A DNA stretch of 64,000 nucleotides from Chromatiales bacterium (lineage in GTDB: Bacteria; Pseudomonadota; Gammaproteobacteria; Chromatiales; Chromatiaceae). Positions 1 through 64,000 of this stretch are shown here, in pieces. The DNA lies in NCBI GenBank assembly GCA_030145425.1, contig JAQYVO010000083.1, forward strand, positions 1 to 64,000, in the 5' to 3' direction. Both the position numbers and the translations under genes were made by a program. The stretch's first letter is position 1, and each line of letters begins with the position of its first letter. The notes under the pieces are model-generated. The model was not told the DNA's origin. It was given only the letters and a program-made list of their open reading frames with translations, and did not search any database.

Positions 1-122
1 TCGACAGCCGCATCCCTGCGGCTGACGGTCCCCTCAAATTCAACCCGACCCGCCTCCACCAGCATGGGCGGTACATTCAAGTAGTAATCCAATTTAGCAG
101 TGATAACCTGGGCAACCGCTTT
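1..122 (-). pseudogene. 5'-truncated fragment of an unknown, possibly sensor, protein
   Basis: On the minus strand an open frame of about 40 codons runs from a TGA at 123-125 to the left edge. It includes the stretch VITAKLDYYLNVPPML. This resembles the start of periplasmic sensing regions in bacterial sensor cyclases and GGDEF proteins, just after their first membrane helix. No start codon, membrane helix or ribosome binding site precedes it: the stop of the binding-protein gene lies only 12 bases upstream. It therefore looks like the remains of a gene whose 5' end was lost. An internal ATG at 64-66 could in principle start a short real gene. The family assignment is a weak inference, because most of the frame lies outside the window. 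Confidence 0.35.
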
Positions 123-136
123 TCAGGTTTCGAGAA

Positions 137-1204
137 TCACCTGGCCGCTTTCACACGGTCCAGAATCTTCCCCTCGATCTGCTCCAGCTTGGCCGGCACC
201 GGCGGGTACCAGTTGATGTTGTCGATATCCACGGAAGTGAAAGAGCGGTCGAAATTGTCACGAATCTGCTGATCGAGATGGGCGTCGGCGCCCTTGGAGG
301 CGGTACCGTATTTTTCCTGGTTGGTGAAGTAGGCGGCGTTTTCCGGACGCAGCATGAAATTGATCCACTTGTAGGCACCGTCCAGGTTCTTGGCCTTGGC
401 AGGTATGGCAAAGGTATCGATCCAGCCCAGGGCACCGCTCTTGGGCGCCACAAAATCGATATCGGGATTCTCTGCGTGCAGTTTCCAGCCGCCATTGTCC
501 CATCCAAGGGCCACATGGGCCTCACCGCTGCGCATCATCTCCAACAGGGTGTCTCCGTTGGGGTAGTAGTTCTTTACCAACGGCTTGGTCTCGATCATTT
601 TTTGCCCGATCTTTTCCATCAACGCCTTGTAGGCCTTGGCATCATCATACTTGGCAAAGGGATCGTCACCGGCAGAAAAGGCCAGGGCGATCAACGTGGG
701 CCGTTTGAGACGGTAGCTGATGCGGCCCTTGTGAGCCGGGTCCAGCAGCGCATCGTAATCCAGAGCCCGGGGCGCCATTTTTTTGTTTACGATAAGGCCG
801 GAGGTACCGTAGCAAAAGGGCACGGCGTAGGAATCGGAACCGACGCGGGTGTTCTTCTGAACGGCGGCGAGCATCGAGGGGAATATCTGAGCGTCATTGA
901 TCTTGTCGTAGTCGATGGGCCTGTAGATCTTGAACTTCGCCTGAACCGATGAAATGCGATCCTGGCTCGGCTGAGCCAGATCGAATCCGGCTCCCCGGGT
1001 GGCACGCAGCTTGGCGATCATCTCCTCGTTGTTCGAATAGGTGGTCTCAACCTTGATGCCCGTTTCCTGCTGGAACTTGTCCACCAGCGCCTTCGGCGCG
1101 TAGCCCTTCCAGGTCAGAAGCTTGAGGGTCTCTTGCGCCAGCGCGGTGCCGGACAACAGCAATGCCGTCAGGCCGATCGAAGCGATAGTCAGTTTCTTAT
1201 TCAT
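137..1204 (-). CDS. polyamine-type ABC transporter periplasmic binding protein (PotD/PotF-like)
   Basis: This is a periplasmic solute-binding protein of the spermidine/putrescine (PotD/PotF) family, 355 residues. It begins with a signal peptide, MNKKLTIASIGLTALLLSG, with cleavage expected after ALA at about residue 23. The mature protein starts LKLLTWKGYAP and keeps family features such as QPSQDR, PFCYGTSGLIVNK and LGWDNGGWK. The ATG at 1202-1204 was chosen because it places the signal peptide at the N terminus and has GGAG about seven bases upstream; an earlier ATG at 1258 adds 18 residues that do not fit. No permease or ATPase gene lies beside it, so it is an orphan binding protein here. 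The ligand cannot be told from sequence; polyamines or related cations are most likely. Confidence 0.85.
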   Translation of the reverse strand: MNKKLTIASIGLTALLLSGTALAQETLKLLTWKGYAPKALVDKFQQETGIKVETTYSNNEEMIAKLRATRGAGFDLAQPSQDRISSVQAKFKIYRPIDYDKINDAQIFPSMLAAVQKNTRVGSDSYAVPFCYGTSGLIVNKKMAPRALDYDALLDPAHKGRISYRLKRPTLIALAFSAGDDPFAKYDDAKAYKALMEKIGQKMIETKPLVKNYYPNGDTLLEMMRSGEAHVALGWDNGGWKLHAENPDIDFVAPKSGALGWIDTFAIPAKAKNLDGAYKWINFMLRPENAAYFTNQEKYGTASKGADAHLDQQIRDNFDRSFTSVDIDNINWYPPVPAKLEQIEGKILDRVKAAR

Positions 1205-1439
1205 CAGATTCTCCGCAGTAAAGGAAGCCCGGGTCCGGGAATTGGTGACGAGGTGCACCAGATGCCGGGCCCCCCCGGCCCGACAATCACACAGGCCACA
1301 CTATAAAACACCTGGAATCAAAAGGGTGCTACCGCTTGAGAAATCTTTCTCCCGGTTTCCGGCCTTGGTGTACTATGCCTTTAGCATCCGGCTGCTCCGC
1401 CGATCTCCTGTGAAACTCGGTTTTTCTTGAGCAACCCCA

Positions 1440-2384
1440 ATGTCACAGAACCCAAACGATACAGCCATCAAGCAACTGCTGGATCTGACGATCTCCCGGG
1501 CCGGTGAGGTGATACTGGGAAAGGAACAGGCCATCCGCCTGTCACTGGCCTGCCTGCTTGCCCGGGGTCACCTGCTGATAGAGGATCTCCCCGGGGTGGG
1601 CAAAACCACTCTGGCACACCTGCTTGCCCGGCTGCTGGGCCTGAAACACCAGCGCATCCAGTTCACCAGCGATATGCTGCCGGCGGACATCATCGGCGTC
1701 TCCATCTATGATCGTACCGAGGGGGTGTTCCACTTTCACCCCGGGCCGGTCTTCTCCCAGCTGGTGCTGGCCGACGAGATCAACCGGGCCACACCTAAGG
1801 CCCAGAGTGCACTGCTGGAGGCGATGGAGGAGCGGCAGGTAACCACAGAAGGGGAAACCCGCAGACTGCCCGAACCCTTTTTTGTCATTGCCACCCAGAA
1901 CCCGGCCCATCAGATCGGCACCTTCCCGTTGCCGGAATCCCAGCTCGATCGTTTCCTGATGCGCATCGAACTGGGCTACCCGGACCCCCACTCGGAAAGG
2001 CAGCTGTTGAAGGGGCGGGAGCGCAGGGAACTCCTGGAGGATCTGGAGCCGGCACTCAACCTGGATCAGCTGAGGAAGCTGCAGGCGAGTGTGGACCGGG
2101 TCCATGTGTCAGATGCCATTCTCGACTACTGTCAGGCCATACTGGAGTTCAGCCGCACAACCCAGCGATTCAACCATGGATTGTCCCCCAGGGCCGGACT
2201 GGGCCTGCTGAGGGGCGCCCGTGCCTGGGCGCTGATGGAGGGCCGATTCCAGGTGTTGCCCGAAGACATCCAGGCAGTGCTCCCTGCCACGGTAGGCCAC
2301 CGGCTGCATTCCACCGCCGACACCGGGGTGGACGAGGGGCAGAGCCTGGCCCGGTATCTGCTGGAATCGGTGGCCATACCCTGA
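1440..2384 (+). CDS. MoxR-family AAA+ ATPase
   Basis: A cytoplasmic MoxR-type AAA+ ATPase of 314 residues, about the usual family length. The Walker A loop is LPGVGKTT (Lys55), Walker B is LVLADEIN (Asp112-Glu113), and a sensor-like ATQNP motif follows. MoxR proteins act as chaperone-like ATPases and often work with DUF58 proteins encoded next door. The DUF58 gene starts 34 bases downstream and the transglutaminase-like membrane gene follows, giving the widespread MoxR/DUF58/TgpA arrangement. The exact client is unknown; a role in cell envelope or protease-complex maturation is an inference from this neighbourhood. Confidence 0.93.
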   Translation: MSQNPNDTAIKQLLDLTISRAGEVILGKEQAIRLSLACLLARGHLLIEDLPGVGKTTLAHLLARLLGLKHQRIQFTSDMLPADIIGVSIYDRTEGVFHFHPGPVFSQLVLADEINRATPKAQSALLEAMEERQVTTEGETRRLPEPFFVIATQNPAHQIGTFPLPESQLDRFLMRIELGYPDPHSERQLLKGRERRELLEDLEPALNLDQLRKLQASVDRVHVSDAILDYCQAILEFSRTTQRFNHGLSPRAGLGLLRGARAWALMEGRFQVLPEDIQAVLPATVGHRLHSTADTGVDEGQSLARYLLESVAIP

Positions 2385-2418
2385 AAATTCAATTGATCGA
2401 CAGGGACCCGTTCCAGAC

Positions 2419-3354
2419 ATGAAATTTCGTCCCCCTTACCGCTTCATGAGATCCGCCGTCGCCGATCGGGAGGGTAACGCCCGGATCTCCTCAAGGAAGA
2501 TCTACATACTGCCCACGGGTCACGGCCTGACCTACGGGGTGTTGTTGATTCTGCTGCTGTTGGGGGCCGTCAACTATGCGAACAACCTGGGCTTCATGCT
2601 GACTTTTCTGCTTACGGGGCTGGGGCTGGTCTGCATGGTGCATACCTGGCGCAACCTGCTGGGGCTGGAATTGACCGCCGCCGCGGTCGAACCTGTGTTC
2701 GCCGGACAGCCGGCCTGTTTCAGAATAGCCCTGCAGAACCACCGCGCGGGACCGCGACCCGGCATAAGGATCGACCTCGAAGGCAGCAGACCTGACATCA
2801 CCGACCTGGATGGGGCATCCACGGGCAGCTTGTCCGCCTGCGTGCCGACAGAGCGTCGCGGAGAATGCACGCTGCCGATAGTCAGGTTGTCCACACGATA
2901 CCCCCTTGGGCTGCTGCGCGCATGGTGCTATGTCAGGCTGGATGCCTCCTGCCTGGTCTATCCGGCGCCCGGGCCGCGCATACCTCCCTCGGATGTCCCG
3001 GACTACACCCGAAGTGCTCAAGGAGACAAGGGGGTTGGCGCAGACGACTTCGTGGGCCTGCGTCAGTACCGTGCCGGTGATTCACCCAAACATGTCAGCT
3101 GGAAGGCGCTTGCCCGGGAGCAGGATCTTCAGACCAAAATGTTCGGCGGCGACCGTTCCGAGCGCCGCTGGCTTGACCTGGAGTTGTTGTCCGGAGATCT
3201 GGAGGCCCGTCTGAGCAGGCTTTGCCGCGGCGTTCTCGATGCCTGTGAGCAGAATCTGGAGTTCGGATTGAGGCTGAAAGACCGGGTGATAGAGCCGGGC
3301 AGGGGACAGAATCAGCGTCAGCGCTGCCTGGAGGCATTGGCGAGGTTCAGGTAA
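2419..3354 (+). CDS. DUF58 membrane protein
   Basis: A 311-residue DUF58 protein. Two closely spaced hydrophobic segments (roughly residues 35-75, including YGVLLILLLLGAVNYANN) anchor it in the membrane. The conserved DUF58 block lies near residues 195-235 and contains DDFVGLRQYRAGDSPKHVSW. Such proteins carry a von Willebrand-like fold and are usually paired with a MoxR ATPase, as here. The next gene starts 8 bases after this one ends, so the three genes are likely one transcript. The biochemical role of the family is not well defined. Confidence 0.9.
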   Translation: MKFRPPYRFMRSAVADREGNARISSRKIYILPTGHGLTYGVLLILLLLGAVNYANNLGFMLTFLLTGLGLVCMVHTWRNLLGLELTAAAVEPVFAGQPACFRIALQNHRAGPRPGIRIDLEGSRPDITDLDGASTGSLSACVPTERRGECTLPIVRLSTRYPLGLLRAWCYVRLDASCLVYPAPGPRIPPSDVPDYTRSAQGDKGVGADDFVGLRQYRAGDSPKHVSWKALAREQDLQTKMFGGDRSERRWLDLELLSGDLEARLSRLCRGVLDACEQNLEFGLRLKDRVIEPGRGQNQRQRCLEALARFR

Positions 3355-3362
3355 CGAAAAAA

Positions 3363-5333
3363 GTGATACCCGATCCCAAAAGAAAGCTTTCACAGCGGGA
3401 ACTGTTGTTTCTCATAGCCCTTCTTTGTCTGTCCGTGGGCCCCCATGTCCTGCACCTGCAACCCTGGATCAGTGCTTTTTTCATCGGCATGGTGACACTG
3501 CGGCTTCTCGGTCTGTCACGCCCGGCCCTGCTACCCGGCCGATTCCTGTTGTTCCTGCTCACCATAGCGGGCCTGGCCAACGCACTTGCCCACTATCCCC
3601 TGATGTTCGGCAGGGAAGCCGGTGTGGCCCTGCTCACTTCGATGCTGGCCCTGAAACTGCTGGAGATGAAGCGGGAGAGGGATATCTATGTCGTCGTTTA
3701 CCTGAGCCTGTTCACCCTGATAACCCAGTTTCTTTACCGCCAGGAGATGCTGCTGGTGGTTTACGTGTTTCTGGTGGTTACGGGCCTCATCGCCATGCTG
3801 ATGCATACCAATATGATGAGGTCTCCTTCCAGGCCGACCGGACTGCTGGTGAGATCAGGCGGTCTGCTGCTGCAGGCCCTACCCCTGATGCTGATCATGT
3901 TTTTCCTGTTTCCCAGGTTTTCTTCCCCGCTATGGGATCTGGGCATCCGGGATAATCGCGCCGTAACCGGCATCAGCGACAACATATCCCCGGGCAGTGT
4001 GAGTCGTCTCAGCCGATCCCGGGCGGTCGCCTTCCGGGTGGATTTCGATCAGGATCGGATTCCGGAACCGGCCCGCCGCTATTGGCGGGGACCTGTGCTC
4101 TGGGACACCGACGGCAGGCAGTGGACGGCAGGCGACCAGATACCCGAAAGAGCCTCGGACTTTTTCGCCTCAGGGAAGCCTGTCGACTACAGCGTGATCC
4201 TGGAGCCCACCGGGGGGAAATGGCTGTTCGCCCTGGACCTGCCCCACCAGGTCCCAACGGAGGCCTCGCTGGAAGCGGACTTTCAGCTGATCCATCGGGG
4301 TCCGCAAAAACGCAGGTTCCAGTACCGCACCAGCTCCTATCTCAACTACAACACCGGGGCGCTGAGTGAGTTTCAGCGCTTTCGCGGGCTTCAGCTGCCT
4401 GACAACATCACCCCCCGGATGATTTCCCTGGTGGCGCAATGGCGAGGGGGCAGTGACTCGGCCCTGGTGGACCAGGCCCTGGCATATTTCAACGAACAGC
4501 CCTTCCACTACACCCTGTACCCGGCGCTCCTCGGAGACAATCCGGCCGACCAGTTCCTGTTCGACAGCCGACAGGGTTTCTGCGAACACTATGCCACCAG
4601 TTTCACGCTGCTGATGCGCATCGCCGGCATCCCGGCCCGGGTGGTGGCCGGCTACCAGGGGGGTGAGGTGAATCCCATCAGCGGACACCTGGTGGTGCGC
4701 CAGTCCGATGCCCATGCGTGGAGCGAGGTGTGGCTGCCCGATCTGGGCTGGGTACGCATCGATCCCACGGCGGCCGTGGCCCCTGAGCGTATCGAGCAGC
4801 CGCTGGATCTGGACCGCATCAGCGAGGAGATCGGGGCACCCATCGATTTCGTGCCCGTCGATATCAGTTTTGTCGGGGCATTGATGGAGCAGTTTAACTG
4901 GAGCATGGACGCCCTGGACGCCTCCTGGCACCGCTGGGTACTGGGATATTCAAAAAAGCGGCAATCGAAATTGATGGATCTGCTGGGGCTGGGTTTTCTG
5001 AAAGGGTCCCAACTGGTATACGCCATGGTCGGCATCACTGCGGTGGCCGTCACCCTTATGACCCTGGCGCTTATCTACAGGGGTCGACCGAAACCAAACC
5101 CGGTACAGGCCCAGTATCAGCGTTTCAGCAACCGGCTGAAAAAGTTAGGGCTGCAGCGAAGGTCATACGAGGGACCCAGGGATTACGGTCGAAGAATCCT
5201 GCACCGGCGGCCCGACCTGCGTGGGCAGGTGGAACCCATCCTGCGTCTGTATATCGGTATCCGATATGGACGCATGAACAACCTGGCAAATCTCCGCCGT
5301 CTAAAACAGATGGTCGGTGGTTTCAGACCCTGA
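3363..5333 (+). CDS. TgpA-family membrane transglutaminase-like protein
   Basis: A 656-residue inner-membrane protein of the TgpA type (DUF3488, transglutaminase core, DUF4129). Several hydrophobic helices fill roughly residues 12-190, followed by a periplasmic transglutaminase-like domain. The predicted catalytic triad is present: Cys407 in QGFCEHYATS, His451 in SDAHAWSEVW and Asp467 in RIDPTA. One more membrane helix (about 560-580) precedes a C-terminal DUF4129-like tail. The start is a GTG at 3363. In Pseudomonas a homologue is reported to be essential and to have transglutaminase activity. It closes the MoxR-DUF58-TgpA operon and converges with mnmE. Confidence 0.92.
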   Translation: MIPDPKRKLSQRELLFLIALLCLSVGPHVLHLQPWISAFFIGMVTLRLLGLSRPALLPGRFLLFLLTIAGLANALAHYPLMFGREAGVALLTSMLALKLLEMKRERDIYVVVYLSLFTLITQFLYRQEMLLVVYVFLVVTGLIAMLMHTNMMRSPSRPTGLLVRSGGLLLQALPLMLIMFFLFPRFSSPLWDLGIRDNRAVTGISDNISPGSVSRLSRSRAVAFRVDFDQDRIPEPARRYWRGPVLWDTDGRQWTAGDQIPERASDFFASGKPVDYSVILEPTGGKWLFALDLPHQVPTEASLEADFQLIHRGPQKRRFQYRTSSYLNYNTGALSEFQRFRGLQLPDNITPRMISLVAQWRGGSDSALVDQALAYFNEQPFHYTLYPALLGDNPADQFLFDSRQGFCEHYATSFTLLMRIAGIPARVVAGYQGGEVNPISGHLVVRQSDAHAWSEVWLPDLGWVRIDPTAAVAPERIEQPLDLDRISEEIGAPIDFVPVDISFVGALMEQFNWSMDALDASWHRWVLGYSKKRQSKLMDLLGLGFLKGSQLVYAMVGITAVAVTLMTLALIYRGRPKPNPVQAQYQRFSNRLKKLGLQRRSYEGPRDYGRRILHRRPDLRGQVEPILRLYIGIRYGRMNNLANLRRLKQMVGGFRP

Positions 5334-5351
5334 TCCCTATCAAAGTCAGAA

Positions 5352-6698
5352 TCACTTACCGATACAGAAGCTAGAAAAAATTTCTCCCAACAGATCGTCC
5401 GGCGTAAATTCACCGGTGATCTCGGAGAGGGCAAGCTGGGCAAGCCGCAGATCCTCTGCAAGCAGTTCACCGGAGCCGCTGCCCCGCAAGGCCTCCTGAC
5501 CTCTGAGCAACAATTCCGCCGCCCTGCCGAGGGCATCCAGATGCCGGCGGCGCGCGATAAAGAGCCCCTCCCCGCTGCCATGGAAACCCATACAGGATTT
5601 CAGATGCTCCCGCAGCAGATCCACTCCGTCGCCGTGAAGGGCTGAAAGAGAAACCTCCGGGACTTCCCCTCTTGGGCGCAGTCCCGTTGGCTCGCCGCAT
5701 TTGTCGATCTTGTTGCGCACCAGGGTGACCGGAATTTCAACAGGCAGGCCTGCACCATCGAGCCCCTGGTATTGGGGGTCCTCCGCCGCATCGTATATCC
5801 AGAGGATGCGGTCGGCCCTGCCGATCTCCTCCCGGGCACGGCGCACCCCCTCCTGTTCCACCAGGTCGGGGCTGTCCCGCAGGCCGGCGGTGTCAATCAG
5901 GTGCAGGGGCATTCCGTCGATCTGAATCCGCTCCCTGAGCAAATCCCTGGTAGTGCCGGGGATCTCGGTGACAATGGCGGATTGCCGCCCCGCCAGCAGA
6001 TTCAGGAGACTGGATTTGCCGGCATTGGGCAGCCCGGCGATCACCAGGTTCATGCCGTCCCGCAGCAGCCTCCCCACCTGGGCACTCTTTTCCACTTCCC
6101 TTAGTTGACCGAGGATATCATGTAAGTCAGTACTTACTTTTCCATCGGACAGAAAATCGATCTCCTCCTCCGGAAAGTCGATCGCAGCCTCCACGTAAAC
6201 GCGGAGCCCGGTAATGCCTTCAACCAGTTCATGGATACGCCTGGAGAATTCTCCGTCCAGGGAACGCACCGCAAGCCGGGCCGCGGCTACGGTTTCACTC
6301 TCTATCAGATCCGCCACCGCCTCGGCCTGGGCCAGATCCAGTTTGTCATTGAGGAAGGCCCTCTGACTGAACTCCCCGGGCCGGGCCTGGCGCACCCCAC
6401 AGGCCAGAACCCGCCGCAGCAACAGATCCATCACCACCGGCCCACCGTGACCCTGGAGCTCCAACACGTCCTCTCCGGTGAAAGAGCCAGGTGCGGGGAA
6501 GAAGAGTGCGATGCCCTCGTCCAGCAGCGCACCGTCAATATCCCTGAAACGGGAGAAACGGGCTTGCCTGGGTTCCGGAAGACAGCCCAGCACGGCCCGG
6601 GCCACCTCACTGGCAGCCGGACCTGACACCCTGATGATGCCAACCCCACCCATGCCCGGAGGTGTGGCGATTGCGGAAATGGTGTCCTGGATGTTCAC
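5352..6698 (-). CDS. mnmE: tRNA modification GTPase MnmE (TrmE)
   Basis: MnmE with MnmG installs the cmnm5/nm5 group on wobble uridine 34 of several tRNAs in the cytoplasm. At 448 residues it is close to the usual 454. An N-terminal folate-binding domain is followed by a G domain with G1 (PNAGKSS), G2 (IPGTTRD), G3 (DTAG) and G4 (NKID), and the protein ends in the diagnostic CIGK motif whose cysteine is needed for modification. It lies downstream of yidC as in many gammaproteobacteria, separated by a 274-base gap with a REP-like palindrome. The partner gene mnmG is not in the window. Confidence 0.98.
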
Positions 6699-6728
6699 GT
6701 TGGAGAACTGTTCAGCTTGGTACAGTGT

Positions 6729-6775
6729 CTGTGGGTGGATAGGCGATTATTCCGTAGTAACCCAACCACCCACAG
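6729..6775. repeat. inverted repeat upstream of mnmE
   Basis: The arms CTGTGGGTGG (6729-6738) and CCACCCACAG (6766-6775) are perfect complements separated by 27 bases. They lie about 30 bases upstream of the mnmE start on its own strand. No run of T follows on either side, so this is not a classical intrinsic terminator; it could form an RNA hairpin in the leader of mnmE. Confidence 0.5.
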
Positions 6776-6819
6776 AGGGTAAGTAATTGGGTTATTGAAA
6801 CATCACACCTTGGTTGACA

Positions 6820-6927
6820 TGGGTTAGGCTGTCTGCCCAAGCGAGGGTGTCGGCGGCAGGGATGCCGCCGCCAAGCCTACATGGAGGTATTAACGGCGTC
6901 CCTCGCTTGGGTAGATAGCCTGGCCCA
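6820..6927. repeat. REP-like long palindromic intergenic element
   Basis: Two arms of about 28 bases face each other. Both contain CCCAAGCGAGGG or its complement, flanked by AGGCT(G/A)TCT(G/A), at 6820-6847 and 6900-6927, with four mismatches. The loop holds a second hairpin, GGCGGCA-GGGA-TGCCGCC, at about 6851-6868, followed by AAGCCTACATGG. The nested palindrome, purely intergenic position and typical sequence suggest one copy of a dispersed REP/BIME-like element between yidC and mnmE. It may also stabilise or end the yidC transcript. Confidence 0.75.
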
Positions 6928-6972
6928 CCTGCCGCCATCTCGAAGAACCCCGAATAATCTTACTCAATACAA

Positions 6973-8655
6973 TCAGGCCGCCTTCTCGATCTGGCGCGTG
7001 ATATACCATTGCTGGGCGATGGAAAGGACGTTGTTGGTCACCCAGTAGAGCACCAGCCCGGATGGGAAAAAGGCGAAAAAGATGGTGAACACGAAAGGCA
7101 GGCTCATCATGATTTTGGCCTGTACGGGATCCGGTGGTGCCGGGTTGAGCTTCTGCTGCATGAACATGGAAATGCCCATGATCAACGGCAGTACGTAGAA
7201 GGGATCCTTGATGGACAGATCCTGCAGCCAGAAGATGAAGGGGGCCTGGCGCAGTTCGACGCTTTCCAGCAGCACCCAGTAGAGCGCGATGAAGACCGGG
7301 ATCTGAACCACGATCGGAAGGCAGCCCCCCAGAGGATTGATCTTCTCCTTCTTGTACATCTCCATCATTGCCTGATTCATGCGCTGCTTGTCGTCGCCGT
7401 AGCGGTCCTTCAGCGCCTGGATGCGCGGCGTCATCTTGCGCATGTTCGCCATAGACTTATAGCTGGTCTCAGACAGCTTGAAAAAGGCCAGTTTGATCAT
7501 CACGGTAAGCAGGATGATCGACCAGCCCCAGTTGATGACAACAGACTGGATCTTTTTCAACAGCCAGAAGATGGGTTTGGCCAGAACGGTCAGCCAGCCA
7601 TAGTCCACACTCAACTCGAGACCGGGTGCGATCGCCTCCAGTTCGTCCTGCAGTTTGGGGCCGGCCACGAAACCGGTTGAAAAGACATGACTCTGCTCGT
7701 CCGACAGGGTTACGGGAGGCGTGTAGGCGCCCAGCACATAGCGCCCGCCGGGCAGAACATTGGTATAGAAGTGCTGGATCTGCTCAGGCGGGGGAACCCA
7801 CGCGCCCAGAAAATAGTGCTGCAGCATCGCAATCCAGCCGCCCTTGACGTCCTTGCTCAGGCTGGATTCCTTCATATCATCGAAGGATATCTTGTCGTAT
7901 TTCTCTTCGGGACTGTAGATCGCGCCTCCGGTATAGGTATAGAGAAACTGGGAATCCGTGCTCTGCTCCCCGGCTTCGCCGCGCATCAGCTGGCGATATT
8001 CCCGGGCTGTCCAGGGGCTGCCCGACTTGTTCTCCACCAGATGCTGAACCGTGACCAGATAACTGCCCCGGGTGAAGATATGGCGCTTGACCACCCTTAC
8101 ACCCTTTTCGTCGGTCCAGAAAAGATCGACGTTTAACGTATCTTTACCATCCTCCAGTCTGAACTCCTGCTGCGTTGTCTTAAACAGGGTTTCATGGGTC
8201 GGCGCCGTGTTGCCTTCGCCGGCGATCAAACCGGATTGGGCCATGAACAGATTGGGTTGGACATACCGCATCAACTGAAACTTGTCTTCCTGCTGTTCCA
8301 GGGACACCGGGTAATCGTTGAGGAAGAGATTCAGAATACTGCCACCCCGCGTATCCAGCTCCAGCGTCATCAGATCGGTGACGATCTTGACGGTATTGGA
8401 TTCCGGAACTGCGGCCTGGTTGCCCGGCGTCGGAACGGCCGGGGTCTGGCTGGTGGCATCGGTTCCTGGATTGATGGGAGCCGAGGGTACTTCGAAAGCC
8501 GTGCTTCCCGTCTGGCCGGCTGCAGTGGGGGCGGGTTCACTTATGGCGGTGGTTCGGGACTGAGGTTTTGGCCCGAATTCGTCGTTCCACGCCTGCCAGA
8601 TAAGCATAACGATAAACGCTAAGGAAAAGAGCAGTATGATCCGAATATTGTCCAT
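6973..8655 (-). CDS. yidC: membrane protein insertase YidC
   Basis: YidC inserts and folds inner-membrane proteins, alone or with SecYEG. The 560-residue protein has the gammaproteobacterial layout: an N-terminal helix (IILLFSLAFIVMLIWQAW), a Ser/Thr/Pro-rich linker, a large periplasmic P1 domain and the conserved C-terminal membrane core. That core includes MRKMTPRIQALKDRYGDDKQ and NPLGGCLPIVVQIPVFIALY. It lies 67 bases downstream of rnpA in the usual rpmH-rnpA-yidC-mnmE order. The small yidD gene that normally sits between rnpA and yidC is absent. Confidence 0.98.
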   Translation of the reverse strand: MDNIRIILLFSLAFIVMLIWQAWNDEFGPKPQSRTTAISEPAPTAAGQTGSTAFEVPSAPINPGTDATSQTPAVPTPGNQAAVPESNTVKIVTDLMTLELDTRGGSILNLFLNDYPVSLEQQEDKFQLMRYVQPNLFMAQSGLIAGEGNTAPTHETLFKTTQQEFRLEDGKDTLNVDLFWTDEKGVRVVKRHIFTRGSYLVTVQHLVENKSGSPWTAREYRQLMRGEAGEQSTDSQFLYTYTGGAIYSPEEKYDKISFDDMKESSLSKDVKGGWIAMLQHYFLGAWVPPPEQIQHFYTNVLPGGRYVLGAYTPPVTLSDEQSHVFSTGFVAGPKLQDELEAIAPGLELSVDYGWLTVLAKPIFWLLKKIQSVVINWGWSIILLTVMIKLAFFKLSETSYKSMANMRKMTPRIQALKDRYGDDKQRMNQAMMEMYKKEKINPLGGCLPIVVQIPVFIALYWVLLESVELRQAPFIFWLQDLSIKDPFYVLPLIMGISMFMQQKLNPAPPDPVQAKIMMSLPFVFTIFFAFFPSGLVLYWVTNNVLSIAQQWYITRQIEKAA

Positions 8656-8722
8656 GCACTTTCTCTGAGTGGAAAAACAGAATTACTATTGTCGGCGGTT
8701 TCGCAGGGACACTACCCGTTGC

Positions 8723-9082
8723 TTAACAACTGCGCTCTATCAATCGTTTCCAGTGCCCCTCCAGGGAGTCCCTGAGAAGCCTTTTCTTGTGAATCGGTAC
8801 GCCCCGACGGGTCAATACCACGACATCCATGCCGGCCATTTCATTTTTTCGCTTTCGGAAACTTTCCCTGATGATACGTTTCAACAGGTTTCGGTCCACC
8901 GCGTGCCGGACGTTCTTTTTCGAGATGGCCAACCCCAGCCTGGCCTCTGAGCTTCCATTCGGCCGCCACAATACCGTAAAGCAGCCATCGTTGGATTTTT
9001 CCGCCTTGCGGAATACCCTCGAGTAAGATTCTGACGTCAGCAGACGCGCCGACTTTGGGAAACCCTCCCTGAGTTTACACAA
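8723..9082 (-). CDS. rnpA: ribonuclease P protein component
   Basis: RnpA is the basic protein subunit of RNase P, which removes 5' leaders from precursor tRNAs. The 119-residue protein carries the signature RNLLKRIIRESFR near residues 64-76 and the conserved GLAISKKNVRHAVDRN stretch. It begins 10 bases after the end of rpmH, so the two are surely cotranscribed. The C terminus is basic, as expected for an RNA-binding subunit. Confidence 0.97.
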   Translation of the reverse strand: MCKLREGFPKSARLLTSESYSRVFRKAEKSNDGCFTVLWRPNGSSEARLGLAISKKNVRHAVDRNLLKRIIRESFRKRKNEMAGMDVVVLTRRGVPIHKKRLLRDSLEGHWKRLIERSC

Positions 9083-9092
9083 AAGGGAGTGT

Positions 9093-9227
9093 TCAGGGAG
9101 TCAGACGGGCACGACCCTTCGCACGGCGGGCGTTGATCACCTTCCGGCCATTTTTTGTAGCCATCCGTGCGCGAAAACCGTGGGTGCGGGCACGCTTTAG
9201 GTTACTGGGCTGAAAAGTTCTCTTCAT
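9093..9227 (-). CDS. rpmH: 50S ribosomal protein L34
   Basis: A 44-residue, very basic protein beginning [20 protein letters not shown] and ending [11 protein letters not shown], an unmistakable L34. Its short length is normal for the family. It opens the minus-strand operon rpmH-rnpA-yidC that points away from dnaA, the classic arrangement at gammaproteobacterial origins. The ATG at 9225-9227 lies 284 bases from the dnaA start, and promoters for both genes must lie in that gap. Confidence 0.98.
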
Positions 9228-9511
9228 GAGTTTCTACTCGAATAAAATCGCCGCCTGATCGGCCCTGGCAGGCGAAAAGGCTACTGGAAAAAAGGGCGCA
9301 TAGGATACTTTGCGCAGTCAGCCGGTGTCAAGAGACACGAAACCGCCACCTGGCGCATAAATACGCCTGATAATGCCTGTGGATAACTCCCCCGAACCGG
9401 GGTAGACTCTGGTTCAAATGAAGGTCGATGGCCATGTCTTGAAGCACCCGATTACCTGGCCTTTCCACCTAAACTGAAAACCTATCCGATAAGAACAGAC
9501 ACAGATATTAC
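9228..9511. promoter_or_regulatory. rpmH-dnaA divergent intergenic region
   Basis: This 284-base gap lies between divergent rpmH and dnaA and should hold both promoters. One perfect DnaA box is visible in inverted orientation, TGTGGATAA at 9378-9386. A single box near the dnaA start fits autoregulation of dnaA, or part of a bipartite origin. No clear ribosome binding site precedes the dnaA GTG start. Confidence 0.6.
9378..9386 (-). promoter_or_regulatory. DnaA box
   Basis: TGTGGATAA is the exact reverse complement of the consensus box TTATCCACA. It lies 126 bases upstream of the dnaA start codon. Confidence 0.75.
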
Positions 9512-10867
9512 GTGAATCTCTGGACCAAGTGCGTCAATCGCCTGGAGGGGGAACTGTCTTCACAGCAGTTCAACACCTGGATAAGGCCCCTTCAGCCGCT
9601 GGAACAGCAGGATTGTCTGCGCCTGCTGGCACCGAACCAGTTCGTTCTCAACTGGGTCAGGAATAATCACCTGACCCAGATAACCCGGCTCGTATCGGAA
9701 CTGTCCGGCAATGACAAACCCAGGATCATACTGGAAATAGGAAGCAGGACGGTTGAACCGGAGGCAGGAAAACCGCAACTGTTCAATATACGGCCTGTGC
9801 AGTCTCCAAAGAGGGCTGTCCAGGTTGAGAACAGCGAACAACGACCCAGTAACCTCAATCCCAACTTCACATTCGATAAGTTCGTGGAGGGCAAATCCAA
9901 TCAGCTCGCCCGGGCCGCATCCTGTCAGATAGGGGAGAACCCGGGGGTTGCCTACAACCCTCTTTTCATCTACGGCGGCGTCGGATTGGGCAAGACACAT
10001 CTGATGCACGCCCTGGGGAACATGATCCTGGATCACAGTCCACAGGCAAGGGTCGTCTATCTGCATTCCGAAGGTTTTGTCGCAGAGATGGTAAAGGCGC
10101 TGCAGCACAACACGATTGACGCGTTCAAGCGTCGATATCGATCCCTCAACGCACTGCTTATCGACGATGTCCAGTTCTTTGCGGGCAAGGAGCGCTCTCA
10201 GGAGGAGTTTTTTCATACCTTCAATGCGCTGTTCGAGTCACAGCAGCAGATAGTGCTGACCAGCGATCGTTTTCCCAAGGAAGTGACAGGATTGGAAGAG
10301 AGGCTGAAGTCCCGGTTTGGATGGGGTCTCACCGTTGCCATCGAGCCCCCCGATCTGGAAACCCGGGTTGCCATTCTCAAAAGCAAGGCAAGCCAGCTAT
10401 TCAGCATTGAGTTACCCAACGAGGTTGCTTTCTTCGTCGGCAAGCGTGTGCGATCCAACATCCGGGAATTGGAAGGGGCTTTGCGCAGGATCGTGGCCAA
10501 TGCACAGTTTACGGGGCGCCCCATTACACTGGATTTCGCCAAGGATTCTCTCAGGGACATGCTCGCCGCCCAGGACAAGCAGATAACGCTGGACAACATT
10601 CAGAAAACTGTGGCGGAGTATTTCAAGATCCGAATTTCAGATCTTTTATCTGCAAAACGCAGCCGCATGATTGCCAGGCCGCGGCAGATAGCCATGGCCC
10701 TGGCCAAGGAACTTACCAATCACAGTCTTCCGGAGATCGGCGAGGCCTTTGGCGGCAGGGACCATACAACGGTATTGTATGCTGCACGTAAGATTGTCGA
10801 ATTGCGGGAGGCGGATATCCGCGTGGAAGAAGACTATGGAAACCTGTTGAGAACCCTGACGAGTTGA
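9512..10867 (+). CDS. dnaA: chromosomal replication initiator DnaA
   Basis: DnaA binds DnaA boxes at oriC and opens the origin with ATP. The 451-residue protein has an N-terminal interaction domain ([20 protein letters not shown]), a variable linker, an AAA+ core with Walker [10 protein letters not shown] and Walker [10 protein letters not shown], and the C-terminal DNA-binding domain with [15 protein letters not shown]. The start is a GTG at 9512, chosen because homologues begin at this point; upstream Shine-Dalgarno pairing is weak. dnaN follows after a 226-base AT-rich gap. Confidence 0.98.
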
Positions 10868-10912
10868 TGTGAGTAACCTGTAGATGATTTTCCGTACGTT
10901 TTCACCCTTTAC

Positions 10913-10921
10913 TTATCCACA
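10913..10921 (+). promoter_or_regulatory. DnaA box
   Basis: A perfect TTATCCACA in the dnaA-dnaN gap, 46 bases after the dnaA stop. Confidence 0.75.
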
Positions 10922-11012
10922 GTTCACTGACAGGGTATACATGCTTTTTCCGGGCAGATATAAACCGAGAAAATATAGTGTAACTAATTGAATTATAAGA
11001 GAAAATATATAA

Positions 11013-11021
11013 CTATCCACA
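11013..11021 (+). promoter_or_regulatory. near-consensus DnaA box
   Basis: CTATCCACA differs from TTATCCACA at the first position only. It is embedded in the AT-rich segment upstream of dnaN. Confidence 0.6.
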
Positions 11022-11093
11022 GATATGAGCATCCTTAATAATAACAATTAATATTAAAAAATATCTTTATATATTATTTAAGAGAACTTCATC

Positions 11094-12194
11094 ATGAAGA
11101 TCGTTACAGATAGAGACAGTCTCCTGAAACCCTTGACCCACATAGGTGGAGTTATCGAGAGAAGACAAACACTCCCGATACTTGCCAATGCCCTGATCAA
11201 TGCAAGATCAGAGCAATTGACTATTACTGCCACCGATCTGGAAGTTGAGATGAAAACGGGGGCGGCAGCGAAATGTGACGCTGACATTGACTTTACGTTG
11301 CCGGCGCGAAAACTGATCGATATCTGCAGGGCGTTACCGGAAGGTGCGGAAATGAGCATCACGGTGGAGGGTGAAAGGGCAACCATAAGATCCGGCAAGA
11401 GCCGGTTCGCGTTGGGCACGCTGCCTGCCCAGGATTATCCTCTCATCGATCCTACAGCCAGCACGTTGAGGTTTTCAGTTTCTGAAGGATTGTTGAAACG
11501 TCTGCTCGACAAGACCCAGTTTGCCATGGCGCAACAGGATGTTCGCTATTATCTCAACGGCTTAATGCTGGAAGTGGCGGGGGGAAAAATAAGGTCGGTG
11601 GCTACCGACGGACATCGGCTTGCGACTTATGAAGCAGATTGCCAAGTGGATGAACAGGTGGATTTACAGGTGATCATTCCCAGAAAGGCGGTGCTGGAAC
11701 TGGGCAGATTGTTATCGGATAGCGAAGAGAGCGTTGAAGTTGATATCAGCAGTAATCATATGAGAATCAACATGACTGACGCCGTTTTCACCTCCAAACT
11801 CATAGACGGGAAGTTTCCTGATTACAATCGGGTGATTCCGGCGGATTCGGATAAAATTATCATCGCAGACAAGGAGGCGTTGAGGAGTGCCCTGCAAAGA
11901 ACCTCGATTCTTTCGAATGAAAAATACCGGGGTATAAGGTTTCAGTTTATGCCAGGCACCCTTGGATTACTCGCCCATAACCCGGAACAGGAAGAGGCCC
12001 AGGATGAGATGCCGGTGGATTACGACGGTGGAGAGCTGGTCATCGGGTTTAACGTTGGGTATCTCCTTGAAGTACTTAACGTTATTGAGTCAGAAAATGT
12101 CAAAATGCATCTGAGCGATTCCAACAGCAGTTGCCTGATAAAGGATGAGCTTTCATCCAACAGCAGATACGTCATCATGCCGATGCGGCTTTAG
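11094..12194 (+). CDS. dnaN: DNA polymerase III beta sliding clamp
   Basis: The beta clamp encircles DNA and tethers polymerase III and other repair and replication proteins. At 366 residues it matches the usual length. It begins MKIVTDRDSLLKPLTHIGGV, contains VATDGHRLATYE, and ends with the conserved YVIMPMRL. Its position between dnaA and recF is canonical. The start ATG follows an AT-rich leader with GAGA as a weak ribosome binding site. Confidence 0.98.
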   Translation: MKIVTDRDSLLKPLTHIGGVIERRQTLPILANALINARSEQLTITATDLEVEMKTGAAAKCDADIDFTLPARKLIDICRALPEGAEMSITVEGERATIRSGKSRFALGTLPAQDYPLIDPTASTLRFSVSEGLLKRLLDKTQFAMAQQDVRYYLNGLMLEVAGGKIRSVATDGHRLATYEADCQVDEQVDLQVIIPRKAVLELGRLLSDSEESVEVDISSNHMRINMTDAVFTSKLIDGKFPDYNRVIPADSDKIIIADKEALRSALQRTSILSNEKYRGIRFQFMPGTLGLLAHNPEQEEAQDEMPVDYDGGELVIGFNVGYLLEVLNVIESENVKMHLSDSNSSCLIKDELSSNSRYVIMPMRL

Positions 12195-12307
12195 TACCAG
12201 AATATCCGGATCAGATCGACAAGTAGCCGATCTTGGTGCCCCACCGGGCTCTGGTATTCGTCAACGCGATATTGACGGAGTAACAGCGGCCCAAGACGAC
12301 TCATACC

Positions 12308-15809
<3,502 letters not shown>

Positions 15810-15893
15810 AGGAAATTTGTATTCCTCCCACTAAAATCCGGCACACCACGCTGCGCGTAACCTTCCCACGACCTGTTGAGAACCTGCCAACCC

Positions 15894-16598
15894 ATGACCA
15901 TCGAACTGTTCCGCGAAGACAGCTACCTGAAGGAATGTGATGCGACTGTCATATCCCTGGACGAAAGAGGTATCTGCCTGGACAGGACCATCTTTTATCC
16001 GAGAGGTGGCGGACAGCCGGGAGATTCAGGAACCATCGTCGGTTCCGATGGTGTAGAGACGCCAATTACGGACACGATCAAAGACCGGGAAACCGGCGAT
16101 CATCTCCATTTGCCCGCTGAGGGCGCCCCTTTGCCGGTCGCAGGGGACAAGGTCACCCTGCGTATCGAATGGGAGCGGCGTTACCGGCTTATGCGAATGC
16201 ACAGCTGCATGCATCTGCTCTGCGCCGTCATCCCGGCAGGGGTTACCGGTGGGTCGGTGAGGGAAGACAGCGCGCGGCTGGATTTCGACCTGCCCGATCC
16301 ACCGGACAAACTGGAGATAGAGGAAGCACTGAAACGCCTCATTGCGGAGAATCATCTCATGCGTCTCGAATGGATCAGCGATGAGGAACTGGAACAGCAG
16401 CCGGAACTGGTCAGGACCATGTCGGTCAAGCCACCCACCGGTGTGGGCAAAGTGCGTCTGGTCCGCTTTGAGGGGGTGGATTTGCAACCCTGCGGAGGCA
16501 CCCATGTTGCCGCCACCGGTGAGATCGGTCAGGTCAGGGTCAAAAAGATCGAGAAGAAAGGAAAGAAGAATCGCAGAATCACGATAGAGTTTTGTTAG
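15894..16598 (+). CDS. alanyl-tRNA editing protein (AlaX-like)
   Basis: A free-standing editing domain related to the second additional domain of alanyl- and threonyl-tRNA synthetases. Such proteins hydrolyse mischarged Ser- or Gly-tRNA(Ala) in the cytoplasm. The 234-residue protein has an N-terminal beta domain with FYPRGGGQPGD and the zinc-binding pair HSCMH and CGGTH. The ATG at 15894 was preferred over a TTG six codons upstream. It follows gyrB by 84 bases and may have its own promoter. Substrate choice between Ala- and Thr-tRNA types is not certain, but the glycine-rich GGGQPGD loop fits AlaX. Confidence 0.88.
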   Translation: MTIELFREDSYLKECDATVISLDERGICLDRTIFYPRGGGQPGDSGTIVGSDGVETPITDTIKDRETGDHLHLPAEGAPLPVAGDKVTLRIEWERRYRLMRMHSCMHLLCAVIPAGVTGGSVREDSARLDFDLPDPPDKLEIEEALKRLIAENHLMRLEWISDEELEQQPELVRTMSVKPPTGVGKVRLVRFEGVDLQPCGGTHVAATGEIGQVRVKKIEKKGKKNRRITIEFC

Positions 16599-16641
16599 TG
16601 AGCATTCACTATCAATATAACGCTCAGATTATTAACTAATT

Positions 16642-17361
16642 TTATATCCTACCAGGTAGTCTTTCCATTGTTGTCTCGATCCATTTTTCAGTCAGGCGGT
16701 TGATTTCCGCTGTCCCCAGTCCCTTGGTTTCAATCAGAGGGCCGATTACGACCTGTACGGTCCCAGGGTGTTTTATGAGCCCTCGGCGTGCCCAGAAGAC
16801 CCCCGCATTGTGCGCTATGGGTAGTACTGGATAGCCGGACCTGGAAGCCAGCAGGGCACCCCCGATACCGTATTTTTTGCGCTCCCCAGGCGCAACCCTT
16901 GTCCCCTCGGGAAAAATGATCACGAACTGGTCATTCTCGAGATGCTTGGTACCCTCATCGACCACTTGTTTTACCGCTTTTCTTCCCGACTGGCGGTCGA
17001 TGGCAATGGGTTTGACCGCGGCCAGGGCCCAGCCGAATATGGGAATCCGCATCAATTCTTTCTTTAGCACCCAGGACTGATTAAAGGGGATCACCCAGCG
17101 CAGCGCAATGGTCTCCCAGGAAGACTGGTGCTTGCAGAGTACCAGGGCGTTCGTGTCGGGGATGTTTTCCGAACCCTGAACCTGGTAGTCCAGACCGCAA
17201 ATCCACTTGAGAAACCACAGATTGATCACGCCCCAGCCGCCAGCGATTGCACCGTTCCAGTATGGGGGGAGGAACCAGCCAAAAATCGCAATGACCATCG
17301 CGAAGAAAAATGTGCTCAGGATCATAAGGCCAAAATAGATAACGGAGCGAACCAGAAGCAT
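16642..17361 (-). CDS. plsC: 1-acyl-sn-glycerol-3-phosphate acyltransferase (PlsC family)
   Basis: A membrane acyltransferase that turns lysophosphatidic acid into phosphatidic acid in phospholipid synthesis. The 239-residue protein starts with hydrophobic helices (about 5-35) and carries block I KHQSSWET, block III FPEGTRV and the block IV region YPVLPIAHNAG. Block I reads HX4E rather than HX4D, as I recall from other proteins of this glyS-linked subgroup. It is the last gene of a minus-strand cluster glyQ-glyS-gmhB-like-plsC, starting 18 bases after the gmhB-like gene. Confidence 0.88.
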   Translation of the reverse strand: MLLVRSVIYFGLMILSTFFFAMVIAIFGWFLPPYWNGAIAGGWGVINLWFLKWICGLDYQVQGSENIPDTNALVLCKHQSSWETIALRWVIPFNQSWVLKKELMRIPIFGWALAAVKPIAIDRQSGRKAVKQVVDEGTKHLENDQFVIIFPEGTRVAPGERKKYGIGGALLASRSGYPVLPIAHNAGVFWARRGLIKHPGTVQVVIGPLIETKGLGTAEINRLTEKWIETTMERLPGRI

Positions 17362-17379
17362 CTTACAAATGTACCTCGG

Positions 17380-17937
17380 TCACAGGGACCCCGGGTGTTC
17401 TTTGAGCAAGGCCTGCACGGCCCCATGCAGATCGTCGAAGACGGGTATATTCTGCGCACGGGCGAACTCGAGCAGGTTGTCCTCACCCTTTCCGGAAAGC
17501 ACCAGCACGGGCCGGACACCCACGGCAAGCGCCGCCTGAAGGTCCCTTGCACAAACGCCTATCAGGGTTATGTCCGACAGGTTCACGAGTGCGCGCTCTG
17601 CGATCTGTTTCAACATCCCCGGCCTGGGTTTGCGGCAATCGCAGTTATCTGCGGGTGCGTGAGGGCAGAAGAGCATCATCTCAACTTGCCCGCCCACCTT
17701 CTCCAACTCATCGTGCATCCGGCGATGAATGGCGGTGAGCTGGTCAATATCGAACGACCCCCTGGAGAGACCTGATTCGTTGGTGGCAACCGCAACCCGG
17801 ATACCGGAGCGGTTCAGGGCGGCAATGGCTTCCAGGCTGCCCGGCAAGGGCTTCCAGGTCTCAGGGGACTTCACATAGTCCAGGGTGTCTTCGTTGATGA
17901 CACCATCCCGGGTAAGAACGACCAGTTTCATTGTCAT
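17380..17937 (-). CDS. GmhB-like HAD protein lacking catalytic aspartates
   Basis: A 185-residue member of the D,D-heptose 1,7-bisphosphate phosphatase (GmhB) group of HAD enzymes, which act in LPS core heptose synthesis. The zinc loop is intact (Cys91, His93, Cys99, Cys101 in FCPHAPADNCDC), as are motif II (ATNESG) and motif III (RKPRPGM). Two key residues differ. Motif I reads VVLTRDGVIN, with Thr9 where the nucleophilic Asp is expected. Motif IV reads IGVCARD, with Val128 in place of the Asp of GDxxxD. The usual phosphatase chemistry is therefore unlikely, and the protein may be a pseudoenzyme. It sits between glyS and plsC, where an apparently active homologue is found in Pseudomonas. Confidence 0.8.
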   Translation of the reverse strand: MTMKLVVLTRDGVINEDTLDYVKSPETWKPLPGSLEAIAALNRSGIRVAVATNESGLSRGSFDIDQLTAIHRRMHDELEKVGGQVEMMLFCPHAPADNCDCRKPRPGMLKQIAERALVNLSDITLIGVCARDLQAALAVGVRPVLVLSGKGEDNLLEFARAQNIPVFDDLHGAVQALLKEHPGSL

Positions 17938-17941
17938 CAGT

Positions 17942-17957
17942 GTAAGTGATTACTTAC
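17942..17957. repeat. short palindrome between glyS and gmhB-like gene
   Basis: GTAAGT-GATT-ACTTAC is a perfect 6-base palindrome with a 4-base centre in the 27-base gap upstream of the gmhB-like gene. A sister copy, GTAAGT-CAGT-ACTTAC, lies inside mnmE at 6122-6137. It could be a regulator site or a weak hairpin; function is unknown. Confidence 0.35.
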
Positions 17958-17964
17958 TCAACCA

Positions 17965-20043
17965 TCAGGACTGGAGGCGTGAAACGTCCGCCACACCCAG
18001 AAAAAGCTGACTCAACTGTTGGAGCAGCGCCAGTCGGTTACCTCTCAGGGAGGGGTCATCGCTCATCACCATGACCTCATCAAAGAAATGGTCCACAGCC
18101 TGGCGCAGTTCCGCAAGGGATGACAACACCCCTTCGTAGTCCGAGGAGGCCAGCAGGGGAGCGATTTGCTCTTTTTTCTCGAGAACTCTCTCGTGAAGTG
18201 CCCGTTCCTCATCGCCTTCGAACAGGGTGGGATCCACATTTTCGGGCGGCGTTTCTCCCGCCTTCCTGAGAATATTACGGATGCGCTTGTTGGCGGCCGC
18301 CAGGGCTGTCGCCTCCGGCAGCCTCTCGAAGGCCACTACCGCATCTATCCTCTTGTCGAAATCCGCCAGACTGGCAGGCTCCACGGCGGCCACCGACATG
18401 AACAGATCCGCTGACCTGCCGCTGTCGTGGTAGATTCCGCGCAGACGTTCCAGCATGAACTGCCTGAGCTCTTCCACCAGTCCCCCGGCCATTGCGAACT
18501 TTTGCCCGAACAGGCTGGATGATTCTCCCAGCAGATCTCCCAGATTCAGGGGAAGAGAATGCTCCCTGAGTATACGAAGGGCACCGATAGCCGCACGGCG
18601 CAGTGCAAAGGGATCTTTGTCCCCGGTGGGTTTCTGACCGATACCGAAGATGCCTGTAAGTGTGTCTATCCTCTCCGCCAGGGATATCGCTATGCCGGCG
18701 GGGGTCTGCGGCAGCCGGTCTCCCGAAAAGCGGGGCATGTAGAACTCTTCCATAGCCTGGGCCAGTTCATCGGATTCACCGTCCCGCCGGGCCTGGTATC
18801 TTCCCATGACGCCCTGCATATCCGCGAACTCGCCGACCATAGCGGTCATCAGGTCACAACGGCTCAGCATGCCGGCCCTGGATGCCAGCTCCCTGTCCCC
18901 GCCGATGCGTTCGGTTATCCAGACAGCCAGTTTCGCAACCCTTTCAGACTTTTCGTACATGCTGCCCAGTTTCTGCTGGAACACCACCGAACGGAGTGAA
19001 TCCAGGTGGTCGCTCAGCTTGCGTTTTCCGTCCTGCTCCCAGAAAAACATGGCATCGCTGAGGCGTGGACGGATGACCCGCTCATTGCCCTCCTTGATAA
19101 CTTCCGGGGTGGGACTGTCGATGTTGGATATGGCGATGAAATGATTCATCAGCGCCCCGTCCCCGTCCACCAGATGGAAATATTTCTGGTTTTTCTTCAT
19201 GGTCAGGATCAGGGCCTCGTGGGGAACTTCCAGATACTTTTCCTCGAAGCTCGCGGCTATCGGCTCCGGCCACTCCACCAGGGAGGTGACCTCATCAAGC
19301 AGGTCCGGATCGATCTGGGCCTGGCCGCCCAAGGTCTCGGCAGCCCGATTCACCTGGTGTGAAATCTTGTCTCTCCGGCTTTCGAAGTGAGCGATTACTT
19401 TGCCTGTGTCCTCCAATAGCGCTGCATAGTCAGCTGGTGTATCGATGACAATCGGTGCCGGATGATGGAAGCGGTGCCCCCGTGTCTCCCGTCCGGCCGC
19501 CGCGTCGAGAATGGTGCAGGGCACCACCTGGTTTCCGTGCAGAAACACAAGCCAGTGCACCGGCCGCACGAACTGGGCCTCCGAGGAGCCCCAGCGCATA
19601 CGCTTGGGAATGGGCAGTCTGCTTAAAGCGTTTTCGGCGATGGCGGGCAGCAGTTCGGAGGCGGTACGGCCCTTTTCCTGAAGCCGGTACATCAGCCACT
19701 CACCCTTGTCCGTTTTCATGCGCTCCAATCGGTCTACCGAAGTACCGCAGGAACGGGCAAAGCCCTCTGCTGCACGGGTCGGGTTCCCGTCGGCGTCGAA
19801 GGCGGCCTGGGTGGCGGGACCCCTGCGTTCCGTCTCCCGGTCCGCTTGTGATGTTTCACAGTCAGCAATCAACAGACCCAGGCGGCGCGGTGTGGCGTAC
19901 AGGGTGATTTCCCCGTGAGCCAGGGCGGCCTTGTCCAGGCCGGCGAGAAACTCCCGGCCGAGGGCATCGGAGAGTCTTTTCAGGGCAACCGGGGGCAGCT
20001 CCTCGGTGCCGAGTTCGAATAACAGATCGGCGCGCTCAGCCAT
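17965..20043 (-). CDS. glyS: glycyl-tRNA synthetase beta subunit
   Basis: The beta subunit of the bacterial alpha2-beta2 glycyl-tRNA synthetase, which charges tRNA(Gly). The 692-residue length fits the family, starting [18 protein letters not shown], with [10 protein letters not shown] and a C-terminal anticodon-binding region. The ATG at 20041-20043 overlaps the glyQ stop by 8 bases, which supports this start over one 22 codons upstream that would lie inside glyQ. Overlap points to translational coupling with the alpha subunit. Confidence 0.97.
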
Positions 20044-20971
20044 GGGCTGCCTCCTTCTCATCTTTGAGCATCGGGAAGCCCAGATTTTCCCGGGAATCGT
20101 AATAGGCATGGGCCACGGCGCGGGCCAGGGCGCGGATCTTGAGGATATAGCGCTGCCGTTCGGTCACCGAGATGGCACGGCGGGCATCCAGCAGGTTGAA
20201 TGTATGGGAGCCCTTGAGCACCTGTTCGTAGGCGGGAAGGGCCAGGCCCAGCTCAATGAGCCTGTTGCTCTGGCTTTCACACTCGTCGAACTGTTGAAAC
20301 AGGTAATCCACATTGGCATGTTCGAAGTTGTAGGCGGACTGCTCCACTTCGTTCTGGTGAAAGACATCGCCATAGGTGACGGTTCCCTGGGGGCCCCGGG
20401 TCCAGACCAGGTCGAAGACGCTGTCCACACCCTGGATGTACATGGCGATGCGCTCCAGGCCATAGGTGATCTCACCGGTCACTGGTCGGCAGTCCAGCCC
20501 GCCGACCTGTTGAAAGTAGGTAAACTGGGTCACTTCCATGCCGTTTAGCCAGACCTCCCAGCCCAGGCCCCAGGCTCCCAGAGTAGGGGACTCCCAGTTG
20601 TCCTCGACGAAACGGATGTCATGGATCAGGGGATCGATGCCCAGCATCTTCAGGGAACCCAGGTAGAGTTCCTGAATGTCCAGCGGCGAGGGCTTCATGA
20701 CCACCTGGTACTGGTAGTAGTGCTGCAGCCGGTTGGGGTTTTCTCCATAACGGCCGTCCGTGGGTCGGCGGGATGGCTGGACGTACCCCGCGTTCCAGGG
20801 TTCGGGTCCGATCGCCCTGAGAAAGGTCGCGGTATGAAAGGTGCCGGCCCCCATTTCCATGTCGTAAGGCTGCAGGATCACACAGCCCTGATCCGCCCAA
20901 AAGCGCTCCAGGGCGAAGATCAGACCCTGAAAGGTCTGGATATCCAGATTGTCGGTGTTGCTCAAGGTCAC
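20036..20971 (-). CDS. glyQ: glycyl-tRNA synthetase alpha subunit
   Basis: The alpha subunit holds the class II catalytic core of glycyl-tRNA synthetase. The 311-residue sequence has [20 protein letters not shown] near the start, [20 protein letters not shown] and [20 protein letters not shown], all hallmark stretches. It heads the minus-strand cluster glyQ-glyS-gmhB-like-plsC. The 225-base gap upstream, shared with the divergent PP-loop gene, should hold its promoter. Confidence 0.97.
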
Positions 20972-21083
20972 AAGTCCAAGTTTAAAAGGTGTATAAAGTC
21001 CGCGGATTATATCGTTAGTGCGGGGGATTTGGCTAAGGCAGGAGGCCGGGCGAGTTTTCCACGGTCAAAGGCAGCCTACGATT

Positions 21084-21118
21084 CCTTGGCCCTTGGCCCT
21101 TGGCCCTTGGCCCTCGGC
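21084..21118. repeat. 7-base tandem repeat, five copies
   Basis: Four exact copies of CCTTGGC followed by CCTCGGC lie in the gap between glyQ and the divergent PP-loop gene. Such simple arrays can change length by replication slippage. No coding frame uses them. Confidence 0.85.
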
Positions 21119-21195
21119 CCTAACAACCAACAGTAGTATAATCCCCGGTCACCAAGCGTAAACTGTTCATCGAAAATTCGGAATCCCATGGAAAT

Positions 21196-22239
21196 ATGAC
21201 CAGACAACCCAAGGCTGTGGCCCTTGTTTCCGGTGGCCTGGACTCCCTGTTGGCGGTGAAGGTGGTCCAGGACCAAGGTGTGCACGTTGAAGGCATCAAC
21301 TTTTTCACCGGATTCTGCGTCGAGGGCCACACTCATGCGATCCGCAAAAAAGAGAAGGCGAAGCCCAAGCGCAACAATGCGCTTTGGGTGGCGGAGCAGT
21401 TGGGTATAAAACTGCATATCCTGGATATCATTGAAGAGTACAAGGAGGTCGTTTTCAATCCGAAGCACGGTTATGGCGCCAATCTGAATCCCTGCCTCGA
21501 CTGCAAGGTGTTCATGGTCAGGAAGGCCCATGAATGGATCACGCGCAACGGCTTCGATTTTATTGTTACCGGCGAAGTGGTAGGTCAGCGGCCCATGTCC
21601 CAGCGCCGTGACACCATGCCTGTGGTGTCCAGGGAGTCGGGTGCAGATGATCTGCTGTTGCGCCCGCTGAGTGCGCGAAACCTGCCGGAAACAATTCCGG
21701 AGCGTGAAGGCTGGGTGGACCGGGAACGGCTTTACGGTTTCTCGGGCCGAAGCCGGAAACCCCAGATGGAACTAGCCCATCATTTCGGGTTTGAAGACTA
21801 TGCCCAGCCGGCTGGCGGCTGCTGTTTTCTTACCGATGCGAACTACTCGTCGAAGCTGGCGGATCTTTGGCAATTTCGGGGTTCGAAGAGTTACGAGATC
21901 GATGACATCATGCTGCTTAAAGTGGGGCGGCATCTGCGCCCCCGCCCTAACTTCAAAGTGATCATTGCCCGGGAAGAGGGCGAGGGCAGGTTTCTGCAGG
22001 GCTACCGAAAGCAGTACGTGAATCTGGAAACCCTCAGCCACCCCGGGCCCCTTGCCCTGATCGACGGAGAGGCCAGCGAAGAGGACATTCAACTCGCTGC
22101 GCGGCTGGTGGCTCGATACAGCAAAGGTCGTGGGGATGACCGTGTTGAACTGCAGGTGTCGGGTCTGGACGGCGTGAGTCACCGGCTTGCCGTTGTCCCC
22201 CTGTCCGCGGCTGAGGTCCCGGAATCCTGGTACCTGTGA
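21196..22239 (+). CDS. PP-loop ATPase, MnmA/ThiI-like sulfurtransferase
   Basis: A 347-residue cytoplasmic protein of the PP-loop ATP pyrophosphatase superfamily, related to tRNA 2-thiouridylase MnmA and ThiI. The ATP loop VSGGLDSLLA lies at residues 11-20. Paired cysteines in NPCLDCK (near 100) and GGCCFLTD (near 212) could carry sulfur or a metal centre. It is too short and too different for canonical MnmA, and the tRNA or protein substrate is unknown. Its stop overlaps the start of a TusA-like sulfur carrier gene by four bases (GTGA), and a CDF transporter overlaps next. The context suggests sulfur-transfer chemistry fed by TusA. Confidence 0.75.
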   Translation: MTRQPKAVALVSGGLDSLLAVKVVQDQGVHVEGINFFTGFCVEGHTHAIRKKEKAKPKRNNALWVAEQLGIKLHILDIIEEYKEVVFNPKHGYGANLNPCLDCKVFMVRKAHEWITRNGFDFIVTGEVVGQRPMSQRRDTMPVVSRESGADDLLLRPLSARNLPETIPEREGWVDRERLYGFSGRSRKPQMELAHHFGFEDYAQPAGGCCFLTDANYSSKLADLWQFRGSKSYEIDDIMLLKVGRHLRPRPNFKVIIAREEGEGRFLQGYRKQYVNLETLSHPGPLALIDGEASEEDIQLAARLVARYSKGRGDDRVELQVSGLDGVSHRLAVVPLSAAEVPESWYL

Positions 22240-22475
22240 AGACGGTGATACTTGATGCCCGGCGGTTGTTGTGTCCTATGCCCGTGATCCGTGTCCAGGA
22301 TCGGGTGGCAGACCTGGAGCCGGGAACAAGGCTGGAGGCGTTCTGTACCGATCCGGGGGCTTTGATCGATATTCCCGCCTGGTGCCGGATAAACGGCCAC
22401 CGGGTAGTTGAAACCCGCACCGAAGGCGATGATTATATTGTCCTGCTGGAAGTGGGGAGGAACGGCAATGGTTGA
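22236..22475 (+). CDS. TusA-family sulfur carrier protein
   Basis: A 79-residue TusA-like protein that would carry a persulfide sulfur to partner enzymes. The CPMPVI motif near residues 12-17 holds the sulfur-accepting cysteine after the typical LDARRLL strand. The GTG start overlaps the upstream PP-loop gene's TGA, and its own end overlaps the CDF transporter gene by 8 bases. Three-gene overlap implies coupled translation. A second cysteine pair (Cys37 and Cys50) is visible. It may be the sulfur donor for the PP-loop enzyme rather than a general TusA. Confidence 0.88.
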   Translation: MKTVILDARRLLCPMPVIRVQDRVADLEPGTRLEAFCTDPGALIDIPAWCRINGHRVVETRTEGDDYIVLLEVGRNGNG

Positions 22476-23619
22476 ATTATCCGGAATCGAGCAGGAAAGG
22501 TTCCAGACCACCAGAAAAGTGACCCTGGTCGGCGCCGTGATAAATCTGGTGCTCGCAGCGGGAAAAATCCTTTTCGGCTTTGTGGCCCAGTCCCAGGCGT
22601 TGATCGCGGACGGTATTCACTCTCTTTCGGATCTGTTTTCCGACGCCCTGGTTTACTACGCCGCCAGTCACGCCAGGCACGGGCCCGACAGCGACCACCC
22701 TTACGGTCATGGACGCTTCGAAACAGCGGCCACCCTGGGACTTGGAGTTCTGCTTGTGCTGGTCGCGGTGGGCATCGGCTGGGATGCGGTGGAGCGGTTG
22801 TTCACCCCTGAGGCGCTCTGGCATCCCGGTGCGCTGGCCCTCGGCGTGGCCCTGTTCTCGATTCTTTCCAATGAGTGGCTCTACCACTACACGGTGCGTG
22901 CCGCGCGACGGGTCAAGTCCGATTTGCTGCGGGCCAACGCCTGGCATCATCGCTCTGATGCGGTGTCCTCCATCGTGGTCCTGATCGGTGTGGGCGGAGC
23001 CATGGCCGGGCTTCCTTATCTGGATGCCATCGGGGCCATCCTGGTGGCCGTCATGATTGCCCATATCGGTTGGGAACTGGGACTGCCGGCATTTCATGAA
23101 CTGGTCGATGCGGGGCTGAACGAAGAGCGTGTCAAGAAGATCCAGGAGACCATACTTGCCATCGGCGGCGTCCGGGCCATCCACATGCTGCGTACCCGCA
23201 GTCTCGGCGGCCAGGCGTCCGTTGATGTTCATGTCCTGGTCGAGCCCTGGCTGAGCGTGTCCGAGGGCCACATGATCAGCCAGAAGGTGATGGACAGCCT
23301 GATGGAAAAGATCGACGAAGTTTCCGATGTCACTGTGCACATAGACCCGGAGGACGATGAGATCGCTGCCTCCTGCAGCGGTCTGCCTCTGCGGGACAAG
23401 GCGGAGCAGCTGCTTTCCGAAAGGTGGAATGAACTGGAGGGCGCGGCGTCGAGACAACGCCTGCTGTTTCATTATCTCAACGGGAAGGTGGACGTGGATG
23501 TCTATTACCCCTTCTCTGCATTCAGGGATGAGGCAGCGGCGCGGCACTTTCAGGCCGATCTGCAAGAGCGGGTGGATGACTTGCCCCAGTTTGGTCGGGT
23601 GCGGCTGTACTTTGGATAA
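22468..23619 (+). CDS. cation diffusion facilitator (CDF) metal transporter
   Basis: An inner-membrane proton-driven metal exporter, 383 residues. Six hydrophobic helices span about residues 15-205. The transport site pairs HSLSD in helix 2 with HHRSD in helix 5, two HxxxD motifs that resemble zinc-type CDFs. HPYGHGRFE follows helix 2. After the normal cytoplasmic ZT-dimer domain (HVLVEPWLSVSEGH) there is an additional C-terminal segment of about 80 residues with a related pattern (HYLNGKVDVDVYYPF), making it longer than the usual 300. The ATG at 22468 was chosen because it starts the first helix region and overlaps the TusA-like gene. Confidence 0.9.
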   Translation: MVELSGIEQERFQTTRKVTLVGAVINLVLAAGKILFGFVAQSQALIADGIHSLSDLFSDALVYYAASHARHGPDSDHPYGHGRFETAATLGLGVLLVLVAVGIGWDAVERLFTPEALWHPGALALGVALFSILSNEWLYHYTVRAARRVKSDLLRANAWHHRSDAVSSIVVLIGVGGAMAGLPYLDAIGAILVAVMIAHIGWELGLPAFHELVDAGLNEERVKKIQETILAIGGVRAIHMLRTRSLGGQASVDVHVLVEPWLSVSEGHMISQKVMDSLMEKIDEVSDVTVHIDPEDDEIAASCSGLPLRDKAEQLLSERWNELEGAASRQRLLFHYLNGKVDVDVYYPFSAFRDEAAARHFQADLQERVDDLPQFGRVRLYFG

Positions 23620-23638
23620 CCAGTGCACGCACTGATGC

Positions 23639-23653
23639 GCACCAAATAGGAGC
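23639..23653. promoter_or_regulatory. NtrC-type enhancer site 1 upstream of glnA
   Basis: GCACC-AAATA-GGAGC matches the NtrC pattern GCACY-N5-GGTGC with one mismatch. It lies about 240 bases upstream of the sigma-54 promoter and 31 bases (three helix turns) from a second site, the normal spacing for paired NtrC enhancers. Confidence 0.65.
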
Positions 23654-23669
23654 GTATCCGTATTTTAAC

Positions 23670-23684
23670 GCACCAATAAAGTGC
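23670..23684. promoter_or_regulatory. NtrC-type enhancer site 2 upstream of glnA
   Basis: GCACC-AATAA-AGTGC matches GCACY-N5-GGTGC with one mismatch. It pairs with site 1 on the same face of the helix. Confidence 0.65.
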
Positions 23685-23875
23685 ATTACTTTTTCCGATC
23701 CGGTTTGTTATATTCGTCGACTTACTCCGGAACCTGACCATCCGGGATTTGGACGGTCGCTCGGTAGATACAAATCAAGAAATTGTTTTGTAAGTCTTTT
23801 AGCCTGAAAAGGAGAGTCCCCGAGAGGCCTGTGGGCTGATCCTGAAGATGGGTGGAACCCCCTGCGGAAGGTTCG

Positions 23876-23891
23876 TGGCACAAATTCTGCA
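23876..23891 (+). promoter_or_regulatory. sigma-54 promoter of glnA
   Basis: TGGCACAAATTCTGCA has the invariant GG (23877-23878) and GC (23889-23890) separated by 10 bases and fits TGGCAC-N5-TTGCA with one mismatch. Transcription would start near 23902, leaving a leader of about 90 bases. The rest of the 373-base gap (23620-23992) holds the two NtrC-type sites and no gene that I can support. Confidence 0.8.
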
Positions 23892-23992
23892 AAGAAGAGA
23901 CTGAATTTCTACACGGACCCTGGTTAGGGTTTGGAAAAGAACACCCAACGGCCGTTGATATCGGCCAAAAATTATTTGAGCTGGAGAATACA

Positions 23993-25396
23993 ATGGCCAA
24001 AGTCCTGAAGATGATCAAAGACAACGAAGTCAAGTTTGTCGATTTCCGCTTTACCGATACCCGTGGTAAGGAACAGCACGTGACCATGCCCTCTACTGCC
24101 GTCGACGAGGAGATGTTCACCGACGGGAAGATGTTCGATGGTTCCTCCATTGCCGGCTGGAAAGGCATTAACGAGTCGGACATGGTGCTGATGCCTGATC
24201 AGGATTCCGCCATTCTGGACCCCTTCACCGATGAGGTGACCGTCAATATTCGTTGTGACATCCTCGAGCCCACCACCATGGAGGGTTACGAGAGGGATCC
24301 CCGCTCGGTTGCGAAGCGGGCCGAGGCCTATCTGCAGTCGACCGGTATAGGCGATGTCGCCTACTTCGGACCGGAGCCGGAGTTTTTCATCCTGGACGAC
24401 GTCCGCTGGGGGGCCGACATGAGCGGTGCCTTCTACAAGGTGGATTCAGAAGAGGCGGAATGGAACTCCGAGCGAGTCTACGAAGATGGCAACATCGGCC
24501 ATCGTCCGACCACAAAGGGGGGATACTTTCCGGTTCCCCCGGTGGATTCGCTGCACGACATCCGCGCCGCCATGTGTCTGGCCATGGAGGAGATGGGCGT
24601 CTCGGTCGAGGTGCATCACCATGAAGTGGCAACCGCGGGCCAGTGTGAGATCGGGACGAGATTCGATACCCTTGTAAAACGTGCGGACCAGAACCAGATC
24701 ATGAAGTACGTGATCCAGAATGTGGCCCACGCCTATGGCAAGACAGCCACCTTCATGCCCAAGCCGCTCGTGGGCGACAACGGATCCGGCATGCACGTGC
24801 ACCAGTCGATCGCCAAGAACGGCGAAAACATATTTGCCGGAAATCAGTACGGCGGCCTGTCGGAAACTGCCCTGTATTACATCGGCGGCATTATCAAGCA
24901 TGCGCGGGCGCTGAACGCCTTTACCAACGCATCGACCAACTCCTACAAACGCCTGGTGCCCGGCTTCGAGGCACCCGTGATGCTGGCATACTCCGCCCGC
25001 AACCGTTCGGCCTCCATTCGCATTCCCTGGGTATCGAGCCCGAAGGCACGGCGCATCGAGGTGAGATTCCCCGATCCCACCGCCAACCCTTACCTGGCCT
25101 TTGCAGCCATGATGATGGCCGGGCTTGACGGGATCCAGAACAAGATCCATCCCGGTGAGGCCATGGACAAGGATCTTTACGACCTGCCGGCTGAAGAGGC
25201 ACTCAATATCCCCACGGTCTGCCACAGCCTGGACCAGGCCCTCGACTGCCTGGACGCGGATCGCGAGTTCCTGACAGCAGGCGGCGTTTTCACGGACGAC
25301 CTGATCGACGGGTACATCACGCTCAAGATGGAAGAGGTGACCCGGATGCGCATGACCACTCACCCGGTGGAATTCGATATGTACTTCAGCCTGTAA
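23993..25396 (+). CDS. glnA: glutamine synthetase type I
   Basis: GlnA makes glutamine from glutamate, ammonia and ATP and is the main entry point of ammonium. The 467-residue protein begins [20 protein letters not shown] and keeps [11 protein letters not shown], the ATP-binding region [16 protein letters not shown] and the adenylylation site LYDLPAEE with Tyr396, so it is the GSI-beta form switched off by GlnE. The ATG at 23993 follows GGAG and matches homologues; an upstream frame extension is leader sequence. Expression is predicted from the sigma-54 promoter with NtrC enhancers. Confidence 0.98.
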
Positions 25397-25423
25397 CTCT
25401 AAACTGCGGGTGTAACCCGGAAA

Positions 25424-25449
25424 ATGCCCCCGAAAGGGGGTATTTTTTT
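25424..25449 (+). terminator. rho-independent terminator of glnA
   Basis: CCCCC-GAAA-GGGGG forms a strong hairpin followed by TATTTTTTT, 28 bases after the glnA stop. It should separate glnA from the DUF4124 and ntrBC genes. Confidence 0.93.
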
Positions 25450-25563
25450 GCCGGAAATGTGAGGATTATCGCCTAAATTCAAACTTAAGCTAAAGGGTGT
25501 CATTGTTGCGGTCGATTACCTGGGCTATGCTCTATCACTGTTTTTGAATCCCCAGGTCAAGCC

Positions 25564-26115
25564 ATGTCGAAGCTGCTGCCCCTGTTTCTGATCGTCTGCA
25601 TTTCCACTGTCGCCCAGGCCGCCGGTGTCTACCGATGGGTCGACAACGACGGGCAGATCCACTACTCGGATCATCCGACGAACGGTTCGGAGTCGGTTGA
25701 GTTGCGTGAGAGCTCGGTGTACACCCCGCGAGAACTCCCGGATATCAGCCAGGACGAAGAAGCCGCAGACACCGATGAAGAAGAAGGCCTGGAAGGTGAA
25801 GAATCTGTCTATGAGAGCCTGCGGGTAGTGGTTCCCGAAAACGACGAGACGGTGCGCTCCAACGAGAGGCAAGTTCGGGTCTCCATAGAACTTCAGCCCG
25901 GATTGGCGGAGGGCCACAAGATCCGGTTATATCTGGATGGCAGCAAGGCTTCCGGTGAACTCCCGACCACCCAGGTTACGCTGCAGAACGTGGAACGCGG
26001 TACCCACTCCCTGGCGGTGGCGGTGGTGGATGCCACGGATCGCGAGTTGATTCGATCACAGGCCACAACCTTCCATCTGCAGCGCCTCGCAGTCTTGAAG
26101 CCTTTACCTCAGTAA
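25564..26115 (+). CDS. exported DUF4124 domain protein
   Basis: A 183-residue secreted protein with a signal peptide (MSKLLPLFLIVCISTVAQA, cleavage expected after residue 19). A DUF4124 domain follows at once, with the typical VYRWVDNDGQIHYSDHP. A Glu/Asp-rich linker (about 60-85) leads to a beta-rich C-terminal half with VRVSIELQPGL and an Ig-like look. In gammaproteobacteria such genes often sit between glnA and the ntrBC genes, as here. The function is not known; envelope localisation is inferred from the signal peptide. Confidence 0.85.
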   Translation: MSKLLPLFLIVCISTVAQAAGVYRWVDNDGQIHYSDHPTNGSESVELRESSVYTPRELPDISQDEEAADTDEEEGLEGEESVYESLRVVVPENDETVRSNERQVRVSIELQPGLAEGHKIRLYLDGSKASGELPTTQVTLQNVERGTHSLAVAVVDATDRELIRSQATTFHLQRLAVLKPLPQ

Positions 26116-26188
26116 CCACCGTATCAGCCTTCCCTCCTGATCCCGGGCCGCAGCGGTTCGGGCGATATCCTTTTCACGGGACAGCGCA

Positions 26189-26205
26189 TGCACTATATTG
26201 GTGCA
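26189..26205. promoter_or_regulatory. NtrC site upstream of ntrBC
   Basis: TGCACTATATTGGTGCA is a full match to the NtrC consensus and, as I recall, is almost identical to a site of the E. coli glnA promoter region. It lies 128-144 bases upstream of the ntrB start, with no obvious sigma-54 promoter below it. It may let NtrC autoregulate the ntrBC operon. Confidence 0.85.
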
Positions 26206-26332
26206 TATTGTCTGGCCTGACTGAACGGCAATGGCTCGTGTATCTGCTCCACAACCCTTGATCTGGGCAGTCGTTGGATCGAGTAACACGAATATCCGGG
26301 ATTGGTGTGTTTCTTGCTTTCCATAACAGCCA

Positions 26333-27427
26333 ATGAATGTTGAGGCGGCATCCCTGAACGGTTACGGAAATCGGGTTCTGGAGAATCTGAACACCGTCGT
26401 GCTGTTGTTCGATCAGGATCTGCGATTGTGTTACATGAATCCCGCGGCAGAGATGATGTTTAAGGTCAGCGCCCGGCACATGCTCGGCCAGGAGGCCGGT
26501 ACCATGGTCCAGTGTCCGGGCGGTCTGGTGGTCGACAAGCTGAAACGGGCCATGCAATTCGGCCACACCATCACGGAACGGGAGGTGACCATACCCCTGC
26601 CGGAAGACCGGATGGTCACGGTGGACTGCACGGTAATACCCCTGAATCGGCAGGACGGGGATTCCGGGCTGTTGATGGAACTGCAACAGATCGACAGGCA
26701 ACTTCGTATCAGTCGCGAGGAACTGCTGATCACCCAGCATCAGGCGACCCGGGATCTGATTCGTGGCCTCGCCCACGAGATAAAGAACCCCCTGGGCGGG
26801 TTGCGGGGGGCGGCACAACTTCTCGAAGCCGAGTTGCCGGATCCCTCTCTGCGCGAGTATACCCAGATCATCATCGACGAGGCCGACCGGTTGCAGGTGC
26901 TGTTGGATCGCATGTTGGGTCCGAATCGACTGCCGGAACTGTCCGAAGTGAATATTCACACCCTACTGGAAAGGGTGAGGCACCTTGTGCTGGCAGAATC
27001 CGGGGTATGGGTGGAGATCGACCGTGACTATGATCCGAGTATTCCGGAGTTGAATCTGGACAGTGACCGTATTATCCAGGCGTTGCTGAACATCATGCGC
27101 AATGCGGCCCGGGCGGTAGGCACCGAGGGTCACGGCAGGATACTCATGCGTACCCGTATCCTCAGGCAATTCACTATCGGCCACCGGCGCCATCGCCTGG
27201 TGGCCCAAATCGATGTGCAGGACAACGGACCGGGGATCTCGGATCAGATCCGGGAAAAGCTTTTTTATCCCATGGCGACCGCCAACGCGGAGGGCCAGGG
27301 GCTGGGGCTCTCCATAGCTCAATCCCTGATTAATCTGCATGGCGGCCTGGTGGAGTGTCAGAGCAAGCCGGGGCGCACGACCTTCAGTGTGCTGCTTCCC
27401 TTGGAGAACCCCAATGCCCAGAAGTAA
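26333..27427 (+). CDS. ntrB: nitrogen regulation sensor histidine kinase NtrB (GlnL)
   Basis: NtrB is the cytoplasmic kinase/phosphatase that controls NtrC in response to PII and glutamine status. The 364-residue protein has an N-terminal PAS domain (LLFDQDLRLCYMNPAAEMMF), the H box GLAHEIKNPLGG with His148, an N box near NIMRNAARAV, and G boxes DNGPGIS and GQGLGLSIAQ. No membrane helix is seen, as expected for NtrB. Its end overlaps ntrC by 14 bases, and an NtrC site lies upstream. Confidence 0.96.
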   Translation: MNVEAASLNGYGNRVLENLNTVVLLFDQDLRLCYMNPAAEMMFKVSARHMLGQEAGTMVQCPGGLVVDKLKRAMQFGHTITEREVTIPLPEDRMVTVDCTVIPLNRQDGDSGLLMELQQIDRQLRISREELLITQHQATRDLIRGLAHEIKNPLGGLRGAAQLLEAELPDPSLREYTQIIIDEADRLQVLLDRMLGPNRLPELSEVNIHTLLERVRHLVLAESGVWVEIDRDYDPSIPELNLDSDRIIQALLNIMRNAARAVGTEGHGRILMRTRILRQFTIGHRRHRLVAQIDVQDNGPGISDQIREKLFYPMATANAEGQGLGLSIAQSLINLHGGLVECQSKPGRTTFSVLLPLENPNAQK

Positions 27428-28835
27428 CCGCGTCTGGATTATCGATGATGACCGCTCAATACGTTGGGTGCTGGAAAAGGCGCTGCAGAAAGCAGGTATG
27501 GAAACCACATCCTATCCCGACGCCAAAGGCGTTCTGGAGAACCTGGTGCTGAAACAGCCGGATGCCATCATATCGGATGTTCGCATGCCGGGCATGGACG
27601 GCATCTCCCTGCTGGAACGCATCAACGAAACCTATCCCGGTCTGCCCGTTATCATCATGACCGCCCACTCGGATCTGGATAGCGCGGTAGCGGCCTTCCA
27701 TAGCGGTGCATTCGAGTATCTGCCAAAGCCCTTCGATGTGGATGGTGCGGTGGAGCAGGTTTTCAGGGCCTGCCGCAAAGGACGTGCGGAGTCCCGGGAG
27801 GCAGAGGAAACGATAAAGGAAGGACCTGAGATTATCGGGGAATCGCCTGCAATGCAGGAGGTCTTTCGCGCCATTGGCAGGCTTGCACGTTCCAATATCA
27901 CCGTGTTGATCAATGGTGAATCCGGCACCGGAAAGGAGCTGGTGGCCCATGCACTGCATCGACACAGCCCACGCAAGGCCCGGCCGTTCATTCCGCTCAA
28001 CATGGCGGCTATACCCCACGACCTGATGGAGTCGGAACTGTTCGGTCATGAAAGGGGCGCCTTTACCGGGGCGCAGACGCGGCGTATTGGGCGTTTCGAG
28101 CAAGCCGACACCGGGACACTTTTCTTAGACGAAATCGGCGACATGCCGGCCGAGCTTCAAACCCGGCTGCTGCGGGTGCTCGCCGACGGTGAGTTTTATC
28201 GGGTGGGGGGTCACGAGCCGGTTAAGGTCGATGTCAGGATCATAGCGGCGACACATCAGAACCTCGAAAACCTGGTCAGAGAGGGGCGATTCAGGGAAGA
28301 TCTGTTTCATCGTCTCAACGTGATCCGTGTACATATCCCCTCGCTGCGGGAGCGGCGGGAGGACATCATTCCGCTGATGAAGCATTTCCTGTTCGCGGCA
28401 GCGGCGGAGCTGGGTGGAAACGCCAAGATCCTGTTGCCGGAGACCGGTACCGAGCTGGAGGGTCTCGCCTGGCCGGGAAATGTCCGGCAACTGGAGAATA
28501 CCGCCCGGTGGCTTACGGTGATGGCCTCCAGCGATGAAATCCACGTGGAGGATCTGCCGCCGGAACTACGAAAACCGGAGGTCGGTGAAGATATCCTGGA
28601 TGATTGGCGCAGTGCATTGCGCGCCTGGACCAGGAGGAGACTGCGTAAAGGGCAGCATGGACTACTGGAGGAGGCGACACCGGCTTTCGAGATGATTATG
28701 ATAGAGTCCGCACTTGAACAGACCGGGGGCCGACGCCAGGAGGCGGCCAGGCTGCTGGGCTGGGGACGCAACACCTTGACACGCAAGATCAAGGAACTGG
28801 GCATGGAGGTGGAACGCTCCGAACCCAGTGCCTGA
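27414..28835 (+). CDS. ntrC: nitrogen regulation response regulator NtrC (GlnG)
   Basis: NtrC activates sigma-54 promoters such as that of glnA. The 473-residue protein has a receiver domain with phospho-acceptor Asp55 (SDVRMPGMDG), a central AAA+ domain with Walker A GESGTGKE, the sigma-54 contact loop ERGAFTGA and Walker B LFLDEIGDMP, and a C-terminal Fis-type helix-turn-helix (RRQEAARLLGWGRNTLTRK). The ATG at 27414 was chosen because the receiver starts there and it overlaps ntrB. Confidence 0.98.
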   Translation: MPRSNRVWIIDDDRSIRWVLEKALQKAGMETTSYPDAKGVLENLVLKQPDAIISDVRMPGMDGISLLERINETYPGLPVIIMTAHSDLDSAVAAFHSGAFEYLPKPFDVDGAVEQVFRACRKGRAESREAEETIKEGPEIIGESPAMQEVFRAIGRLARSNITVLINGESGTGKELVAHALHRHSPRKARPFIPLNMAAIPHDLMESELFGHERGAFTGAQTRRIGRFEQADTGTLFLDEIGDMPAELQTRLLRVLADGEFYRVGGHEPVKVDVRIIAATHQNLENLVREGRFREDLFHRLNVIRVHIPSLRERREDIIPLMKHFLFAAAAELGGNAKILLPETGTELEGLAWPGNVRQLENTARWLTVMASSDEIHVEDLPPELRKPEVGEDILDDWRSALRAWTRRRLRKGQHGLLEEATPAFEMIMIESALEQTGGRRQEAARLLGWGRNTLTRKIKELGMEVERSEPSA

Positions 28836-28884
28836 ATCTCGGAGCCTGTTAACAGGCACTAGTCCAATATGCCGGGGGAACCTT

Positions 28885-29754
28885 ATGACGCTAGATGAGA
28901 TAGTGGAGGGTGTGGAACAACTCTGCTCGCTTCCCGATGCGGTGATCCGCGCCAACCAGTTGATAGATTCCCCCAGTGCGGGGGCGGCGGATATCGGGGA
29001 GGTGATCTCGAAGGATCCGGCGCTCTCTGCCCAACTGCTGAGACTGGTTAACAGCGCATTCTATTCGTTTCAGGAACCTGTCAACAGTTTGAAACGTGCG
29101 ATCAGCGTGGTCGGCACCCGGGAATTGCGCTCGCTGATACTCTCGGCTTCCGCGGCTGATGTGTTCAACCAGATAGCGCCGGACACCATTGACATGGACG
29201 ATTTCTGGCAGCGCAGCGTCTATGTCGGACTGATTGCCGGAAAACTTTCCAAACATCTCGGCATCGGCAGGGGTGAAATTCCTTTTTTGATCGGTCTGCT
29301 GCACGATGTAGGCAAGATCGTGCTGTTCAATCGGCTGCCGGACGCAATGGGAAGGATTCTCGAGGAGGCGGAACAATCGGGGCGGCCCTTGTATCAGGTG
29401 GAAAAGGAACATCTGGGTTTCTGCGCCGCTGACGTGGGCGCCGCTCTGCTGGAAAATTGGTCCTTGGGCGACAGCATCAGTGTGCCGATCAGGTATCAGC
29501 ATTCTCCCGATGAGGCGCCCTCGGATTTGACCAGCGCTCAGATACTCAATCTTTCCATTGCCGTTACCGCCTGCGTGGAGCCGGAACTGAAGCAGACGCC
29601 GACACTCGAACTGGAATCCCTGGACATAGACCGGCAGTGGCTGTCCGAAACGACTGTCACGCTGGAGGATCTCGACGCTATTATCATGGAGGTGAATCTG
29701 GAGTGCTTCGATGTGCTGCAGATCGTCAATCCCGGGGCGTTGAGCATCTACTGA
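28885..29754 (+). CDS. HDOD domain signalling protein
   Basis: A 289-residue protein made of an HDOD domain, a degenerate relative of HD phosphohydrolases found in many bacterial signalling proteins. Typical stretches are SKDPALSAQLLRLVNSAFYS near residue 45 and PFLIGLLHDVGKIVLF near residue 135. HDOD proteins generally lack enzyme activity and regulate biofilm, motility or stress responses. It starts 50 bases after ntrC; the start is the ATG at 28885, since an earlier in-frame start would overlap ntrC. A link with nitrogen control is only positional. Confidence 0.85.
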   Translation: MTLDEIVEGVEQLCSLPDAVIRANQLIDSPSAGAADIGEVISKDPALSAQLLRLVNSAFYSFQEPVNSLKRAISVVGTRELRSLILSASAADVFNQIAPDTIDMDDFWQRSVYVGLIAGKLSKHLGIGRGEIPFLIGLLHDVGKIVLFNRLPDAMGRILEEAEQSGRPLYQVEKEHLGFCAADVGAALLENWSLGDSISVPIRYQHSPDEAPSDLTSAQILNLSIAVTACVEPELKQTPTLELESLDIDRQWLSETTVTLEDLDAIIMEVNLECFDVLQIVNPGALSIY

Positions 29755-29806
29755 ACAACCTTGGTCCAACCCCCCGGCCGGGAACCTGGGCACTGGAGTA
29801 ATAAGA

Positions 29807-30205
29807 TTGGATATCAGCAGTATCGAGCTTCCGGGTTCCGAAGTGGAAGACATAAGGATCGACGGTGACCAGGTGGTCGTTTGTTTCTCACGCGCCTATA
29901 TCGTCAAGAGCATGACCGGATCCAGGGACAAGACCCGCTGGTGGCAGGCCGGTGAGCTTGTCTTCACGGACGCCACCGCCGAGGCGCCCTACCCCAGGGG
30001 CCCCCGCATCTGTGCCGGTGGGGATGTGGGTGAGAACGTATATACCTATCGGGACATGATACCCACGCCCCTGGACAGCCGGGGTATGGCTCACTGCGAT
30101 CTGAGATTCGAGGGAACAGATGAGCGGCTGATCGTTCGGGCAGGGTCTGTTCGTCTCGATATGGATGATCGACCCCACTATATCGAGCACATCCGGGAAA
30201 GCTAG
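29807..30205 (+). CDS. conserved-looking hypothetical protein
   Basis: A 132-residue soluble protein that I do not recognise. It starts with TTG at 29807, preceded by GGAGTAATAAG as a good ribosome binding site. It looks beta-rich, with a basic and aromatic patch (SRDKTRWWQAGE) in the middle and no membrane helix or signal peptide. It follows the HDOD gene by 52 bases and ends 4 bases inside the convergent thioredoxin-like gene. Codon use resembles its neighbours, so it is probably a real gene. Function unknown. Confidence 0.65.
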   Translation: MDISSIELPGSEVEDIRIDGDQVVVCFSRAYIVKSMTGSRDKTRWWQAGELVFTDATAEAPYPRGPRICAGGDVGENVYTYRDMIPTPLDSRGMAHCDLRFEGTDERLIVRAGSVRLDMDDRPHYIEHIRES

Positions 30206-30711
30206 CGTCTATCCAGCCCCAATGCCCGGATGGGGACCAGCAGTGCCGGATCATCCCATTCACGGGGACCCATGGCCCGGTAGGCGATGCGCCCTTCCGG
30301 ATCCACCACGAAGGTCGTGGGCAACCCTGTTACTCCCCAGTTCGCGGAGATCTCTGCGTCGGCATCGAGCAATATGGGGAGATTGACCGGATTTTTTTCC
30401 AGAAACCGCCGAATCATCTCCGGGCTATCGCCCATGTTAATGGTGATGATACGGCCGTCGAACCGCTCGAGCCATCGGGAGCCCCGATCCAGTGAAGGCA
30501 TCTCCTCCCGGCAGGGCTTGCACCAGACTGCCCAGAAATTGACCACCAGTACTTTTCCGAGGAAGTCGTCCAGGCGAACCTGTGCGCCGTCGATGTCGGA
30601 CAGAACGAAATCCGGTGCTCTGCCGTCTGAGGGGGAAAGGGTATTGGTACCCGCACTGATATCGGCAAAAACCAGTAACAGGGCAAAGGGTAGAAGAGAG
30701 CGAAACAACAT
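30202..30711 (-). CDS. TlpA-family thiol-disulfide oxidoreductase, exported
   Basis: A 169-residue periplasmic thioredoxin-like protein. The N terminus is a signal peptide or anchor (MLFRSLLPFALLLVFADISA). The thioredoxin fold carries the redox motif WCKPC near residues 65-69, preceded by VVNFWAVWC, and a cis-Pro loop GLPTTFVVD. Such TlpA/ResA-like proteins reduce cysteines in the periplasm, for example in cytochrome c maturation. No cytochrome genes are nearby, so the target is unknown. It lies 17 bases upstream of the minus-strand end of the cNMP-HDOD gene and may share its transcript. Confidence 0.88.
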   Translation of the reverse strand: MLFRSLLPFALLLVFADISAGTNTLSPSDGRAPDFVLSDIDGAQVRLDDFLGKVLVVNFWAVWCKPCREEMPSLDRGSRWLERFDGRIITINMGDSPEMIRRFLEKNPVNLPILLDADAEISANWGVTGLPTTFVVDPEGRIAYRAMGPREWDDPALLVPIRALGLDRR

Positions 30712-30727
30712 TGATCGTTGAGCTGGT

Positions 30728-31981
30728 TTAGAAGTTCAACAGTGCTTCCGCCTCTTCGATCTGATCCTTGGCTGCATCCAGAATCTTGAGGCTGAGCCTG
30801 GGGGTGAGATCGCCGAGATTGAGTCTTTTCAGCGCCGGAACCTTATGAATTCGCGGTATATTCATTGTCGTCTCGATACCCACGAAGCTGTGCAGCTGGG
30901 CAATGATGACCAGGTCACAGTAGTCTGCGGGGCCACCGTTGTCACGCAACCAGTCCTCGCACTCAAGCGTGGCGACAATGAACTCCGTGGGAAATCCCCA
31001 CTTGCTCAGGATCATGCTGCCGGTCTGGGCGCGCAATCTCTGAATCGCCTGTTCCAGCACATGGGGCTTTTGCACCTCTTCCGGGAAACTGCTGGCGTAA
31101 TCAAGGATGGCCACCACGCCAATGTCGTGCATCAGTCCCGCCAGCATGGCGTGCTCAGGCTCAAACCTTTTTTTACGCTTGGCCAGCACGTAACAGATGG
31201 CGGCAACTTTGGTGCTGTGTCTCCAGAGTTCCTGCATACGCTGTTGCAGCAGGCGGGATTTCGATTTGAAAATATCCTGCATGGTGAAAGTGAGTACCAG
31301 CTTGTGGGTCAGCTTGTTACCGAGCCTGATCACGGCGCTGGAACAGGTCTCCACCGCTGACTGACCGCCGTAGAGCGCGCTGTTGGCAGCCTTGATCAAC
31401 TTGGCGGTGATGACCGGGTCGCTCTGTATGATTCTGGCGATATCGGCCGCGTCACTCTTGTCGTTCTCCATGGCCCGGCCGATGCGCACCGCCACTTCCG
31501 GCAAGCTGGGAAGGCGCAGGTTGTCCTGATTCAAGTCCTGCAGGAAACGGAAGGTGATCTGATTTTCGAAATCCGTCGCTTCCCCCTCCTGCTCGCCGCT
31601 TACCTGATAGCTCGGAAGGCTCTGGCTCTGGGAAGCGACACCCTTGATCAGATCATTGTCTATGCGAAGATATTTAACCAGGGTAAGTGCGATAACATCG
31701 TACATTCGAGGGACGAGCCGCGCGATGGGGTTGAGGGCGGAGGGATGGTCTGCATCGAACTCCATAATCTTGCCGTCATCGGCCTTAAGCCGGATCGTTC
31801 CCTCCAGCAAGAGATAACTGAAGTTGTCCTTGCTGCCAAGCTTCATCAGCGGCTGGCCCTTGGAGGCTTTCTCAGTATTGACAGCCCGGAGGAGCTTAGT
31901 CAGCTGGGCGTCATTCATATCCCGCAGGGGAATGAATTTCCGGAGCCTGTCAATTGTTAGGGCGGTATTGGCTGAAATCAT
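30728..31981 (-). CDS. HDOD protein with N-terminal cyclic-nucleotide-binding-like domain
   Basis: A 417-residue two-domain signalling protein. Residues about 10-120 look like a cyclic nucleotide-binding beta roll (KLGSKDNFSYLLLEGTIRLK). Residues about 150-370 form an HDOD domain with SDPVITAKLIKAANSALYGG and MLAGLMHDIGVVAILDY. The start at 31981 follows an AGGA site; two earlier in-frame ATGs (32026 and 32056) are less likely. A class I adenylate cyclase gene lies at the right edge of the window, so cAMP signalling exists in this organism, but nucleotide binding by this protein is unproven. Confidence 0.82.
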   Translation of the reverse strand: MISANTALTIDRLRKFIPLRDMNDAQLTKLLRAVNTEKASKGQPLMKLGSKDNFSYLLLEGTIRLKADDGKIMEFDADHPSALNPIARLVPRMYDVIALTLVKYLRIDNDLIKGVASQSQSLPSYQVSGEQEGEATDFENQITFRFLQDLNQDNLRLPSLPEVAVRIGRAMENDKSDAADIARIIQSDPVITAKLIKAANSALYGGQSAVETCSSAVIRLGNKLTHKLVLTFTMQDIFKSKSRLLQQRMQELWRHSTKVAAICYVLAKRKKRFEPEHAMLAGLMHDIGVVAILDYASSFPEEVQKPHVLEQAIQRLRAQTGSMILSKWGFPTEFIVATLECEDWLRDNGGPADYCDLVIIAQLHSFVGIETTMNIPRIHKVPALKRLNLGDLTPRLSLKILDAAKDQIEEAEALLNF

Positions 31982-32066
31982 CGTTTTCCTGGGTTGTTGC
32001 GGCCAGTCTTCCTTAATAGGGGCCATACGGCCAAAGGCCAATGGACCCGAAAGCAATTATAAAAAA

Positions 32067-33035
32067 TCACCGGCTACACCTGGCGTGCTCCGGTGGGTTG
32101 AGATTCAGGGTTCCCGTCAGTTCACCGACTGAGCTGAAACCGTGGCGTCTCAGGTAATCGGCAATTCCTTCGTTGATCTTAATACATATCAGGGGGTCAT
32201 AGAACAAGGCCGTTCCCACGCCCACGGCACTTGCGCCGGCGATCAGGAACTCAAGTGCATCCCCGGCGCAGTTAACTCCTCCCTGCCCGATGATGGGGAT
32301 ACCCTGATCCCGGCATACCTGGTGGACCTGGTAGACCTTCAGCAGGGCTACCGGCTTGATGGCAGGGCCGGACAGCCCGCCCTGGTTGTTGCCGATGACC
32401 GGCGAGCGGCTTTCGATATCGATGGCCATGCCCATCAAGGTGTTGATGACCGAGAAGGCATCGGTTCCGGCTTCGATACAGCCCTTGGCATTGGCAGCTA
32501 TATCGGTCTGATTGGGGGACAGTTTGGTGATGATGGGTTTGTCGGTGGCGCGCCGGCAGACCTCCACCACCCGGGCCGACATGGCGGGATCGTTGCCGAA
32601 CGCCACACCGCCCTCCTTTACGTTGGGGCAGGAGATATTGATCTCGATGGCATCGATGGGGGAATCGTCGAATCGCCGGGTCACCTCTTCGTATTCCTCC
32701 ACCGTGGATCCGGAGACGTTGGCGATAAAGCGGGTCTCGGAAAAATCCAGCTTGGGGAGTATTTCTCCGATTACCCTGTCCACACCGGGATTCTGCAGCC
32801 CGATGGCGTTCAGCATGCCGTCGGGGGTCTCACAGACCCGGTGGGGCATGTTACCGAGTCGGGACTCCAGCGTGGTGCCCTTGAGACATACGGCACCTGC
32901 ATCCCGGTTGGAAAATCCCCTGACCCGGGTATACTCCTCACCAAAGCCCACGCAGCCGGAAAGCAGGACCAGGGGGGTGTCGAGTTTAAGGCCGCAGAAA
33001 TCCGTGGCCAGCAGCGCGTCAGTTGTTGTTGTCAT
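32067..33035 (-). CDS. pyrD: dihydroorotate dehydrogenase, class 1B type
   Basis: This flavoprotein oxidises dihydroorotate to orotate in pyrimidine synthesis. The 322-residue protein has the class 1B pattern with Cys136 in NISCPNVKEGG as catalytic base, LSPNQTDI, INTLMGMAID and the FMN-binding GQGGVN and GASAVGVGTALF. Class 1B enzymes normally work with the iron-sulfur subunit PyrK, and no pyrK gene is nearby. Most gammaproteobacteria use the membrane-bound class 2 enzyme. A related use, such as a dihydropyrimidine dehydrogenase-like role, cannot be excluded. Confidence 0.88.
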   Translation of the reverse strand: MTTTTDALLATDFCGLKLDTPLVLLSGCVGFGEEYTRVRGFSNRDAGAVCLKGTTLESRLGNMPHRVCETPDGMLNAIGLQNPGVDRVIGEILPKLDFSETRFIANVSGSTVEEYEEVTRRFDDSPIDAIEINISCPNVKEGGVAFGNDPAMSARVVEVCRRATDKPIITKLSPNQTDIAANAKGCIEAGTDAFSVINTLMGMAIDIESRSPVIGNNQGGLSGPAIKPVALLKVYQVHQVCRDQGIPIIGQGGVNCAGDALEFLIAGASAVGVGTALFYDPLICIKINEGIADYLRRHGFSSVGELTGTLNLNPPEHARCSR

Positions 33036-33230
33036 TAATCAATTCTCTACGGATCGACAGCCGATTCCGTACGGGGTTTAAAGCTTTTGCGGGGCGAACC
33101 GGCACCCGGTAGGGATAATATCCCAGCTCCACCGTAACTTTAACCAATTGGGTAAGGGATTTCATGGCTTTGCGATTTTAGACAGGATTGGTGGCGGGGT
33201 ACACTCTCAGGTGTGCTAACAGGTCTTGAG

Positions 33231-33704
33231 ATGAACAGTATTCTGAATATCGTGCTCTATGAACCGGAGATCCCCCCGAATACCGGCAACGTGATCCGGC
33301 TGGCTGCCAACATCGGCGCCTCTCTACATCTGATTCACCCCCTGGGTTTCGAATTGACTGAGAAGACACTGCGGCGGGCGGGTCTGGATTATCACCAGTT
33401 TGTCGGGATCCGGGAGCATTCGGACTACGCGGCTTTTATCGCGCAAGCCCGGCCGGAGCGTCTTTTCGCGTTCAGCACCCGCGGCACAACCCTTTACACC
33501 GAGGCCAGGTATCGTCCCGGGGATTTCCTGATGTTCGGTCCGGAAACCCGGGGCCTGCCCGAAGACCTGCGAAACGCCATCGAGCCCGGGTTTCTGATGC
33601 GTGTGCCGATGCAACCGGGAAACCGGAGCATTAATCTTTCCAACACCGTTGCGCTGGCCGCCTATGAGGCGTGGCGGCAGATGGGCTTTGCAGGAGGGCA
33701 GTGA
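33231..33704 (+). CDS. trmL: tRNA (cytidine/uridine-2'-O-)-methyltransferase TrmL
   Basis: TrmL methylates the 2'-OH of the wobble base 34 in tRNA(Leu) isoacceptors. The 157-residue length is standard. SPOUT-fold motifs are visible: NIVLYEPEIPPNTGNVIRLAA at the N terminus, LMFGPETRGLP, and the knot region RSINLSNTVALAAYEA. The ATG at 33231 was chosen because homologues begin MxxIVLYEPEIP; an in-frame start six codons earlier is less likely. It converges with the antiporter gene. Confidence 0.96.
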   Translation: MNSILNIVLYEPEIPPNTGNVIRLAANIGASLHLIHPLGFELTEKTLRRAGLDYHQFVGIREHSDYAAFIAQARPERLFAFSTRGTTLYTEARYRPGDFLMFGPETRGLPEDLRNAIEPGFLMRVPMQPGNRSINLSNTVALAAYEAWRQMGFAGGQ

Positions 33705-33708
33705 GAGC

Positions 33709-34878
33709 TCAGTCTCTTCGAAGTTCATCCGAAACCGCGATGGGTGTCGGATACTTCATCACTACCCAATAGGAGGAGACCACGAAGGTAAGCAGCGTGG
33801 CGATCTGTATCAGGTAGGAGGCGGGCTCGCCGATGAAGGCGGCATCCAGCGCCAGTACGGCAATCAGCAGGGAAAATTCACTGATCTGTCCCAGTCGCAC
33901 ACCCACCTCACCGGAGAGTTTGTCGGTTTCGCCGAATGCCCGCAGCAGGTATCGGAAGATAACCGGTTTCAATAACAGCAGCGCGGCTGCAAGCAGCGAG
34001 GCCGGCAGGATCACCTGTCCCACCATGTCCAGTTTGAAGCTTGCCCCCAGGGTGAAAAAAAACATCACCAGGAAGAAGTCTCTCAGCGGTTTCAGACTTT
34101 GAACGATAAACAGCGCGATAGGGCTGGTGGCGAGTGCGACACCGGCGATGAACGCGCCGATCTCTTTGGAAAGCCCCAAGGCGCCGGCAAGCTGAGCCAT
34201 GCCCAGACACCAGCCGATGGCAAGCAGAAAAATATACTCCTGAATCTTGTCGAACCGGCTTAACAATGCAAGCAGCAGGTAGCGTGCCACCCCATAGGCG
34301 AACAGACCCAGCGCCGGGAGATAGAGCAGAACGAGCGCCAGTTCGTAATAAGGGGTATCCCCCTGGCCATGGCCCTTCAGAATCAACAGCACCACAATGG
34401 CTATCAGGTCCTGCAGCAGCAGAATACTGATTATGATTGCGCCCATGCGCTGATGATGCAGCGTGGTTGTGGGCAGCAGCTTCACTCCCAGTATGGTGCT
34501 CGAAAGCATGGCTGCCGCGCCAATCAGGAGATTCTCCCGGGGGTTGAAACCAAAGGCCCAGCCGATGGCGAAGCCTATCATCGCGAAGAGCAGGGCACTG
34601 ACGAAAGTAACGGTGGTGGATTGCTTCAGGGTCCGCAGCAGTTCCTGGGGCTGCAGATCCAGACCCAGCAGAAACAGAAGAAATATGATGCCGATATGGG
34701 CGACCTCTTTGAATATCGCCGGATCCTGGACCATACCCGATCCCCAGGGCCCAAGTAGTACGCCAAGGGCGATATAGGCCACCAGCAGAGACTGGCGTGC
34801 GAACATGGCCACTGTGGCCAGCACCGCGGCCCCGGTGAAGATCAGGAAAAATGTAAAGACGATAGGGTCTTTAGGCAT
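33709..34878 (-). CDS. CPA2-family cation:proton antiporter (KefB-like)
   Basis: A 389-residue inner-membrane protein with about 12 predicted helices and the Na+/H+ exchanger fold of the CPA2 family. Marks include GVLLGPWGSGM in the second helix, LFLLGLDLQPQELL and the acidic-site region LGLSKEIGAFIAGVALA. No C-terminal TrkA-N (RCK) domain is present, so it is the membrane part only, unlike full KefB/KefC. The ATG at 34878 was chosen for the hydrophobic start (IVFTFFLIF). The ion may be K+ or Na+. Confidence 0.88.
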   Translation of the reverse strand: MPKDPIVFTFFLIFTGAAVLATVAMFARQSLLVAYIALGVLLGPWGSGMVQDPAIFKEVAHIGIIFLLFLLGLDLQPQELLRTLKQSTTVTFVSALLFAMIGFAIGWAFGFNPRENLLIGAAAMLSSTILGVKLLPTTTLHHQRMGAIIISILLLQDLIAIVVLLILKGHGQGDTPYYELALVLLYLPALGLFAYGVARYLLLALLSRFDKIQEYIFLLAIGWCLGMAQLAGALGLSKEIGAFIAGVALATSPIALFIVQSLKPLRDFFLVMFFFTLGASFKLDMVGQVILPASLLAAALLLLKPVIFRYLLRAFGETDKLSGEVGVRLGQISEFSLLIAVLALDAAFIGEPASYLIQIATLLTFVVSSYWVVMKYPTPIAVSDELRRD

Positions 34879-34972
34879 AGTGGCTATCCGATGGCGATAC
34901 CCCAAATCCTAGTACAAACGCGAAGCAATGATACCCGATCAAATGGTGGGTTTGCTGAGAGGGACCCAATAT

Positions 34973-35055
34973 GTAGCCCGCGTTTAGCTGTGCTTGGCAA
35001 CTGCTCCCTGCGTTGCTCTACTTCTCGCGTCCATACGGTCGTCAACGCAGGTTAC
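34973..35055. repeat. palindromic intergenic repeat (GTAGCCCGCGTT family, with insert)
   Basis: The arms GTAGCCCGCGTT (34973-34984) and AACGCAGGTTAC (35044-35055) pair at 10 of 12 positions. A shorter relative occurs at 47600-47634. Here the loop is longer by about 50 bases. It occupies most of the gap between the antiporter and NYN genes. Confidence 0.6.
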
Positions 35056-35057
35056 AT

Positions 35058-35873
35058 TTATTCCTCATTGGAGAAACTCTTGATGATGTAGCCGCCGGAT
35101 TTTTCGTCGAACTCAAGTTCCAGGAGTTTTCTTGCCTGGGCCTCCTCCAGAAGCTTTCCGAAGGTACGAAAGCCGTGATAGCTCTCACTGAACCCGGGTG
35201 TGCGTCTTTTCAGCGCCTGCTTGACCATGGAACCCCAGACCTTCTCCTCTTCCCCGCGTTCCCCAAACAGATCCTCAACGGTTTCAATGACAAGATCGAG
35301 CGCAGTATGCTTCTTTTCCTCTTCATACTGTTCAGCGCTCTTCCGGGCCGTTTTCTTGGCGGTCTTTTTCTTGCTGGTGCGACGCTGCTTTTCTGAACCA
35401 CGAACCAGGTCGTCGTAGTAAATGAATTCGTCACAATTGGAAGTCAGGAGATCGGAGGTGGCATTTTTTACCCCTATACCGATTACAAGCTTATTGTTTT
35501 CCCGCAGCTTGCTCACCAGTGGTGAAAAATCGGAATCGCCGCTGACGATGACGAAGGTATCGACATGGGATTTCGTATAACAGAGGTCCAGTGCATCCAC
35601 CACCATGCGAATGTCGGCTGAGTTTTTGCCGGACTGGCGCACATGGGGTATCTCGATCAGTTCGAATGCGGCCTCGTGCATGGGTGCCTTGAACTCCTTG
35701 TAGCGTTCCCAGTCGCAATAGGCCTTCTTAACCACGATATTGCCCTTGAGCAGCAGACGCTCAAGCACCTTTCTGATATCGAATGCAGCATATTTCGCGT
35801 CCCGCACACCCAACGCCACGTTTTCGAAATCACAGAATACCGCCATGCTCTGTGAACCGGATTTTCCGCTCAT
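35058..35873 (-). CDS. NYN-domain (LabA-like) protein with OST-HTH-type tail
   Basis: A 271-residue soluble protein. Residues about 10-145 form an NYN/PIN-like nuclease domain with the conserved acidic residues in FCDFENV, NSADIRMVVD and VSGDSDFSPL. A Lys-rich linker (about 165-185) leads to a C-terminal OST-HTH/LOTUS-like domain with FSESYHGFRTFGKLLEEA. Such proteins are predicted RNA-binding nucleases. The start follows a GGGAGAGG site. The RNA target is unknown. Confidence 0.85.
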   Translation of the reverse strand: MSGKSGSQSMAVFCDFENVALGVRDAKYAAFDIRKVLERLLLKGNIVVKKAYCDWERYKEFKAPMHEAAFELIEIPHVRQSGKNSADIRMVVDALDLCYTKSHVDTFVIVSGDSDFSPLVSKLRENNKLVIGIGVKNATSDLLTSNCDEFIYYDDLVRGSEKQRRTSKKKTAKKTARKSAEQYEEEKKHTALDLVIETVEDLFGERGEEEKVWGSMVKQALKRRTPGFSESYHGFRTFGKLLEEAQARKLLELEFDEKSGGYIIKSFSNEE

Positions 35874-35957
35874 GAAACCTCTCCCTCATGGGATCCCTAT
35901 CCCAACCTTGCCGAATTTTCCTGAAACCGGTAACGAAACCATCATAACAAGTCCCAC

Positions 35958-35985
35958 CCCCGGGTGTTTGATTTTCCACCCGGGG
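35958..35985. repeat. perfect inverted repeat in NYN/AarF-like gap
   Basis: CCCCGGGTG and CACCCGGGG form a 9-base perfect stem with a 10-base loop. The gap of 290 bases (35874-36163) lies between divergent genes and otherwise shows no supported feature. No T run follows the stem on either strand, so a terminator is uncertain. Confidence 0.5.
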
Positions 35986-36163
35986 CTTTACTCCCCATAT
36001 GGCCGATGCTCAAAGGTGAATTCCGGGAGTTCGGGTAGAATCAAACGGAACGCTGGAAGTGGGTCATGCGGGGGATACTGGACATGACCAAGGGCATGTC
36101 CTATCGCATCTTTAATGCGACAGAGCAGGATTAGTACCCCCGTTTTGGGGTATAACTGAGCAT

Positions 36164-37672
36164 ATGGTCGACAGCCTGCTGGAAATACAATCCATGAAAG
36201 CCGGTGTGTGTGCCCTGGTGGAATCCCTCGACGTGGATCAGATTCTGCCCGGGCGGTATGCCGCCTACCGGCCGCTGCTGGTGGATGGGCTTTGCTACTT
36301 CCTCGAGAAGGTACCCCCGCATCATCTCGAGGAGATCATTGAAGAGCAGCTGGAACTGCATCCCGAATGCAGCTTCGCCGACCGGGTTCTCACGCTTTTT
36401 CACAGCTGTCCGACGCTTCACAAACTGGGCCAGATCGTTTCCCGGGATCGCAGGTTGTCCAGCGAGCTCCGGGGGCGCCTTCAGCGTCTCGAGTCGTTGC
36501 AGCCGACCACCCATCCCAGGGACATACCCAAGGGAGTCCTGTGCGAACTCCGCCGGAATCCGGACCTGGAGATTGCCGACCAGCCGCTGGCTGAGGCCAG
36601 TGTGGCCCTGGTTCTGCCTTTCACATGGCGCAAGCCGGATTCGGGAGAAACTCGCGAAGGCGTGTTGAAGATACTCAAGCCCGGTGTCAACGACCGCCTC
36701 ATGGGAGAGCTGGACATCTGGGCGGATCTCGGCGTTTTTCTCGAGGAACGATGCGAACATCACGGACTGCCGGTGCTGGATTTCAAGGAGACGCTGGATA
36801 GTGTCCGCAGGCTGCTGCAGCAGGAGGTGCACTTCGAACTCGAGCAGAAGCACCTGGCCGAAGCCGCTGATTTCTATGCGGACAATCCGGCGGTGGTCAT
36901 ACCGGGTCTCCTTCCCTTCTGCTCCAGCCAGGTGACGGCGATGGAACGGGTCTACGGGGTAAAGGTAACGGACACGGATATTGGCAGCAGCGGTTGCAGC
37001 ATGCTAGCGAATACCCTGCTCAATGCACTGGTGGCAAAACCCTTCTGGGATACGAGCGAGGCGTCACGGTTCCATGCGGATCCCCATGCGGGCAACCTGT
37101 TTTGCACACCGGAACGGCGGCTTGCCATATTCGACTGGACACTGGTGGGGTACCTGGACAAGTCCCAGCGTACGGATCTCGTGCAGATGATACTGGGTGC
37201 GCTCACCCTGAACGAGACACGCATCTGCCGTGCCGTTTCCCGCCTGGGTCGGACCCAACCCGATGAATCCCGGCTGCGCGCCTGCGTATCCGATTCCCTG
37301 CGCGAGGTTCGCAAAGGCAGCTTTCCCGGTTTTGACTGGTCCCAGCGCCTGCTCGACGGGATTGCGCTTTCGACCGGGATGGGATTTGCGGACAACCTGC
37401 TGCTGTTTCGCAAGGCGATACTTACCCTTTCAGGGGTGGTGGCCGATATAACGCCGGATCATTCCCTGGACAGGGTGATGCTCTCAACTGGTCTGAGTCA
37501 GTTCTCCAGAGAATTCCCTGCACGCACCCTGGCCGTCCCGGATTCAAGATCCTTCGGCACCCATGTTTCCAATGCCGACCTGGTCGGGCTCTGGAGTGCC
37601 TGGCCCAGCACGGCCGTGGCCTACTGGCTGGGTTTCTGGCGGGACTGTATAGATGAGTTTGGGGATGATTAG
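36164..37672 (+). CDS. AarF/ABC1-family atypical kinase-like protein
   Basis: A 502-residue protein of the AarF/UbiB/ADCK kinase-like family, distinct from the true ubiB at 51.4-53.1 kb. It keeps HKLGQIVS (the KxGQ motif), a possible ATP-binding lysine in VLKILKPG and the catalytic-loop motif DPHAGNLF. The metal-binding motif reads FDWTLVGYL instead of the usual DFG. The alanine-rich loop (EASVALVLPF) is only partly like UbiB. No C-terminal membrane helices are obvious. Divergent paralogues of this sort may regulate lipid or quinone metabolism, but the role is unknown. The gene stands alone. Confidence 0.78.
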   Translation: MVDSLLEIQSMKAGVCALVESLDVDQILPGRYAAYRPLLVDGLCYFLEKVPPHHLEEIIEEQLELHPECSFADRVLTLFHSCPTLHKLGQIVSRDRRLSSELRGRLQRLESLQPTTHPRDIPKGVLCELRRNPDLEIADQPLAEASVALVLPFTWRKPDSGETREGVLKILKPGVNDRLMGELDIWADLGVFLEERCEHHGLPVLDFKETLDSVRRLLQQEVHFELEQKHLAEAADFYADNPAVVIPGLLPFCSSQVTAMERVYGVKVTDTDIGSSGCSMLANTLLNALVAKPFWDTSEASRFHADPHAGNLFCTPERRLAIFDWTLVGYLDKSQRTDLVQMILGALTLNETRICRAVSRLGRTQPDESRLRACVSDSLREVRKGSFPGFDWSQRLLDGIALSTGMGFADNLLLFRKAILTLSGVVADITPDHSLDRVMLSTGLSQFSREFPARTLAVPDSRSFGTHVSNADLVGLWSAWPSTAVAYWLGFWRDCIDEFGDD

Positions 37673-37724
37673 TGCACCCCGCCACACTTGGGATCGGGGT
37701 GAGCGCGGTGTGTGTCAGTTGCCG

Positions 37725-38630
37725 CTATAACCCCCGCAGAAATTCTTTGACCCCCGCAAATGCCTGCTTCGATGGTTGCAGCCATCTGAAGAAGAGAAAA
37801 CCGTGGTCGGCGCGATGAGTTCCGGGAAACAAAAGGGTTCGGCAATCTATCCCGCTTTGCTGAAGCAACGCCGCGAAATCCACTGTTTGGGTGTAGAGCC
37901 CATCTCTCTGCCCCGCGCATAGAAACACCGGTGGCAGGTGGGTGCTGACATGTCTGCTGGGTGAAGCCAGGACGACATTCCCGGCGTAGGTGTGTTCGTC
38001 GGTGCCCAGGAAGCTCCGCGTGTAGATTCCAATGAAAGGGAAAGACGCTTGTCGCACCGTATCGAAGTCATAAACGCCGTAGAAAAGCAGCAGTCCCCGC
38101 AGGTGGTCTGAAGGCAGACAATCGGTGATTGCCGCTGCCGAGCGCAAGCTCCCGTCGTGCATGGCCTCGGCGTACCATGCGGCAATCTGCGCACCGGCGG
38201 AATCCCCTCCCAGCACAATCCTGGAGGCATCTCCTCCGTAACGGTTCGCGTTGCACCGGATCCACTCGATGGCTTTCGCGGCGTCCTGCTGGGGTGCGGG
38301 GAATCTGTGTTCGGGGGCCAGCCGGTAGTTGACGTTGAAGATCAACCATCCATAACTTGAAAGAACTGAACAGATACCGTCATAGATCCGCTTGTCGGCG
38401 CTGATCCACCCGCCGCCATGAAAATAGACCAGAATCGGGAGAGCTTCGGATATCGAGTGCTTGGGGCGCAACACATCGAGCCGCTGCATGGGGTCGGGCC
38501 CATAGGGCAGATCCCTGGTTATCTCAAGGGCGTCAGTGACGCCATAGTTCAGAACATAACCACCAAGGCGACCCCAGAAATTGAAGAATTTCCGAATTGC
38601 ATGTGCCTTGATATCCAGTACCGTTGCCAT
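37725..38630 (-). CDS. alpha/beta hydrolase (HSL/esterase-lipase family)
   Basis: A 301-residue hydrolase of the hormone-sensitive-lipase-like esterase family. The oxyanion-hole motif YFHGGGW lies near residue 70 and the nucleophile elbow GGDSAGAQ near residue 143. A GQRDGL stretch near residue 240 and GTHRADHGF near residue 270 supply the likely Asp and His. No signal peptide is seen, so it probably acts in the cytoplasm on short acyl esters; the substrate is not known. It stands alone between the convergent AarF-like gene and a divergent acetyltransferase-like gene. Confidence 0.88.
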   Translation of the reverse strand: MATVLDIKAHAIRKFFNFWGRLGGYVLNYGVTDALEITRDLPYGPDPMQRLDVLRPKHSISEALPILVYFHGGGWISADKRIYDGICSVLSSYGWLIFNVNYRLAPEHRFPAPQQDAAKAIEWIRCNANRYGGDASRIVLGGDSAGAQIAAWYAEAMHDGSLRSAAAITDCLPSDHLRGLLLFYGVYDFDTVRQASFPFIGIYTRSFLGTDEHTYAGNVVLASPSRHVSTHLPPVFLCAGQRDGLYTQTVDFAALLQQSGIDCRTLLFPGTHRADHGFLFFRWLQPSKQAFAGVKEFLRGL

Positions 38631-38818
38631 TGCGGTTCAAAACCCGAAGGGGTCCGGGAGGCCAGGTAAATCGATCATATCATCAATGCCGTCGCCATCT
38701 TTGGGTTGTAAAGCTGTGACTATCCAGCGGAATGGTGGCCGGTGTGGTGATAGGTACTTAATTACTTATGACTAATATGGTTAAATAGAGAAAAGCCAGT
38801 GGGTAATCTAGTGCACTG

Positions 38819-39655
38819 ATGGGTTCATCCGACACAAAATACTTCCGGAAATCAGCGAGCTACGGCTTTCGTCTGTACGACCATGAAAAGGACGAAGAGG
38901 CGGTGTGCCGGCTTTGCTGGGCCAATGCCTTGCCCGGGGGGAGAGGCTTTGTCCTGATACCCGAGGCCGGAGCCGTCAGTTTCGGCAGAATCGTCACGGG
39001 TCCCTTCGCAAAATATGCCCCGGAGTATTTTTATGTTGCGGATGATCTGAGAACGGGCAATCTCGTTGGTTATCTGACAGGTGCCGAAGGCGGCCCGGTA
39101 AAAACCAAGAAAGGGAAGATGGCGTGGATGGATTGGCGGGACAAAACGGCGGAACGAATTGCCGAAAAGGAGTTCGGCGAGATCTCCTTCAAACTCTCCT
39201 TGCCAATCTATGGTTTTCTTGAAGGTGCAAAGTTTTTCTATGCCCTGAGCCTGGGGTCGAGGGCCATACAGTTTCTGCTGCACGCGAAGTTCAATGGTGC
39301 CAATGAAATGCCTAAAGCCCCCCCCTGCCCGGAATTTCACTTTCATGTCGCGTCAGGACACCGGGGAGAGGGTATTGGCCGCAAGTTTATCGAACACTTC
39401 GTAAGCCGTTTTTCCGCGGGCAAAAATCAGAAAGTGTGCGCGCAGGTAACCGTCTGTGAAGGACACAAGGACCTGGATTACTACGACAGTATTAAATACC
39501 GGGGCAAAAATGTCTGGAAGGTATTCGATAGAAAAGAAACCGCGATGTATACCAACACGGAGAAACAGCAACTGGGTCTCGGCCGGGTTGTTGAAAACGT
39601 AAGTCTGGTGGCGGACAGGAAAAAGCTCTTGGCCTTTATCAGGGGCGGCGCCTGA
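38819..39655 (+). CDS. GNAT-like acetyltransferase family protein
   Basis: A 278-residue soluble protein. The N-terminal part YGFRLYDHEKDEEAVCRLCW and the later acetyl-CoA-binding-like block FHFHVASGHRGEGIGRKFI (near residues 175-195) fit a GNAT fold, with a longer middle insert than most. The R/G-rich loop GHRGEGIG matches the Q/RxxGxG/A motif of GNAT enzymes. The donor and acceptor are unknown. The Shine-Dalgarno region is weak, and codon use is slightly more AT-rich at the start. The 188-base gap upstream shows nothing that I can name. Confidence 0.7.
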   Translation: MGSSDTKYFRKSASYGFRLYDHEKDEEAVCRLCWANALPGGRGFVLIPEAGAVSFGRIVTGPFAKYAPEYFYVADDLRTGNLVGYLTGAEGGPVKTKKGKMAWMDWRDKTAERIAEKEFGEISFKLSLPIYGFLEGAKFFYALSLGSRAIQFLLHAKFNGANEMPKAPPCPEFHFHVASGHRGEGIGRKFIEHFVSRFSAGKNQKVCAQVTVCEGHKDLDYYDSIKYRGKNVWKVFDRKETAMYTNTEKQQLGLGRVVENVSLVADRKKLLAFIRGGA

Positions 39656-39853
39656 CTCGAATACGAGGGTTCCGGCAGGGCGGTCGGCTGGCCTGGTGGT
39701 CCTGCGGAACCCCCCCTCATCCCCGCCTTCGGCTTTGGCATCCTGCGTCGCCCTACCTCCTCCCTCCGTGGAGTCGTCTCCCTGAGGGAGAAGGTGTAAG
39801 AGCCTTTTGCGACACCCTGCTCAGGGTGAGGGAGTTAATGGGACAGGATAGAG

Positions 39854-40720
39854 TCAGGATATCAACTTCCTGGCCTGTTCCACCCACTTTTCCCGCTTGA
39901 TGCGCCCTGACAACGCACCGAGTTTCGCAACGTCCTGATCACTGAGTTCAGCAATCTGCCTGATGGTTGTGATGTCGCTGTCCTTGAGTTTCTTTTCCAG
40001 ACCCGGGCCGATTCCGGATATCTGCTTGAGGTCGCCGCTGAATTGATCGGGTTGGGCCGAGGCTTTTTTTGTCTTGGGGGGTGTCTTTCTGGAATCCTTC
40101 CCGGGCTTTGGTTTGGCCGCAACGGGTTTCGCCCCCGGGGCGGCTCGGGGGACCCCCAGTTCATTGAACCAGTGGCTCCAGAGTTGCTGCTGGGTTTCGA
40201 TGGATTTTTGCATGGCCTTGACTATCTGGTTTGCCAGCTTCGTCATCTCCTTGGCCGAAAGGCCGTCGAAATCCCCTGTATCCGACCAATCTTTCAAGAG
40301 TGCCATCTGGTGCTGGATGGAATCCTGGACCGCTTTTTCCCAGTCACCGTAACTGGGAAGCGTTCCTGATTCACTGCTTCCCCTGAGGACCTGGAGCCAC
40401 TGACCCCAGAGTTGATTCTGATTGTCCAGCCATCGCTGAGTCGATTGCCGGGCCTCGTCACTGAGTTCGGCAAAGGATTTGGGTTTGAGCTTCTTGCCGC
40501 TGGCCCGTTCAGACCATTGATCCAGCCACTCCTGCTGCAGTTCCAAAGATTGCTTGACGGCCTGCCCCGCCCAGTTGCTGATATTTTCAAGGGTTTTCTG
40601 TTGCCAGTCGTTCAGGTCGCGTGGAAACGCGGAGCCCGGAAAACTGGCCATGGAGTCTTTCCATAACTGATCCTGCATTTCGCAGAGATTCTTGAATATC
40701 TGTTTCTGGTCTTTGAACAT
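39854..40720 (-). CDS. phasin-like protein with C-terminal helix-hairpin-helix domain
   Basis: A 288-residue, largely alpha-helical protein. Residues about 1-190 are amphipathic and rich in Trp and Gln (QSLELQQEWLDQW, NQNQLWGQWLQVL), as in phasin or PhaE-like proteins that coat polyhydroxyalkanoate granules. A Pro/Lys/Ala-rich linker (about 195-225) leads to a helix-hairpin-helix domain, LKQISGIGPGLEKKLKDSD, similar to those that bind DNA non-specifically. A protein with both parts could link storage granules to the nucleoid. No PHA synthase gene is in the window, so the phasin role is inferred. Confidence 0.72.
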   Translation of the reverse strand: MFKDQKQIFKNLCEMQDQLWKDSMASFPGSAFPRDLNDWQQKTLENISNWAGQAVKQSLELQQEWLDQWSERASGKKLKPKSFAELSDEARQSTQRWLDNQNQLWGQWLQVLRGSSESGTLPSYGDWEKAVQDSIQHQMALLKDWSDTGDFDGLSAKEMTKLANQIVKAMQKSIETQQQLWSHWFNELGVPRAAPGAKPVAAKPKPGKDSRKTPPKTKKASAQPDQFSGDLKQISGIGPGLEKKLKDSDITTIRQIAELSDQDVAKLGALSGRIKREKWVEQARKLIS

Positions 40721-40901
40721 GATGTGGGCTCCGGGAACTATCGGTCTTATATTGGCGATGAATCAGCAGTCTAAGTGCATGGGCAAGCCGGGGCGTCCGT
40801 GACCGGGAAACCTGGGCTCAAGCTGAATATGACATTTTTACTACAATGTTAGTAAGTTAGTCACGGAGCGCATTTTGTCAAGACGATAAAGCTGAAACCT
40901 G

Positions 40902-41909
40902 TCAGCCCGCTTCGGATCTGTGGCGTCTTTCCTGGAGATTCTGAACGGCGGTTCTGGGATCCTGATGTTCGTAGAGAACCCTGTAGGTCTGCTCCGTGAT
41001 GGGCATTTCCACACCGAGTTGCCGGGCCCTGTGGTAGATCTCCCGGGTTGTCATCACGCCTTCCACCTCCTGGCCAATTTCGAGGCGTGCCTGCTCAACG
41101 GTTAGCCCCCTCGCGAGCGCGAGTCCCATTCGACGGTTTCGGGATTGGTTGTCCGTGCAGGTCAGAACCAGGTCGCCCAGGCCACCAAGGCCCATGAAGG
41201 TCTCCGGTCGTCCTCCCAGGGTGCGTCCCAAACGCATGATCTCGGCAAGCCCCCGGGTGATCAGCGCGGCGCGGGTGTTGGCGCCAAAACCCAAGCCGTC
41301 GGCGATTCCCGCGGCAATAGCCATGATGTTCTTGGCGGATCCACCCACCTCCAGCCCAATCAGATCATCGCTGGTATAGGGGCGAAAGGTTTCGCTGTGA
41401 AGGTAACCCACCAGGCGTTCGGCATGTTCGGGGTCCGGGGATGCGACCGTGATGGCCGTGGGCAGCCCCCGGGCCACCTCCATGGCGAAGCTCGGTCCGG
41501 ATATGATGGCCATCGATCTGGGGCCGACGGTTTCCTCGGCCACCAGATGCAACAGTTCGCCGGTTCCCGGGTCCAGACCTTTGGTGGCCCAGCAGAGGGG
41601 CGTAGATGTTTTGGCAAGGGTAGCGACAGCGCCAAGCACCTGGCGGAAGGCATGACTGGGTACTACCACCAGGATCTCGTCCACACCCTGGAGCGCTGCA
41701 GACAGGTCGCCGGTTACCTGAAGGCCTTCGGGAAAGGGAATGCCTGGAAGAAATTCCTTGTTCTCTTCATCCTTCTGTAGCCTTGAGACCTGATCCGGCA
41801 GGTGGCTCCAGAGTCTGACCAGGGCACCGTTTCGGCGCAGCAGCATGGCCAGGGCGGTGCCCCAGGAGCCGGCACCGAGCACGGCAATGGCGGGCTGCTG
41901 GGCGCTCAA
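40902..41909 (-). CDS. gpsA: glycerol-3-phosphate dehydrogenase [NAD(P)+]
   Basis: GpsA reduces dihydroxyacetone phosphate to glycerol-3-phosphate for phospholipid synthesis. The 335-residue protein has the Rossmann loop AVLGAGSWGTALA, the catalytic-region KNIMAIAAGIADGL and GLGGLGDLVLTC. The start is set at a TTG (41909), four bases after the secB stop, because homologues begin just before this loop and no ATG is available; the longer in-frame ATG extension would run 90 bases into secB. The order rhodanese-secB-gpsA matches E. coli except that grxC is missing. Confidence 0.95.
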   Translation of the reverse strand: MSAQQPAIAVLGAGSWGTALAMLLRRNGALVRLWSHLPDQVSRLQKDEENKEFLPGIPFPEGLQVTGDLSAALQGVDEILVVVPSHAFRQVLGAVATLAKTSTPLCWATKGLDPGTGELLHLVAEETVGPRSMAIISGPSFAMEVARGLPTAITVASPDPEHAERLVGYLHSETFRPYTSDDLIGLEVGGSAKNIMAIAAGIADGLGFGANTRAALITRGLAEIMRLGRTLGGRPETFMGLGGLGDLVLTCTDNQSRNRRMGLALARGLTVEQARLEIGQEVEGVMTTREIYHRARQLGVEMPITEQTYRVLYEHQDPRTAVQNLQERRHRSEAG

Positions 41910-41913
41910 TTGC

Positions 41914-42408
41914 TTAGTGTTTTTGATCAGCTTCCGGCTGCTCTGCCTGCTGTTCCGCCTGAGTTTCCATTTGCTGAAGGTGTTGGGCGTAAAGGGCATC
42001 GAAATTAACGGGTGTCAGCAGCAGCTGCGGGAAACTGCCCTTGCTTACCAGATCGGAAACCACTTCGCGGGCATAGGGAAACAGAATGTTGGGGCAGTAG
42101 GCACTCATCATGTGGCCCATCTCATTGTCCGAAAAACCTGAGACGGAGAAGATACCTGCCTGTTTCACCTCGACCAGGTAGGCAGTTTTGTCCCCCACCT
42201 TGGTGGTAACGGTTACGGTCAGGACCACTTCATAGTTGTCGTTGCCAAGTTTACTGACATTGCTGTTGAGATTCAGATTGGGCTCGGGCTTCCACTCCTC
42301 GGTAAAGATGGCCGGGGAGTTGGGCGTTTCGTAGGAAATATCCTTAATGTAGATGCGTTGCAGGGCAAACTGCCGCTGGTTTTCCTGGGTCTGATTTTCT
42401 TCGCTCAT
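41914..42408 (-). CDS. secB: protein-export chaperone SecB
   Basis: SecB keeps precursor proteins unfolded and delivers them to SecA. The 164-residue sequence has the family core QRIYIKDISYETPNSPAIF near residue 18 and FPYAREVVSDLVSKGSFPQL near residue 112. It lies between the membrane-anchored rhodanese gene (28 bases upstream) and gpsA, the conserved gammaproteobacterial order. The C terminus is Gln/Glu-rich. Confidence 0.98.
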   Translation of the reverse strand: MSEENQTQENQRQFALQRIYIKDISYETPNSPAIFTEEWKPEPNLNLNSNVSKLGNDNYEVVLTVTVTTKVGDKTAYLVEVKQAGIFSVSGFSDNEMGHMMSAYCPNILFPYAREVVSDLVSKGSFPQLLLTPVNFDALYAQHLQQMETQAEQQAEQPEADQKH

Positions 42409-42436
42409 TTAATTGAATCTCACTGGGTTATGTATT

Positions 42437-42868
42437 TCAACTCTTGCGGCTTATCGGTAGGCTGGCACTCTGCCAGGCCATAATGCCGCCCTTCAGGTCG
42501 TATACCTTTTCAAAACCGGCATTGCGCAGCTGTTTACCGGCACCGGCCGACTGGGCGCCTGATCGGCAGGCCACTATGACGGACTTCTGTTTGTACTTGT
42601 CCAGCCGCCCCAGCTGGTTCTTCAGGCCGTTCATTGGAATGTTGACGGCATTTATGATGTGGCCTTTAGAGAAATCAGCGATGGGCCGAACATCCACAAT
42701 CACCGCGTCCTCACGATTGATGAGCTCGGTGGCCTTCTGGGGTGTGATGCCGAATTTGCCGCCGCCCATCCAGAGATTGTGGGCAAGCAATGCCAGGACC
42801 AGGCAAAGCGCGGCGAAAAGGAAGATATTATTGGTTACGAACTCTATGTACTGTGTGAACTGTTCCAT
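42437..42868 (-). CDS. membrane-anchored rhodanese-like protein (YibN-like)
   Basis: A 143-residue single-domain rhodanese with an N-terminal membrane helix (IFLFAALCLVLALLAHNLW). The sulfurtransferase domain contains DAVIVDVRPIADFSKGHI, and the active-site loop is VACRSGAQSA with Cys near residue 100. It resembles E. coli YibN, which also precedes secB. Membrane-bound rhodaneses move sulfane sulfur or sense it; the partner is unknown. It forms an operon with secB and gpsA. Confidence 0.92.
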   Translation of the reverse strand: MEQFTQYIEFVTNNIFLFAALCLVLALLAHNLWMGGGKFGITPQKATELINREDAVIVDVRPIADFSKGHIINAVNIPMNGLKNQLGRLDKYKQKSVIVACRSGAQSAGAGKQLRNAGFEKVYDLKGGIMAWQSASLPISRKS

Positions 42869-43052
42869 GGTTTCCGTTCAAGCATGAATTGCAGTGGTAA
42901 TATTCGCCGCATTTTAACCCACAAGCCCTAGCCAGTCATACGTCCGGTTTTCATGAGATGCACCTGCGCGACAGCAAAAGGGGTCGCGATCGGAAGGCGG
43001 ACGCGTTGGAGCTACGACCCGCGGTTGGGTCGTGAATTTCCCGGGCGGTGGA

Positions 43053-43421
43053 TCAGATGTGGGAGCAGAACACCTCGCGCATCATGCTGACCAACTGCAG
43101 GGTTCGGGAATCACTGACCCGATAGAACACCCGGTTGGCGTCTTTCCTCGAAGCGAGGATTCCCTTGTCGCGAAGTATGGCCAGGTGCTGGGAGATGTTG
43201 CTCTGCGAGGTTCCGACATGTTCGACGATATCCTGCACGCTGATCTCTTCGGCTCCGAGTGTGCAGAGTATCTTCAGGCGCAGAGGATGGGACATGGCTT
43301 TGAGAGAGCGGGACGCCCGCTCGATGTCCTCGTCGTCGGCGAAGATATTTTCCAGATCGGTGTCGAAGCCCTTGCCCGTATCGAGGACCGGTTGTTTGGT
43401 GGTACCGAATTTGTTTTCCAT
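43053..43421 (-). CDS. ArsR-family repressor, SqrR/BigR-like two-cysteine type
   Basis: A 122-residue winged helix-turn-helix repressor of the ArsR family. The recognition region reads GTSQSNISQHLAILRDKGI. Cys53 in LKILCTLGAEEISV and Cys119 in REVFCSHI fall in the positions of the redox cysteine pair of the SqrR/BigR persulfide sensors, and no metal-site ELCVCDL motif is present. This suggests sensing of reactive sulfur rather than arsenic or zinc; that is inference. It is encoded alone, with a perfect AT-rich inverted repeat 60-79 bases upstream. Confidence 0.82.
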   Translation of the reverse strand: MENKFGTTKQPVLDTGKGFDTDLENIFADDEDIERASRSLKAMSHPLRLKILCTLGAEEISVQDIVEHVGTSQSNISQHLAILRDKGILASRKDANRVFYRVSDSRTLQLVSMMREVFCSHI

Positions 43422-43480
43422 GTTAGAGGCTCTTTATTTAAAGCGAGCTAATAGAATAATAAACTGTTTCTCATTTTAGC

Positions 43481-43500
43481 AATATTTCAATTTAAATATT
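43481..43500. promoter_or_regulatory. possible operator of the ArsR-family gene
   Basis: AATATTT-CAATTT-AAATATT is a perfect 7-base inverted repeat with a 6-base spacer in the gap upstream of the repressor gene. AT-rich dyads of this sort are usual ArsR/BigR operators. A loose promoter (TTGCTA and TATTCT about 18 bases apart on the minus strand) lies next to it. Confidence 0.5.
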
Positions 43501-43656
43501 GGGGGAAAGACGCTTTGGCCGCCGTTATTGGATTAAAATTTAGCCCAAAGGGTCGCTAACATTCTTATAATAGGGGATGATTAGTGGTCTAATGCTCGTT
43601 ATTTCAATAAGTTAGCGCCAGTGCTGCAATATGTCTGAGGAAATATCTTCGATTTG

Positions 43657-44937
43657 ATGGGCATACCGCACGCCAAAGCGGCGGTTTCAAACCCTTCCAG
43701 GAGGGTGTCGACTGCCCGGTCGGGGTTATTATTGGGCCTGCTGCTGATCTGGGCTGCCCCATTTTGTCAGGGTGCGGCTGACCCTGAAGATCTGGGGCAG
43801 AAGGAACATGAGCTGCACCAGCTGAGGGGGCAGATCGAATCCCTGCAAAGTGACCTGGTCGACAGTGAGCTGCGCCATAGTGAGCTGATCGAGGAGCTCA
43901 GGGTCACCGAGCGGAGGCTCGGTCAATCCGCCAGGCAGCTGCGTGTGCTCAAAGGAAGATTGGGTCAGCAGAGGGAGAGGTTGGCAGCGCTTCAGGAGCA
44001 GCGCCACGCGAAACTAAAGGAACTCGATCTACAGCGAGAGGCGCTGGGCAGGCAACTGCGCGCCGCCTACGCCATGGGTCGGCAGGAACGGATAAAGATA
44101 CTTTTGAATCAGCAGGATCCCGCGATAATCAGCCGCATGATGGTGTATTACGATTACTTCAACCGTGCTCGAACCAGGCAGATGGAACAGATCAATGATG
44201 TGATGGAAGCGCTTGACCGGATGAGTGAAGAGATCGGTCTGGAAGAACAGAGACTCAGAGAGCTCCAGACCCGGGAGCTGAAGGAAACAGAGTCGCTTGC
44301 CGAGGTACGGGTTCTCAGGGAGCAGGTACTGACAACGCTTGGCAGCGAAATCCGTAATAAGGATCAGGAGCTGCTGGGTCTGAAGAAAAGCGAAGGTCAG
44401 CTGCAGAAATTGATCGAGCAGCTGCAGGATACCTGGATAGATCAGACGCTGGATGCCGAGGTGGCCACACCGTTTGAGACTCGCAAGGGTAAGCTGCACT
44501 GGCCTGCGAAAGGCAGGCTGACCGCAAGGTTCGGAACCCGCAAGGCGGGAAACCTGAAATGGGATGGTGTTGTGATTGCGGCTCCGGACGGTATGGAGGT
44601 AAAGGCTGTGCACCACGGCCGAGTGGTGTTCGCCGATTGGCTGCAGGGGTTTGGGTTGTTGCTTATCATTGATCACGGCAACGGCTATTTGAGCCTCTAC
44701 GGCCACAATCAGAGCTTGTTCAAGGATACCGGTGATTGGGTGGAGCAGGGAGAACCCGTGGCGTCGGTGGGAAGAAGCGGCGGAAATACCAACTCGGGTG
44801 TCTACTTCAGTATCCGGGACAAAGGCAAGGCTGTAAACCCCAGGTCCTGGTGCCTGCGGGGAAAGGGAAACAAGGTCGGCTATCGGTTTAACAGGAATCC
44901 CAAGATTGGATTTGGTTTAGTGGTGAACAACATATGA
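43657..44937 (+). CDS. envC: murein hydrolase activator EnvC
   Basis: EnvC is a periplasmic coiled-coil protein that, together with FtsEX, activates amidases during cell division. The 426-residue protein has an N-terminal signal region (LLLGLLLIWAAPFCQG), two long coiled-coil stretches (about 50-120 and 175-265) and a C-terminal LytM domain. The LytM zinc ligands are incomplete: the usual final HxH reads GVYFSIR. This fits a non-catalytic activator. The ATG at 43657 was preferred over an adjacent TTG. It overlaps ctpA by four bases (ATGA). Confidence 0.92.
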   Translation: MGIPHAKAAVSNPSRRVSTARSGLLLGLLLIWAAPFCQGAADPEDLGQKEHELHQLRGQIESLQSDLVDSELRHSELIEELRVTERRLGQSARQLRVLKGRLGQQRERLAALQEQRHAKLKELDLQREALGRQLRAAYAMGRQERIKILLNQQDPAIISRMMVYYDYFNRARTRQMEQINDVMEALDRMSEEIGLEEQRLRELQTRELKETESLAEVRVLREQVLTTLGSEIRNKDQELLGLKKSEGQLQKLIEQLQDTWIDQTLDAEVATPFETRKGKLHWPAKGRLTARFGTRKAGNLKWDGVVIAAPDGMEVKAVHHGRVVFADWLQGFGLLLIIDHGNGYLSLYGHNQSLFKDTGDWVEQGEPVASVGRSGGNTNSGVYFSIRDKGKAVNPRSWCLRGKGNKVGYRFNRNPKIGFGLVVNNI

Positions 44938-46253
44938 AACGTCGGCTGGTAATGGTCCTTATATTGGCTGCAGGCATGTCCCTCGCAGCCCTTTCCTCTG
45001 TGGCTCAGACGACGGAGCCGCAGAGTCGCAAGAGCCTTCCCATGGAGGATCTTAGAGCATTTGCGGAGATTTTCGGGAGGATCAAGCAGGATTACGTAGA
45101 GCCTGTTGATGATCACGAACTGCTGGACTACGCGATTCGCGGGATGCTGTCCGGCCTCGACCCCCACTCGGCGTACCTCAATCCCGAAGAGTTCAGGGAA
45201 CTTAAAGTGGGTACCAGTGGCGAGTTTGGCGGCCTGGGCATCGAAGTGGGTATGGAGAACGGCTTCATAAAGGTGATTTCGCCGATCGACGATACGCCCG
45301 CCCAGCGCGCCGGCGTAAAGGCCGGCGATTTGATCATCCGTCTGGACGGAAATCCGGTCAAGGGCATGAATCTGAATGAGGCCGTGAAGCTGATGCGGGG
45401 CAAGCCCGGCGCCGAGCTGCTACTCACCATCGTGCGCGATGGTGAGGACAAACCGTTGGAAATTACGGTTGTAAGAGACGTGATAAAGGTTGCCAGCGTC
45501 AAAAGCCGTATGCTGGAGGAGGGTTTCGGTTACCTGCGGATTTCCCACTTCCAGTCCAGGACCAACGAGGACATGCTAAAAGCGATCAGTAAACTGAAAC
45601 GCAAGTCCGGCGGTCGGCTCAAGGGCCTGGTTCTGGATCTGCGCAATAATCCGGGCGGAGTGCTCAACGGCGCCGTGGCGGTCAGCGATGCCTTCCTGAC
45701 CGAAGGCCTGATCGTGTACACCCAGGGGCGCCAGGAAAACTCCCGACTCAACTTCACCGCCACGCCGGATGATAGTATTGCCGGCGCACCCATTGTGGTG
45801 CTGGTAAATGGCGGCTCTGCATCGGCCTCGGAGATCGTGGCGGGTGCTTTGCAGGACCACAAACGGGCGGTCATCATGGGTGATCAGACCTTTGGCAAGG
45901 GGTCGGTCCAAACCATCGTTCCGGTGAACCAGAATGCGGCGGTAAAACTTACGACGGCCCGGTATTTCACGCCGTCGGGTCGATCGATCCAGGCCGAGGG
46001 TATCGTGCCCGACATCAAGTTGTCGGATGTGAAGGTGACGGCGGTTGAGGGCTCGGACGCCCTCAGACTGAAAGAGGCGGATCTTTCGGGTCACCTGGAA
46101 AACGGCAATGGCGATGGCAAACCCGGGAAAAAGAAAACCGGAAAATCGGGGGAAGATGGGGCGTCCAAGGGCATCCTCGCGCAGGAGGATTACCAGTTGA
46201 GCGAGGCGCTGAACCTGCTGAAGGGCCTCCATATCCTGAACAACAGGGGCTGA
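44934..46253 (+). CDS. ctpA: C-terminal processing peptidase, S41A family (CtpA)
   Basis: A periplasmic serine protease that cleaves near protein C termini, 439 residues. It has a signal peptide (LVMVLILAAGMSLAALSSVA), a PDZ domain (GLGIEVGMENGFIKVISPI), and the Ser-Lys catalytic region with GGSASASEIVAGAL and FGKGSVQT. A charged tail (about 385-410) is rich in Gly and Lys. In Pseudomonas the same order envC-ctpA-yibQ is known and CtpA controls peptidoglycan cross-link hydrolases. The overlap with envC indicates one operon. Confidence 0.95.
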   Translation: MKRRLVMVLILAAGMSLAALSSVAQTTEPQSRKSLPMEDLRAFAEIFGRIKQDYVEPVDDHELLDYAIRGMLSGLDPHSAYLNPEEFRELKVGTSGEFGGLGIEVGMENGFIKVISPIDDTPAQRAGVKAGDLIIRLDGNPVKGMNLNEAVKLMRGKPGAELLLTIVRDGEDKPLEITVVRDVIKVASVKSRMLEEGFGYLRISHFQSRTNEDMLKAISKLKRKSGGRLKGLVLDLRNNPGGVLNGAVAVSDAFLTEGLIVYTQGRQENSRLNFTATPDDSIAGAPIVVLVNGGSASASEIVAGALQDHKRAVIMGDQTFGKGSVQTIVPVNQNAAVKLTTARYFTPSGRSIQAEGIVPDIKLSDVKVTAVEGSDALRLKEADLSGHLENGNGDGKPGKKKTGKSGEDGASKGILAQEDYQLSEALNLLKGLHILNNRG

Positions 46254-46255
46254 GC

Positions 46256-47119
46256 TTGCCGCAGTCCACAATACTGAGCGGAAATGTGAGAGGGCGTCTG
46301 ATGGCGCTCCTGTTGCTTCTGGGGTGTTGCGGACCCGTGGTTGCGGAGCAGCCCGCGATCACCATCATCATTGATGATATGGGATACAACGAGGCGCTGG
46401 GTACGGCTGCCATAAGTCTTCCCGGTGACGTGACCTACTCCTTTCTGCCACACACCCCCCATGCCGAACGCCTTGCGAAACAAGCCCATGCCCTGGGCAA
46501 GCAGGTCATGCTGCATCTGCCCATGGACTCGTTCGACGAAACGCCATTGGGTCCGGGGGGGCTATCCCTTCATATGACCGAAACGGATTTCCTGCAGACG
46601 CTGAATCAGAGCCTTCAGGCAGTACCTCACGTGGAGGGCATCAACAACCACATGGGCAGCCTCCTGACCCGACACCCCGGGGCGATGGACTGGCTGATGC
46701 AGGGTCTCAGGACGCGACAGCCGATATTTTTTGTGGACAGCCGCACCATACCAGGGTCCGTGGCTCAAAGTCTGGCGCGGGAGCGGGGTGTTCCCAATAC
46801 CCGCCGGGATGTATTCCTGGACAATGACCGCAATCCACAAGCGATCCGGCAGCAGCTGGCGTTGTTGTTGAAAAAGGCCAGAAAGCAGGGTTTCTCGGTG
46901 GGTATCGGACACCCTTATCCGGAGACACTGGAGGTGCTGAAGCGTGAGTTGGCGGAACTCGAAGGACAGGGTATCCGGCTGATCAATGCCTCTCAAATGA
47001 TAGCGTTGCAGAGGAGTCACAGACCATGGCAAGAGCCCTCGTCCCAATCGCCCAAGGTTGCGAAGAACTCGAAGCGGTCACCGTCATCGATCTGTTGCGA
47101 CGAGCCGGTGTCGAAGTAG
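46256..47119 (+). CDS. divergent polysaccharide deacetylase family protein (YibQ-like)
   Basis: A 287-residue exported protein of the divergent polysaccharide deacetylase (YibQ, DUF610) family. A signal peptide (MALLLLLGCCGPVVAEQ) is followed by ITIIIDDMGYNEALG and the sugar-deacetylase-like LHLPMDSF, INNHMGSLLT and FVDSRTIPGS. The start used is a TTG at 46256 just after ctpA; an internal ATG at 46301 would also leave most of the signal peptide. The gene lies in the envC-ctpA-yibQ operon. Its end overlaps the DJ-1 gene by 94 bases, a long overlap; the last 30 residues look less conserved. Confidence 0.88.
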   Translation: MPQSTILSGNVRGRLMALLLLLGCCGPVVAEQPAITIIIDDMGYNEALGTAAISLPGDVTYSFLPHTPHAERLAKQAHALGKQVMLHLPMDSFDETPLGPGGLSLHMTETDFLQTLNQSLQAVPHVEGINNHMGSLLTRHPGAMDWLMQGLRTRQPIFFVDSRTIPGSVAQSLARERGVPNTRRDVFLDNDRNPQAIRQQLALLLKKARKQGFSVGIGHPYPETLEVLKRELAELEGQGIRLINASQMIALQRSHRPWQEPSSQSPKVAKNSKRSPSSICCDEPVSK

Positions 47120-47583
47120 TCACCGCCGGTCTGGAACCGGGCCCTGTCACGGCAAGCCGGGGCGTGGTGCTGGTGCCGGACGTGGCACTCGATGCGGTGC
47201 TGGAAGATGCCTTCGACATGATCATTCTGCCCGGCGGCGGGCCGGGAGCCGATCGCCTCGATGCGGATACCCGTATCCACGGGATTCTGGAACGCCTGAG
47301 TGGGGAGGGTAAGTACACGGCGGCCATCTGTGCCGCGCCGAAGGTCCTGGCGAGCGCAGGTCTTCTGGACGGCTGCCGGGCCACCAGCTACCCTGGTGTC
47401 CTGGACGGGATGAATCTCCCCCGGGTGGATGTCGACCTGAAACCGGTGGTCCGGGACGGTAAAGTCATCACTTCCCGGGGACCCGGAACCGCCATGGATT
47501 TCGCGCTCGAACTCATCGAACTGCTCGTTGACAGGGCCACGAGGGATGAGGTGGAGACCGGCCTGGTAAGAGAACCCGTATAG
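47026..47583 (+). CDS. DJ-1/YajL family protein
   Basis: A 185-residue DJ-1 superfamily protein close to YajL. The reactive cysteine is Cys102 in the elbow AAICAAPKVLA, and the conserved acidic stretch GCEELEA lies at residues 11-17. DMIILPGGGPGADRL and TSYPGV also fit. Such proteins protect against oxidative and carbonyl damage; claims of deglycase activity are debated. It starts inside the 3' end of the yibQ-like gene, indicating coupled expression. Confidence 0.92.
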   Translation: MARALVPIAQGCEELEAVTVIDLLRRAGVEVVTAGLEPGPVTASRGVVLVPDVALDAVLEDAFDMIILPGGGPGADRLDADTRIHGILERLSGEGKYTAAICAAPKVLASAGLLDGCRATSYPGVLDGMNLPRVDVDLKPVVRDGKVITSRGPGTAMDFALELIELLVDRATRDEVETGLVREPV

Positions 47584-47599
47584 ATCTCCATGAAAACAT

Positions 47600-47634
47600 G
47601 TAACCCGCGTTTCGCTGCGCTCAACGCAGGCTAC
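47600..47634. repeat. palindromic intergenic repeat (GTAACCCGCGTT family)
   Basis: The arms GTAACCCGCGTT and AACGCAGGCTAC pair at 10 of 12 positions around an 11-base loop. It is a compact relative of the element at 34973-35055 and lies between the DJ-1 gene and the kinase-like gene. Confidence 0.75.
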
Positions 47635-47664
47635 GGACGCCGATAGGTTCATCAAAGCATTACC

Positions 47665-48315
47665 ATGGGCAAGGAATACGATCGCATCTCCTCCGATATC
47701 CAATGTCTCAATGTCAGGAAGCTGCCGGCAACCCTGATATCGAACAGAGGCGCACACTGTATAGTGTGGCAGACCGGGGGATATAAGAAGCACAGGAAGT
47801 TTAATCTGGACTTTGTCATCAAGCGGCACAGGCTCAGCTGCACTGACAGGGAGGTGCAGATTTACCAACGCGACTACCTGAGGCTGAAGCAAAGTCTGCA
47901 GGACATCATTCCCTCTGCGATCTTTGTCAGAACCCGGGTGGACGGGGAGCCGAATCTGATGGTGCTGGCTCGCACCTATATACCCTGGTTTAATATCGCC
48001 AACCCCTCAAATGAGGAAGAGGCGCTGCCCCTGCTGGGTAAGCTGAAAAAAGCGCGCACCCAGCTGGAGAGGTTTGTCTCAGTAGCCAGGGAGTGGCGGG
48101 ACCGGGAGAGCAAGGTCATAGATCTGTTCGGGATCGACAACCTGGTGTTGGACAAGAACCATCAGATTCGTTACCTGGACAGCTTCGGTGTCTTCTTTCA
48201 CGAGGACGTACTTCACCTCATCGATGGCGTGGACCCCGAACTTGAAGAGAAGATAGACCTGTCCCTGCAGCGTATGGAGTACCTGAAATACTTGCTGAAA
48301 AAGAGCCGTCCCTGA
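47665..48315 (+). CDS. protein kinase-like hypothetical protein
   Basis: A 216-residue soluble protein that I do not recognise as a named family. Parts recall a small or degenerate protein-kinase fold: FNLDFVIKRH could supply the ATP lysine, LMVLARTYIPWFNI the hinge, and GIDNLVLDKNHQIRYLDSFG a catalytic loop followed by a DFG-like DSFG. No membrane helix is seen. It follows a palindromic repeat and converges with the DoxX gene of the bufferin-type operon. Function and substrate are unknown. Confidence 0.65.
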   Translation: MGKEYDRISSDIQCLNVRKLPATLISNRGAHCIVWQTGGYKKHRKFNLDFVIKRHRLSCTDREVQIYQRDYLRLKQSLQDIIPSAIFVRTRVDGEPNLMVLARTYIPWFNIANPSNEEEALPLLGKLKKARTQLERFVSVAREWRDRESKVIDLFGIDNLVLDKNHQIRYLDSFGVFFHEDVLHLIDGVDPELEEKIDLSLQRMEYLKYLLKKSRP

Positions 48316-48331
48316 TACCGACCGCGTTCGC

Positions 48332-48781
48332 TCAGGCGGCGCCGCCCCTGCGCAGCAAGCGATCGATGGATACCGTGCCGCCCCCGTACTTGATCAGGTA
48401 GAGCAGTGCCACGGCCCACCACATATGAACGCTCCAGGCATCCGGATAGACAAAGATCTGAATCACAGCGGTCATGATCAGCAGGGATAAAGCCGCAAAA
48501 CGGGTGAACAGGCCCAGTACCAGGAGAATGGGAAAGAAGTGCTCGGCATAGGTGGCCATGTGCGCAGCTATCTGCGGCGGGATCACCGGCAGGGCGTACT
48601 CGTGTTCGAACAGGAAGAATGTGGACTGGGAAATGTCCAGAAACCCGCTGACCTTGGAGCGGCCCGAAGACCAGAAGGTATAGGCCACCGACCCGCGCGC
48701 CAGTAATGCGATCAGCCAACCCGGTGTCAGTCTTGCGATGCCGTCGAAGATACGTTGCAGGCCGCTGATGATGGCGTTCAT
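48332..48781 (-). CDS. DoxX family membrane protein (BufD-like)
   Basis: A 149-residue four-helix inner-membrane protein of the DoxX family, with [39 protein letters not shown] and [17 protein letters not shown]. It is the last gene of a minus-strand set of DUF2282 peptide, DUF692 and DUF2063 genes, a frequent arrangement for bufferin-type systems in which a DoxX gene is common. An AAGGA site lies upstream of the ATG. The molecular role is not established; redox or membrane association is possible. Confidence 0.88.
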
Positions 48782-48807
48782 TGTGAGTTCTTCCTTATGT
48801 ACGGGGT

Positions 48808-49581
48808 TTAACAGGCTCTAAGAGCGCAGAATGTGCCGTCAAAAAGATGGTGCGAGAAAAAAACGGCCAAGTCGAAGGCGCTGTCTGTCTGCAGCGCCAG
48901 ATTGAAGGCATCCTCTATGCTATCTCCCGTCTGCAGTCTTTGTAGAAACACGAAGGTGCCCTCGCCGACTTCCCTGGTTTCAACCTCCATGCCCGGCCGC
49001 ACGATTACAATGCGGGAGGGGCCGGAGTCCAGAGAGATCGTCTCTTCAGAGCCGTCTTCCTGGTTGGCCGCCCAGATGCTGAACAGGGGGTAATCGGAGT
49101 CGATGCAGTGCATGGAGGGATGAGGCTCCAGGCCGAACCGGGTAAATGTCTCTGCGGATATCGAGGCGACTTCATCCCGGGCCAGCACCTTTGCATCAGA
49201 CGCGTGATACGCACAGGTCCATCCAAACTCCAGCCTTGCCACATCGGGGAGATAGGGTAGCCGGGACAGCTCCGGTATGGATTCCAGGAAGCTGGGAAAG
49301 CGGTCGCCGTATAACAGCAGCGTGCGCGTTGCCGGCGGGTGTTTTCGTACGTAGAGATTCGCCAGCGACCTGAAGGCCTCATCTCCGATCAGGCGCTTAA
49401 CGGTCGGGTACATATCTGCCAGCGCATCGCCGTTGAGTACGATGAAGTTGTTTCGGTAGACGTTGAACCGCTCCAGGGCCGTGCCGTCATCGAGCAGTTC
49501 ATCCATCAGATCCCGGGGCGGCGGATCAGAGGTACGCAGAAGGTCGCAAAACGCCTGCTGGAGGTTAGACAGCGACTTCAT
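48808..49581 (-). CDS. bufC: DUF2063 protein, MNIO partner (BufC/HvfC-like)
   Basis: A 257-residue DUF2063 protein, the usual partner of DUF692 enzymes. The conserved start [15 protein letters not shown] leads to a helical domain with [20 protein letters not shown] and [15 protein letters not shown], followed by a beta-rich C-terminal half. In characterised MNIO systems such partners bind the precursor peptide and present it to the enzyme. The gene overlaps the end of the DUF692 gene by 17 bases, so translation is probably coupled. Confidence 0.9.
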
Positions 49582-50449
49582 ACTTGCTGCAGGCGGCGGT
49601 CAGCACCTGATCCGCGATTATCGATTCCCCGAGCAACTCGGCAAACTCGGGTATATTGCTGTCTCGCTCGATCAATGTGGGAACCGGTCCCAGGGTTTCG
49701 ATGCAGTTTTTATACAGTTTCCATACCTCATCGCACACCGCAGAGCCGTGGTCGTCAAGACGCAGGGTTCCCCTGCTCATAGCCTGAACCGTATGCCCGG
49801 CGAGGTGAATCTCGCCTACCAGATTTGCCGGAATAGCCGACAGGTAAGCCTCGATATCCCAATCGTGATTGCAGCAGGAGACATAAACGTTGTTGATATC
49901 CAGCAGCAGTCCGGCGCCGCTGCGTCTGGCCGTCTCCACCAGAAATGCCTGTTCTGTCATTTCACTGTCCCTGAACTGGAGGTAGGTTGACGGGTTCTCT
50001 ATGAGGATTTTTCTCTGCAGGGCCTCCTGAACCTGGTCGACATGCTCCACTACCTTGTTCAGCGCGTCTTCCGTGTAGCGCAAAGGCAGCAGATCGTGGG
50101 TATACCAATCGCGGCCGTGGCTCCATGACAGGTGCTCCGAAACGATGCCCGGCTCGAAACGGTCGACCAGTCCTTTCAGGGCTCCAAGGTGATCCCTGTC
50201 CAGGGGCAGATGGCTGCCCAGTGACGTACCCACGCTGTGCAGGGAGATGGGATAGTCACGGCGTATACGCTCCAGGTAACCCAATGGTGGTCCACCCGCA
50301 CCCATATAGTTCTCCGGGTGAACCTCGAACCATCCGATACTCGGCCTCTGTTCTATGACCGGCTGGTAGTGTTGCGCCTTTAAACTGACCCCGGCCCGCA
50401 TCGGGACCGGGGCCGCTGCTCGGCAATGAGATGCACTCGGTTCATCCAT
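49565..50449 (-). CDS. bufB: DUF692 MNIO enzyme (BufB/HvfB-like)
   Basis: A multinuclear non-heme iron-dependent oxidative enzyme (MNIO, DUF692), 294 residues. Members install oxazolone-thioamide or thiooxazole groups on cysteines of ribosomal peptides. Likely metal ligands are seen in WFEVHPENYM, ISLHSVGTSLG, VSEHLSWSH, ENPSTYLQF, LDINNVYV and GEIHLAGH. The ATG at 50449 was chosen because it follows the peptide gene by 16 bases; an earlier in-frame start at 50488 would overlap it. The close link with a DUF2282 peptide gene points to a bufferin-type copper-binding product. Confidence 0.93.
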   Translation of the reverse strand: MDEPSASHCRAAAPVPMRAGVSLKAQHYQPVIEQRPSIGWFEVHPENYMGAGGPPLGYLERIRRDYPISLHSVGTSLGSHLPLDRDHLGALKGLVDRFEPGIVSEHLSWSHGRDWYTHDLLPLRYTEDALNKVVEHVDQVQEALQRKILIENPSTYLQFRDSEMTEQAFLVETARRSGAGLLLDINNVYVSCCNHDWDIEAYLSAIPANLVGEIHLAGHTVQAMSRGTLRLDDHGSAVCDEVWKLYKNCIETLGPVPTLIERDSNIPEFAELLGESIIADQVLTAACSKYEVAV

Positions 50450-50465
50450 TGAGTCAGCGCAAAGC

Positions 50466-50732
50466 CTATTTGGCGGCCAGGCTTCCACCTACGATCTTCT
50501 CGCAGGTGCCCTTGACTACCAGCATCCAGGCATTGCCCTGGCCGTCGGCGGTGGAAGACCCGGCACAGCTGGTGCCCGGGCCGGCCTTACAGTCGTTCTT
50601 TCCGGCTTGGGCGACGCCGTAGCATTTCTCGGTACTCCCGCTGCCTGCCGCCTGGACACCCGTCAACGGGGCAAGAGCAAGAGCGGCGGTGATGGCGCTC
50701 GCAACGATCGCTTTGGTCGCAGTATTATTCAT
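50466..50732 (-). CDS. bufA1: DUF2282 bufferin-type precursor peptide
   Basis: An 88-residue DUF2282 protein with a signal peptide (about residues 1-28, ending GVQA). Four cysteines remain in the mature part: Cys37, Cys48, Cys56 and Cys77, in KCYG, DCKAG, SCAG and TCEK. Proteins of this family are precursors modified on cysteine by the DUF692 enzyme encoded next and are reported to chelate copper in the periplasm. The ATG at 50732 follows GGAGGAG and starts the signal peptide; an earlier in-frame ATG at 50795 is unlikely. A CysGly motif is repeated around the cysteines. Which cysteines are modified here is unknown. Confidence 0.92.
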
Positions 50733-50930
50733 GTATAACTCCTCCAGCAGAATCTGATTCGCAATTAAAACAAGTATTTTTGCCTTTTGGCACATACATA
50801 GACCCGGGCAGGCAGCCGATTCATTTCAGGTCATAGAAAAAAATTATGTGCGTGCATTCTTGTGTTGGAGATAGGAGAAACAGGTAGGGCGCGGTAAGTG
50901 AGACGAGCCACATCTGTCAGGACAGGTGCG

Positions 50931-51323
50931 TTATAAGGTATCCATTACGCGCTTCAATCGTGTCTTGACCCTACCGACCATGTCCGTGATGACCGGATTG
51001 TCCACCATGCCCAGGGCTACCTCTGGATCCATGAAATCCACTCTCACGCTGCCGTCCTCCAGTTGTCGAACCAGAGCGTTGCAGGGCAGCAGCAGTCCCA
51101 CGGTAGGCTCGGCGCTTATCGCCTGGTTTGCCAGTAGCGGGTTGCAGGCGCCGAGGATTCGGTAGGGCAGTATCTCCTTGCCCAGTTTTTTCTTGAAGGT
51201 TGCCTCAACGTCGATATCGCTGAGTATACCGAAGCCTTCCTTCTGCAATTCCCTTGTCACCAGATCGATGGCACCCTCGAAATCCGTGTCGACGACCTTT
51301 CCGAATCCGTACTTGATATCCAT
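50931..51323 (-). CDS. DUF302 domain protein
   Basis: A 130-residue DUF302 protein, with MDIKYGFGKVVDTDFEGAID and RILGACNPLLANQAI, and a conserved cysteine pair in ACNP and LLPCNALV. DUF302 proteins are found in sulfur-metabolising and many other bacteria; their function is not known. The ATG at 51323 follows GAGG and leads to the family start. The bufferin-type operon begins 198 bases further along the same strand, so a common control is possible but not shown. Confidence 0.82.
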   Translation of the reverse strand: MDIKYGFGKVVDTDFEGAIDLVTRELQKEGFGILSDIDVEATFKKKLGKEILPYRILGACNPLLANQAISAEPTVGLLLPCNALVRQLEDGSVRVDFMDPEVALGMVDNPVITDMVGRVKTRLKRVMDTL

Positions 51324-51452
51324 TGCTTTAACCTCGTTTTTTCTCATTTGTTTTCAGTTGGATTCTGTGAAGATTCCCTGAGTTTTGTCAGGTTTCCAGA
51401 CCTACGAGATGCGTGAATCATTATCCGGATCATGGGAAATATGCAACGTACA

Positions 51453-53108
51453 CTAACCGCGAAACCAGTTCCGCAGCAGGATGTAGCCGCCGGTGAGGCC
51501 CAGGAAGGCCCCCGTGGTGGTGCTGAGCGTGGCGGGCAGCAGGATGCTCGGCCCGAGGGTGAGGAGCATGGATCCGGAAATCAACATGGCGCCGCCGCTG
51601 ATAACCGAGGCCGTGTTGCGATGATTCCGCTGCATCTGCCGCTGCAGCTGATCGATCTGGTCGGAGCGAAGTTTCAGCTCCAGGCGCCCTTCGGCCGCAT
51701 CCATCAGGACCTTGTGTGCCAGGATCGGAATGTCCGCAGCGTGCTCGGTCATCTTTGGCAGATTTTTCCTGAGCTTTCGGCTGAATGCCTTGGGCCCCAC
51801 CTGCTCCTTCATCCAGCGCTCAATGAAGGGTTTTGCCGTGGTCCACAGGTCGAGCTCGGGATAGAGCTGGCGTCCCAGTCCCTCGATGTAGAGCAGGGTT
51901 TTCTGCAACAGCACCAGCTGGGGCTGGACCACCATGTTGAAACGGCGTGCGGTCAGAAACAGGTTCAACAGAAAATGCCCGAAGGAGATCTCGCTCAGGG
52001 GTTTGTTGAATATGGGTTCGCAGACCGTGCGGATGGCCGATTCGAACTCATCCACCCGGGTCTCTTTCGGGACCCATTCCGATTCCACGTGCAGTTCCGC
52101 GACCCGGTGGTAGTCCCGATTGAAAAATGCCAGCAGGTTTTCCGCCAGGTAGCGCTGATCCTCGGAGGTCAGCGAGCCGACGATACCGAAGTCCACGGCG
52201 ATATAGCGGCCGCTGGGTTCCACGAAGATATTCCCCGGATGCATGTCCGCATGAAAAAAATTGTCCCGGAACACCTGGGTGAAAAAGATCTCAACACCCT
52301 GCTCACCCAACTGCTTCATGCTGATGCCCTGGGCTTTCAGTGCGGCCACGTCACCCACCGGGGTCCCCGTGATGCGCTCCATCACCAGCACGTTCTTGCG
52401 AGTGTAGTCCCAGAAGATCTCAGGCACGAAAAGCAGGTCGCTGCCCTCCCAGTTGCGCCTCAGCTGGGCGGCGTTGGCCGCTTCCCGCTGCAGATCCAGT
52501 TCGTCCAGGATCGTCTTTTCGTAGTCTCTGATCACCTCCAGGGGACGCAGTCGCCTGCCGTCCTTCCAGTAGCGGTCTGCCAGACCTGCGATGATGTAAA
52601 GCAGTGCCATGTCGCGGCGAATTATGTTCTCGATATCCGGTCGCAACACCTTCACGACGATCTGCCTGCCGTTTTTCAGTCGGGCGCTGTGGACCTGGGC
52701 AATGGAGGCAGAGGCCAGGGGCACCTCATCGAATTCATCCAGTACTTCCTCAATAGAATGGCCGTAGGCGTTTTCTATGAGCTGCCGGGCCTTGGTGCCG
52801 GGAAAGGGGGGTACCTTGTCCTGCAGCAGCGCCAGTTCGTCGGCGATGTCTTTGGGAAGCAGGTCGCGGCGGGTGGAGAGTATCTGGCCGAACTTGACGA
52901 ATATGGGCCCCAGGTCCTCCAGGGCGTGCCGCATTCTGACCGGATAGGCGGGGAGCTTGTTGCGCCTCAGCCAGTAGAGCGGGGAGAGGTACAGCATGAA
53001 CCGCAGGGGCCGGAACAGGTGGGTGGCCAGGATCACCTCGTCGAGCCCGTGACGCAGCAGCACCCAGTTTATATACATCAGGCGCAGGCCGTCCGCGGGT
53101 CGAATCAC
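51453..53108 (-). CDS. ubiB: ubiquinone biosynthesis kinase-like protein UbiB
   Basis: UbiB is an atypical ABC1 kinase/ATPase needed for ubiquinone synthesis, 551 residues. The KxGQ motif is [15 protein letters not shown], the alanine loop [13 protein letters not shown], the lysine region VVKVLRPD, the catalytic loop [10 protein letters not shown] and the metal motif AVDFGIVG. Two C-terminal membrane helices (about 497-545) anchor it. It follows ubiJ with a 4-base overlap and ubiE lies upstream, the usual ubiE-ubiJ-ubiB operon. Confidence 0.97.
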
Positions 53109-53746
53109 CTGGTTTTCCCCGGGCTGCCGTTTTGCCCGGCCAGGTGACCGCGCAATCGCTCCATCCTGGCTTCGAGCCTGTCCGTGTCCTCTCTCAGGGT
53201 ATCCACCTCGGTGAGGAATCCTTCGATCTCCCGCCTGACCGGCAGCAGGCCTGATTCCTCCTGCAGGTATTCCTTGAGGTCCAGTTTGAGGGTGTTCAGG
53301 GTGCTTCTTCCCCAGCGGCTGGTCCCGCGAACGGCGTTGCCGATCTCGTGGGCAATGATGTCGCCACTGAAGCGGGAGAGCTGTTCCTCCCAGTCTATGT
53401 CTATGGCCACCAGGATTTTACCCAGCCGATGGGCAAGGTCGGTGTCACCGGTGATCTCGACGTCACCGGAGAATATCCGGTCTGTCTTGGTGCGTTGTTC
53501 GCTCATTGCGGCCAACGCCAGCGGCGTACCCCGCAGCGTGCAGTCCGGATCCCCTTCGTAGAAGGAGAGAATCTGCAGGCGATTTTGGCCGGGGATCAGG
53601 TAGAGCTTCTGGCCGAGACCCTGGAGCTCAAAGGCGATCACCCGGCCATGAAGCTCGCGCATCTGTTCCCGGGCCTGGGGATCCATATCCAGGTAACCGT
53701 TTACGGTCTGTTCCAGGCTGGCGATGATGAGTGTGGATATACTCAT
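53105..53746 (-). CDS. ubiJ: ubiquinone biosynthesis accessory factor UbiJ
   Basis: UbiJ binds quinone intermediates with an SCP2-type lipid pocket and helps assemble the Ubi complex. The 213-residue protein has the SCP2 domain near residues 18-120 ([20 protein letters not shown]) and a C-terminal coiled coil ([18 protein letters not shown]). It overlaps ubiB by four bases and follows ubiE by 12 bases. Confidence 0.93.
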
Positions 53747-53758
53747 GGATCTATCGGC

Positions 53759-54508
53759 CTAGAACTTGAATCCACGGTGAATAGCCACGATGCCGCCGGT
53801 CAGATTGTGATAGCCGCACTGTTCCAGCCCGGCCTGTTCCATCATCTCCTTGAGTGTCTCCTGATTGGGATGCATGCGGATGGACTCGGCAAGGTAGCGG
53901 TAACTGTCTGCGTCGTTCGCCACGATCCTACCCATCAGGGGCAGCAGCCGGAACGAATAGAGGTCATAGGCGGCTTTCAGGGGTGCTCCGTTTGCGTGGG
54001 AGAATTCCAAAACCAGGACCCTGCCACCGGGTTTTAGCACCCTGCGCATCTCTTCGAGGGCGTGCTGCTTGTCGGTGACGTTGCGCAGACCGAATGCGAT
54101 GGTCACACAGTCGAAGCTGTTGTCCGGAAAAGGAATCTGTTCCGCATTGACCTGGGCATACTCGATGTTGCCCACCAACCCTTCGTCAACCATGCGGTTT
54201 CGGCCCTGCTCCAGCATCGCGTTGTTGATGTCGGTCATGACCACAAGCCCGTCGGGCCCCACCAGATCTGCCAGGCGGGCCGCAAGATCACCGGTACCCG
54301 ACGCCAGATCCAATACCTTGCTTCCCCTGCGGACACCGGTCAGCTCTATGGCCATTCGCTTCCAGAGGCGGTGAATACCGAACGACATCAGATCGTTCAT
54401 CAGGTCATAGCGGGACGCCACCGAATCGAAGACCTGCCGCACCCGCCCGGCCTTCTCTCCGGCCTTGAGATTCTCGAAGCCGAAATGGGTGGTGCCTTTT
54501 TCCGTCAT
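53759..54508 (-). CDS. ubiE: ubiquinone/menaquinone C-methyltransferase UbiE
   Basis: UbiE methylates the quinone ring with S-adenosylmethionine. The 249-residue protein begins [20 protein letters not shown], with the SAM-binding region [16 protein letters not shown] and [16 protein letters not shown] and the family block [14 protein letters not shown]. The ATG at 54508 matches homologues; an upstream in-frame ATG adds five residues. It heads the ubiE-ubiJ-ubiB operon. Confidence 0.97.
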
Positions 54509-54637
54509 GATGCCTTTTCCCAACGATGAAACAGTGCCGGCCGCAGGGCCCGGTCAACAGTCTCCTAGGGCAATTCTATTGCCGGGCGGCCGTAAAAGCC
54601 AATTGCGGCAACGGGGAAAGATAGCCCGGCGATGAGT

Positions 54638-55006
54638 TCAGGAGACTGATTCCCTGCGTTTGTGTCCGGCGGCTTCCAGGCGGGTCAGGTAGTCCTTCCA
54701 GTAGGCCTCATGGTTGATGCCCAGGTCGTACAGGGTGTCCCAGGAATAGATGCCGGTATTGTGGCCGTCGTCGAAGTGGAGACACACCGCATAGTTGCCT
54801 ACGGGGTCGATGTGCCCGATGTTGACCTCTTCCTTTTCCAGCTGAAGCACCGCCTGACCGGGCCCGTGCCCCTGAACCTCCGCCGAGGGTGAGAACACTC
54901 GCAGGTACTCGCAGGGCAGATTGAAGTGGGCTCCGTCGTCGAAGGTGATCTCCAGCACCCGGGACTGGCGGTGCAGGTTCAATTCGGTGGGCATATGTTG
55001 GGACAT
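54638..55006 (-). CDS. DUF971 protein (GBBH-like N-terminal domain)
   Basis: A 122-residue DUF971 protein, a small domain also found at the N terminus of gamma-butyrobetaine hydroxylase. Typical pieces are LEITFDDGAHFNLPCEYLRV and YAVCLHFDDGHNTGIYSWD. DUF971 proteins have been linked to iron-sulfur cluster carriers in other bacteria, but the role here is unknown. It lies between hslU and ubiE on the same strand. No further gene is seen in the 129-base gap to ubiE. Confidence 0.9.
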   Translation of the reverse strand: MSQHMPTELNLHRQSRVLEITFDDGAHFNLPCEYLRVFSPSAEVQGHGPGQAVLQLEKEEVNIGHIDPVGNYAVCLHFDDGHNTGIYSWDTLYDLGINHEAYWKDYLTRLEAAGHKRRESVS

Positions 55007-55055
55007 CTTGATGCTCCTTAGTGTATTCGACCGGTATCCGCTGTCGCTTCCGGGT

Positions 55056-56393
55056 CTATAAAATGAATCTGCTCAGGTCATCGTCGGAGGCGAATTCAGA
55101 GAGATTATTCTCCACATAGGTGGCATCTACGGTCACGCTGGAGCCGGGTACCTCGGTCGCGGTGAATGAGATGCCTTCAAGGAGCCGCTCCAGCACCGTG
55201 TGCAGCCGCCTGGCGCCGATATTCTCTGTGCGTTCATTGACCTGCCAGGAGATCTCGGCGATACGCTTGATGCCGTCTTCGGTGAACTCGAGATTGACGC
55301 CTTCGGTCTTCAACAGTGCCTTGTATTGATCCGTGAGGGAGGCATCCGGCTCGGTGAGGATGCGGATGAAGTCCTCACTGTTCAGTGCGTCCAGTTCCAC
55401 CCGGATGGGCAGCCGCCCCTGCAGTTCCGGGATCAGGTCAGAAGGCTTGGACAGGTGAAAGGCACCGGAGGCGATGAACAGGATGTGGTCGGTTTTTATC
55501 ATGCCCTGTTTGGTGGAGACGGTGCAGCCCTCCACCAAAGGCAACAGATCGCGCTGGACCCCTTCCCGCGAGACGTCCGGTCCGCCGTACTCCGAGCGGC
55601 TGGCCACCTTGTCGAGTTCGTCCAGGAACACGATGCCGTGCTGCTCCACCATCTCGAGGGCGTGCATTTTCAGATCCTCATCGTTGACGCGCTTGGCCGC
55701 CTCCTCGTCGCGCAGAATATTCAGGGCGTCCTTGATGCGCATCTTCCTTTTCCGGGTGCGATCCCCACCCATGTTCTGGAACAGACCCTGAAGCTGGTTG
55801 GTCATCTCCTCCATACCCGGCGGGGCCATGATCTCCACCCCCATCACGGCGCTGGACACCTCCACTTCTATCTCTTTGTCGTCAAGCTCACCGTTGCGGA
55901 TCTTTATCCTGAACTTGTCCCGGGTGCCGGAGTCGTCCCGCTGGGGGCTGCTGTCGCTCTCCCAGTTGGTTACCTTGGGCCTTGGGAGCAGCGCATCCAG
56001 GACCCGCTCTTCGGCGGCATCCGCTGCCTTGTCCTGTACCTTTGCCATCGCCGCTTCGCGCACCATTTTCATGGCCGAGTCCGCCAGATCCCGAATGATG
56101 GAGTCGACGTCCCGTCCGACGTAGCCCACCTCGGTAAATTTGGTCGCTTCCACCTTGATGAACGGGGCGTTGGCAAGTCTGGCCAGGCGCCGGGCTATCT
56201 CGGTCTTTCCCACACCGGTGGGGCCGATCATCAGGATATTTTTCGGCGTGATCTCGTTGCGCAGTTCCCCGGAGACCTGGGAACGCCGCCAGCGATTGCG
56301 CAGGGCGATGGCCACGGAACGCTTGGCCGCAGACTGTCCTATGATGTGCTTGTCCAGCTCCCGGACGATTTCCTGTGGTGTAATTTCTGACAT
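55056..56393 (-). CDS. hslU: HslUV protease ATPase subunit
   Basis: HslU is the AAA+ unfoldase of the HslUV (ClpYQ) protease. The 445-residue protein has Walker [23 protein letters not shown] (pore-loop region), Walker [13 protein letters not shown] and the C-terminal tail LSRFIL that docks into HslV. It lies 14 bases downstream of hslV. Confidence 0.98.
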
Positions 56394-56407
56394 GTTGGTT
56401 AATGCTC

Positions 56408-56953
56408 TCAGTTGTCGGTGCCGAGCTCTTCGATGACCAGGTTGTGATTGGTGTAGACGCAGATATCCGCGGCGATGGACAGGCCCTTTTCCACGATCTC
56501 CCGCGCATCCATATCGGTGTTTTGCAGCAGCGCCCTCGCTGCCGCCAGGGCGTAGGGACCGCCCGATCCTATGGCCATCAGGCTCTCCTCGGGCTCGACC
56601 ACGTCTCCGGTACCCGTGATGGTCAGGGACGCGGTCTCGTCGGCCACCACCAGCAGGGCTTCCAGGCGGCGCAGCATGCGGTCGGTACGCCAGTCCTTGG
56701 CCAGTTCCACTGCGGCCCGGGTGAGATGGCCATGGTGTTTTTCGAGCTTTGCCTCGAATCGCTCGAACAGGGTGAAGGCATCGGCCGTTGCGCCGGCAAA
56801 ACCGGCCAGTACCCGATCCTTGTAGAGGCGCCGCACTTTCCGGGCATTGCCCTTCATCACGATGTTGCCCATGGATACCTGACCGTCACCCCCAATTACG
56901 ACCTTTCCACCCCGGCGTACCGAGAGAATTGTCGTGCCTCTGATTGGCTCCAT
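56408..56953 (-). CDS. hslV: HslUV protease peptidase subunit
   Basis: HslV forms the peptidase double ring of HslUV. The 181-residue protein has the mature N-terminal threonine in [11 protein letters not shown], preceded by a short propeptide MEPIRG (catalytic Thr7), and the conserved [20 protein letters not shown]. The gene is first in the hslVU operon, and the HslU and HslV pair is complete. The start is the ATG nearest to the family start. Confidence 0.97.
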
Positions 56954-57163
56954 ACTGTTGACCTCTGTAGCCCGGAAACCCCCTATTCTAACCTGAATCC
57001 ATCCCGGGTGACGGTATGCCCTCGTGGGGCGGCCGTCATTATCTGGAATCCCTGAAGTTGGGGAGGATTAAGGGGATTGCAAGTGGTGTCCCCGACGCCG
57101 GCAAGTGTGGAGGTGCCCTAAAAGGCATATAATTAAGGTGGTTGAGCTGTATTTGTCATTCTT

Positions 57164-57868
57164 ATGAAAGTCTCAATGAAGTTTCTTGCCTGGTTGCTCT
57201 CAAGCCTGCTCTGTTTGATACCCGTATGGGCCACGGCAATGGCGGGCTCCGATCAGTATCCGCTTACGGTTGCGGCTCTGCATGAGCGTTATGCCGATGA
57301 AGTGACAGCCCACCGAAAATATGGGGCCTTTGCCGGGCAGGCCCATGAGGAGGGCTACCCGGCCATCGCCCACCTGTTCCGGGCGTTGGCGGCCTCGGAA
57401 GCGGTGCATGCAGCAAACTTTGGCAGACTGCTCAGGGAACTGGGTGAGGTACCGGCGACACCGGTGGCGGAAATCGAAATCAAGAGCACCCGTGAGAACC
57501 TGCAGCAGGCCGCCACCGTGGAAGCCGAGGAGATCGACCGGGAGTATCCGGCTATTTTGGGTCGGATCGATTCTGAGCGGCACGAAGAGGCGATTCGCTT
57601 CATCAACTATGCCTGGAAGGCGGAACAACAGCACCGCGACCTGATCCTGAAAATCAAGAAAGCGGCCAGCTGGTACTTTGGCATGCTGGCAAGCAAGATC
57701 GAGGGAAGCCCCACCCGTTACTACGTGTGTCAGATCTGCGGCTCCACCGTCAATGAACTGCCGGGGAGCCAATGCCCTATCTGTGATCATCCTCCGGATC
57801 AATATCGCGAAGTGCCTAGATTTGACAACAGTCCCGCGGGATCCGCGCCGCACCCGGGATCAGGCTGA
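57164..57868 (+). CDS. exported rubrerythrin-like protein with rubredoxin domain
   Basis: A 234-residue protein with a signal peptide (about residues 1-26, LLSSLLCLIPVWATAMA), a ferritin-like diiron domain and a C-terminal rubredoxin-like domain. Glu residues of the diiron site appear in RYADEVTAHRKYG, AASEAVHAANF, AEEIDREYPAIL and EQQHRDLIL. The iron site CQICGS and CPICDH lies near residues 188-210. Rubrerythrins reduce peroxide and are normally cytoplasmic, so export is unusual. A second ATG at 57176 would keep the signal peptide. A 278-base gap with an inverted repeat follows. Confidence 0.85.
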   Translation: MKVSMKFLAWLLSSLLCLIPVWATAMAGSDQYPLTVAALHERYADEVTAHRKYGAFAGQAHEEGYPAIAHLFRALAASEAVHAANFGRLLRELGEVPATPVAEIEIKSTRENLQQAATVEAEEIDREYPAILGRIDSERHEEAIRFINYAWKAEQQHRDLILKIKKAASWYFGMLASKIEGSPTRYYVCQICGSTVNELPGSQCPICDHPPDQYREVPRFDNSPAGSAPHPGSG

Positions 57869-57964
57869 GGCAGGAAACCTGACGTTTTCTCTAATCGGGA
57901 TATTCATCATAGCGGTGTCTCATCTGCAGCCTGCATTTGCTGATCATGTGGGCAGATTACCGTT

Positions 57965-58036
57965 GTAGGGCCGAATTCATTCGGCCAACAGTTGGTTGAT
58001 TCAATTCAAGCATCGGTCGAATGAATTCGACCCTAC
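57965..58036. repeat. palindromic intergenic repeat (GTAGGGYCGAATTCATTCGRCC)
   Basis: The left arm GTAGGGCCGAATTCATTCGG(CC) at 57965-57986 and the right arm GGTCGAATGAATTCGACCCT(AC) at 58015-58036 are inverted copies; each also contains the self-complementary GAATTC. The 28-base loop is AT-rich. It lies between the convergent rubrerythrin and xerC genes and could act as a transcription end for both. Confidence 0.7.
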
Positions 58037-58146
58037 GGTTCTGTCGACAGATGGAACGGGTTTCAATCGAAAATGTTGATATATCCACTCAATGCAGGAG
58101 AAGAGCCCATTTTTTGATGGGATACAGGCGGTCTTGGAAAAACGGA

Positions 58147-59040
58147 TTAAGGCTTTTTCTTTGCCCTCGGATGGGCGGCGTCGTAGACGCGGGCGAGGTG
58201 CTGGAAATCGAGGTGGGTATAAATCTGAGTGGTGCTGATGTCGGCGTGTCCCAACAGTTCCTGCACGGCACGCAGGTCGCCGGAGGATTCCAGAAGATGA
58301 CTGGCGAATGAGTGGCGCAGGAGATGGGGGTGAAGATGGTGAGAAGCTCCCTGTCTGACGGCCCACAGCTTCATTCGTGCCTGCACGGTTCGGGGATGAA
58401 TGCGCCCGCCGCGCCGGCTGACGAACAACGCCGGTTCATCGGCGGCGGCAACGGTCTCTCTCACATCGAGCCAATGACTGAGTGCCTGGATCGCTTTGCG
58501 TCCTACGGGCACTCGGCGGGTCTTGTCACCCTTTCCCGTCACTTCCAGTGTACCCGGTTCACCGGTTACATCCCGGCAGTCCAGGGATACCAGCTCCGCA
58601 AGGCGCAGGCCGCTGGAGTAAAAAAGCTCCATCATGGCATGGTCTCTCAGTTCCAGGGGGTCCTCACCGGGCGGCGTGTCGAGCAGCCGGCTGAGTTGGT
58701 CCGCGTCCATGGTGGGGGGCAGGTGGCGCTGTACCTTGGGCGGCCGGATGCCCTGAACAGGATTTGAGTCCACCTCCCCTTCCCTCAGCAGATAGTTGAA
58801 CAGACTTCGGAGTGAGGAGAGCTCCCGCTGTATGCTTTTGCCCTGTATGCCTCCGCGATGCCGCTGAGCGGCATAGAACCGGATCCGGTGTGAATCGAGC
58901 TGGACCCAGGTCTCTATCTGCTGACCCGTGCACCAGGCACGGATACGTTCCAGGTCTCTTGAGTAGTTGCTCAGGGTGTGGGGCGACAGGCGCCGCTCGT
59001 GGCGCAGGTGGTCCAGGAAACGGTTCAGCCAGTGTTGCAT
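58147..59040 (-). CDS. xerC: tyrosine recombinase XerC
   Basis: XerC with XerD resolves chromosome dimers at dif. The 297-residue protein has the SAM-like N domain and the catalytic residues of tyrosine recombinases: Arg in GLRLAELVSLD, HLLRHSFASHLLE (His-Arg pair), LLGHADISTTQ and Tyr274 in IYTH. It follows DUF484 on the same strand by 24 bases, as in E. coli dapF-yigA-xerC. The dif site is not expected here, near the origin. Confidence 0.97.
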   Translation of the reverse strand: MQHWLNRFLDHLRHERRLSPHTLSNYSRDLERIRAWCTGQQIETWVQLDSHRIRFYAAQRHRGGIQGKSIQRELSSLRSLFNYLLREGEVDSNPVQGIRPPKVQRHLPPTMDADQLSRLLDTPPGEDPLELRDHAMMELFYSSGLRLAELVSLDCRDVTGEPGTLEVTGKGDKTRRVPVGRKAIQALSHWLDVRETVAAADEPALFVSRRGGRIHPRTVQARMKLWAVRQGASHHLHPHLLRHSFASHLLESSGDLRAVQELLGHADISTTQIYTHLDFQHLARVYDAAHPRAKKKP

Positions 59041-59064
59041 GGGCTGGTTGCCACTTTGGGTACG

Positions 59065-59736
59065 CTATGTGCCCGGTTCCGATACCACTTCCAGGGTCTT
59101 GCTGACGATCTCACCAAGGCGGGTCAGATAATCCGTGCCCATACTGGAGTGGAAGCGATTGGGATTGTGGCTGCCGAAAGCAAGCAGTCCCAGAAGCCCC
59201 TGGCCGCCGATGGGTATTAGCGCCGTGGACCGTATATCTTCGGCCTGGGGACCGAACAGAAAGCTCAGCTGGTCTTCGGCAAGCCGGCCACATCTCGGAT
59301 TGCCCCCGTCCAGGAATTCGCGAAAGCCGTTCAACTGGGGATTGGTCTCCCGATCCGATTCAGCGGCGGTGAAAAGGTGCAGCTCAACGGCCTCTGCTTC
59401 AAAATCGTCGTGCAGCTTGTCCTGAAGCACGTCTACCACTTCATCGAAATTGACCGCGTCGATCAGGGTCAGGGTGAGATCATGCAGGCGCCTGTTCAGC
59501 TCCGTGTTTTCCCTGGCAATGATGATCAGCTCCTCGAGCTGCTGCTGATACTTCTGGGCCTCTTCACGCAGGGTTTTGACCTGGCGCTCAATCAGGGACA
59601 CCGCCTTTCCTGATTGGTGAGGCAACTCCAGTTCTACCAGTACCTCTGGATGACGATCGAAGAATTCGGGATGAGCCTTCAGGTGTTCGGCGACCGTCTG
59701 GTCCATACTCCCGTCTGGTCCAGATTGTGAAATCAT
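59065..59736 (-). CDS. DUF484 family protein (YigA-like)
   Basis: A 223-residue cytoplasmic protein of the DUF484 family, found between dapF and xerC in many gammaproteobacteria. It has a short N-terminal helical part (VAEHLKAHPEFFDRHPEVLV), a coiled coil (about 50-85) and a GAF-like C-terminal domain. The ATG at 59736 overlaps the dapF stop (ATGA), the usual coupled start; a longer reading would run into dapF. Function is not known. Confidence 0.88.
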   Translation of the reverse strand: MISQSGPDGSMDQTVAEHLKAHPEFFDRHPEVLVELELPHQSGKAVSLIERQVKTLREEAQKYQQQLEELIIIARENTELNRRLHDLTLTLIDAVNFDEVVDVLQDKLHDDFEAEAVELHLFTAAESDRETNPQLNGFREFLDGGNPRCGRLAEDQLSFLFGPQAEDIRSTALIPIGGQGLLGLLAFGSHNPNRFHSSMGTDYLTRLGEIVSKTLEVVSEPGT

Positions 59737-60563
59737 ATCTCTATCTTCCCCTCGTAAACGGAAATTGCGGGACCCTGCATCCAAACCGGCTCGTCCGCAT
59801 TCTGCCACTTTACCATAAGATCCCCTCCGGGAAGACCGACCTGTACCTGCGGTCCCAACAGGCCCTGAATTCTACCAGCCACTACAGCCGCGCAGGCCCC
59901 GCTGCCGCAGGCGAGGGTTTCGCCCGTGCCCCTTTCGAAAACCCGCAGGCGAATCCGGGAACTGGAACAGATTTCCATGAAGCCGACATTGACGCGCCGG
60001 GGGAATCGCGGATGACGTTCCATCAATGGACCGAGGGTTGCGACAGGGGCTGAATCAACCGAGGGGACGATCAGTACCGCGTGGGGGTTGCCCATGGATA
60101 CAGCGCCGATACGGATTGTCTCCCCCTCCACTTCAATGGGATAGGCGGTATCGCGATGCCCGGCCTCGAATGGGATCAAATCGGGCTCCAGCACAGGTAC
60201 GCCCATATTGACTCTCACCTCACCGTCGGGTTCCATAAAAAGTCTTATACGCCCGGCGCGGGTGCCCACGTCTATCGTCTGCTTATCGGTCAGGCCCTGA
60301 TCCCTGACAAACTTTGCAAAACAACGGGCCCCGTTGCCGCACTGTTCGACCTCCGAGCCATCGGCATTGAAGATCCGATAATGGAAGTCTGTACCTTGTT
60401 CTCTGGCCGGCTCGATAAGCAGGATCTGGTCGCAGCCGATGCCGAACTGGCGGTTTGCGATGTGTCTGCACTGCTCAGCGCTCAGTTGCACCGTTTGATC
60501 GATGGCGTTGAAAACCACGAAGTCGTTTCCCAGGCCATGCATTTTGGTGAATTGGAGCATCAT
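59733..60563 (-). CDS. dapF: diaminopimelate epimerase
   Basis: DapF converts LL- to meso-diaminopimelate for lysine and peptidoglycan synthesis. The 276-residue protein starts MMLQFTKMHGLGNDFVVFN and has the catalytic cysteine motifs EQCGNGARCFAKF and LACGSGACAA. Its end overlaps the DUF484 gene by four bases, and xerC lies beyond. The upstream gap of 103 bases separates it from the membrane-anchored unknown. Confidence 0.97.
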   Translation of the reverse strand: MMLQFTKMHGLGNDFVVFNAIDQTVQLSAEQCRHIANRQFGIGCDQILLIEPAREQGTDFHYRIFNADGSEVEQCGNGARCFAKFVRDQGLTDKQTIDVGTRAGRIRLFMEPDGEVRVNMGVPVLEPDLIPFEAGHRDTAYPIEVEGETIRIGAVSMGNPHAVLIVPSVDSAPVATLGPLMERHPRFPRRVNVGFMEICSSSRIRLRVFERGTGETLACGSGACAAVVAGRIQGLLGPQVQVGLPGGDLMVKWQNADEPVWMQGPAISVYEGKIEI

Positions 60564-60666
60564 TTCAGTACGCCGTCACTATCACATTGACGGAGCAACA
60601 GTGCTTCGATCAATGTGGCATGTGCCGGATTCGGGTTGCGTATCAGAGGTTCAGCAGAGGTATATC

Positions 60667-61728
60667 TCACCGCAGTATTCCCCTGGAGTTGATTAGAAAG
60701 TTTTCACTGGCCCTGCTGATAGCTTGTTGAAAAATGAACAGGTCCCCGTTCTTTGGAACGAGATGATTTGCGCTGCGCCTTCGGCTCATCTGATTGTCGC
60801 AGTTCACCAGGTGCATCTCCAGATCGGGCCAGTAGGTTGACTCAATATCCGACATGGAAAAGGGGATTGTCAGATTGCCCAGAAAAAGCAGATCCGCATC
60901 GTACTCACGGCACAGGCTGCTGTAAACCTCGTCGCCTCCCCTTCTCAGGGCGCTATCCATTCCCTTGGCGTTTTCATGGCGTACATCCAGGTCGCCTGAA
61001 AAAACGATATCAGCCTGCCGTGCAAGTTCGTCTCCGAGTTTCTTCGTGTAACTCTTTATCGTGTCCGATGTCATGCCCGCCTTTTGACTGGTTTCCGCCC
61101 TTACGAATACCAGCAGCAGAGGTTTTGCAGCGGGCTTGGGCGGTTCCTTCACCGTCAGCGTTTTCTCAGGACGGGGTGCCGGCGGTTTGCTCACAGAGGT
61201 AATGGTATTTGGTCTGGTGGTTTTGGCAGGTGTCTTGACCCGGTTCTGGCTTTGCCCGGTGGATATCCTGGTTTGTGCCAGTTTTTCCGGTGTTGTTACC
61301 TTCTTCCCGGCGGGCACTTTTTCCAGCGCGACTGCATCAATTCGGGGAGGTGGCACCTGTTCGATTTGAGGCGCTGATGTTTGTTTACGGGGTTCCGGGG
61401 CCGGGGGTGCCTGTTCGTTCTCAGTCACGGGTTGGGATTGACCGCCGCCCTTCTTTTGCATAATCCCGGAAACCACGGCAATCGCATCTGAATCTTCCGG
61501 GTCCTGGGGCTGGGGAATGAACTTGGGGGCCATCATCATTACCACACCGAGAATGATCAGTAGCAGAGACGGGTTGCTGACATCGATCTTGATGCCGAAT
61601 GCCTCGAACCGGTTGCTTCCCTTTTTACTCGGGTCTGACGACGATCTTCCGGTGATGAACACGTACAGGCCCACAAAGGTGATCACCAGCCCAATCCAGA
61701 AAAGCAGTGTGTCCAGTGGCAATGGCAT
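60667..61728 (-). CDS. unknown membrane-anchored protein with proline-rich linker
   Basis: A 353-residue protein that I do not recognise. It has two N-terminal hydrophobic segments (TLLFWIGLVITFVGLYVFI and LLLIILGVVMMMAP), a long Pro/Lys/Thr-rich linker (about residues 85-205) and a folded C-terminal domain (about 210-353) that begins LLLVFVRAETSQKAG and contains ADLLFLGNLTIP. The linker suggests that it reaches across the periplasm. GGAGG precedes the ATG at 61728; an earlier in-frame ATG is less likely. It lies upstream of dapF on the same strand. No function can be assigned. Confidence 0.7.
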   Translation of the reverse strand: MPLPLDTLLFWIGLVITFVGLYVFITGRSSSDPSKKGSNRFEAFGIKIDVSNPSLLLIILGVVMMMAPKFIPQPQDPEDSDAIAVVSGIMQKKGGGQSQPVTENEQAPPAPEPRKQTSAPQIEQVPPPRIDAVALEKVPAGKKVTTPEKLAQTRISTGQSQNRVKTPAKTTRPNTITSVSKPPAPRPEKTLTVKEPPKPAAKPLLLVFVRAETSQKAGMTSDTIKSYTKKLGDELARQADIVFSGDLDVRHENAKGMDSALRRGGDEVYSSLCREYDADLLFLGNLTIPFSMSDIESTYWPDLEMHLVNCDNQMSRRRSANHLVPKNGDLFIFQQAISRASENFLINSRGILR

Positions 61729-61923
61729 CCGAATCCTCCATGGGGTTAAGCGGCACCTGAGATGCACCAGGCCAGATCATAACAGCCGCACAACCTCTTG
61801 CATGACCGTTCCGTTCCTGCTTGTGCATAATATGCCTTCTATGCTTCAGATTCGTCGGTTTTAACGATAGCATCAGATTATAGTCTGTGACTCAAAGACA
61901 ACGGTATCCGTGTGGGAGGGATA

Positions 61924-62403
61924 ATGAACAGCCTGACAGCGATCGGTCCTCTGCTGGCGGCATCATTGCTGCTGCTGTGGGAGTGCAGCAGCGCCCCAAC
62001 TGATGACGGGCGGGATTCTTCGGCAAAGGATGACAGGCAGCGGCAGGAAGTGGTGGACAATGCCACTGCCCTGATAGGAACCCCTTATCGTTATGGTGGC
62101 GCTAATCCGGACCGGGGGTTTGACTGCAGCGGATTGGTTCACTACGTATATCTACAGGCCGGCCGGAAGGTACCCAGGACCGTGTCACAGCAGAAAAAGT
62201 ACGCCAGGCCGATCAAGTTGTCCCAAGTGCGCCCCGGTGACCTGTTGTTCTTCGATACACGGGTCGACGGTGGCCATATCGGCATTTACCTAGGTGATGG
62301 GCGATTTGTCCATGCCCCTTCCACGGGAGGCAGCGTCCGGATCGATCATCTGAACGACGCCTATTGGAGAAACCGGGTGCGCGGAGCCGGCGGGGTGCAC
62401 TAG
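61924..62403 (+). CDS. NlpC/P60 family peptidase, exported
   Basis: A 159-residue NlpC/P60 cysteine peptidase that probably cuts peptidoglycan peptides (endopeptidase). The catalytic Cys is in GFDCSGLVHY, His in GGHIGIYLGD and a third residue in FVHAPSTGG. The N terminus is hydrophobic (IGPLLAASLLLLWECSS) and may be a lipoprotein signal, but the WEC before the cysteine is not a standard lipobox. The ATG at 61924 follows GGGAGG. It is divergent from the membrane-anchored unknown and convergent with lptM. Confidence 0.9.
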   Translation: MNSLTAIGPLLAASLLLLWECSSAPTDDGRDSSAKDDRQRQEVVDNATALIGTPYRYGGANPDRGFDCSGLVHYVYLQAGRKVPRTVSQQKKYARPIKLSQVRPGDLLFFDTRVDGGHIGIYLGDGRFVHAPSTGGSVRIDHLNDAYWRNRVRGAGGVH

Positions 62404-62418
62404 CCGAGACCCGGTCAG

Positions 62419-62562
62419 CTACTCCGCCTTGGCATGTTCGCTTTTCTCTGGTTCAGGCTCGGGAAGATAGAGATCCCCTTTTTGTCCGCAGGCGCTTAAC
62501 GCTGCCATCAGTGCCAGGGCTGTGGCGAGCTTACGGACAAGCATCCTCTGTCGGCTGTACAT
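62419..62562 (-). CDS. lptM: small lipoprotein LptM (YifL-like)
   Basis: A 47-residue lipoprotein. It starts MYSRQRMLVRKLATALALMA and has a lipobox ending at Cys25 (ALSAC), followed by the hallmark GQKGDLYLPEP. LptM helps assemble LptD in the outer membrane. In E. coli it precedes dapF; here it lies on the same strand as dapF, separated from it by an NlpC gene and an unknown gene. It is easily missed because it is so short. The stop is at 62419-62421. Confidence 0.85.
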   Translation of the reverse strand: MYSRQRMLVRKLATALALMAALSACGQKGDLYLPEPEPEKSEHAKAE

Positions 62563-62627
62563 GGTCGTTGCTCACGTTCCTTGACGGTGGGTCGACGCTC
62601 AAGTATATCGGAACCGAAGATGGATTT

Positions 62628-64000
62628 TTAGGCAGTGCGCTGAATTGTCATCTCCTTGTTCAGAAGTTCCTCCAGCATGTATTTGAGATTAAACAGTTCG
62701 GCAGTGGAATAGGGGTCTCCCCCCGGAACACCCGAAAGATCCAGACCGGTGAGATAGATTGGATAGGACTGGTGGTCTTTTCGCTGGGAGAGAATATACT
62801 CGGCCGCGAATTTGAAAAGATTTCTGCCGTATTCCATGGAGCCAAACTCACGGTTGCCGCAGATCAGCAGATAGGGTGTCTGGTCGATATCCAGGCTTTC
62901 ACCGATCAGACGCACTTCCAGGTAGTTGTCAGGAAGCTGCCGTCTGGGGGGCGTCAAGGGCTCCGGGCAAAAGCGGCCCCGGTGATCCCGTGAAAGCTTA
63001 TAGAATTCCGGTGCATCCAACAGCAGGCGATGTGTCGGATCACCAGCCAGGAGACTGCGGGTAAGGCGGATTCCATGGATAAACCGCTGCAGCTGCAACA
63101 GCAGATATTGTTCGTTCACCGCCCCCAATCGCTGGTGAAACAGTGTCCCCTGCTCGTCAAGCACATAGAGCAGTGTCTGGCCCCGGTACGGGTGGAGGAA
63201 TACCTGAATGATATCCGGCTGGTTGATTTCGTAGATAGTCGGCAGGGAAGAGTCCTGCAATGCCATGGGATCAATAGTCAGCCCCCGGAACTCCCGCTGG
63301 GGTTCACCCAGAAGTTGGAAAAGATTCTCCTCCAATACCAGGGGGTCATGAACGAAGGCGTCCTGTTCCTGATGTATGACGTAATGGATGTTGTCCGCCT
63401 GTAACAGATAGCGGCTTTTCAATCCTTTACCCTCGTCTCCGAAACTGTGGCAGACATTGTTGAAAAGCATCTCCACCCTGCGTGCTATTCCGTACGAACG
63501 CACAGAAGAAAAGCTGTGGGCCGTTACTTCCGGTGGCGGCACTTCAGAATTCGTGAGCAATACCAGACGCAGGTAGTCGCAAAGGGCATCCAGCAGGCCG
63601 CTGGTCCCTTCCCGGATCAGTACCACGGTTTCCCCCCAACTTGTGGTGATCAACTGCTCAAGCTTCCCCACCAGGCTCGTGTGAAACGCGCCAAAGCTCA
63701 GAGGGTCGCTTCGATTGCTGGTTATCTGCTTTCCCAGGCTGGAAAGGCGGGACACGGGATCGACGCCGGTGTTGACGAACAGCGTGCAGGCTGTCGCATG
63801 GGCCGGGGTGGCGAGCTGATGTAACGGGATGTCAGTCTGTCCCCTGCTTGGATATAGATTGCGCAGGACACCCAGGATGGACTTCAGTTCATTCTTGTGT
63901 ACGGGACAGTCCTCCGGGTACAGGTACATGATGCTGCTGCGGTCCAGCACCTGGTTGAAATGACACCAGGCCAGCATCTCGACCAGTCCCAGAGTGTACT
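62628..64000 (-). CDS. cyaA: class I adenylate cyclase CyaA (C-terminal part, cut by window edge)
   Basis: This is the C-terminal part of a class I adenylate cyclase, which makes cAMP in gammaproteobacteria. The minus-strand frame is open to the right edge, so the 5' part (N-terminal catalytic half) lies outside the window. The visible part of about 457 residues ends with the typical regulatory region, YLLICGNREFGSMEYGRNLF, SYPIYLTGLDL and NLKYMLEELLNKEM. Its end lies 66 bases upstream of the lptM start on the same strand. The catalytic residues cannot be checked here. Confidence 0.88.
   Translation of the reverse strand, partial: YTLGLVEMLAWCHFNQVLDRSSIMYLYPEDCPVHKNELKSILGVLRNLYPSRGQTDIPLHQLATPAHATACTLFVNTGVDPVSRLSSLGKQITSNRSDPLSFGAFHTSLVGKLEQLITTSWGETVVLIREGTSGLLDALCDYLRLVLLTNSEVPPPEVTAHSFSSVRSYGIARRVEMLFNNVCHSFGDEGKGLKSRYLLQADNIHYVIHQEQDAFVHDPLVLEENLFQLLGEPQREFRGLTIDPMALQDSSLPTIYEINQPDIIQVFLHPYRGQTLLYVLDEQGTLFHQRLGAVNEQYLLLQLQRFIHGIRLTRSLLAGDPTHRLLLDAPEFYKLSRDHRGRFCPEPLTPPRRQLPDNYLEVRLIGESLDIDQTPYLLICGNREFGSMEYGRNLFKFAAEYILSQRKDHQSYPIYLTGLDLSGVPGGDPYSTAELFNLKYMLEELLNKEMTIQRTA

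Follow-up and report, generated by a model that had tools for sequence, protein, structure and literature searches.

The four genes at 48332-50732 of the window (the whole 64,000-nucleotide stretch of DNA analysed here) very probably constitute a Buf1-type (DUF2282) bufferin operon, of the kind formerly called 'gig', that makes an exported, modified copper-binding peptide; we put the probability of this reading at about 0.92. Gene content and order, conserved residues, the fold of the partner protein and purifying selection were all observed directly in this work. The operon is an ordinary, intact, textbook Buf1 case, and the family has already been described in thousands of bacteria. The locus adds one operon of presumed copper-buffering function, from an uncultured gammaproteobacterium whose relatives include clam symbionts and Sedimenticola. 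It is useful chiefly as a reference case, annotated correctly and with definite masses predicted for the mature peptide.

Organisation of the operon

The features of the locus are as follows.

50466..50732, minus strand: bufA, Buf1/DUF2282 bufferin precursor, 88 aa (PF10048, E 8e-25)
49565..50449, minus strand: bufB, MNIO/DUF692 bufferin maturase, 294 aa (PF05114 MbnB_TglH_ChrH, E 4e-101)
48808..49581, minus strand: bufC, DUF2063 + RRE-type partner, PME type 1, 257 aa (PF09836, E 3e-22)
48332..48781, minus strand: doxX, DoxX-family membrane protein, 149 aa (PF07681, E 2.7e-17, 63.6 bits)
50733..50828, minus strand: bufA upstream region, tentatively a possible ECF-type promoter/operator

The sequence-only reading placed the four genes, all on the minus strand, with single-base accuracy, and the 16-base gap and 17-base overlap that it gave also hold. 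The gap separates bufA from bufB (50450-50465, with the ATG at 50449 as the bufB start), and the overlap is that of bufB with bufC (49565-49581). Pfam agrees for all four genes, the DUF2282, MbnB_TglH_ChrH, DUF2063 and DoxX matches each exceeding the curated cut-off, and the PF07681 match places a DoxX gene within the core BGC. A strong Shine-Dalgarno sequence, GGAGGAG, lies upstream of bufA, and all four reading frames are intact. Compared with the same-genus locus L004, in which the doxX counterpart is 93% identical, dN/dS is 0.14 for bufA, 0.14 for bufB, 0.23 for bufC and 0.13 for doxX; purifying selection thus acts on all four genes. At 79 of the 80 related loci the gene immediately ahead of the MNIO gene is a DUF2282 gene, and together with the purifying selection this places the operon far beyond chance. 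DUF2063 and then DoxX follow in most of the related loci that are not ended by a contig edge.

The flanking genes were also inspected. A DUF302 gene upstream (window 50931-51347, minus strand) was considered as operon-linked and rejected, as among the retrieved loci it has the same position only in L004; it is probably a mere neighbour. Downstream, at window 47665-48315 (plus strand) and convergent with the operon, lies a gene for a 216-aa protein that has no Pfam or NCBIfam match at 0.001 and that resembles a YrbL-type kinase-like protein.

Precursor, maturase and partner protein

The first gene had been read as encoding a signal-bearing DUF2282 precursor with four cysteines in its mature part, and both points are borne out. 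BufA matches PF10048 with 87 bits against a cut-off of 22.4, and its predicted Sec-like signal peptide (residues 1-28), read from the sequence and the alignment, has a short start with lysine, a hydrophobic stretch and the site VQA^A, with cleavage before AGS. The mature part has exactly four cysteines, C37, C48, C56 and C77, of which the last three are invariant in 84 of 84 precursor homologues and C37 is kept in 83; the core common to the 84 precursors is EKCYG(V/I)..GxNDC..GTSCAGTST..C. The EGKCG repeat of the captophorin HvfA/oxazolin type is absent from the precursor, and the NCBI model for BufA2 gives 22.2 bits against a 60-bit cut-off, in line with four cysteines rather than the six or twelve of Buf2. 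The structure model of the bufferin is of low confidence (pLDDT 66), such that pairing of the outer cysteines cannot be confirmed from it. The single departure at C37 is found in the bufferin of a Ctena orbiculata symbiont (L007:5699-5953), where the first cysteine is replaced by tyrosine (EKYYG), while the close relative L009 keeps it; an outer disulphide cannot form in the L007 peptide and is hence not universal. Three further loci (L017, L019 and L076) carry several DUF2282 precursors before one MNIO gene, the extra copies having a shorter spacing of the central cysteines.

Directly after the precursor gene comes an MNIO gene of the bufferin-maturase type. BufB passes the NCBIfam model NF050167 MNIO_BufB ('MNIO family bufferin maturase') with 374.9 bits, above the cut-off of 310, and it matches 3BWW (E 1.5e-35), TglH and MbnB. 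Residues H71, H106, E151, D184, N187, H215, D232, H234, E261 and D263 are at least 97% conserved among 81 sequences, and most of them align with 3BWW and TglH. In the MNIO family such residues serve as metal ligands. Judged by position in the sequence, BufB D263-S264 would correspond to FonB D249-F250; in FonB, D249 is the proposed base, and enzymes of the DUF2282 type show no conservation at the site that follows it (PMC12668002).

The AlphaFold model of BufC (pLDDT 93.5) has as its best PDB matches TglI (8hi7_A, E 3e-6) and NGO1945 (3dee, E 1e-4), both MNIO partner proteins. A profile sequence search of BufC against the PDB gave no match, and these two relatives emerged from the fold comparison alone. 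The NCBIfam models for HvfC and HvfX (NF050144, on doxX) were matched below cut-off. A score above the cut-off for NF050167, with BufA2, HvfC and HvfX all below theirs, is what is expected of a Buf1 operon and not of a Buf2 or Hvf system.

Proposed maturation and relation to known systems

Bufferins are Sec-exported RiPPs in which thiooxazoles derived from cysteines sequester periplasmic copper; in Buf1 of Caulobacter the two central cysteines become thiooxazoles, the outer two form a disulphide, and the product chelates copper (PMC12452194). Gadgil and co-workers found 5-thiooxazole in three related MNIO-PME1 products, with four H lost per site, and thereby revised oxazolin; this heterocycle is shared among MNIO-PME1 products (PMC12668002). 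The closest likeness to the present operon is the Buf1 BGC of Caulobacter vibrioides (bufABC + doxX), which has the same order of a Sec-signal four-Cys precursor, an MNIO, a DUF2063-RRE partner and DoxX. The gig operons of Cupriavidus metallidurans and Legionella pneumophila, named for gold induction, are bufferin BGCs under another name (PMC12452194). The EGKCG captophorins (fontiphorin, oxazolin HvfA and gonophorin) appear alike in having an MNIO with a PME1 partner and in belonging to the 5-thiooxazole copper-binding class, but their precursor is built of the EGKCG repeat whereas ours is of the DUF2282 type. Buf2 bufferins share the architecture of enzyme and partner but have six or twelve cysteines.

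By analogy with these systems we infer the modification and its sites, the export route, and copper binding and protection. BufA would be made with its Sec signal peptide and, in the cytoplasm, would be presented by BufC, through its DUF2063 and RRE-type domains, to the iron enzyme BufB. BufB would then oxidise C48 (NDC) and C56 (TSC) to 5-thiooxazoles, each in a four-electron oxidation with loss of 4 H. The modified peptide would be exported by Sec and trimmed after VQA, and C37 and C77 would form a disulphide. If cleavage does fall after VQA, the monoisotopic masses calculated for residues 29-88 are 5733.70 Da without modification, 5725.63 Da with both thiooxazoles and 5723.62 Da when the outer disulphide is added. 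The mature BufA peptide, of about 60 residues, may bind periplasmic Cu(I)/Cu(II) and so buffer excess copper, with DoxX as a putative accessory membrane protein. Sequence and literature thus support the earlier assignment of the locus to a bufferin that is exported, modified and chelates copper, the copper function in this organism being assigned by homology. The accompanying statement that the exact modification is unknown does not stand for the family, as the Caulobacter Buf1 peptide carries thiooxazoles; for the peptide studied here it does, strictly taken.

Upstream region and the probable metal

Upstream of bufA the element TGAAATGA-N15-GGGTCT, at 50828-50800, is followed just downstream by the inverted repeat TGCCAAAAGGCA, and both are common to the closest relatives. 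Five upstream regions (those of L004, L010, L011, L015 and the window) have in common TGAAATRA, with 18-19 bases from TGAAAT to GTC, and a TGCC-N3/5-GGCA inverted repeat after the GTC. The stricter form of the promoter pattern has one other exact match in the genome, and a reversed-pattern control has 0; the gene that follows this other match presumably encodes a DsrC/TusE-like protein. A sigma-70 promoter scan around the operon performed no better than shuffles. We tentatively regard the element as a candidate ECF-type promoter with an operator-like repeat; its conservation could stem in part from the kinship between the sequences compared, and we treat it as a lead only.

In some Buf1 BGCs a sigma factor/NrsF gene is adjacent, whereas no gene for a sigma factor, an anti-sigma factor/NrsF or a copper regulator adjoins the operon studied here, and neither CueR nor NrsF has a match over the cut-off in the genome. 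The sole NrsF match, on another contig (G000:C264:2821-3207, minus strand), was set aside as part of a sigma/anti-sigma pair; it scores 23 bits, below the cut-off of 26.8, has two stop codons, and is possibly a relic or a chance match. It is rather unlikely that an unlinked sigma factor of the ECF type drives the operon in this lineage through the conserved TGAAAT-N18/19-GTC and TGCC..GGCA, as part of an undescribed regulon possibly concerned with sulfur metabolism. If so, the copper peptide would be tied to that regulon, in place of the linked sigma factor/NrsF pair of some Buf1 clusters.

The one exact promoter match elsewhere, before the presumed DsrC/TusE-like gene, also bears on the metal, as do the clam symbionts and Sedimenticola among the relatives, which are sulfur oxidisers. 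Both would suit a reading in which operon and chemistry are the same but the main ligand or inducer is another soft metal, or oxidant or sulfur stress, and not copper. It was through gold that the gig operons first came to light, the one in Legionella responds to gold as well as to copper (PMC5413113), and MerC fusions of bufferins exist (PMC12452194). Nevertheless, copper is the metal bound by those products of the DUF2282 and EGKCG types that have been characterised (PMC12452194, PMC12668002), and no gene for another metal adjoins the operon; we regard this reading as unlikely and copper as the more probable ligand.

The predicted heterocycle

We consider it highly improbable that the MNIO makes a different heterocycle, such as an oxazolone-thioamide, or modifies all four cysteines, even though the chemistry of MNIOs is varied (PMC12452194, Table 1) and there is little conservation around the DUF2282 cysteines and at the matching enzyme site (PMC12668002). 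BufB is an equivalog match, and the 5-thiooxazoles of Gadgil et al. (PMC12668002) argue for the same product here; action on all four cysteines is at odds with the disulphide reported for the outer cysteines of Buf1 (PMC12452194).

Genome setting and distribution

The assembly (3.79 Mb in 338 contigs) is fragmented and 91% complete, and its one DUF2282 and one DUF2063 gene both sit in the buf operon. Among the relatives found, the MAG 'Gammaproteobacteria bacterium Ww462' is closest, with 84% identity in BufB; Candidatus Thiodiazotropha, further symbionts of clams and Sedimenticola come next, at 65-69%. Presence is patchy: DUF2282 occurs in 9 of the 38 genomes searched and is absent from one of the two other genomes of the genus (96% complete). 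Such patchiness would suit a decaying or unmodified cluster, in which BufA is secreted as a cysteine protein without modification and the enzyme genes survive as relics, but this is scarcely credible given intact frames, retained key residues, dN/dS of 0.13-0.23 for each gene and four genes that are nearly always found together.

A second MNIO gene

The same genome has a second MNIO gene (G000:C215:59960-60799, minus strand; also L084:7961-9049), with a PF05114 match of 262 bits. It is flanked by a family-2 glycosyltransferase (GT2) gene (L084:7116-7952) and a thioredoxin-TPR gene (L084:9129-9989), with carAB nearby. The locus lacks both a Cys-rich precursor and a DUF2063 partner, and is not a bufferin arrangement. 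The main text of the MNIO landscape paper mentions neither glycosyltransferase nor thioredoxin. This locus is more curious than the buf operon itself. Six further genomes of the family (L097-L101 and L103) also carry the MNIO-GT2 pair, at about 57-71% identity, and in four of the six a thioredoxin gene adjoins it.
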